Of a DNA stretch of 33,151 nt, positions 1-33,151 are shown piece after piece. The notes beneath the pieces were generated by a model, which was given only the letters and a program-made list of their open reading frames with translations, searched no databases and was not told the origin of the DNA. The position numbers and the translations under genes were made by a program. The stretch comes from Luteolibacter sp. (lineage in GTDB: Bacteria > Verrucomicrobiota > Verrucomicrobiia > Verrucomicrobiales > Akkermansiaceae): contig JAUYNL010000038.1 of assembly GCA_030696085.1 (NCBI GenBank), positions 1 through 33,151 on the forward strand. Reading direction: 5' to 3'. The first letter of the stretch is position 1. Each line of letters begins with the position of its first letter.

Positions 1-117
1 GTGGCGCTGCTGCGGGCCCAGGAGGGCTTCCGGCGGGTCAGGGGACACAAGGAGCTGGGGCAACTGGCCACCGCGCTGGGACGGGCCGGTTCCGCCGCCT
101 CGTCGCTCCGCTCCTAG
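1..117 (+). CDS. C-terminal end of an unidentified protein, possibly a transposase (cut by window edge)
   Basis: An open frame runs from the first base to a TAG at 115-117, giving 38 residues with no start inside the window. The peptide has a basic, helical character around FRRVRGHKEL and an Ala/Ser-rich end. Tails of this kind (aromatic-R-x-x-G-x-x-x-L) occur on several insertion-sequence transposases, so a transposase tail is my best guess; this is recall, not an alignment. The nearby IS remnants at 2.6-3.6 kb fit a transposon-rich stretch. The family cannot be assigned from so short a piece, and it could be another basic protein. Confidence 0.4.
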   Translation: MALLRAQEGFRRVRGHKELGQLATALGRAGSAASSLRS

Positions 118-472
118 TCGGCTCCACCGTCCCGTCCCAGCGCGGGAGAACCTTCGGAGCTTGCAAGTGAGATCGGATTCTCCTATCGAATGTCCATCAG
201 CCAGACCGCTGAGATTCTAACGATTTAACGGAAAGAAAAATTTCCCCATTTCCACCTGAATAGACCAAAATAGTTTCTGATCCAAATTAGGACACTACCC
301 CGTGTTCGCCGTGCTTTACATCTTCCCGGATTTGTACAGCATCACACCGTAAATCATCCCCCCACCTTTTCCTCCCCCACAAGCCGTCAGCGGGCATTAC
401 GGGATCGCGTGATACCGCCTTTTCAAGCGAATGTCATAGTCCCATGTCCGCTACGATTCCCCCCAAAAAAGA
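118..472. other. Intergenic stretch without a recognisable gene
   Basis: This 355-base stretch follows the truncated frame at the window start and precedes the acyltransferase gene. It is clearly more AT-rich than its surroundings, especially at 220-300. I see no convincing coding frame, RNA gene or terminal inverted repeat. It may hold the outer end of the upstream element and the promoter of the acyltransferase gene, but no clear -35/-10 pair stands out. Confidence 0.5.
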
Positions 473-1687
473 ATGAATGTCGATTTTTCCGGAGCCCTGA
501 GCCTGAAAAGGTTTCCCTTCCTCGATGCAGCCAGAGGTGTCGCCTGCATCGGAGTGGTGGCCTGCCATTGCAAGTTCGCCCACTACCTCCATTGGTATTG
601 GGGCGTGATGGATTTTTTCTTCGTCATGTCCGGCTTTCTGATTACCCGGAGCCTGATTGCCAACTGCGACGAGGGCCGCGGGACCCTGGCCTTCTTCCTT
701 TACCGGGCGCTCCGGTTGCTGCCCGCCTACCTGACGGTGATGGTTTTATACGAGCTGGTGATCTATTTCATCGGGACGAAGCCGCAGTGGGAATCCCTGC
801 CATACGTGTTCTTCTACCAGCACTTGGATGTGGTTTTCGGCGGCAAGGAGATTTTTCCGCGGGTTCACGAGATGATTCCCTACTGGTCGCTGGTTGTGGA
901 GGAGCACTATTACATGCTGTGGGGCATCCTGTTCTGCACCTTTGCCCATGCGAAACTCAGAATCACCCCGGCGACGATCTGCGGCGTGCTCCTGCTGCTG
1001 GTGCTCGCCATTGTTCTTCGGAAAGCGGGAGTGGATTGGTGGACGCTGCCGGGCAGATATGACGGATTCCTGCTGGGTAGCATCGCCGGCATGATCATCT
1101 TCACGCCGCACAAAGTCCACCTGTCCGAAAAAACGGCGCGCTGGCTGATGGTGATCGGATGGTTCGTCTGTGGCGCGGCGTTCGTCCGCCTGGTTTGGAG
1201 CAGTTTGCTTTCATACCGCGATGTGGCGCTCTTCAACGAAGGACGTTGGATCGATGTGTCATGCTTCAGCATCTTTTCCGTGCTGCTGGTGCTCGGCATG
1301 GTCAAACTCGACATCCGGCGGGTGCACTTCGGCAAGATTCAGGATGCCTGTGCGTTCATCGGCCTGATCAGCTACGAGATCTATCTGGTGCATTTCCCGA
1401 TCGTATCGATCCTGAAGAGCCATTTCGACTTCGAGCTCAACGGCGGAGGAATCGTGCTTTTTGTGGTGACCCTGGCGCTATCGACCGCCATCGCCCAACT
1501 GATGCACAAGGCGCTCACGGCGAGCGCCCTGAAGCAAAGGGAGGGGGTTCTGGCTTACATTGAGGCGAGGCTTCCGTGCAAGCCGTCCGCGCGCCGGGAT
1601 GCGCCCGTTGGTGTTCCACTCAACGCGGCTGCGGTTTCCCTGGCCTGCGACGAGCCTGCCGACGGGCATCCTGAACGGAACGATTGA
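473..1687 (+). CDS. Acyltransferase 3 family membrane protein (OafA/YrhL-like)
   Basis: A 404-residue integral membrane protein of the acyltransferase 3 family, whose members move acetyl or other acyl groups onto sugars of surface polysaccharides, lipids or antibiotics. Family marks are an N-terminal LDAARGVACIGVV helix followed by a His-containing ACHCKFAH segment, then FFFVMSGFLI near residue 50 and YWSLVVEEHYY near residue 140, which matches the usual WSL-x-x-E-E-x-Y motif. Many hydrophobic helices follow, ending near residue 360. The last 40 residues are hydrophilic and poorly conserved. The ATG at 473 is chosen because it starts just before the conserved first helix and follows a purine-rich AAAAAAGAATGA stretch. 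The acceptor substrate is not visible from the neighbourhood; the next gene is a secreted esterase, but no polysaccharide cluster is seen. Confidence 0.88.
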   Translation: MNVDFSGALSLKRFPFLDAARGVACIGVVACHCKFAHYLHWYWGVMDFFFVMSGFLITRSLIANCDEGRGTLAFFLYRALRLLPAYLTVMVLYELVIYFIGTKPQWESLPYVFFYQHLDVVFGGKEIFPRVHEMIPYWSLVVEEHYYMLWGILFCTFAHAKLRITPATICGVLLLLVLAIVLRKAGVDWWTLPGRYDGFLLGSIAGMIIFTPHKVHLSEKTARWLMVIGWFVCGAAFVRLVWSSLLSYRDVALFNEGRWIDVSCFSIFSVLLVLGMVKLDIRRVHFGKIQDACAFIGLISYEIYLVHFPIVSILKSHFDFELNGGGIVLFVVTLALSTAIAQLMHKALTASALKQREGVLAYIEARLPCKPSARRDAPVGVPLNAAAVSLACDEPADGHPERND

Positions 1688-1715
1688 GTGCAAAACCAAT
1701 TTCCAAAATCCTATC

Positions 1716-2471
1716 ATGATCATGCGAGCCCTCCTCATTGCCTCACTCATCGGAACCTGCTCCATGCAGGCCGCTTCCCCCGAGGCCCGCGAGTGGAAGG
1801 CACCCGATGGCACGCTCATCAAATTCCGCTGGAGCATCCCCGAAAAAACCGAACCGGGGAAAACCTATCCGCTCGTGCTGTTTCTCCACGGTTCCGGCGA
1901 ACGCGGCTCCGACAACAAGTCCCATATCAGACACAGTGTGATGCGCATCATCCAGGGCGGGGAAAAACTCAACGAACCTTGTTTCCTCATCGCCCCGCAA
2001 TGCCCGGAGGATGAGTGGTGGGCTCCTTTCGACTCGAAATTCACGTTCCTTAGCGACGCCTCCAAGCCTAACAAACTGTTGGATGCGATCATCGTCCTGA
2101 CGGATGAGATCATGGCCGACAATGCGATCGACCGGAAGCGATTTTATGTGACGGGACTCTCGATGGGTGGTTTCGCAACCTGGGATCTGCTAGGCCGGAT
2201 ACCGGAAAAAATCGCGGCTGCAGTGCCGATTTGCGGCGGCGGTGACCCCTCCCTTGCGGTCAAATTCAAGGATGTTCCGATTTTCGCGTTCCACGGGGAT
2301 ATGGATTCCGAAGTGCCCGTGGCCGCCACCCGGGAAATGATCGCCGCCTTGGAACGCGCGGGCGGCAAACCGAAAGTCACTTATTATCCCGGCCTGGGTC
2401 ATGTATGCTGGCACGATGTTTATAAGGATCCGGAAACGCTGCGTTGGATGTTCGCGCAGCGGAGGAAATGA
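1716..2471 (+). CDS. Secreted alpha/beta-hydrolase (PHB-depolymerase/dienelactone-hydrolase-like esterase)
   Basis: A 251-residue protein with an N-terminal signal peptide (MIMRALLIASLIGTC, cleavage likely after SMQA), so exported. The alpha/beta-hydrolase core is clear: LVLFLHGSGERG near residue 55 (oxyanion region), nucleophile elbow GLSMGG with Ser149, acid region FHGDMDSEVP with Asp197, and catalytic His229 in GLGHVCW. This layout matches the LpqC/Poly-like group of secreted esterases and predicted polysaccharide-linked feruloyl or acetyl esterases. The frame is open further upstream, but that part overlaps the acyltransferase gene and is not conserved-looking; the ATG at 1716 (or 1722) places the signal peptide at the N-terminus. 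It starts 28 bases after the acyltransferase stop, so the two may be cotranscribed. The exact substrate is unknown. Confidence 0.85.
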   Translation: MIMRALLIASLIGTCSMQAASPEAREWKAPDGTLIKFRWSIPEKTEPGKTYPLVLFLHGSGERGSDNKSHIRHSVMRIIQGGEKLNEPCFLIAPQCPEDEWWAPFDSKFTFLSDASKPNKLLDAIIVLTDEIMADNAIDRKRFYVTGLSMGGFATWDLLGRIPEKIAAAVPICGGGDPSLAVKFKDVPIFAFHGDMDSEVPVAATREMIAALERAGGKPKVTYYPGLGHVCWHDVYKDPETLRWMFAQRRK

Positions 2472-2472
2472 T

Positions 2473-2491
2473 CGCCTGCTGTCGGCAGGCG
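2473..2491 (+). terminator. Hairpin directly after the esterase gene, possible terminator
   Basis: A perfect 7-bp inverted repeat, CGCCTGC/GCAGGCG, with a 5-base loop begins two bases after the esterase stop codon. It is followed by TCATGTTTC, which is only weakly T-rich. The position fits a transcription terminator; without a proper T-run it could instead stabilise the mRNA end. Confidence 0.4.
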
Positions 2492-2574
2492 TCATGTTTC
2501 ACCGGGAGCCATGGGAGCGCACATCTCCCCCAGCGTGCGTCCGGCGGCGAGCGCGGCGAAGTCATCGTAGCGGG

Positions 2575-2931
2575 ATTTTCCGCAAGGCTCCGGGTGCTCC
2601 ACCGGCTCATCCCTTTGGGTGGTTTGCCGCATACCGTGGTCCCCACCTTCTGCTTGGTTCGCGCCGAATGAATTGGTGGCTTTCCGGAGCGAGGCGCATC
2701 TTCAACACAAGCCAGTCCGACCTGCTCAAAGCGGGTGCGGATTTGCTAATTGCGTTGCGATGCAGGTCGAGTTTCACCGCAATTTCGACATTGCTCATGC
2801 CTTGGGGCCGCGAGCAGCGAGGCACGGCGTCGTCTTACGACACGGACTTCCAGGGTGCTGCGTCGCGGCAATGATTCAAGGTGGAGAACTTCATCTGGTT
2901 GCAGAAAAAGTGGTTGAGCGATCCGGGCCAT
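2575..2931 (-). pseudogene. IS630-family transposase remnant (N-terminal part, several frameshifts)
   Basis: Reading the minus strand from 2931, three reading frames in turn give pieces of one IS630-type transposase N-terminus. The first frame has QPLFLQPDEVLHLESLPRRS and ends in RRRRASLLAA. The second has GMSNVEIAVKLDLHRNAISK, the winged-helix DNA-binding part. The third has IRTRFEQVGLACVEDAPRSG followed by KPPIHSA. A further block reads KPPKGMSRWSTRSLAE near 2575-2646. The order and spacing match the helix-turn-helix half of IS630/Tc1-like transposases, but at least two frameshifts separate the blocks and the catalytic DDE half is absent. It is a dead fragment lying between the esterase gene and an ISL3-type remnant. 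The assignment is from motif memory. Confidence 0.72.
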
Positions 2932-2989
2932 GACTAAATCATAGCACAGCATGTTCCGAATGCGCGGTTATTTAAGAAACTGTGCTTCG

Positions 2990-3550
2990 TCAGCAGGATT
3001 TGTGTGAACAAGGAGGCTTAGGAAGCTTTCCAAGCGAATGATAGAGAACGAGTTTGAGTATTTCGGAAGAGCGATGCCCATAACCATGCGCAAGCGAAAC
3101 ACGGGCTTTATTGTTCAATCCCTCGACCACGCCACTGTTATATTTTCGTTTCGCACGGAAGTAGTTGAGCAGAAGTTCCTCATGAGCGCGCAGCATTTTG
3201 GCGACCTTCTTCATTGGCTCGAGGCGCGAGCGCATAGCGCGGGTGGTCCATGCCTTCAGATATGCCGCGGCCCAGGTCGGGCTTCGGTAGAGCCAGAAGC
3301 GCCGGAAGCTTTCCTTGAGCTCCCAGGCACGCGATGTGGCTCCGAGCGAAGCGAGAACCGCGTTGAGCTTGGCCCTGGCCTTGCCGCGAACCTTGGTGGA
3401 GCGTTTCAACAACAAAAATCGACCGCCCTTGGCGCGGGCCCGCTGCTCCTTGGAGCGCAGCCGACCTTGCTAGCCACGGCGCACTTGATCAACCGCCTCA
3501 TTGAGGTGCTTGGCGATGTGGAATGGATCGTGCGCGGCAAGGATTATTTT
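2990..3550 (-). pseudogene. ISL3-family transposase remnant (C-terminal part with internal stop)
   Basis: On the minus strand, HDPFHIAKHLNEAVDQVRR (about 3475-3530) is followed by an in-frame TAG at 3470-3472. In the same frame it continues with a basic stretch, then FRRFWLYRSPTWAAAYLKAW, AKRKYNSGVVEGLNNKARV, and ends HSLGKLPKPPCSHKSC at the TGA at 2990. These are hallmarks of the ISL3 (IS204/IS1001/IS1096/IS1165) DDE transposase C-terminal half, including the conserved G-V-x-E-G-x-N-N-K. About half of the usual 400-residue protein is missing, and the internal stop breaks the rest, so it cannot make an active transposase. Its truncated 5' edge is joined in frame to the 3' end of the broken lnt gene. 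Confidence 0.8.
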
Positions 3551-4420
3551 CCGACATACTAGACGCCCCCCCCGGCGGCGTGGAAGGAGTAGGACCATCC
3601 AGCAAGTGGCCACCACGCCGAGCACGCACCATGGCGTGAGCCAGCCGAAGCGGGTGTAGAACGTGAGCTTCGTCTCTGGACGAATCGTGCCAACGAGCGG
3701 GCCTTGTTTCAGTGCGTCCAGCCGCTGGTGAACGTGGCCGTGCGGATCGATGACTTGCGAGATACCTGATGACGCGCATACAAACATCCACCGGCCGTTT
3801 TCCGCAGCGCGAATGCGGAAAAGATCCGCGTGCTGGTCGTGCTGGCGGGCGGTCCACGGTTCCGAGTCCATAATGGGAACGATGAACATTTCCGCGCCAG
3901 AGGCGGTCATCCGGCGAACGACTCCTTCGTAGTCGCAATCGAAACAAACCGGCGTGCCGATTTTTCCGTGGCGTGTCCCGACTGGCAGCGCGGCGTTGCC
4001 GGGCGAGCCATCATCGAAGAAATGCACGGTATGCACCTTGGTGTGCTCGCCGCGGACTCCGCCGGGATCGAGGGTGAGGGCGATGTTACGCCAGGCGTCG
4101 CCATCTCCGGGGCGGGACTGAGTGCCGAGGGTGAGGGTGATGTCGCGCTCGCGACAGAGGTTTTGCACGAGTTCCCAATCGCGCCGGTTAGAGCGGAGGT
4201 CGTAGGGCACGGCATATTCCGGCCAGACGACATGCCGGACACCGTCGGGCAGTTGTTTGGTTTCGGATAGAAAGACATCGAGCGACACGTTTTCAAATTG
4301 CAGTCCGCCGACTTTCGCCGCGGACGAATCCCCGGCCGCAGGCTGCGAGACCGGCCGGAACGCGACGATGCACAGGACCAGCCCTAGCAGCATGGCCAGC
4401 GCGGGTTTCCACATCCGCAT
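3470..4420 (-). CDS. lnt: C-terminal part of apolipoprotein N-acyltransferase (Lnt-like nitrilase domain), truncated and fused to an ISL3 tail
   Basis: A 316-residue frame on the minus strand. Residues 7-22 form one membrane helix, residues 35-255 a carbon-nitrogen hydrolase domain, and about 259-280 a final helix, the arrangement of the C-terminal part of Lnt. Lnt adds the third acyl chain to lipoproteins. The catalytic triad is readable as Glu68 (WPEYA), Lys128 (HTKVH) and Cys159 (GTPVCFDC), and the conserved RAAENGR and SSGISQVIDPHG also fit. The multi-helix N-terminal half needed by true Lnt (about 500 residues) is missing: only its first 33 residues survive just upstream, out of frame. 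The last 25 or so residues derive from an ISL3 transposase fragment. I consider it a decaying lnt gene, although the hydrolase core is intact and could still be made as a short membrane-anchored protein. The longer open frame running upstream to 4945 only overlaps rsmD antisense. Confidence 0.75.
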   Translation of the reverse strand: MRMWKPALAMLLGLVLCIVAFRPVSQPAAGDSSAAKVGGLQFENVSLDVFLSETKQLPDGVRHVVWPEYAVPYDLRSNRRDWELVQNLCRERDITLTLGTQSRPGDGDAWRNIALTLDPGGVRGEHTKVHTVHFFDDGSPGNAALPVGTRHGKIGTPVCFDCDYEGVVRRMTASGAEMFIVPIMDSEPWTARQHDQHADLFRIRAAENGRWMFVCASSGISQVIDPHGHVHQRLDALKQGPLVGTIRPETKLTFYTRFGWLTPWCVLGVVATCWMVLLLPRRRGGRLVCRKIILAAHDPFHIAKHLNEAVDQVRRG

Positions 4421-4521
4421 CACAGCCAGCCCCAGCCCAGCGGCGGATAAGCGAGCGAGTAAAGCATGCCTGAAACAAGCGCGACACCGCAGCGCGCGGG
4501 AAAGGACTGCGTGACCTGCAT
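4420..4521 (-). pseudogene. lnt: N-terminal remnant of apolipoprotein N-acyltransferase
   Basis: An ATG at 4521 opens a 33-codon frame ending in TGA at 4420-4422. Its product includes ALVSGMLYSLAYPPLGWGWL, the typical first membrane helix of Lnt (small-residue helix followed by PP-x-G-x-W). Normally this would continue through several more helices; here it stops and the next recognisable Lnt sequence, the helix before the hydrolase domain, begins at once in another frame. The stop and the downstream ATG overlap as TGATG, so the second frame could be translated by coupling. An internal deletion with a frame change is the simplest explanation. The upstream side faces rsmD across about 100 bases, suggesting a divergent promoter region. 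Confidence 0.65.
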
Positions 4522-4622
4522 ATGACCTGGATGGTAGGCATTGAATCAAACGCATGCAAGCCACCCGGTAGATATCCATTTTCGTGATTTTCATTCCGGC
4601 ATCCGCAGCTATGGCTTGGCGC

Positions 4623-5174
4623 ATGAGAATCATTGCCGGAAAAGCCGGACGCATCGCCATCAAGGTCCCCGCAGCCGTCGCCCGGCCGACGACGGATTTC
4701 GTGCGCCAGGCGATCTTTTCGATTCTCGGCGAACGCGTGGAAAACGCGCGCGTGCTGGATCTGTTCGCCGGCTCGGGAGCGATCGGACTGGAGGCGCTGA
4801 GCCGTGGCGCGGCGTCCTGCGTGTTTGTCGATGAACACCGACAGGCCTGCGCGGTGATCGCGGAGAATCTCAGCAAGGCCCGCCTCGATGGCGGCCTCGC
4901 GGTGAAAGCCGAGGCCATTTCCTTCCTCAAACGCGACGCCGCCACCTACGACCTCATTTTCGCCGATCCGCCATATTGGAAACACTACGGCGACAAGGAT
5001 CACGTCGGAGATCTGTTGAAAAGCGGCCTGCTCGCCCCGCTGCTGGCACCGGACGGCTGGCTGGTCGCGGAGGTTTCCGCAAACCAAGCCTCGCCCCCGG
5101 CGGAGGATTTCACCCTCAGCGACCGCCGCGAATACGGTGGCAGCGCCATCCTCTTCTACGTCCCGCGCGCTTGA
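4623..5174 (+). CDS. rsmD: 16S rRNA (guanine966-N2)-methyltransferase RsmD
   Basis: A 183-residue methyltransferase that methylates G966 of 16S rRNA in the small ribosomal subunit. It starts MRIIAGKAGR and has the RsmD-type RPTTDFVRQAIFSIL segment near residue 21, the SAM-binding loop LDLFAGSGAIGLEALSRGA at 45-63, and the catalytic DPPY at 115-118. Length matches the family. The frame is open 13 codons further upstream, but MRIIAG is the standard N-terminus, so the ATG at 4623 is taken. It is divergent from the broken lnt gene and followed by a compact hairpin, then leuA 45 bases downstream. Confidence 0.92.
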   Translation: MRIIAGKAGRIAIKVPAAVARPTTDFVRQAIFSILGERVENARVLDLFAGSGAIGLEALSRGAASCVFVDEHRQACAVIAENLSKARLDGGLAVKAEAISFLKRDAATYDLIFADPPYWKHYGDKDHVGDLLKSGLLAPLLAPDGWLVAEVSANQASPPAEDFTLSDRREYGGSAILFYVPRA

Positions 5175-5176
5175 CC

Positions 5177-5192
5177 CGGCGGCTTGCCGCCG
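5177..5192 (+). terminator. Stable GC hairpin between rsmD and leuA
   Basis: CGGCGG-CTTG-CCGCCG forms a 6-bp all-GC stem with a CUUG tetraloop, starting two bases after the rsmD stop. There is no T-run after it, so it may be a weak or factor-assisted terminator, or an mRNA-protecting structure, in front of leuA. Confidence 0.4.
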
Positions 5193-5219
5193 TAGGCTCG
5201 CAACCCGCTCCGTTTTCCC

Positions 5220-6905
5220 ATGAATCCGTCCTCACTCCACAAGTATCGCCCCTTCCCGCCCGTCCGCTTGCCGGACCGCACCTGGCCGGACCGGGTGCTC
5301 GACCACGCGCCCGAGTGGTGCTCGGTCGATCTGCGCGATGGAAACCAGGCGCTGCCCCAGCCGATGTCCGTGGAGGAGAAACTGGAGTTTTTCGATGTGC
5401 TCTGCCGCGTCGGCTTCAAGCAGATCGAAGTCGGCTTCCCCTCGGCCGCGGACACGGAGTTCAACTTCTGCCGCCGCCTCATCGAGGAAAATCGCATCCC
5501 GGATGACGTGACGATCCAGGTGCTGGTGCAGACGCGCGAGCACCTGATCCGCCGCAGTTTCGAAGCGATCGACGGAGCGAAACGCGCCATCGTCCATATC
5601 TACAACTCCACCTCGCCGCTGCAGCGCCGCGTCACCTTCGGCGATGCCTCGCGCGAATCGATCCGCGAGTTCGCCCTGGAGGGCGCGCGGCTGGTGAAAC
5701 AACTCGTCCCCACCGTGCCGCGCACCGAGATCGTGCTGCAATACTCGCCCGAATCCTTCTCGGACACCGAGCTGGAATTCGCGCTCGAATGCTGCAATGG
5801 CGTGATTGATATCTGGCAGCCCACGCCGGAGAACAAGATGATCATCAACCTGCCGGACACCGTGCAGTGGACCACGCCCAACATCCACGCCGACATGATC
5901 GAGTGGATGTGCCGCCACTTGAAAAACCGCGGGGCCCTCCTCGTTTCCCTGCACACCCACAACGACCGCGGCACCGGCGTGGCCGCCACCGAGCTCGGCC
6001 TCATGGCCGGCGCCGACCGCGTGGAAGGCACGCTTTTCGGCAATGGCGAACGCACCGGAAATCTCGACATCGTCACCGTCGCGCTCAACCTCAACAGCCA
6101 CGGCGTGGCCACCGGCCTGGACTTCTCCGACCTGCCCGCCATCCGCGCCGTCTATGAACGCGTCACCCGCCTCAACGTGCCGGAGCGCCAGCCCTACGCC
6201 GGGGAGCTCGTCTTCACCGCGTTTTCCGGCTCCCACCAGGATGCCATCAAAAAAGGCCTCGACCGCCGCGAAAAGGAACTCAAGGCCCACCCCGAAACCG
6301 TCTGGGGCGTGCCCTACCTCACCATCGATCCGCAGGATGTCGGGCGCAGCTACGAGGCCATCATCCGCATCAACTCGCAGTCTGGAAAAGGCGGCGTCGC
6401 CTACGTGCTGGACCGCGAGCATGGCTTCGACCTGCCGAAAACCATGCACCCGCAGGTCGGAAAGCGCATCTACGATCTGGCCGATGAACACGGTCGCGAA
6501 CTCACCGCCGATGAGATCCGCGACGCGTTTTTCCACGAGTTCGTCAATCTCGCCAGCCCGCTGGATGTGATCGATTACGAACTCATCCACCAGGTGGGCG
6601 AGCGCGGCCGGGTCAAGTGCCAGGCGAGCATCCTCAACCATGGCGAGGAGCAGCACATCGAGGGCTTTGGAAACGGGCCGATCAACGCCTTCGTCCACGC
6701 GCTGGAAGGCATCGGCCTGAAAGATTTCAAAGTCACCGATTACCGCTCGCACGCCGTGCGCGGCGGATCGGATGCGAGCGCGGCGGCCTACGTGCAAATC
6801 CAGCACGACGACGGTCGCCTGCTGTGGGGTGCCGGCGTCGATCCCTCCATCGAAATGGCCGGCCTCAAGGCGCTGGTCACCGCGTGGAATCTGCTGCGAC
6901 CGTGA
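5220..6905 (+). CDS. leuA: 2-isopropylmalate synthase (long LeuA form)
   Basis: A 561-residue enzyme of leucine synthesis that condenses acetyl-CoA with 2-oxoisovalerate. The N-terminus NPSSLHKYRPFPPVRLPDRTW is typical of the long, yeast/actinobacterial-type LeuA. The HMGL-like TIM barrel shows SVDLRDGNQALPQPM near residue 35 (metal-binding Asp), the metal-ligand HTHNDRGTGVA near residue 242, and FGNGERTGNLDIV near residue 275. The C-terminal LeuA dimer domain, the allosteric leucine site, lies at about 430-560 with HAVRGGSDASAAAYVQI. Full length and intact. No leucine attenuator or T-box was recognised upstream, and leuB/leuCD are not in the window. Confidence 0.96.
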   Translation: MNPSSLHKYRPFPPVRLPDRTWPDRVLDHAPEWCSVDLRDGNQALPQPMSVEEKLEFFDVLCRVGFKQIEVGFPSAADTEFNFCRRLIEENRIPDDVTIQVLVQTREHLIRRSFEAIDGAKRAIVHIYNSTSPLQRRVTFGDASRESIREFALEGARLVKQLVPTVPRTEIVLQYSPESFSDTELEFALECCNGVIDIWQPTPENKMIINLPDTVQWTTPNIHADMIEWMCRHLKNRGALLVSLHTHNDRGTGVAATELGLMAGADRVEGTLFGNGERTGNLDIVTVALNLNSHGVATGLDFSDLPAIRAVYERVTRLNVPERQPYAGELVFTAFSGSHQDAIKKGLDRREKELKAHPETVWGVPYLTIDPQDVGRSYEAIIRINSQSGKGGVAYVLDREHGFDLPKTMHPQVGKRIYDLADEHGRELTADEIRDAFFHEFVNLASPLDVIDYELIHQVGERGRVKCQASILNHGEEQHIEGFGNGPINAFVHALEGIGLKDFKVTDYRSHAVRGGSDASAAAYVQIQHDDGRLLWGAGVDPSIEMAGLKALVTAWNLLRP

Positions 6906-7067
6906 TCACCTTTTTCTCCGTCGGGCGGCATTCTCAAAGGCATGCCGGGCTGTCATGCGGGCGTTGGGACGCAATAGAGCCGCCTTCGTGCCAAAGGACT
7001 CGCGATCCATCATCGTGAGCGGCAAGCTCCAGCAATGGCATGTCGAAAGTTTCGTCTGCCTATCCGA

Positions 7068-7961
7068 TTATTTGCCGGCAGCGGCAGGATCGTCCATCCC
7101 CTGCTCTTCAGCAGGCCCGGGGGGCGGCTGCAGGCGGGCGAGAGCCTCGCCCAGTTGCATCCGCAGCCCGGACTCCGGCGGTCCCAGCAGCGCGATGCGA
7201 ATCGGTTCCGGTGTTTCCATGACTGCGGCCGCCATGGCTTCCCTGGCATTTGCCCGGAGTCCCTCGGACGGGAGGGAATTCAACCAATTGACCGCCGTTT
7301 CATCGCCTGTTTGCACGAGGCTGCGAGAGATATTGCGAAATCCTTCATTCCGGGTTTCGCCCACAGGCATGTTGGCAAGCCAAGCGGCCGCTGCCTGCGG
7401 GTCCATGATCGCCCACCTTTGGAGCATCAGTTCATCTCCCGGCTTGAATCCCGTCCCGGCGATTTTTCCTCCATCCAAGGCGCGGGGAACCGTCGTTCCC
7501 AATCGATTATCCGGAACGAGTTGCGCAATAAGTTCGCGAGCCATCCCGGACATTTCCTCATCCTCGAGAGAATTCGCCCACGCCAGCGCGTCATCGCTTC
7601 CTGACTCGAGCAGGCCCGTGAGATAGGCACTCATCAGTCCTGGCAACTCAGGGCTGTCGGTCGTCAGCTTGAGGATTGCCATCTGTGCAAGATCTGGCCG
7701 ATCCTCCATGGCATCCGTTGCCAGCGCGGCGAGCGCTTCGTTTCTCTTTGCGGGATCTTCCGTTTCCTCCGCCGTCTTCAATCCGGATTCGAATTTCCTG
7801 CGGCTGGAAGGCGAATCCTTCCGGTCACCGCGTTTTGAATTCGTCGAAGTTTGGGTGGAATCGTGTGTTTTTTCCTGCTCTCCAGCCCGCTCACAAGAAG
7901 TGAAGCCGACGGCAAGCACCGCCATCAAAACAAGGCGAATCAATGTCTTTAAAGGTCTCAT
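7068..7961 (-). CDS. Putative lipoprotein with alpha-helical repeats (unknown function)
   Basis: I do not recognise a named family. The 297-residue product, started at the ATG at 7961, has an N-terminal signal (LKTLIRLVLMAVLAVGFTSC) with a candidate lipidated Cys23, then a charged Ser/Thr/Lys-rich linker to about residue 65, then an all-helical region. That region contains degenerate repeats with the pattern D-x-x-x-A-x-x-W-x-x-x-L/M-P/E, for example DDALAWANSLEDEE, DPQAAAAWLANMP and DETAVNWLNSLP. Similar repeats, as I recall, are common in verrucomicrobial cell-envelope proteins, often next to regulators. The C-terminus is Pro/Gly-rich. The lipobox has Phe at -3 instead of Leu, so lipidation is likely but not certain. 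It is isolated, with no operon partner seen. Confidence 0.7.
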   Translation of the reverse strand: MRPLKTLIRLVLMAVLAVGFTSCERAGEQEKTHDSTQTSTNSKRGDRKDSPSSRRKFESGLKTAEETEDPAKRNEALAALATDAMEDRPDLAQMAILKLTTDSPELPGLMSAYLTGLLESGSDDALAWANSLEDEEMSGMARELIAQLVPDNRLGTTVPRALDGGKIAGTGFKPGDELMLQRWAIMDPQAAAAWLANMPVGETRNEGFRNISRSLVQTGDETAVNWLNSLPSEGLRANAREAMAAAVMETPEPIRIALLGPPESGLRMQLGEALARLQPPPGPAEEQGMDDPAAAGK

Positions 7962-8114
7962 CGGCTTGGTTGCGTGATACGCTTCTGTTAAGTCCATTTG
8001 CAGACAAGGTCAAGCAAGGCGCTCATGGTCGTTGCTCGTCCCTTCCGCCTCATGCAACCAGCGGATGTCGGCGCACGCATGTGTGGGAGATGGCAGGGCC
8101 ATGGGAGTTCCGGA

Positions 8115-9374
8115 TCATTTCCCTGCGGCGGCGAGGGCGCGCAGCCTTTCGATAAGCGGCGGGTGGGAGTAGTCCAGCCATACGCGCAATGCGGCGGGGG
8201 TGGGGTGGGAGAGGTGGTCGGCGGTCATTTTTTTCAAGGCGGAGGCGAGCGGCGCGGCACCGCCGGTCATTTCCGCGGCGTAGGCGTCGGCCTCGAATTC
8301 GTGGCGGCGCGACCATGCGTTGAAGAGCACGCCGAGGGCCTTGCTCATGGGCTCCAAGAGGATGCTGAAAAGCACCAGGCCGACGTGCGGGGAGATTTGT
8401 TTCACACCGAAGGCATCGAAAAGCAGGCGGGCGAATTTTCCGTCCGGATCGATGGCCAGACCTAGCAGGAAGAAAATGGCGGCGGTTTGCACGATGCCGG
8501 CGGCGAGGCGCTGCTTGATATGACCGCGGCGGAAGTGGCCGATCTCATGGGCAAGCACGCCGAGCAGTTCGGGGGTGCTGCTTTTTTCCATGAGGGTATC
8601 GAACAAGGCGATTTTCTTGCGTTTTCCAAGGCCGGTGAAGAAGGCGTTGGCCTTGGTGGAGCGCTTGGAGCCATCCATCACGAAGACGCCTTCGAGCGGA
8701 AAATCGCAGCGCGTGCCGAGTGCTTCGATCTCCTGTTTGAGCGGGCCCTCGGGCATCGGCGTGAACTTGTTGAACAGTGGCATGATCAGGGATGGGGCGA
8801 GCCAGGTGAGCAGCAATTGGAACACCGTGACGAGCAGCCATGCCCAGAGCCATGCCTGGCTGATGGTGCCGAAGATCCACAGGACGGCGGCGGCCAGCGG
8901 CAGGCCGATCACAGCGGCTAACAGAAGCCCTTTCACCCGGTCCATGATGAAGGTGGCGGGTGTGGCGCGGTTGAAGCCAAAGCGGTTTTCGATCACGAAG
9001 GTGCCATAAACCGCGAACGGCAGCGAGATGAGAGATTGGCCGAGAAAGAGGGCGGTGAGGAAAACCAGACCGGCGACCACCTCTCCCGTTGTCGCCGTGC
9101 GGGCGAGGGCGTCCAGCCAGCCGAAGCCGCCGCCGAACCAGAACACCAGCAGCGCGGTCAGAGTAAAAATGGAATGAATGATCTCAAAGCGCGCGTTGAC
9201 GCCGAGGTATTCGCGGGCGCGATCAAGCTTCGATTCGTCCATTACATCGGCGAGTTCGCCGGGCACCTTGCCGGGAAAGGCACACAGGTTGAGCAGGGTG
9301 GCGATGAATTCCAGCTTCCATAGCAGGAACAGCGCCAGCACAATGATCACGGTCATGAAATTCCAATCACTCAT
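8115..9374 (-). CDS. M48-family membrane zinc metallopeptidase (Ste24/CaaX protease 1-like)
   Basis: A roughly 420-residue membrane protease with several N-terminal hydrophobic helices and a Ste24-type layout. The zinc motif HEIGH lies at 276-280 (counting from MSDWNF), in the context LGVLAHEIGHFRRGHIKQR, and the third ligand Glu is in SRRHEFEADAYA. The segment VMDGSKRSTKANAFFTGLG before it is diagnostic of Ste24/CaaX protease 1. Bacterial members are thought to act in membrane protein quality control, since prenylated substrates are absent. The start could be 9386 or 9374; I use 9374 because MSDWNFMTVI leads directly into the first helix. It is transcribed divergently from moxR, about 200 bases away. 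Confidence 0.88.
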   Translation of the reverse strand: MSDWNFMTVIIVLALFLLWKLEFIATLLNLCAFPGKVPGELADVMDESKLDRAREYLGVNARFEIIHSIFTLTALLVFWFGGGFGWLDALARTATTGEVVAGLVFLTALFLGQSLISLPFAVYGTFVIENRFGFNRATPATFIMDRVKGLLLAAVIGLPLAAAVLWIFGTISQAWLWAWLLVTVFQLLLTWLAPSLIMPLFNKFTPMPEGPLKQEIEALGTRCDFPLEGVFVMDGSKRSTKANAFFTGLGKRKKIALFDTLMEKSSTPELLGVLAHEIGHFRRGHIKQRLAAGIVQTAAIFFLLGLAIDPDGKFARLLFDAFGVKQISPHVGLVLFSILLEPMSKALGVLFNAWSRRHEFEADAYAAEMTGGAAPLASALKKMTADHLSHPTPAALRVWLDYSHPPLIERLRALAAAGK

Positions 9375-9530
9375 CGCGGCCATCATGCATGGCGGCAGTC
9401 CCCCCGCAAGGTTGGTGCTTTGTTCCGCGTGGCTTCCTCTTGCCGGGGCTGCGTGAAAAGAGTCGTCGCACCGTCATCGACGGATTCAAATCACGGCGCT
9501 TGGCTTCCATGAATCGTCCGACTTCCCGTC

Positions 9531-9557
9531 TGGACAAAACAAGGACGCCGCCTAGTT
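9531..9557 (+). promoter_or_regulatory. Candidate sigma70-like promoter of the moxR operon
   Basis: TGGACA at 9531-9536 and TAGTTT at 9552-9557 are 15 bases apart, about 20 bases before the moxR start at 9578. The layout resembles the stronger TTGACA/TAGAGT pair before rpmH in this window. The short spacer makes this tentative. Confidence 0.35.
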
Positions 9558-9577
9558 TCGTTTGCACCAAGCATACC

Positions 9578-10600
<1,023 letters not shown>

Positions 10601-10660
10601 TTGCATTCCGCTTTCAAAATAGGATTCGCCCGCCTTACTTTCTCGCCTTACTTTCACAGC

Positions 10661-10942
10661 ATGACCGTTACATTGACCAGTAAAGGACAAATCACCATCC
10701 CGCTCTCACTCAGAAAGCGCCTCAACCTGAAGGCCGGGGATCAATTGGAGTTTGACGAAACCGCTCCCATCCTCACCGCGAGACGAGTTGTTCACCGCAG
10801 CGAATGGGAAAAAACCCTCAACGAATGGCAGGTCTCGGCACAGGCCGCACTCCGGGGCCACCCTTGGGAAAATCAGTCTTCCACCACCATACTGGATGAC
10901 CTGCGCAGTGGCCCCATGGAAACTCCGCCCCCTCCGCCATGA
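10661..10942 (+). CDS. AbrB/MazE-type antitoxin
   Basis: A 93-residue protein with a SpoVT-AbrB (swapped-hairpin) DNA-binding domain: MTVTLTSKGQITIPLSLRKR, then LNLKAGDQLEFDE. The C-terminal half is hydrophilic and would be the toxin-binding tail. Such antitoxins bind their own promoter and neutralise a partner, here the PIN-domain frame that starts at 10939 and overlaps this stop codon as ATGA. The ATG at 10661 is taken over an in-frame upstream ATG at 10601, because the domain begins exactly there. The pair lies 60 bases after moxR, inside the MoxR operon. Confidence 0.85.
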   Translation: MTVTLTSKGQITIPLSLRKRLNLKAGDQLEFDETAPILTARRVVHRSEWEKTLNEWQVSAQAALRGHPWENQSSTTILDDLRSGPMETPPPPP

Positions 10943-12267
10943 TCACCGCCCTCGATTCCTCGGTTCTCTGGGCCATCCTCAAAAAGGAAGCCGGCCACGA
11001 AGAATGGCTTGCCGCACTCCTCCGCGCCGCATCGAACGGCCCCTTAATCATCAGTCCCATCGCTTTTGCCGAACTCGCCCCTTCCGCCACGGATGCGGCC
11101 ACTCTCAACGAATTTCTCGGCCAATTGGCCATTTCCTACAATCCGATCACCCCTGCCGCCGCCCACCTCGCCGGCCTGACCTTCAAACGCTACCGCCAGG
11201 CCGGCGGACCGCGCATGCACTTGGTTCCCGATTTCGTCATCGCGGCCCACGCACAGGTGCGGGCCAACCGGCTTGCCGCAATCGACCGCGGTTATCTCCG
11301 CCAGTGGTTTCCCGAATTGCTCCTGCCCGCGCATAGCCGTCCTGAGCCACTCTATCAGAATCTATCCATCCGGATGAGCCACTCCTTCATCGACAACGAT
11401 CTGTTATCCCGCCTCGGCTCGCTTCCCATCGAGTCGCGAGCGCCGATGTTGGGCAATGTGGCCGGCAAACACCGCTCGCCCCATCGCGGATCATCCGTCG
11501 AGTTCGCGGAATACCGGAAATATGTGCCTGGCGACGACACCCGCCGCCTCGATTGGAAGGCTTTCGCCCGCTCGGACCGTTTTTACATCAAGGAATTCGA
11601 GGCCGACACCAACCTGCGCGCCTACTTCGTCGTCGATGCCTCCGGTTCGATGAAATTCGCCGGAACCGGCGAGACTAAAATCCAATACGCCCGCCGCATC
11701 GCCGCGTCCCTCGCCTATCTGTTAGTCAATCAGGGCGACGCCGCCGGTCTCTCGATCTGCACCGACAAACTCCACCTCGAAGTCCCGCCCAGCCGCCGCG
11801 CCGCCCACCTCGAACGCTTCTTCTCCACTCTCGGAAAACTCGAGCCCTCCGGAGAAACCGGCCTGATTCCCGCGCTTCACACCATTGCGGAAAAAATCGG
11901 CCAACGCGCCTTCGTCGTCATTCTATCCGATCTTTTCACCGATTCCGCGGCCCTCGGCGAGGCCCTCCAGCACCTGCGCTACCGCAAACACGACATCTCC
12001 GTCTTCCATCTGATGGATTCGCAGGAAATCGGCTTCGAGTTCGACCGCCCGCACCGCTTCGTCGATATGGAGGACGGCACCGCGCTGGTCGCCGAGCCCA
12101 ACCTCATCGCCGACGAATACAAAACCGCGCTGCGCGAATTCCTCACCAAAGTCCGCGCCAAATGCCACGCCGCCGCCGCCGACTACCAACTCGTCACCAC
12201 CGACTCCCCGCTCGAGCCCCTGCTGCGTGATTTCCTGACCGCGAGATTGCCGAAATCGAAACACTAA
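10939..12267 (+). CDS. PIN-domain toxin fused in frame to a DUF58 (vWA-type) MoxR-operon protein
   Basis: One uninterrupted 442-codon frame holds two proteins normally separate. Residues 1-130 form a complete VapC-like PIN ribonuclease domain: Asp6 (ALDSSVL), Glu45 (FAEL), Asp98 (LVPDFVIAAHA) and Asp116 (AIDRGYL) are the four acidic residues, ending RQWFPELLLP as in typical VapC toxins. Residues 146-442, from MSHSF at 11374, form a complete DUF58 protein with GNVAGKHRSPHRGSSVEFAE, the YVPGDDTRRLDW motif and the vWA metal site DASGS at 233-237. The 16-codon linker has no stop, so translation from 10939 must give a fusion. DUF58 could also start independently at 11374, although no strong ribosome binding site is seen. 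The PIN part overlaps the MazE-like antitoxin; the DUF58 part belongs to the MoxR system. Confidence 0.85.
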   Translation: MITALDSSVLWAILKKEAGHEEWLAALLRAASNGPLIISPIAFAELAPSATDAATLNEFLGQLAISYNPITPAAAHLAGLTFKRYRQAGGPRMHLVPDFVIAAHAQVRANRLAAIDRGYLRQWFPELLLPAHSRPEPLYQNLSIRMSHSFIDNDLLSRLGSLPIESRAPMLGNVAGKHRSPHRGSSVEFAEYRKYVPGDDTRRLDWKAFARSDRFYIKEFEADTNLRAYFVVDASGSMKFAGTGETKIQYARRIAASLAYLLVNQGDAAGLSICTDKLHLEVPPSRRAAHLERFFSTLGKLEPSGETGLIPALHTIAEKIGQRAFVVILSDLFTDSAALGEALQHLRYRKHDISVFHLMDSQEIGFEFDRPHRFVDMEDGTALVAEPNLIADEYKTALREFLTKVRAKCHAAAADYQLVTTDSPLEPLLRDFLTARLPKSKH

Positions 12268-12275
12268 CCTTGCCA

Positions 12276-12305
12276 TTTCATCCATTTCGTCCATTTTGGA
12301 TGAAA
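12276..12305. promoter_or_regulatory. Inverted repeat ahead of the Phd/ParE pair, possible operator
   Basis: TTTCATCC (12276-12283) and GGATGAAA (12298-12305) form a perfect 8-bp inverted repeat around 14 bases. The left side also shows short direct repeats CATTTCATC/CATTTCGTC. It ends 8 bases before the antitoxin start, where an autoregulatory operator of a Phd-type antitoxin would be expected. It could equally be the DUF58 terminator or an insertion scar. Confidence 0.4.
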
Positions 12306-12313
12306 GCAAAGCC

Positions 12314-12583
12314 ATGAAAACCGTCACCGCCAACACCGCGAAACAGCAGCTCGGCCAAGTCCTCGACAGCGCCCGCACCGCCCCCGTCTCCATCACCAAA
12401 CACGGCCGCCCCGCCTTCGTCATCACCACCAAAGAAGACTACGACTCCCTCACCAAAATCAAATTCGAGCAATTCAAACGCGAAGTCCGACTCGGCTTCG
12501 ACCAACTCGACCGAGGCGAAATCTCCACCATGACCATGGAGGAAATCGCCGCGGAGGTGATGGCTGAGTTCAAACAAAGCTGA
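12314..12583 (+). CDS. Phd/YefM-family antitoxin
   Basis: An 89-residue antitoxin: the N-terminal Phd/YefM fold is clear (MKTVTANTAKQQLGQVLDSA, then PVSITKHGRPAFVITTKEDY), followed by an acidic helical tail for toxin binding. It would repress its own promoter and neutralise the ParE-type toxin that starts five bases after its stop. An ATG 18 bases upstream (12296) overlaps the inverted repeat and is less likely as start. The gene sits between the DUF58 and BatA genes. Confidence 0.88.
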   Translation: MKTVTANTAKQQLGQVLDSARTAPVSITKHGRPAFVITTKEDYDSLTKIKFEQFKREVRLGFDQLDRGEISTMTMEEIAAEVMAEFKQS

Positions 12584-12587
12584 TTCC

Positions 12588-12902
12588 GTGGGCGGTTACC
12601 GGCTATCAAAATTCGCAGAGCGGGATCTTGCCGACATCCTCCGCTACACCATCCAAACTTGGGGAATGAAACAAGGAGCCGCTTACTTCCAAATTCTCAC
12701 CGCCGCCAGAACCTGCATCGTGAACAACCCCTTTCTTCCCGGCAGTAGAATCAGAGACGACCTGGCCAATGGGTGCCGTGCATTCCGGGCCGGCAAACAC
12801 TTTGTTTTTTATCGAGTGAGTGGAGATCGCGTGGAAATCGCCCGCATCCTTCATGAGTCCATGGACTTTTCCCGCCACGTCGGCGAGGAAGCCTTCGATT
12901 AA
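12588..12902 (+). CDS. RelE/ParE-superfamily toxin
   Basis: A 104-residue protein with the ParE pattern: YRLSKFAERDLADILRYTI at the N-terminus, a WGMKQGAAYFQIL helix, a central FLPGSRIRDDL segment, then KHFVFYRVSGDRVEIARILHE, the conserved core strands, and an HESMDF end. ParE toxins poison gyrase, whereas RelE toxins cut mRNA; the sequence looks more ParE-like. The start is a GTG at 12588, just after the antitoxin stop, consistent with translational coupling. The system appears intact. Confidence 0.85.
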   Translation: MGGYRLSKFAERDLADILRYTIQTWGMKQGAAYFQILTAARTCIVNNPFLPGSRIRDDLANGCRAFRAGKHFVFYRVSGDRVEIARILHESMDFSRHVGEEAFD

Positions 12903-12921
12903 GCACCAAATCCGAGAATCA

Positions 12922-13674
12922 ATGTCGAAAAAAAACACAAGCTTCACGGATAGCGACAAAGCGAAGATCTACGTTCGAGACCGTGCCACCTGCTGCTTCT
13001 CCGGAGCGAATCTTTGGCTTCTTGACGCACCTTTGCGCGTCGGTTGGCAGCCAGATTGGGCCGACCACCGAAAACCCGTCTCGCGAGGAGGCAAAGCTGA
13101 CTGGGAAGACAACGGCGCATGCGCATCCCACACATACAACATGAAAAAGCGGAACAATTCCGCAGACACGACTTATCTATTCGAAAGCGGACACCCTACG
13201 GCGCTATACTACCGCCTTTTCGGCTCCCCGCCTGCTCACGTCACCGAACGTCTGCAACGCCTATCAAATCTTCACGAATCCGACTGGTATTTTAATCGGG
13301 CGATCACATGGATATTTGAAGCCTTGGACTTCATTTGGTGGCAACCCGATTACACGCGAACAGATGAACATTGGTTCGATGCCGCTTTCAAGAAGCTCTC
13401 CAAATATAGAAAAATCCTGCTTTCAATCCGCAATTGTGACAGCTCGGATTCAATGAAAGAATGGGTTCTCCAACTCTCTTTGGGATACAGCAAAAACTCT
13501 GACGCATGGTGGGAATATTTTCACCCAGAGGACCACGATCTCAAAACACCCGCTGATATGGATTCACACCGCAGAAAAGCATATCGAAGAGCTCTTAAAA
13601 TCAAAGACCAGCTAGATTCGGAAACATTTGCGTGTATCCAGACCGACCACCAAATCCGTTTCCCTTCCAACTAG
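12922..13674 (+). CDS. HNH-nuclease-like protein, probably horizontally acquired
   Basis: A 250-residue protein with an N-terminal HNH-like region: KIYVRDRATCCFSGANL near 15-31, then ADHRKPVSRGGKADWEDNGA with Asp48-His49 and Asn64, then CASHTYNMKKRNN with His70 and Asn73. This order fits the HNH fold (D/H, N, then N or H). Only one Cys pair is visible, so a structural zinc site is doubtful. Residues 90-250 are rich in Trp, Tyr and charged residues, and I do not recognise them. Codon use and base composition are noticeably more AT-rich than the neighbours: 50 of 120 bases at 13381-13500 are G or C. That suggests recent transfer. It begins 20 bases after the ParE-type toxin and ends 42 bases before the BatA-like gene. 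A role in DNA defence is possible but unproven. Confidence 0.7.
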   Translation: MSKKNTSFTDSDKAKIYVRDRATCCFSGANLWLLDAPLRVGWQPDWADHRKPVSRGGKADWEDNGACASHTYNMKKRNNSADTTYLFESGHPTALYYRLFGSPPAHVTERLQRLSNLHESDWYFNRAITWIFEALDFIWWQPDYTRTDEHWFDAAFKKLSKYRKILLSIRNCDSSDSMKEWVLQLSLGYSKNSDAWWEYFHPEDHDLKTPADMDSHRRKAYRRALKIKDQLDSETFACIQTDHQIRFPSN

Positions 13675-13716
13675 TCTCCGCGCCTCACGCCCCTACCTCC
13701 GCTTCTCCGCGTTTCG

Positions 13717-15696
13717 ATGCTCTTCCTCTCTCCAGCCCTGCTTTGGTTTGTTGCCGCGGCCGCAGTCCCCATCGCGATCCACCTGATCAACCGCCGACGC
13801 CACAAGACGATCCAGTGGGCGGCAATGCAGTTCCTGCTCAAGGCTTCCCGTGAATCCCGCGGAAAGAAAAAACTCCGCCACATCCTCATTCTAACATGCC
13901 GCGCCCTCGGAGTCGCCGCGCTCGCCCTCGCCGCCGCCCGTCCCATCGTTTCCGGTCTCATGGGCTGGGGCGGTGGTTCCATCGACACGGTGGTCCTTCT
14001 GCTGGACCGTTCCGCCTCGATGGAAATCAAACCCGGCGACGGACTCGAATCCCGCCGCGAGATCGTCATCAAGAAAGTCCGCGACGCCATGGCCGCCCTC
14101 GGCGCCGCGCGGCTGGTGCTCATCGACAGCGCCTCGAACAAACCCCAGGAAATCCCCTCTCCCGATATTCTCGCCGAGCTTTCGTCAACGGCAGGCACGG
14201 ACACATCCGCGGATTTCCCCACCCTGCTCGCACGCGCCGCCGAATTTCTGGCAGAAACACCCGGCCGCTCCGAAGTCTGGCTGGCCTCCGACCTGCAATC
14301 CTCCAACTGGCGCCCCGATGACGAACGCTGGTCCGCCGCCCGCGCCAGCCTCGCCGCGCTTCCGCAAAAGCCCGCGATCCGCGTGTTGTCGCTTACCGGA
14401 CCCACGGCCGCCAACGCCTCCGTTAGACTGCTCGGTTCGCGGCGCTCCGGCGACGAACTGCTGATCGATCTCGAAGTCCTCCGCTCCGGCGAAGCGCGCG
14501 GCACCACCTCCATCCCGCTCACCACCCACCTCAACGGCACCCGCACCACCGAGAACCTCACGCTTCCCGGCCAATCGCTGCGTTTCCAGAAACGCATCAC
14601 TCTGCCCTCCGGCACCGACACCGGCCACGGCTGGCTTTCCATCCCCGCCGATGGCAATCCCCGCGACAACGCGGCCTTTTTCGCCTACGGCCCGGCACGC
14701 CCCTCCAAGTCTCTGATCGTCGCCCCGACCGGCGAGAGTGCCGACTACCTCGCCCTCGCCGCAGCTCCGCCCGGATTCGGGAACTTTGAAACCCGGCGCG
14801 TGGATCCCGCGGAGGCCGCCCCCGCCATCGCTCCCGATCTCGCCACCATCCTGTGGGCCGCGCCGCTTCCCTCCGGGCCCGCCGCAGATGCCCTCCAGGG
14901 ATTTCTCAACTCCGGCGGCCATGTTCTTTTCTTTCCACCCGGCACCTCGTCCACCACCGCTTTTAACGAACTCCTCTGGGCCGATCCCACCGAAGCACCC
15001 GCCGGAAAATTCTTCATCCTCGCCGACTGGAACCGCAACGACGGCCCGCTGCGTGATGGCATCGACGGCACCCCCATCGCCGCGAACCGCCTGAAAGCCA
15101 TCCGCCGCCAGATTCCCCAGGGCGATGCCACGCCGCTCGCCAGTTGGGAGGATGGCGAGCCCGCCATCACCCGCCGCATCTTCGATCACGGCACCGCATG
15201 GTTCATCGGCTCCATCCCGGATTACTCCTGGTCCAATCTCGGCGATGCCGATGTCCTCCTGCCCGTCGTCCAGCGCATCATTGCCGCCGGCAGCGACCGT
15301 TTCGATGCCTCCCACCTCGCCAATCTCGGCTCCCCCACCGATCGTCTGCTGCCTGGGGAAACCCGCCGCCGCATCGATGACTACGGCAACCCGGACCCCG
15401 CCAACACGCAATATGAGGCCGGCATCCACCTCATCGGTGTTCGCGTTCTCGCCCTCAACCGTCCGCCCCAGGAGGACACTCCGGAAATCCTCACCCGCGA
15501 GGCACTCGATTCCGTGCTCGATGGCACCAAATACACCCTGCTCGATCAAGCCGGCCAAGCGGACGACTCCACCCTCTCCCGCGACGTCTGGCGCGCCTTC
15601 CTTGTTGCAGTGCTGTTCTTCCTGCTCTCCGAAGCCCTGCTCTGCCTGCCGAAGAAAAGCCAACCCGAAGCTCTTCCCGCGAAGATGGCTGCTTAA
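13717..15696 (+). CDS. BatA-like vWA-domain membrane protein of the MoxR operon
   Basis: A 659-residue protein. The N-terminus (FLSPALLWFVAAAAVPIAIHL, then INRRRHKTIQW) is the BatA/aerotolerance-type signature: a membrane helix followed by a basic R-R-R segment. A second helix at about 57-77 follows. The vWA domain starts near residue 90 with the metal site DRSAS at 97-101. After it comes a long extracytoplasmic region, and a last membrane helix AFLVAVLFFLLSEALLCLP lies near the C-terminus. Such proteins are thought to be membrane partners of MoxR ATPases. It is separated from DUF58 by the Phd/ParE and HNH genes and followed 41 bases later by a second vWA protein. Confidence 0.86.
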   Translation: MLFLSPALLWFVAAAAVPIAIHLINRRRHKTIQWAAMQFLLKASRESRGKKKLRHILILTCRALGVAALALAAARPIVSGLMGWGGGSIDTVVLLLDRSASMEIKPGDGLESRREIVIKKVRDAMAALGAARLVLIDSASNKPQEIPSPDILAELSSTAGTDTSADFPTLLARAAEFLAETPGRSEVWLASDLQSSNWRPDDERWSAARASLAALPQKPAIRVLSLTGPTAANASVRLLGSRRSGDELLIDLEVLRSGEARGTTSIPLTTHLNGTRTTENLTLPGQSLRFQKRITLPSGTDTGHGWLSIPADGNPRDNAAFFAYGPARPSKSLIVAPTGESADYLALAAAPPGFGNFETRRVDPAEAAPAIAPDLATILWAAPLPSGPAADALQGFLNSGGHVLFFPPGTSSTTAFNELLWADPTEAPAGKFFILADWNRNDGPLRDGIDGTPIAANRLKAIRRQIPQGDATPLASWEDGEPAITRRIFDHGTAWFIGSIPDYSWSNLGDADVLLPVVQRIIAAGSDRFDASHLANLGSPTDRLLPGETRRRIDDYGNPDPANTQYEAGIHLIGVRVLALNRPPQEDTPEILTREALDSVLDGTKYTLLDQAGQADDSTLSRDVWRAFLVAVLFFLLSEALLCLPKKSQPEALPAKMAA

Positions 15697-15737
15697 GCCT
15701 CTTCCCTGAAAACTAAAAACTTCAACCCAGCAACTTC

Positions 15738-17942
15738 GTGCTCCACCTCTCCCCCACTCCCGTCACTCTCTGGATCGGCATCATTGCGCTGATCCTCATC
15801 GGGGCCGTGTCGTTTCTCACATGGAAACGCAGCCCGCACCGCGGACGCACGGCCGTGCTGGAAATCCTGCGCATGCTCGCAGCTCTCGCCGTGGTCGTCC
15901 TCTTGTGGCAGCCGGAGTGGCGCACCACCATTCACCCGGACACCAAACCGAAAATCGCCATCCTCTGGGACGATTCGAAGTCGATGACCACCATCGACGC
16001 CCCGCTGCCGCCCGTCCTCTCCGAAAAATCCGAAATCGTCTCCCGCGCCGATTGGGTGAAAAAAGCCCTCGTTTCCGATCTCTGGAAACCCTTCGAAGCC
16101 GCTGGAGCGAATGAAGTCGAAAGCATTGCCTTCGCCACTCCGGATGCGGAAAACACCGCACTTTCCGGCACCGATCTCCAATCCCCCCTCTCCGCGCTGC
16201 TTGAAAACCAGAATAACCTTCGCGCCGTCGTGCTCTTCAGCGATGGCGACTACAATCTCGGCCAGCCACCCGTCGTCGCCGCCCAGAAGATGCGGCTCCG
16301 CGGCGTTCCGCTTTTCCCCATCCCCGTCGGCAGCCAGACCCGCCTGCCCGACCTCGATCTCCTAACCGTCGCCGCGCCCACTTATGGCATCATCGGCGAG
16401 AACGTGCAGATCCCCTTCACCATCCGCTCCTCACTCGACCGCCAGGTGCGCACCATCGTCCGCCTGCGCGATGATTCCGGCCGCGAGCAAACCAAGGACA
16501 TCGTCCTGCCGCCGAACTCGGAAACCTACGACTCCATCCTCTGGCGCATCGAAAAGGAAGGCAGCTCGATGCTGGAACTCTCCATCCCGGTGGCCGATGG
16601 AGAACTCATCGCGGCTAACAACACCCGCAAATTCACCATCGCCGGACGACCGGAGAAAATCCGCGTGCTCGTCATCGAGAGCCTGCCGCGCTGGGAATAC
16701 CGCTTCCTGCGCAACGCGCTCTCCCGCGATCCCGGAGTCGAGCTCTCCTGCCTGCTTTTCCACCCCGCGCTGGGCCCCGGCGGCGGCAAGGATTACATCG
16801 AGGCCTTCCCGGACAAACTCGAAGAACTCGCCAAATATGATGTCATCTTTCTCGGCGATGTCGGCGTCGGCAAAGACCAGCTCACCAGGGAACAATGCGC
16901 CCTCATCCGCGGACTTGTTGAAAACCAGGCCTCCGGAGTCATCTTCATGCCCGGCTCCCGGGGCCACCAGCTATCGCTGTTAGATACCGAACTCTCCGAC
17001 CTCATCCCGGTCATTCTCGACGAGGACAAACCCGCCGGATTTTCCGAATCCATCGCCGCCCCGCTCACCCTCACCACCGAGGGCCGCGGCTCGCTGCTCA
17101 CCATGCTCGGTAACAACGAACAGGAAAACCCGGAGATCTGGCGCCGCCTCCCGGGTTTCTACTGGCACGCGCCCGTCATCAAGGCCAAGGGCGGCTCCGA
17201 GGTTCTCGCCACCCACGGCAGCCGCCGCGGAAAATTCGGCCCCGTCCCGCTGTTAGTCACCAAGCCCGCCGGCAGCGGCAAGGTGCTCTTCATGGGTATC
17301 GATTCCGCATGGCGCTGGCGGCGCGGCGTGGAGGATCTCTATCACTACCGGTTCTGGGGCCAGGTCGCCCGCTGGATGTCCTATCAGCGCAACATGGCCG
17401 CCGGCCAGCGCGTCCGCCTCTTCTTCACCCCGGAACGCCCGGAACCCGGCTCCACCGTCACCCTCAACGCCAACGCCTTCGACGCCAATGGTGCGCCACT
17501 CGAAAAGGGCGGCGTCGCCATTGATCTCACCGCCCCCGACGGACGCACGCAGCGCATCGAACTCCAGAAAAACGAAAGCGCCTGGGGAGCCTTCAACGGA
17601 CGCTTCAAGATCGATCTTCCAGGCGCATGGAAAATCCGCGCCACCACCAGCGGGGCCGAGGACAAACCACTCGAAACCACCCTGCTCGCCCAAGGCGTGG
17701 AAATCGAAAAAACCGGCCAGCCCGCACACCCGGAAGTGCTCGAGGAAATGGCTCGCGTTTCCCGCGGCCGCGTCATCCAGCCCGCCCAACTCGCCGATCT
17801 CGTCAAGGAGATCAAGGCTCTGCCCGAGCCCCGTCCGCTCGAATCCCGGATTCCGCTCTGGTCCCACTGGGGCACGCTCGTCGCGCTGGTCTGCCTGCTC
17901 GGCATCTTCTGGGCCGGCCGGAAACTCAATGGCGCGTTCTGA
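15738..17942 (+). CDS. Large vWA-domain membrane protein of the MoxR operon
   Basis: A 734-residue protein starting with GTG at 15738. Two membrane helices occupy residues about 11-28 and 43-58, the vWA metal motif DDSKS is at 78-82, and a second hydrophobic helix (TLVALVCLLGIFWAG) lies at the end. Residues around 310-540 resemble a glutamine-amidotransferase-like fold (IRVLVIESLPRWEYRFLRNA, later GSGKVLFMGIDSAWRWR), as seen in a group of uncharacterised verrucomicrobial and planctomycete proteins. An Ig-like region follows. Typical partner of the BatA-like gene. Which surface the domains face is not certain, probably the periplasm. Confidence 0.8.
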   Translation: MLHLSPTPVTLWIGIIALILIGAVSFLTWKRSPHRGRTAVLEILRMLAALAVVVLLWQPEWRTTIHPDTKPKIAILWDDSKSMTTIDAPLPPVLSEKSEIVSRADWVKKALVSDLWKPFEAAGANEVESIAFATPDAENTALSGTDLQSPLSALLENQNNLRAVVLFSDGDYNLGQPPVVAAQKMRLRGVPLFPIPVGSQTRLPDLDLLTVAAPTYGIIGENVQIPFTIRSSLDRQVRTIVRLRDDSGREQTKDIVLPPNSETYDSILWRIEKEGSSMLELSIPVADGELIAANNTRKFTIAGRPEKIRVLVIESLPRWEYRFLRNALSRDPGVELSCLLFHPALGPGGGKDYIEAFPDKLEELAKYDVIFLGDVGVGKDQLTREQCALIRGLVENQASGVIFMPGSRGHQLSLLDTELSDLIPVILDEDKPAGFSESIAAPLTLTTEGRGSLLTMLGNNEQENPEIWRRLPGFYWHAPVIKAKGGSEVLATHGSRRGKFGPVPLLVTKPAGSGKVLFMGIDSAWRWRRGVEDLYHYRFWGQVARWMSYQRNMAAGQRVRLFFTPERPEPGSTVTLNANAFDANGAPLEKGGVAIDLTAPDGRTQRIELQKNESAWGAFNGRFKIDLPGAWKIRATTSGAEDKPLETTLLAQGVEIEKTGQPAHPEVLEEMARVSRGRVIQPAQLADLVKEIKALPEPRPLESRIPLWSHWGTLVALVCLLGIFWAGRKLNGAF

Positions 17943-18296
17943 TATCGGATCTTCTGCCAACATCCGGTGAGTTTCGCCCTGAGCCCGGAGGAGGAGGATG
18001 CGCGGAAGATTAGCGCCCCGTATCGGCTTGCTTGGAGGCGACAGCGCCGCTCATGCTGACGAGAAAGGTGAACTTTGGAAACAACGCGGCATCTACTTCC
18101 TGAGCCGCCTCAAAGGAAAACATGACTCTCGAAATTCGCGGCGTCTACATCCAACCAACGGCTCACCCAACGCACTGTGAAGTTCAGTCGCTGGTTGAGA
18201 AAAACCATCCGGACTTCAGGCGCTCATAGCATCACGCCCTGGCCCGGCTCGTCAAAATCCACGCCCGCTCATGACACCAATCTTGGACACTGTTGA
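17943..18296. other. Intergenic stretch, no convincing gene
   Basis: Between the vWA gene and the tandem repeat before the RAYT gene. A 60-codon frame at 17998-18180 contains KGELWKQRGIYFLSRLKGKH, vaguely like a transposase segment, but is too weak to annotate. No tRNA or clear terminator was seen. Confidence 0.45.
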
Positions 18297-18322
18297 TATT
18301 TGATAAAAGTATTTGATAAAAG
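18297..18322 (+). repeat. Two perfect tandem copies of a 13-base unit
   Basis: TATTTGATAAAAG occurs at 18297-18309 and again at 18310-18322. The second copy runs into the palindromic RAYT-type element that starts at 18314. It could reflect slippage or duplication at the element's edge, or contribute an AT-rich promoter for the RAYT gene. Confidence 0.8.
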
Positions 18323-18341
18323 GAATGTCCCTTTATCGAAA
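18314..18341 (+). repeat. REP-like palindrome upstream of the RAYT gene
   Basis: The 23 bases from 18315 to 18337 form an imperfect palindrome (arms GATAAAAGGAA and GTCCCTTTATC), followed by GAAA. A copy differing at 3 of 28 positions lies inverted at 32977-33004. Repeats with a GGGAC-x-GTCCC core are typical of sites linked to REP-associated tyrosine transposases, and a RAYT gene begins 40 bases downstream. Confidence 0.7.
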
Positions 18342-18380
18342 TATCTTGCAAGCGCGGTTACGGTGTCATATAGAGCTGCC

Positions 18381-19496
18381 ATGAGACGTGCGCGTTGGAT
18401 TTTGCGCCCTGCACCGGAGACGGCGCGGCCGGTGATCTATCACTGCATTTCAAGGGTGGTGGACAGACGGTTCGTCTTCCAAGCCGATGAAAAGGAAAAA
18501 CTCCGGACTTTCATGCGGATGTATGAGAGTTTTACGGGCTGTCGGATTCTTTCCTACTGCCTGATGTGCAATCACCTGCATCTCCTGCTTGAGGTTACAC
18601 CGATGCCCGTAGGCGGCTTGTCCGACGAGGCGCTGCTTGAGCGTTTAAAGGCGCTATACAATGAGGCGTTTGTGGCAGATGTGGCGAGGGAGCTCACGGA
18701 GGCGCGGAAACAAGTGGCGACCGGACTTGGCGAGGCGGCGGTGCTGGTCGGGAGGATTCACGAGCGTTTCACTTACCGGATGCACGATTTGAGCGAGTTC
18801 ATGAAGGGTTTCATGCAGCGCTACACGCAGTGGCACAATCGAACCCATGAGCGCTGCGGGCATCTGTGGGAGGATCGATTCAAGAGCGTGATCGTGGAGG
18901 ATGGCGTGGCGGCGAAAACGATAGCGGCCTACATCGACCTGAATCCGGTGCGGGCGGGGATGGTGACGGCTCCAGAAGATTACCGATGGAGCAGTTATGG
19001 CGAAGCGATCGGCGGCGGAGCGAGGGGGGAAGGCGGGAAGGCGCGGGCGGGACTGGTGAGGGCATTGCGCTGCCACAAGGGGGCGGCGGTGGATGTGGCG
19101 CTTTGGAAGGGCGATGTGGCGCTGGAGTATCGGCGCGTCCTGCTGGCCGGTGTGGGTGAAAAGACGGAGCAGATGGTCTCACGAAGCGGAGCTGCGGAGA
19201 AAACAGGCAAACGCAAAAGCATGAACGCGGATGAAATTCCAACGAAACAGCATGTCTTGCGAGAAGCCGGGGAGAAGAAAATGGGCGAGATCCCGTTCGG
19301 GCGGATGCTGCGATGCCGGGTGAGGTATTTTTCCGATGGTGTGGTGATCGGTAGCAGGCAGTTTGTGGATCAGATGTTTGAGAGCGCTCGTGATCGATTC
19401 GGTCCAAGGCGCCGGAACGGGGCCAGGGCGATGCGCGGTGATGCAAGCGCGGCTGCGGGGATGTTGTGGAGTCTGCGGGATTTACGAAAGAAATAG
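18381..19496 (+). CDS. REP-associated tyrosine transposase (RAYT, IS200-like Y1 transposase)
   Basis: A 371-residue protein related to IS200 transposases. RAYTs process REP palindromes through a single-strand mechanism. The histidine pair HLH is at 65-67 (CLMCNHLHLLLEV), the catalytic Tyr148 is in MQRYTQWHNRTHERCGHLWE, followed by DRFKSV and the conserved AAYIDLNPVRAGMV. A C-terminal extension of about 150 residues holds RVRYFSDGVVIGSRQFVDQM and FGPRRRNGAR, which I recall in a RAYT subgroup from Verrucomicrobia and related phyla and which may bind DNA. The ATG at 18381 is preferred over 18300, because the upstream part overlaps the palindrome and tandem repeat. All catalytic residues appear intact. 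It ends one base before queA. Confidence 0.88.
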   Translation: MRRARWILRPAPETARPVIYHCISRVVDRRFVFQADEKEKLRTFMRMYESFTGCRILSYCLMCNHLHLLLEVTPMPVGGLSDEALLERLKALYNEAFVADVARELTEARKQVATGLGEAAVLVGRIHERFTYRMHDLSEFMKGFMQRYTQWHNRTHERCGHLWEDRFKSVIVEDGVAAKTIAAYIDLNPVRAGMVTAPEDYRWSSYGEAIGGGARGEGGKARAGLVRALRCHKGAAVDVALWKGDVALEYRRVLLAGVGEKTEQMVSRSGAAEKTGKRKSMNADEIPTKQHVLREAGEKKMGEIPFGRMLRCRVRYFSDGVVIGSRQFVDQMFESARDRFGPRRRNGARAMRGDASAAAGMLWSLRDLRKK

Positions 19497-19497
19497 G

Positions 19498-20493
19498 ATG
19501 TTGAGAACAAGGGATTTCGAATACCACTTGCCGGATGAGTTGATCGCGGCCAGACCCCTCGCGAAGCGCGCGGACTCACGCATGCTGGTGGTTCATCGTG
19601 GCAGCGGGCAAATCGAGCACCGGATGTTCTGCGAGTTTACGGAGTTTCTGAAATCGGATGATTTGCTGGTGCTCAACAACACGAAAGTGATTCCGGCGCG
19701 GGTGTTTTCCGAAGACGGCAGCATTGAGTTGCTGTGTCTCGACCGCATTTCGCCACTGGAGTGGCGATGTCTCGTCCGGCCCGGCAAGCGCATGAAGCCC
19801 GGACGCACCGTGAGGGTAGGCGGGACTGCCGGAACCGTCACGCAGGTGTTTGAAAATGGAGACCGCCTGATTCGCTGGGAGCGCGAACTGGATCTGCACG
19901 CGCATGGTCACCTGGCACTGCCCCACTACATGGGACGGGATGACGAGGCGGCAGATCGCGAGCGATATCAGACGGTGTTCGCCCGCGAGGAGGGGGCGAT
20001 TGCCGCGCCGACCGCCGGACTTCATTTCACACTGGAGATGTTGGAGGAAGTGGCACACGCCTTTCTAACACTCCACGTTGGCGTCGGCACCTTCCGGCCG
20101 GTGAAGGCGGAGCTGCTTTCCGCGCATCTGATGCACTCGGAAAAATTCGCGCTCAGCGCGGAAACCGCCCGCCGGGTGAACGCCGCAGGCCGTGTGGTGG
20201 CGGTGGGCACCACGGTAACAAGGGTGCTGGAGTTCCTAGGGCTGATGGATGTGGCGGGTGGCAGGCGTTTGGATGAGATGGATCATGCTGGGGAGACGGA
20301 CATTTTCATTCATCCGCCGTATGATTTCCGGGTGGTCGATGTCTTGTTGACGAATTTCCATCTGCCGCAAAGCACGTTGCTCATGCTGGTGAGCGCGTTT
20401 GCGGGCCGGGAGCTGGTGTTGGAGGCCTATCGACAAGCGGTGGCCGAGCGTTACCGGTTTTATAGTTATGGCGACTGCATGCTGCTCGTTTAG
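19498..20493 (+). CDS. queA: tRNA preQ1(34) S-adenosylmethionine ribosyltransferase-isomerase QueA
   Basis: A 331-residue enzyme of queuosine synthesis, converting preQ1 at tRNA position 34 to epoxyqueuosine using the ribosyl part of SAM. Family marks are FEYHLPDELIAARPLAKRADSRML at the start (in parts), LLVLNNTKVIPARVF, the EEGAIAAPTAGLHFT motif, LHVGVGTFRPVK and the terminal NFHLPQSTLLMLVSAFAGRE. Length is typical. The start MLRTRDFEYHLP at 19498 lies one base after the RAYT stop, so queA has no separate leader and may be read from the same transcript. It converges with polA. Confidence 0.95.
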   Translation: MLRTRDFEYHLPDELIAARPLAKRADSRMLVVHRGSGQIEHRMFCEFTEFLKSDDLLVLNNTKVIPARVFSEDGSIELLCLDRISPLEWRCLVRPGKRMKPGRTVRVGGTAGTVTQVFENGDRLIRWERELDLHAHGHLALPHYMGRDDEAADRERYQTVFAREEGAIAAPTAGLHFTLEMLEEVAHAFLTLHVGVGTFRPVKAELLSAHLMHSEKFALSAETARRVNAAGRVVAVGTTVTRVLEFLGLMDVAGGRRLDEMDHAGETDIFIHPPYDFRVVDVLLTNFHLPQSTLLMLVSAFAGRELVLEAYRQAVAERYRFYSYGDCMLLV

Positions 20494-20686
20494 AAATGAT
20501 TGGTTTTGAATTTACTATCAACGTATTGGCAATCGCAAAAATTTGGTTAAACCTCGTATTCCTCAATGGCCATCATCCGGACCACCTCGTGCAAGGAAAG
20601 CGCGTGGTGGTGGTGGCGACGGCCCTGATTTTCCACGACAAGAGCGCCCGGAACATGATGATCGGGGGATTGGTGGCGTTGAAGGC

Positions 20687-23500
20687 TCAATGAGCCGCCA
20701 GCCAGTTCGGGCCGGTGCCGTGTTCGACTTCCACGGGGACGTCGTGAGGGAGGGGTAGGGCGCTGCGCATGATGTGGAGGATTTTGGGGAGAAGCTCGTC
20801 CTGTTCGTCGAGCGCGAGATCGAAGACGAGTTCGTCATGCACCTGGAGCAACATCTTCGTTTGATAGGTTTTTTCGCGCAGCAGGGCGTCGATGCGGATC
20901 ATGGCGAGTTTGATCATGTCCGCAGCGGTGCCTTGGATGGGGGTGTTGATGGCGGCGCGTTCCGCATTGCCGCGAATGTTCTGGTTTCCGGAGTTCAGAT
21001 CCGGGAAATAGCGGCGGCGGCCGGAGAGGGTTTCCACATAACCGGTTTCGCGGGCTTCGGCGACGGTGAGTTCCATAAAATCCTTGATGGCCGGGTACTC
21101 GCGGAAATAGGCCTCGATGATGGCGGAGGCCTCGGCGCGCGGGATGGCGAGGCGCTGGCTGAGACCGAAGGCGGAAATGCCGTAGATGATGCCGAAGTTC
21201 ACCATCTTCGCGGTGCGGCGCATGTCGGAGGTGACGTTTTCCGGTTCGATCACAAACACCTTCGATGCGGTGATGGCGTGAATGTCGGTGTTGTTGCGGA
21301 AGGCCTCGATCATGGTGGCGTCGTTGGCGAGCGCGGCCATGACGCGGAGCTCGATCTGGGAGTAGTCGCAACTGAGGAGAGTGAACGCAGGCGAGTCCAG
21401 AGACTCGCAGTCCCGGCGGCGGGGAACGAAGGCTTTGCGGATCTTGCGGCCGGCTTCGGATCGAACGGGGATGTTTTGGAGATTGGGATCGGACGAGGCG
21501 AGGCGGCCGGTGGCGGCGATCAACTGGTGAAAATGGGTGTGGATGCGGCCGGTTTTCGCGACGATGTGGGTGGGCAGGGAGTCGAGGTAGGTGGACTTGA
21601 GTTTGCTCGCCTCGCGCCATGCGAGGATGTCTGAAATGATCGGGTGTCTGCCTTCGAGCGTGGAAAGCGTTTGTTCGTCGGTCTTGTATTGGCCGGTCTT
21701 GGTTTTCTTCGCCTTGTCGGCCAGTCCGAGGTGGTCGAAGAGGATCTCGCCGAGTTGTTTCGGGGATGCGATGTTGAACGTGCGGTCTGCGTGGCGGTGG
21801 ATCGATTTGGCGAGTTCGTCGATTTGTTGTTGGAGTTCCACACCGATTTCACCCAGCGCCTGCGGATCAATGGCGATGCCTTCCATTTCCATGCGGACAA
21901 GCACCGGCAGGAGCGGGTCTTCGATCTCGTGGAGGATTTTCTCCTGTCCGGTCCTCGCTAACAGAAGACGGAGTTTTCCGGAGAGCTGGAAGGTGACGTC
22001 AGCATCCTCGGCGGCGTATTCGGCGAGTTTTTCCAGCGGGATGGCGGCAATGTCCAGATCCCTGGAGGCTTTGGTTTTCTCGGCGAATTCGAAGAGATCG
22101 TCGGAGGGCGGGGCGGCGGCAGCGGGTGCCGCGATGTGCGCCAGCTTCACCGGCGAGTAGTTGAGCAGGATTTCCGCTAGATAATCCATCGAATGGCGGC
22201 GCTCGGGCGCGGCGAGCGCATCGGCGAGCATGGTGTCGAAGAAGGGTCCTGCTACCTTGATGCCGTGGTTGAGAAGCACGGAAAGATCGTATTTCAGGTT
22301 GTGGCCGGTCTTTTCGGCGGGGCCCGAGAGGAGGGATTTGAGATTGGGGATTTGGGATTCGGAGAAAGGGAGATACCAGCCTTCGTGGGCTTTCCATGAG
22401 AAGGCTATACCTAACAATCGAGCGCCGAAGCGGTCGAGCGAGGTGGTTTCGATGTCGAAGCAGAAGGATGTTTGTTTGGAGAGTTCGGAGAAAAGTTGCT
22501 GCTGGAGATCGGGGGTGTTTGCGAGATGATAGGTGTGATCGACATCGCGGATGGTGAGGAAGTTTTCGAAGAGGGTGGGGGAATCGGAGGAGGGGGATGG
22601 ATGCGGACCGAAGTCCGCGCTCCGTGCGCTCCCTTCGCCGAAGAGGCGCTTGGTGAGTGTTCGGAATTCGAATTCGTTGAAGAGGGTTTTGACAGCCTCG
22701 TCGTCGCGCGGCGAGAGCACGAGGTCCTCCCAGCTCACCACCACCGGGACATCGGTGATGATGGTGGCGAGGTCCTTGGAAAGCAGCGCCTGGTCGGAAT
22801 GGGTTTCCACGAGCTCCTTCTGCCTGCCTTTGAGTTTGGCGGCGTTGGCGATGAGGTTTTCGATGGATCCGAAGTCGGCGATGAGCTTCTGTGCGGTCTT
22901 CGGGCCGATGCCGGGGATGCCGGGGATGTTGTCGGAGGCGTCGCCCATCAGCCCTAACAGATCGATGATGTGATCCGGCTCGGCGACGCCCCAGATTTCG
23001 GGGAGTTTCTCCAGGGTGATGATGTCGTGTTCGTTGCCCTTGCGGCCGGGTTTCCACATGAAGGTTTGTTTGGAAAGGAGTTGGGCGAAATCCTTGTCGG
23101 GCGTGACCATGAAGGATTCGAAACCCTCGGGCTCGGCGCGTTTGACGAGGGTGCCGATGATGTCGTCGGCCTCGAAGCCGTCGATTTCGAGCACCGGGAT
23201 GTGGAAGGCGCGGCAGAGGGATTTCACATGCGGGATGGCGGCGGCGAGCTCCTCCGGCATTTCATCACGCTGCGCCTTGTAGGCTGGATATTTCAGATGG
23301 CGCGGCGTGGGCGCGGAGGTGTCGAAAGCCACGCCGATATGGGTCGGGTTTTCCTTATCGAGAATGGCGAGCAGGGTGTTGATGAATCCGTAGAGTGCGG
23401 AGGTGTTGACGCCTTTGGAATTGCGGATGGGGGCCTGGATCAGCGCGAAATGGGCGCGGTAGATCAGGGCCATGCCGTCGAGCAGGAACAATCGCTTCAT
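20687..23500 (-). CDS. polA: DNA polymerase I
   Basis: A 937-residue three-domain DNA polymerase I for Okazaki fragment maturation and repair. Residues 1-290 form the 5'-3' exonuclease (FLLDGMALIYRAHFAL, GFEADDIIGTL, LMGDASDNIPGIPGIGPKT). The 3'-5' exonuclease domain keeps its acidic residues: Asp349 and Glu351 in FDIETTSLD, GHNLKYDLSVL, and EYAAEDADVT, so proofreading is probably active. The polymerase domain has motif A CDYSQIELRVMA, motif B RRTAKMVNFGIIYG and motif C QVHDELVF. Full length and intact. It is divergent from the lactonase gene and convergent with queA. Confidence 0.97.
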   Translation of the reverse strand: MKRLFLLDGMALIYRAHFALIQAPIRNSKGVNTSALYGFINTLLAILDKENPTHIGVAFDTSAPTPRHLKYPAYKAQRDEMPEELAAAIPHVKSLCRAFHIPVLEIDGFEADDIIGTLVKRAEPEGFESFMVTPDKDFAQLLSKQTFMWKPGRKGNEHDIITLEKLPEIWGVAEPDHIIDLLGLMGDASDNIPGIPGIGPKTAQKLIADFGSIENLIANAAKLKGRQKELVETHSDQALLSKDLATIITDVPVVVSWEDLVLSPRDDEAVKTLFNEFEFRTLTKRLFGEGSARSADFGPHPSPSSDSPTLFENFLTIRDVDHTYHLANTPDLQQQLFSELSKQTSFCFDIETTSLDRFGARLLGIAFSWKAHEGWYLPFSESQIPNLKSLLSGPAEKTGHNLKYDLSVLLNHGIKVAGPFFDTMLADALAAPERRHSMDYLAEILLNYSPVKLAHIAAPAAAAPPSDDLFEFAEKTKASRDLDIAAIPLEKLAEYAAEDADVTFQLSGKLRLLLARTGQEKILHEIEDPLLPVLVRMEMEGIAIDPQALGEIGVELQQQIDELAKSIHRHADRTFNIASPKQLGEILFDHLGLADKAKKTKTGQYKTDEQTLSTLEGRHPIISDILAWREASKLKSTYLDSLPTHIVAKTGRIHTHFHQLIAATGRLASSDPNLQNIPVRSEAGRKIRKAFVPRRRDCESLDSPAFTLLSCDYSQIELRVMAALANDATMIEAFRNNTDIHAITASKVFVIEPENVTSDMRRTAKMVNFGIIYGISAFGLSQRLAIPRAEASAIIEAYFREYPAIKDFMELTVAEARETGYVETLSGRRRYFPDLNSGNQNIRGNAERAAINTPIQGTAADMIKLAMIRIDALLREKTYQTKMLLQVHDELVFDLALDEQDELLPKILHIMRSALPLPHDVPVEVEHGTGPNWLAAH

Positions 23501-23597
23501 GCCCCGAGTTTGGGCGGGCGCGGAGGATGAGTCGAGGGAAAGTCAGGATGGGCTTTGTCTTGCCGGTGACTGAACGCGTGTGTTATCGGGTATGGCG

Positions 23598-24719
23598 ATG
23601 AAAGCGCCCCGCCTGTTGTTGTTCGCCCTGTTTGGTTTCACCGCGGCCGTACTGCGCGCTGATGAGTTGCAGGTATATTTCGGCACCGGCGGGCCGGGGG
23701 CGGATGGGATTTACCGGGCGCGCTTCGACACGGAGGAAGGCGTATTGGGCAAGGCGGAACGTGTGGCGGAGCTGGCGTCGCCTGGGTTCCTGGCGTTGCA
23801 TCCGGATGGCGACAAACTTTATGCGGTGGCGGATTTCGAGGGCGGGCCCGGGGTGGCGGGGTATCGCATTGGCAGGGACGGCGGGCTGGAGCTGATCGGT
23901 CGAGCGCCGACTGGTGATGGCGGCGGGGCGCATGTCGCGGTGCATCCATCGGGCCGGTTTTTACTGACGGCCCAGTATGGTGGCGGGTCGGTGGCCTTGT
24001 TTCCGCTGGACCGGGAAGGAAGGCTCGGCGAGGCCCGGCTCTCGCGCCACGAGGGCGGCTCGCGGGTTTTCGAGAAGCGCCAGGAATCTCCGCATCCTCA
24101 TTACTGCGGATTTTCGCCGGACGGGAGATTCGCGTTGGTGCCGGATCTGGGGATGGACAAAGTGGTCATTTACAAGGTGGATGCGGACGGCCTTTTGATC
24201 GAGCCGCATGGCCTTGCGGAAGCCGTGCAGGGAGGCGGGCCCCGGCACCTGAAGTTTTCGGCGGATGGAAAATTCATTTTCCTGCTCAACGAGTTGTCGC
24301 TTTCGGTGACGACCTATGCCTGGGATGCGGAAGCGGGAACCGCGCGGCGCTTGGGAACCGCTCCCACCCTGAGCGAGCAGGCGAAGGCCAAGGAGACATT
24401 CAACTCGGCGGCGGAAATCGTGGTCCATCCAGGCGGGCGCTTCGTGTATGCATCGAATCGCGGTAATGACACGGTGACGGCGTATCGCGCGGATCCGGCG
24501 GGGACGCTGGAAGTGATCCAGGTGCAGCCGGTGCGCGGGGCCTTTCCCCGCAACATCAATCTCGCACCCGGCGGCAACTGGCTGCTGGCAGCGGGCGCGG
24601 ACTCGAACACCATCTCGGTGCATCAGGTGAATCCGGATACGGGCGAGCTGACTTACCGGACCAAGGGCGTGATCAACGTCCCTTCTCCGATCTGCATCGT
24701 TTTTGCCAAGCTGCCTTGA
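23598..24719 (+). CDS. Secreted lactonase, 7-bladed beta-propeller family (6-phosphogluconolactonase-like)
   Basis: A roughly 373-residue protein with an N-terminal signal peptide (KAPRLLLFALFGFTAAVLRA) and repeated propeller blades, each with patterns such as HPDGDKLYAV, HPSGRFLLTAQYGGG, SPDGRFALVPDLGMDKV, SADGKFIFLLNEL and HPGGRFVYASNRGNDTV. The GGGPRHLKFS, NRGNDTV and FPRNINLAPGGNWLLAA motifs are typical of the YbhE/Pgl lactonase family. Cytoplasmic members hydrolyse 6-phosphogluconolactone; secreted ones likely act on other sugar lactones. The start at 23598 (or 23592) sets the signal peptide at the N-terminus. Monocistronic, divergent from polA. Confidence 0.9.
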   Translation: MKAPRLLLFALFGFTAAVLRADELQVYFGTGGPGADGIYRARFDTEEGVLGKAERVAELASPGFLALHPDGDKLYAVADFEGGPGVAGYRIGRDGGLELIGRAPTGDGGGAHVAVHPSGRFLLTAQYGGGSVALFPLDREGRLGEARLSRHEGGSRVFEKRQESPHPHYCGFSPDGRFALVPDLGMDKVVIYKVDADGLLIEPHGLAEAVQGGGPRHLKFSADGKFIFLLNELSLSVTTYAWDAEAGTARRLGTAPTLSEQAKAKETFNSAAEIVVHPGGRFVYASNRGNDTVTAYRADPAGTLEVIQVQPVRGAFPRNINLAPGGNWLLAAGADSNTISVHQVNPDTGELTYRTKGVINVPSPICIVFAKLP

Positions 24720-24768
24720 GCCGATGGCCCGGGCCGACGATGTTTTTTAAAAATCTTCCACTGGCGGA

Positions 24769-24796
24769 TTGACAAGGCACTACCGGTGCCTAGAGT
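24769..24796 (+). promoter_or_regulatory. Strong sigma70-like promoter before rpmH
   Basis: A consensus -35 TTGACA (24769-24774), a 16-base spacer and a -10-like TAGAGT (24791-24796) lie about 55 bases upstream of rpmH. The region before it is AT-rich. This fits the strong promoter expected for the rpmH-rnpA-yidD-yidC operon. Confidence 0.65.
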
Positions 24797-24851
24797 TCGC
24801 GCCCCGAGCCGCCCGGCGGACGGGTTCAGAACCTTCATTGAGGCCCACGCC

Positions 24852-25034
24852 ATGAGCAAACGCACCTACCAACCTTCCAAGCGCACCCGGAAAAACCAGT
24901 TTGGCTTCCGTGCCCGCATGGCCACCAGAGCCGGTCGCAACATCCTGCGCCGCCGCCGTCAAAAAGGACGCAAGCGTCTGATTCCCAAGGGTGTCGAGCT
25001 CCAATACAGCCGTCACACGACGCAGCATAACTGA
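24852..25034 (+). CDS. rpmH: 50S ribosomal protein L34
   Basis: The 60-residue product has the L34 core: [20 protein letters not shown], then [20 protein letters not shown]. It carries a C-terminal extension (about 15 residues, [18 protein letters not shown]) compared with the 44-46-residue norm. L34 is a small protein of the large ribosomal subunit. The start at 24852 is the family N-terminus MSKRTYQPS; the upstream ATG at 24786 lies inside the promoter. First gene of the classic rpmH-rnpA-yidD-yidC order. Confidence 0.96.
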
Positions 25035-25078
25035 GTCCCCGCAGCCGCGCCGCTACGGGATCCCGAAGCATCCCCGCC

Positions 25079-25444
25079 ATGCGACTCCCGCGGAAATGCA
25101 GCATGACACAGCGCGCGGATTTCGCGCGGGTGAAGACCACCGGTCAGGCGAAAGCCGGTCGGTTTGTCGTTTTGAGCACCTTGGCAGATCCCTCGCTCGA
25201 AACCCTGCGCACCGGATTCATCACCACCAAGCGCAGCGGCAAGGCTCACGACCGCAGCCTGCTGCGGCGGCGCTTCCGGGCTCTCGTCCAGGCGCACGCC
25301 CCGGAATTTCCGGAAATCCGGCGCTTTCTCGTCACCATCGCGCGACCGGGTGCCGCGCAGGCCACCTTTGCCGAGCTGGAGGCCGACTGGTTGCGCCAGG
25401 CCCGCCGGCTCGGACTCCTCTCCCGCCCCGCCCCCAACCCGTGA
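25079..25444 (+). CDS. rnpA: Ribonuclease P protein component
   Basis: A 121-residue basic protein: LPRKCSMTQRADFARVKTTG at the start, the central VLSTLADPSLETLRTGFITTKRSGKAHDRSL region, and an arginine-rich LLRRRFRALVQ helix where the family usually shows R-N-R-x-x-R. Together with the RNase P RNA (not in this window) it matures tRNA 5' ends. Identity relies on this partial pattern plus the invariant position between rpmH and yidD. Its stop overlaps the yidD GTG start. Confidence 0.9.
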   Translation: MRLPRKCSMTQRADFARVKTTGQAKAGRFVVLSTLADPSLETLRTGFITTKRSGKAHDRSLLRRRFRALVQAHAPEFPEIRRFLVTIARPGAAQATFAELEADWLRQARRLGLLSRPAPNP

Positions 25445-25746
25445 TTCCGCGAATCCTCAGCGCCGTCATCCGGGTGACGATCCGTTTCTATCAGCGGATC
25501 CTCAATCCGATGCTGAAATTCACCGCCGGCCCTGCCGCCGGGTGCCGGTTTTCGCCGTCCTGCTCGAACTATTTCCTGCAAGCCGTGGAAATCCATGGTC
25601 CCTTTCGCGGCTCTTGCTTGGGAATTTGCCGGATTTTCCGCTGTCATCCATGGGGGGGCAGTGGTTATGACCCCGTTCCGCCGGGCGGACACGCGGACTC
25701 TCCGAAACACTCCTGCCGCCATCACCCCGATCCACCCTGTTCCTAA
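25441..25746 (+). CDS. yidD: Membrane protein insertion efficiency factor YidD
   Basis: A 101-residue protein starting with GTG at 25441, overlapping the rnpA stop (GTGA). It contains the YidD core: IRFYQRILNPMLKFTAGPAA, then CRFSPSCSNYFLQAVEIHGP, and HPWGGSGYDPVP. The characteristic CR-x-x-P-[ST]-CS-x-Y pattern is present. YidD helps YidC insert membrane proteins. The last 20 residues are rich in His, Pro and Ser and not conserved. The gene is missed by an ATG-only reading. Confidence 0.9.
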   Translation: MIPRILSAVIRVTIRFYQRILNPMLKFTAGPAAGCRFSPSCSNYFLQAVEIHGPFRGSCLGICRIFRCHPWGGSGYDPVPPGGHADSPKHSCRHHPDPPCS

Positions 25747-25764
25747 CCATTTTCAAACCGCATC

Positions 25765-27618
25765 ATGTACGATCGTAAAACCTGGGCCGTCCTTGTCATT
25801 TGTGGCGGCCTGCTCGCCGCAAACCTATATTACTCCGCGAAGAACCAGCGTGTCCAAGCCGCCGCGAAACAACGCGAGCTGGCCTTGCAGCAGGCCAATG
25901 CCGCCGTCGCGGAAAAACCCGCCGTCATCAGCCAGGCCGAACTAACCATCGAGACTCCGCCGCCGCCCACCGAGGAGGAGCTCGTTGTCCTGAAAAACGA
26001 CAAGGTCAGCTTCACCCTCACCAACCTCGGCGGCGGCATCAAGTTCGCCGAGTTTGAGAGCGAATTCGAGGTCGGCAGCAAGACCAGCCATGTGCGGGCG
26101 AACCGCTTCGGCGCGGGTGCCATAGGGACCCTCGCCGGTGCCGGGGAAACGCTCGAAAACATCCCCTACGCCTACAAGACGGAGGAATCCATCGACGGCA
26201 AGAAGGCCGTTTACATCGCCAAGCTCCCCTCCGGCCTGATCGCCAAGAAAACATTCACGCTCAATCAGGGCGGGGAGCCCGGCGCACCCTATCTGCTCGA
26301 TTTCGACCTCCAGCTCGAAAATACCACCGCCACCGCGGTCAACCTGAACCAATGGAGCATCTTCCTTGGCGAGGCCTCGCCGCTCTATCAGGCGGAGGTT
26401 CCCCAGCAGACCGGCTTCTTCTGGCGCGAGGGCGGCGGCATCCACTTCACCGACGGCGGCACCTTCAAGGGCGGCATGTTCGGCTCCGCCAAATCCAGCG
26501 TCACCAGCCCGGAGGAGATGATGGAATTCGCCGGCGTGACCAACCAGTTCTTCGCCACCGTCCTGCGGCCGAAGGAACCCGCCACCACCACGCTGTGGGC
26601 GAAATCCTCACAGGTTTCGCTGCCCGGCAGCGCGAAATCCGTCAACTCCGTGCGCGCCGGACTGCGCCTGCCCGCCGCCGAGCTCAAGCCCGCCGCGCTC
26701 AAGTCCCTCGGCTACCGCATCTTCATCGGCCCCAAGCACAACCCGCTGCTGCGCAAAATGGAAAAACACTGGGGCGACGGCTGGGCCGATGTGATGCAGT
26801 ACGGCTGGTTCTGGTTCGTCTCCCGCCCTCTCAATTTCCTGCTCAACACCTATCACAACCTGCTCGACGGCATCGCGCACAAGTGGGCGTGGGGCCTCGC
26901 CATCATCCTGCTCACCATCACCGTGCGCATCATCATCTGGCCGCTTCACGCCAAGTCCACGCACACCATGAAGCGCATGGCCAAGCTCAAGCCGGAGATG
27001 GACAAGCTGAAGGAGAAATATCCGGACGATCCGAACAAGCTCAACACCGAGATGATGGGCCTCTATCGGAAATTCGGCATCAACCCGCTCGGCGGCTGCC
27101 TGCCGATGTTCATCCAGATTCCAATCTTCTTCGGCTTCTACCGCATGTTGCAATACGCCGTGGAGCTGCGCGGCCAGGGTTTCCTGTGGGTGAACGATCT
27201 CTCGCAGCCGGACACTCTCGCACACATCAGCGGCGTGCCCATCAACCTGCTGCCGGTTGTCATGGCCATCAGCAGCTTCCTGCAGATCAAGATGACGCCG
27301 ATGACAGGCGACAAGATGCAGCAGCGCATCATCATGTTCATGCCCTTCATGTTCTTCTTCTTTTGTTATAACTTCGCCTCCGCCCTCGCACTCTATTGGA
27401 CCACCCAGAACATCTTTTCCATCGGCCAGACCTGGCTGATGGGCAAGGTGCCCGAGCCCGAGCTCAAGCCCGTGAAAGGAGCCGGAAAATCCTGGGTCCA
27501 GCGCATGGCCGAACGCCAGGCCGAGGTGCAGAAGCTCCAGAAGGAGCGCCAGGCCGGCGGCATCCGCGACGTCACCCCGGACAGCAAGAAAAAGCGCCCG
27601 CCTCGCACCGGCGGTTGA
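25765..27618 (+). CDS. yidC: Membrane protein insertase YidC
   Basis: A 617-residue Oxa1-superfamily insertase of the Gram-negative type. One N-terminal helix (WAVLVICGGLLAANLYY) precedes a large periplasmic domain at about 60-330. The C-terminal insertase core begins around residue 350 (WFWFVSRPLNFLLNTYHNLL). The functionally important Arg388 lies in TITVRIIIWPL, followed by the cytoplasmic loop AKLKPEMDKLKEKYPDDPNK, FGINPLGGCLPMFIQIPIFFGFY and further helices. The tail is basic, as in ribosome-contacting YidC proteins. It follows yidD by 18 bases and precedes an ABC ATPase by 18. Confidence 0.96.
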   Translation: MYDRKTWAVLVICGGLLAANLYYSAKNQRVQAAAKQRELALQQANAAVAEKPAVISQAELTIETPPPPTEEELVVLKNDKVSFTLTNLGGGIKFAEFESEFEVGSKTSHVRANRFGAGAIGTLAGAGETLENIPYAYKTEESIDGKKAVYIAKLPSGLIAKKTFTLNQGGEPGAPYLLDFDLQLENTTATAVNLNQWSIFLGEASPLYQAEVPQQTGFFWREGGGIHFTDGGTFKGGMFGSAKSSVTSPEEMMEFAGVTNQFFATVLRPKEPATTTLWAKSSQVSLPGSAKSVNSVRAGLRLPAAELKPAALKSLGYRIFIGPKHNPLLRKMEKHWGDGWADVMQYGWFWFVSRPLNFLLNTYHNLLDGIAHKWAWGLAIILLTITVRIIIWPLHAKSTHTMKRMAKLKPEMDKLKEKYPDDPNKLNTEMMGLYRKFGINPLGGCLPMFIQIPIFFGFYRMLQYAVELRGQGFLWVNDLSQPDTLAHISGVPINLLPVVMAISSFLQIKMTPMTGDKMQQRIIMFMPFMFFFFCYNFASALALYWTTQNIFSIGQTWLMGKVPEPELKPVKGAGKSWVQRMAERQAEVQKLQKERQAGGIRDVTPDSKKKRPPRTGG

Positions 27619-27636
27619 GAGACATCCGCCAGCCCG

Positions 27637-28377
27637 ATGCCTTCCGAATCCTCCACATTGCCGCCGGCTTCCCCGGGTGTCGTCTTTGAAGCCAGGAAAC
27701 TGCGAAAAGTCTATCACACCGGCGAGTTGGATGTGGTGGCCCTTGATGGCGTGGACCTCGAGCTCCACGCCGGGGATCTCGTCTGCCTGCTCGGTGCCTC
27801 AGGAAGCGGAAAATCGACGCTGCTAAACATCCTCGGTGGCCTCGACCTGCCGACCTCCGGCGAGTTGATCTATAAGGGCTGGAAACTTGATGGTTCCCGG
27901 GAACAAACCCTCACCCTCTTCCGCCGCAACTGCGTGGGCTTCGTCTTCCAGTTCTACAACCTGATCCCTTCTCTAACAGCCCGCGAGAACGTCGCGCTCA
28001 TCACCGGCATCTCCCGTGATCCGATGACCCCGGAGGAGGCCCTTGAAATGGTCGGCCTCGGCCCGCGCATGGATCATTTCCCGTCCCAGCTCTCCGGCGG
28101 AGAGCAACAGCGCGTCGCCATCGCCCGCGCCATCGCCAAGCGCCCGGAGGTCCTGCTCTGCGACGAACCCACCGGCGCGCTCGATGTCACCACCGGCATC
28201 ACCGTGCTGGAAGCCGTGGAGCGCATCAACCGCGAGCTCGGCACACTCACCGTCGTCATCACACACAACGCCGTCATGGCCGAAATGGCCGACCGCGTCC
28301 TGCATCTCTCCGACGGAAAAATCATCAGCTCCCACCGCAACGAAACGCGCCTGCCGGCATCGCAGTTGAAGTGGTGA
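27637..28377 (+). CDS. ABC transporter ATP-binding protein (LolD/MacB-like)
   Basis: A 246-residue ATPase with Walker [10 protein letters not shown] at 53-61, Q-loop [18 protein letters not shown], signature [15 protein letters not shown] from 152, Walker [13 protein letters not shown] from 172, and switch His210 in VITHN. The TALD and FVFQ-FNLIP-type motifs place it in the LolD/MacB/FtsE-like group that handles lipoproteins or macrolides. No permease (FtsX/LolC type) is adjacent: the next gene is a POT transporter, so the partner must be elsewhere. It follows yidC by 18 bases and may be cotranscribed. Confidence 0.88.
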
Positions 28378-28557
28378 CGCCATCGTGATGGAGGCTTTAA
28401 AGGGCAGCCAGGTGAAGCGGAAATAATTCGGTTGCGAGCTCATCGCCGTGGAACTCATGCTTTCCCGCGACCAGGCGAAAAACCAGGAATCCGCGGGCCT
28501 TGTGGTTTTGTGATGGCGATCCGCGGGACGCCCGGCATGCTCCGGCACTTCCGCCCC

Positions 28558-30492
28558 ATGTCCTACCGCACTTCTCCGGCAGATCTCGATGGCATGCCAC
28601 CCGGCGTGCCGCACATCATCGGCAACGAGGCTGCCGAACGCTTTTCGTTTTATGGCATGAAGGCGGTGCTGGCCGTGTTCATGGTGCAATACCTGCATCT
28701 CATGGATGGCCACGGCGGGCCGGTCATGAGCGAGGCGGAAGCCACGGCGAGGGTTCATCTTTTCAATGGCGCGGTCTATCTCACGCCCTTTCTCGGGGCG
28801 CTGCTGGCGGACGTTTTCGTCGGCAAGTACCCCACCATCATCGCACTCTCGCTGGTTTATTGCGCGGGCCATGCCGCCCTCGCCGGCATGGGAATGTTCG
28901 GCAACTCCCCCGCGTGGCTGATGGCCGGGCTGGGACTCATCGCCCTCGGCTCCGGCGGCATCAAACCCTGCGTCTCGGCCCATGTCGGCGACCAGTTCGG
29001 CACGCGCAACGCGCATCTGCTCACGCAAATCTTCAACTGGTTCTATTTCTCCATCAACATCGGCGCCTTCGCCTCGATGCTGCTCACACCCTGGCTGCTG
29101 GAGTGGCATGGCCCGCACTGGGCCTTTGGCGTGCCGGGTATCCTGATGGGAATCGCCACCGTGGTGTTCTGGATGGGAAGGAAACGCTTCATCCATGTGC
29201 CCGCAGGCGGCACCGGCTTCGTGCGGGACCTGTTCCGCGGCGGCGGTCTCGGAGTGATGCTCAAGCTGCTGCCGCTCTATCTGTTTGTGGCGATGTTCTG
29301 GGCGCTTTTCGACCAGACCGGCTCCACCTGGATCTTCCAGTCGCAGGACATGGACAGGCGTTTCATCGGCTTCGAGTGGCTGCCCTCGCAAATCCAGTCG
29401 CTCAACTCGGTGTTCGTGCTCACGTTCATCCCGCTCTTCGCCCATGTGATCTATCCGTTAGGAAACCGGATGTGGAAACTCACGCCGCTGCGCAAGATCG
29501 GCCTCGGCCTGTTCATCATGGTCGGATCCTTCGCGCTGGTGGCGCTGATCCAGCAGTGGATCGATGGCGGCGCGCGCCCGAACATCGCCTGGCAAATTCT
29601 CGCCTTCGCGCTCCTGACCATCGCCGAGGTGATGGTTTCCATCGTCGCCCTCGAATACGCCTACACCCAGGCGCCCAGGACGATGAAATCCCTCATCATG
29701 TGCTTCTATCTGGGAGCCGTGGCCATCGGAAATTTCCTCGTCGCCGGAGTCAACCACTTCATCCTGATCCCGGATGCGGCTGCGGAACAACTCACGGCCG
29801 CGCTCGCCAGGCTTCCGCCTGACTGGCGCAAGGATCCGCGCACCTTGATGCTGCCCGGCCACGATGGCATCACGGGCACGGCCGACGATCTCATCCAAGG
29901 ACTTGCCGACGGCGTTCCCATCTCGCTGGAGATTCCCGGCCAGGCGCTGTTCGAGGAGGCGGCGGCGCAGGTGGAGGCGCTGGTGATGGAAAACGGCGGC
30001 CGCTTTCCTGATGAAGCTGCGGTTTCCGCAAACATCGGCAGGCTCCGCGATGCGTGGGGATCGCCCATTGGTTTTCAAATCCTCAATTCCACGCGCGCCC
30101 GCTTGATGAGCGCCGGGCCGGACCGCGTATCCGCAACCCGCTGGGACATCGGCATGATGATCGATCTGCCGCCGCCCGTCGCCGTTCAGGAACCATCATG
30201 GACCGACAGGCTCCATCCGGAAAAACCATGGCTGGCCCGCCGCAAGAGTGAGCTCGGAATCGCAGGCACCCCGCCCGGAGGCCGCGATGAACCGGTGCCC
30301 GCCGGCATCACGCGAACCGCCTTTTCCGGCGGGCAGACGCGGCTCCACGGCGCGGCTTACTTCCGGTTCTTCACCTGGCTGATGCTCGGCACCGCTGTGG
30401 CGTTCATCCCCTATGCCCTGCTCTATCGGCCCAGGACCTATCTACAGGACCAAGGGGACCGGACATTTCGCGCAAGATCGGAACAAGCCTGA
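28558..30492 (+). CDS. POT/PTR-family proton-dependent peptide transporter with hydrophilic insertion
   Basis: A 644-residue major-facilitator protein. The E-x-x-E-R-F-x-x-Y motif (NEAAERFSFYG) is at residues 23-33, LGSGGIKPCVSAHVGDQF follows near 140, and the PTR2 signature FNWFYFSINIGAFAS near 160. Thus it imports di/tripeptides with protons. A long hydrophilic segment, roughly residues 405-600, separates the penultimate helices from the last helix FFTWLMLGTAVAFIPYALLY; it includes the HDGITGTADD motif. The chosen start MSYRTSPADLDG at 28558 lies before the conserved region; upstream in-frame ATGs (28432, 28513) would add an unconserved leader. No operon partner. Confidence 0.88.
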   Translation: MSYRTSPADLDGMPPGVPHIIGNEAAERFSFYGMKAVLAVFMVQYLHLMDGHGGPVMSEAEATARVHLFNGAVYLTPFLGALLADVFVGKYPTIIALSLVYCAGHAALAGMGMFGNSPAWLMAGLGLIALGSGGIKPCVSAHVGDQFGTRNAHLLTQIFNWFYFSINIGAFASMLLTPWLLEWHGPHWAFGVPGILMGIATVVFWMGRKRFIHVPAGGTGFVRDLFRGGGLGVMLKLLPLYLFVAMFWALFDQTGSTWIFQSQDMDRRFIGFEWLPSQIQSLNSVFVLTFIPLFAHVIYPLGNRMWKLTPLRKIGLGLFIMVGSFALVALIQQWIDGGARPNIAWQILAFALLTIAEVMVSIVALEYAYTQAPRTMKSLIMCFYLGAVAIGNFLVAGVNHFILIPDAAAEQLTAALARLPPDWRKDPRTLMLPGHDGITGTADDLIQGLADGVPISLEIPGQALFEEAAAQVEALVMENGGRFPDEAAVSANIGRLRDAWGSPIGFQILNSTRARLMSAGPDRVSATRWDIGMMIDLPPPVAVQEPSWTDRLHPEKPWLARRKSELGIAGTPPGGRDEPVPAGITRTAFSGGQTRLHGAAYFRFFTWLMLGTAVAFIPYALLYRPRTYLQDQGDRTFRARSEQA

Positions 30493-30746
30493 AACTCGAT
30501 GCCGCCATCGGGCGGGACGGCCGACCCGTGTTACGGATATAGGAAAGCTGATATGCCATAACCTCCGCCAGGTCTTGCGCAATTTCGCAAAAACACTCCG
30601 CGCCGCGATTTCCACGCCACCAGTTATGTGGACGCTCCACCCGCCAAAGTGCCCGGTGCGCAGCGGTGAGGTCTCACACGCGGGGGTCGAAACGGCCGGC
30701 ATTTACCCCAAGCCTGCCGTTCACGCCGGATTACCGGCACCGCCGC

Positions 30747-31292
30747 CTAGTTTGGTGACTTCGGAATAAAACGCGCCGCCTGGGGATCAAACGCCTCCGG
30801 ATCGTAACCTGGATTCATCCATTCGATCTCGCCGTGCAGCGCCTGCATGTATTGGAATGTGCCGCCGAAATCCTCCGGCGGGCAGGCCCGCGCACCTTCC
30901 AGCAACTCCGGCCCCCCCTCGCCGGCCTCGCGTTTCTCGAAGACGATCTCGTGGATCCACTCGTCGGCAAAGTCATACCGGTAGAGGATGCGCAGCGGCA
31001 GTTTGCGCTTGCCGAGAAACTCCGCGACGCTGAGCACTGCCTCATCCTGGAAGTCACCGAGCGTCTGGTCCTGTAGGCCGATCGGGCCGATCACATCGAC
31101 GAGGCGTTTCCCCTTGCCGTGGCGGAACTCGTGCGGGTGCTTGTTTGCCCATCCCATCGCCGCCTGGATCGCATCGCTCAGCGCGATGAAAGTGACTTCC
31201 TTGGAAATCGAAAAGCGCCGCCAAATTTGCGGCTGGATGCCGTAGAGAAACACTTTCACCACCACCCGGTTCTGATCGCTCGTCTTTGCCAT
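30747..31292 (-). CDS. Plasmid pRiA4b ORF-3-like protein
   Basis: A 181-residue protein beginning MAKTSDQNRVVVKVFLYG (31292 chosen over 31328, since the upstream part is not conserved-looking). Family marks are I-x-P-x-I-W-R-R (GIQPQIWRRFSI), then FIALSDAIQAAMGW and HEFRHG, LPLRILYRYDFADEWIHEI, and ACPPEDFGGTFQYMQAL. The PPEDxGG and YxYDFGDxW patterns are typical of the pRiA4b ORF-3 family, whose function is unknown. It sits between the POT gene and menD, on menD's strand, 60 bases behind it, so it may be cotranscribed with menD. Confidence 0.85.
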   Translation of the reverse strand: MAKTSDQNRVVVKVFLYGIQPQIWRRFSISKEVTFIALSDAIQAAMGWANKHPHEFRHGKGKRLVDVIGPIGLQDQTLGDFQDEAVLSVAEFLGKRKLPLRILYRYDFADEWIHEIVFEKREAGEGGPELLEGARACPPEDFGGTFQYMQALHGEIEWMNPGYDPEAFDPQAARFIPKSPN

Positions 31293-31352
31293 GGCCGGGA
31301 GCATGGGAAACCCGCGCCGCGGAATCAAACGGGAATTGCGGCAAGAACGGGA

Positions 31353-32930
31353 TCAGGGGCCGTTGCGGTCCCAATCGGCCCAAAACCGCGCACTTTGTTC
31401 CGGGTCCGGAATGATTTCGAGCAGCACCGGCTTTCCGCCGGGTTCGTAGGCGTCGAAATCATCCGTGGTGCGGACGCGCAGGTGCGTCATGCCCCACAGC
31501 GAGGCGAATCCTGATAGATCGGCGTGGTGGGGATTGATCATGCATTCCGCCGCGCGCGGGCTCATCGACTTCAGGCGCGGCAGTCGTTGGAAAATCCCGC
31601 CGCCGCCATTTTGGATCACGGCAAGCGTGCGGCCCTCGCCGTTGATCTGGCCCAGCATGAAGGGTGCGCCAAGATCGTAGAGGGCGGTGAGATCCCCGAT
31701 CACCGCCCAGGTATCGCTGACATCCGCGGTCCAGCCCAGCCAGGTGCTGATCTGGCCGTCGATGCCGTTGGCCCCGCGGTTCGCCCGCACCGAAGGAACC
31801 GGGCGCGTCCACTGGGCGAACAGATTCCACTCGCGGATCGGCAGGCTGTTGCCGAGAAATACGCCGCCGCCGATGCAGGCGAAGTGCGAAAGCGCGCGCA
31901 TCAGCGCGGGTTCGCTGTCCGGATAGCACTCCAGCATTTCCTCGATCCGCGCGGCCCGCGCCGACGCTCCGGCCAGCAGATCCAGCGCGTCATCGGCCGC
32001 TTCCACCTCACCGAGTGCCTTGATTACTCGCTGAAGCGGGCCGCGCGTGACCTGCGATTCGCGGGCCAGACCCGGCAGGCCCTTGCGACAGATCGACCAT
32101 ACGGAAACCTCCGGCAGATCCTCCAGATCCCGCCAGAAACGCCCGCTCGGAACCTCCCCGAGGCGCAGGATTTTTCCGGGTGGCCGGGCTTTTAGCACCC
32201 GGTCCGCATCGTGGATGGCCAGACCCTGAAGCGCTTCACGCAGGCCGCTGGTGGCCTCGGCCACGACCGGCGCACCGAAATCCCGGCAGAAATGAAACAC
32301 CTCCTCGCGTTCGTCCGGTTCGAGCCCGCCGATCAGCACCGCGATTCCCTGATAGTGATCCTCCCGCAGCCAGCGGGCGAGCACGGCCACATCGAGGCGG
32401 TCTTTCGCCGCCGTGAAAGTGCCGATGCACTCCTCGGGAAAATCCACATCGCCGGGCGTAAAATCCTCCTCAAGTTCCACGTTGAGGTGGATCGGACCTT
32501 TGCCGTCCCACTCATCGAGCCCGCCGTGGAAGGCATGCACGCCGAAAATCCCCGCCTGGTCGATGGTTTGTGGAGCCCCCGTGCCGCGGAAAGCCGCAGG
32601 TCGGTCGGCCGTGAGCGCCACCAGCGGGCGGGCCTGGTAAAACGCCTCGATCACCGCCGGCAGCAATTCCGCCGCAGCGGTGCCGCTGGTGGTCACCACC
32701 GCGCAGGGCAGCCCGGTTTCCATGGTGCGTCCCAGCGCGAAAAAACCGGCGCTACGTTCCTCGAAGTGCCGCCATAGACGCGCACGACCCGCCGTTTCCG
32801 CCCGGGCCAGCGCTTCCACCAAGGCCGCATTCCGGGCACCGCCACAGACCACGAACTCGCTCACGCCCGCCCGCAGGCAGCTTTTCACCCAATCAATCGC
32901 CGGATCCCATGCGTTCACGCCGCCCGTCAT
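31353..32930 (-). CDS. menD: SEPHCHC synthase MenD (menaquinone pathway)
   Basis: A 525-residue thiamine-diphosphate enzyme that joins 2-oxoglutarate to isochorismate in menaquinone synthesis. The N-terminal ThDP-binding domain has SEFVVCGGARNAALVEAL near residue 25 (family: P-G-S-R-S), HFEERSAGFFALGR with the catalytic Glu, and VTTSGTAAAELLPAVIEA. The C-terminal half has GGGVFLGNSLPIREWN, RANRGANGIDGQISTWLG and IGDLTALYDLGA. Length is slightly short of the 550 or so norm but no core block is missing. A REP-like palindrome lies about 50 bases upstream. Other men genes are not in the window. Confidence 0.93.
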   Translation of the reverse strand: MTGGVNAWDPAIDWVKSCLRAGVSEFVVCGGARNAALVEALARAETAGRARLWRHFEERSAGFFALGRTMETGLPCAVVTTSGTAAAELLPAVIEAFYQARPLVALTADRPAAFRGTGAPQTIDQAGIFGVHAFHGGLDEWDGKGPIHLNVELEEDFTPGDVDFPEECIGTFTAAKDRLDVAVLARWLREDHYQGIAVLIGGLEPDEREEVFHFCRDFGAPVVAEATSGLREALQGLAIHDADRVLKARPPGKILRLGEVPSGRFWRDLEDLPEVSVWSICRKGLPGLARESQVTRGPLQRVIKALGEVEAADDALDLLAGASARAARIEEMLECYPDSEPALMRALSHFACIGGGVFLGNSLPIREWNLFAQWTRPVPSVRANRGANGIDGQISTWLGWTADVSDTWAVIGDLTALYDLGAPFMLGQINGEGRTLAVIQNGGGGIFQRLPRLKSMSPRAAECMINPHHADLSGFASLWGMTHLRVRTTDDFDAYEPGGKPVLLEIIPDPEQSARFWADWDRNGP

Positions 32931-32976
32931 AATCAGCCCTCCGGGAAAAGTCCATGCACGCGATGCGCAAGCCGAT

Positions 32977-33004
32977 TTTCGATAAAGGGACTGTCCTATT
33001 ATCA
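32977..33004 (-). repeat. REP-like palindrome upstream of menD
   Basis: On the minus strand this is a copy of the 18314-18341 element with 3 differences in 28 bases. The 23-base core (32981-33003) is an imperfect palindrome around GGAC-A-GTCC. It lies between menD and the window edge, in a likely promoter region, and shows that the element is dispersed rather than unique to the RAYT locus. Confidence 0.68.
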
Positions 33005-33151
33005 GCTTGCGATCGGTGTGGAAAACTAAGCTGAAAATCCTTGCTGTGGCGTATCATCCGGCGTCCAGCGCGACCCTTGAGGAGGCCGCGCAATCCTGAG
33101 GGATTCGAAGTCGGAATCCTCCGGCGGAGCCGAAATATCGCCCGCCACGGC
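33005..33151. other. Window end, no gene recognised
   Basis: This stretch contains a short GTG-started frame from 33017 (VWKTKLKILAVAYHP, then a stop) and a possible hairpin GGATTC/GAATCC near 33101-33119. Neither is strong enough to call. Confidence 0.3.

Follow-up and report, generated by a model that had tools for sequence, protein, structure and literature searches.

A split lnt-like locus in Luteolibacter sp. is very probably the product of recent, ordinary decay of a second Lnt-like gene that the cell could probably spare. The intact gene encodes an LNT_N membrane domain, a domain of the nitrilase type and a final helix. Comparison with relatives shows that one deletion joined the first helix, at its end, out of frame to the one preceding the hydrolase domain, and the alignment shows that TGATG arose where a stop formed by chance overlaps a Met codon long present inside the gene. 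A rearrangement beside the 3' end would have brought in a truncated ISL3 remnant; the anatomy of this border is seen directly and the order of events is presumed. ORF2, the longer of the resulting frames, would yield no useful protein. A canonical, presumably functional, full-length lnt is kept elsewhere in the genome, and the split gene need therefore not be required for lipoprotein N-acylation. Decay is favored by this canonical lnt, by varied lesions across the genus, by a broken copy in the nearest sampled species as well, and by an ISL3 remnant that is truncated and carries a stop. Against plain old decay, the hydrolase part looks intact and its model folds well, as would be expected after a recent lesion but also of a domain still in use.

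Anatomy of the split locus

The window analyzed was the whole stretch of 33,151 nt from contig JAUYNL010000038.1, and the locus lies on its minus strand. ORF1 (4521..4420, 33 aa) is the N-terminal membrane helix of an Lnt-like paralogue and corresponds, by alignment, to residues 1–31 of the intact copy L009. Its TGA stop (4422–4420) and the ATG of ORF2 (4420–4418) overlap as TGATG; a sequence-only reading had described a first helix of 33 codons ending in TGATG with the next frame opening there, and the coordinates bore this out. ORF2 (4420..3470, 317 aa) contains in its frame a CN_hydrolase domain (PF00795, E 1.4e-15) flanked by two helices, and LNT_N (PF20154) had no match in the window ORFs at E 0.001. 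The features of the locus and its neighbors were as follows.

2990..3532, minus strand: ISL3 transposase remnant, 3' part only (PF01610 and NF033550 matches)
3559..3573, minus strand: border between paralogue and ISL3, with a G8 tract at 3566–3573, then TAG at 3561–3559 in another frame
3566..4420, minus strand: paralogue part of ORF2, with helix, nitrilase domain and last helix (domain match, alignment, model)
3946–3944, minus strand: codon of Cys159
4039–4037, minus strand: codon of Lys128
4219–4217, minus strand: codon of Glu68
4418..4424, minus strand: deletion junction, net 406 bp absent relative to the closest intact copy (comparison with L038)
4420..4521, minus strand: ORF1, first helix, with matches of 44–70% identity in 10 of 15 relative loci, both intact and broken ones
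4584..5174, plus strand: rsmD (16S rRNA G966 methyltransferase), divergent neighbor (TIGR00095, 127.4 bits, cut-off 117.5)
5220..6905, plus strand: leuA (2-isopropylmalate synthase; TIGR00970, 724.7 bits, cut-off 697.4)

Glu68, Lys128 and Cys159 of ORF2 were invariant in a 24-sequence alignment, in agreement with the earlier claim of an intact triad in the second frame. The window copy has both the Glu-Lys-Cys triad and the CN_hydrolase domain by which canonical Lnt is recognized.

The spacing between the blocks corresponding to ORF1 and ORF2 was 408 bp in the closest intact copy (L038) and 2 bp in the window. A net 406 bp was thus lost, which shifted the frame and removed most of LNT_N, and the middle membrane helices are gone, as had been read from the letters. 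The 16 aligned intact copies from the genus carry about 135 extra membrane-domain codons between the two parts, and of the 151 positions of L009 that align to LNT_N (residues 15–165) about 17 remain in the window copy. Intact copies such as L009 have an internal Met codon at the place of the ORF2 ATG; in L009 it lies 136 codons beyond the part equivalent to ORF1. On this alignment the TGA of TGATG is simply an out-of-frame reading across an inherited internal Met codon. No repeats that would explain the deletion were found at the deletion point, although identity over a few bases would escape such a search, the lost sequence itself being gone. In E. coli Lnt, TMs 3–5 form the substrate cavity and the G145 region is essential, according to the excerpted text of PMC5500890; going by domain alignment, the deleted part should include the counterparts of both. 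A disabling lesion of the kind that marks a pseudogene is present in the form of the 406-bp out-of-frame deletion, which presumably inactivates the gene.

At the 3' border, the window copy departs from the paralogue family about 21 residues past the GWxxPW motif, at the run of eight G (3566–3573); in the 18 intact relatives the distance from this motif to the C-terminus is 22–41 residues. Beyond the G run, one frame hits the TAG at 3561–3559, and the annotated frame continues into ISL3 codons, so that the last ~30 codons of ORF2 belong to the ISL3 remnant, with the PF01610 match starting at 3532. The claim that the 3' end was replaced by ISL3 hardly holds: the tail of ORF2 consists of ISL3 codons, but the paralogue's own C-terminus is nearly complete, the Lnt-like sequence reaching the end of the last helix. 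Removal of the 3' part of the hydrolase by ISL3 was rejected, the domain and last helix being complete. The remnant covers PF01610 profile positions 81–238 of 240 with one in-frame TAG (3472–3470), and 2990–3415 matches NF033550 positions 246–368 of 370. It resembles ISL3 family transposases (PF01610, NF033550) in its C-terminal part but lacks the N-terminal part and carries one stop, and the complete transposase of a working ISL3 element was therefore not found here. A second ISL3 copy, sought in the genome to fix the ends of the element, amounted to a 42-bp match and one other remnant. The latter (L056, G000:C17:1513-1725) is likewise a decayed ISL3 transposase remnant, with one TAA inside.

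Elsewhere in the window, an ORF with a Y1_Tnp (IS200-like transposase) domain at 18300–19496 lies beside a queuosine-synthesis gene (19363–20493). The stretch 9389–15696 encodes a MoxR-type ATPase, DUF58/VWA and BatA-type proteins in succession, which we take to be an ordinary Bat-like cluster.

The paralogue and canonical Lnt

On profile scores and alignment, the split gene is a divergent Lnt-like paralogue and not the cell's canonical lnt. Against TIGR00546 (cut-off 132.9 bits), the window copy scored 79.3 bits, and three intact paralogues scored 96.8–127.8 bits, all under the cut-off. A full-length canonical lnt encoding 609 aa was found on another contig (G000:C21:10707-12074), with 227.7 bits in a search that gave the window copy 69.8 bits, and with 226.5 bits when scored beside the intact paralogues. 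The second lnt that the sequence-only reading predicted is thus present, and the possibility that the split gene is the only lnt of the genome was rejected. That reading's naming of the gene as lnt stood insofar as the product is Lnt-like with the nitrilase triad, and fell short in that it is a separate paralogue (79.3 bits at best, below 132.9).

The paralogue shares 25% identity with the genome's own Lnt. The two are alike in the Glu-Lys-Cys triad and, for the three intact relatives tested (L009, L012 and L025), all of which matched LNT_N and CN_hydrolase, in domain layout, which is that of canonical Lnt (TIGR00546; structures 5n6h, 5vrg, 6nwr and others). They differ in that the window copy lacks most of LNT_N and the paralogues have CFD at the nucleophile, lack the FGE loop and fall below the NCBI cut-off. 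E. coli Lnt has C-Y-E and this genome's Lnt C-F-E at the nucleophile; in the alignment the paralogues show HFFDDG and CFDCD, or close variants, where the genome's own Lnt has FGE and CFE. Neither the Glu343-type residue of the FGE loop nor the Glu389 beside the Cys was found in the aligned paralogue; both E343 and E389 are essential in E. coli Lnt according to the excerpted text of PMC5500890. Asp137 could serve instead. By the NCBI threshold the paralogue would not be filed as Lnt, and any lipoprotein N-acyltransferase activity that it may have is putative.

Lnt chains were the best matches in a profile search of the PDB. A 286-residue stretch, nearly the family part of ORF2, was modeled by AlphaFold2 with the 24-sequence alignment. 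The model showed a complete nitrilase with an N-terminal helix (4–20) and a C-terminal helix (254–277), with a mean pLDDT of 91.3 and a pTM of 0.86, and Lnt structures and soluble nitrilases led its Foldseek matches in the PDB.

Distribution, conservation and breakage of the paralogue

The paralogue was matched in at least 67 of 260 genomes of the taxonomic family, window genome included, and these genomes fall into 7 of the 16 genera. The count is a minimum, as at most six candidates were scored per genome and the remnants in G013, G056 and G064 were missed at that level. Named genomes yielded 48 loci when scanned, and 38 of these carry labels that point to Verrucomicrobia (among them Akkermansia, Akkermansiaceae, Verrucomicrobiaceae, Prosthecobacter and Rubritalea). 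The remaining 10 were labeled Sumerlaeota (45% identity), Lentisphaeria (43%), Armatimonadota (two loci, 32–34%), Gamma- and Deltaproteobacteria and Woesearchaeota (25–30%), or "bacterium" only (45% and 23%). The family is marked by CFDxD or CFDGD at the nucleophile and an HxVxFxxDG-like motif after the Lys (L009, L011–L021, L024–L029 and loci from L087 on). In literature joining "Verrucomicrobi" and "apolipoprotein N-acyltransferase", titles and abstract openings mentioned no such paralogue.

Among the 73 genomes of the genus, 18 held an intact copy in a single open frame, 10 a broken copy or remnant and one a copy over two contigs (G054); none was found in the remaining 44 at the thresholds used. 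Full-length homologues of the kind against which a pseudogene is called therefore occur in 18 of 73 genus genomes. These intact copies are 42–69% identical to ORF2; 16 are 454–474 aa long from the chosen start, and the other two, for which no Met was chosen, have open frames of 469 and 489 aa. Five close intact pairs gave dN/dS of 0.12–0.18, indicating purifying selection on the intact paralogue, and the value between intact G003 and frameshifted G004 was 0.23. Two loci outside the window genome deserve mention in their own right. L163 (G240:C5:18500-22237) holds two tandem paralogue copies, the second running off the contig end, and in another genus the copy L160 (G172:C3:157000-163500, ~2980–3100) is frame-split just past the membrane domain at an eight-G run, which could be slippage, phase variation or sequencing error.

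The broken or remnant copies (window genome G000, G004, G013, G023, G028, G029, G031, G056, G064 and G071) carry different lesions. G071 has an internal deletion that also removed the catalytic Glu, G031 and G004 have frameshifts (the single one in G004 could be a sequencing error), G029 and G028 retain C-terminal pieces, G023 an N-terminal piece, and G013, G056 and G064 small remnants. By RsmD, the nearest of 30 other sampled genus genomes was G071 (87%), whose copy is broken by a different deletion; in a hydrolase-region tree, in which many forks were unresolved, the window and G071 copies did not group. Comparison of the locus with relatives, which the sequence-only reading had named as a check, showed no second instance of the same two-frame short form among the matches listed from the 260 family genomes, judged by match coordinates and by reading the broken loci. 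Two neighboring genes are common to the G056 remnant and the intact G030 copy, and one to the G029, G004 and G003 loci, and some copies therefore decayed in place. When 57 loci, in which some genomes occur twice, were compared with the window, no neighbor recurred in more than 5 of them, and the window contains no match to the ORFs that lie upstream of rsmD at 19 relative loci, so that synteny gave no history for this site.

Canonical lnt scored over the cut-off in 66 of the 73 genomes: 63 copies in one open frame, two split over frames (G015 and G032) and one cut by a contig end (G041). These states were read from the match table alone, and 12 of the 63 open copies match only from profile position 53–60 on. 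The paralogue is broken more often than canonical lnt (10 broken to 18 intact vs. 2 to 63; Fisher p 7e-5, or 2e-4 if the partial canonical gene of G055 is counted as broken, with shared ancestry uncorrected). Genomes with an intact copy had a median size of 4.9 Mb vs. 3.2 Mb for those without a copy (p 0.003) and 3.7 Mb for those with a broken one (p 0.012), these being draft sizes confounded by completeness. G043, G050, G053 and G061 (88–96% complete) had neither canonical lnt over the cut-off nor a clear paralogue copy, through either missing contigs or true absence of Lnt. In G065 and G068 (79% and 66% complete) the paralogue is intact and no canonical lnt scored over the cut-off; the incomplete state of these genomes may explain this, or the paralogue may be of some importance to the cell, and because of these two genomes the paralogue can be called dispensable only with probability.

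The hydrolase region of the window copy shows little wear. Over 248 columns, 12 other close copies agree at 82 positions, of which the window copy keeps 81; the same test on each of those 12 found 0–9 of 81–90 positions changed. There is no stop within the 286 codons of its hydrolase part, and its branch in the hydrolase-region tree is 0.16 vs. a median end branch of 0.34. The closest copies are ~69–72% identical in protein, with a dS of ~1.3 that is too large for dating the lesion by dN/dS. Selection on the domain had been proposed earlier as a means of telling decay from use; no relaxation was seen. The lesion looks recent, since what remains of the hydrolase is conserved to the same degree as its counterpart in intact copies. 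Either decay has barely begun, or the domain remains in use, or the deletion is an artefact.

Decay weighed against other readings

The last of these options, that the organism has an intact paralogue and that a misjoin in the draft produced the deletion or the ISL3 joint, we consider unlikely. The draft is fragmented into 110 contigs, the locus adjoins a mobile-element remnant and the unworn hydrolase part would be expected, yet the joint sits 4.4 kb inside its contig and the deletion point has no repeat. No second paralogue copy was found in the assembly, and the ISL3 stretch is matched there by only 42 bp and one other remnant, which leaves no long repeat that could have collapsed. Other genomes of the genus, though likewise drafts, have lesions of their own in the paralogue. 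Reversible switching of the paralogue by homopolymer tracts is hardly credible here. It would draw on the G8 tract at the 3' border and on the frame break at the eight-G run in G172, but slippage cannot reverse a 406-bp deletion, 13 of the 18 intact copies have no run of at least six G/C or at least seven A/T, and each of the remaining five has a single such run, made up of six G or C or of seven T.

Functional remodeling would have ORF1 and ORF2 coupled through TGATG, with ORF2 a short nitrilase anchored by two helices. The overlap itself, a nitrilase fold predicted to be complete, triad and both helices included, and the conserved hydrolase sequence are what such a gene would show. Against it, the ATG was inherited as a Met codon from inside the intact gene, the C-terminal frame enters ISL3 codons, the membrane part expected to hold the substrate cavity is gone, and the short form appears in no other match listed, the nearest sampled species (G071) being broken differently. 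A scan found no promoter-like site where 0.5 would be expected by chance, which says little. We therefore regard remodeling as very unlikely, and as no likelier a new, used protein (a two-helix short nitrilase, coupled stop to start and freed from the lipid-facing membrane domain, whose ancestor was itself no lipoprotein acyltransferase). Between the decay and the coupled two-frame gene that the sequence-only reading had offered, decay is the better supported; the coupled gene, its form recurring in no other listed match, gained no positive support.

Similar cases, alike in description if not necessarily in kinship, are on record. According to the excerpted text of PMC3850990, the second Lnt homologue of M. 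tuberculosis is split into Rv2262c/Rv2261c by a 2-bp insertion; in M. bovis BCG the homologue is unsplit (BCG_2279c) and did not replace working Lnt for the four lipoproteins tested. In that account, as here, a second Lnt homologue lies in two ORFs with a working Lnt elsewhere (in our genome an lnt gene is present and presumably works). There the triad is divided over two ORFs and its Cys is Ser, whereas here the 406-bp deletion keeps the triad together. Lnt2 of Streptomyces scabies, described in the same excerpts, is also a second Lnt homologue, with a subsidiary role, but its gene is functional. Given the Rv2262c/Rv2261c precedent as reported there, a broken second Lnt-like gene is already a known kind of thing. 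With a broken copy or no copy of the paralogue in many related genomes, the locus itself most likely represents ordinary decay and no novel type of gene. The family of intact paralogues offers the better, if modest, lead: it is conserved, has a changed active-site surround, is under purifying selection and is patchily present.
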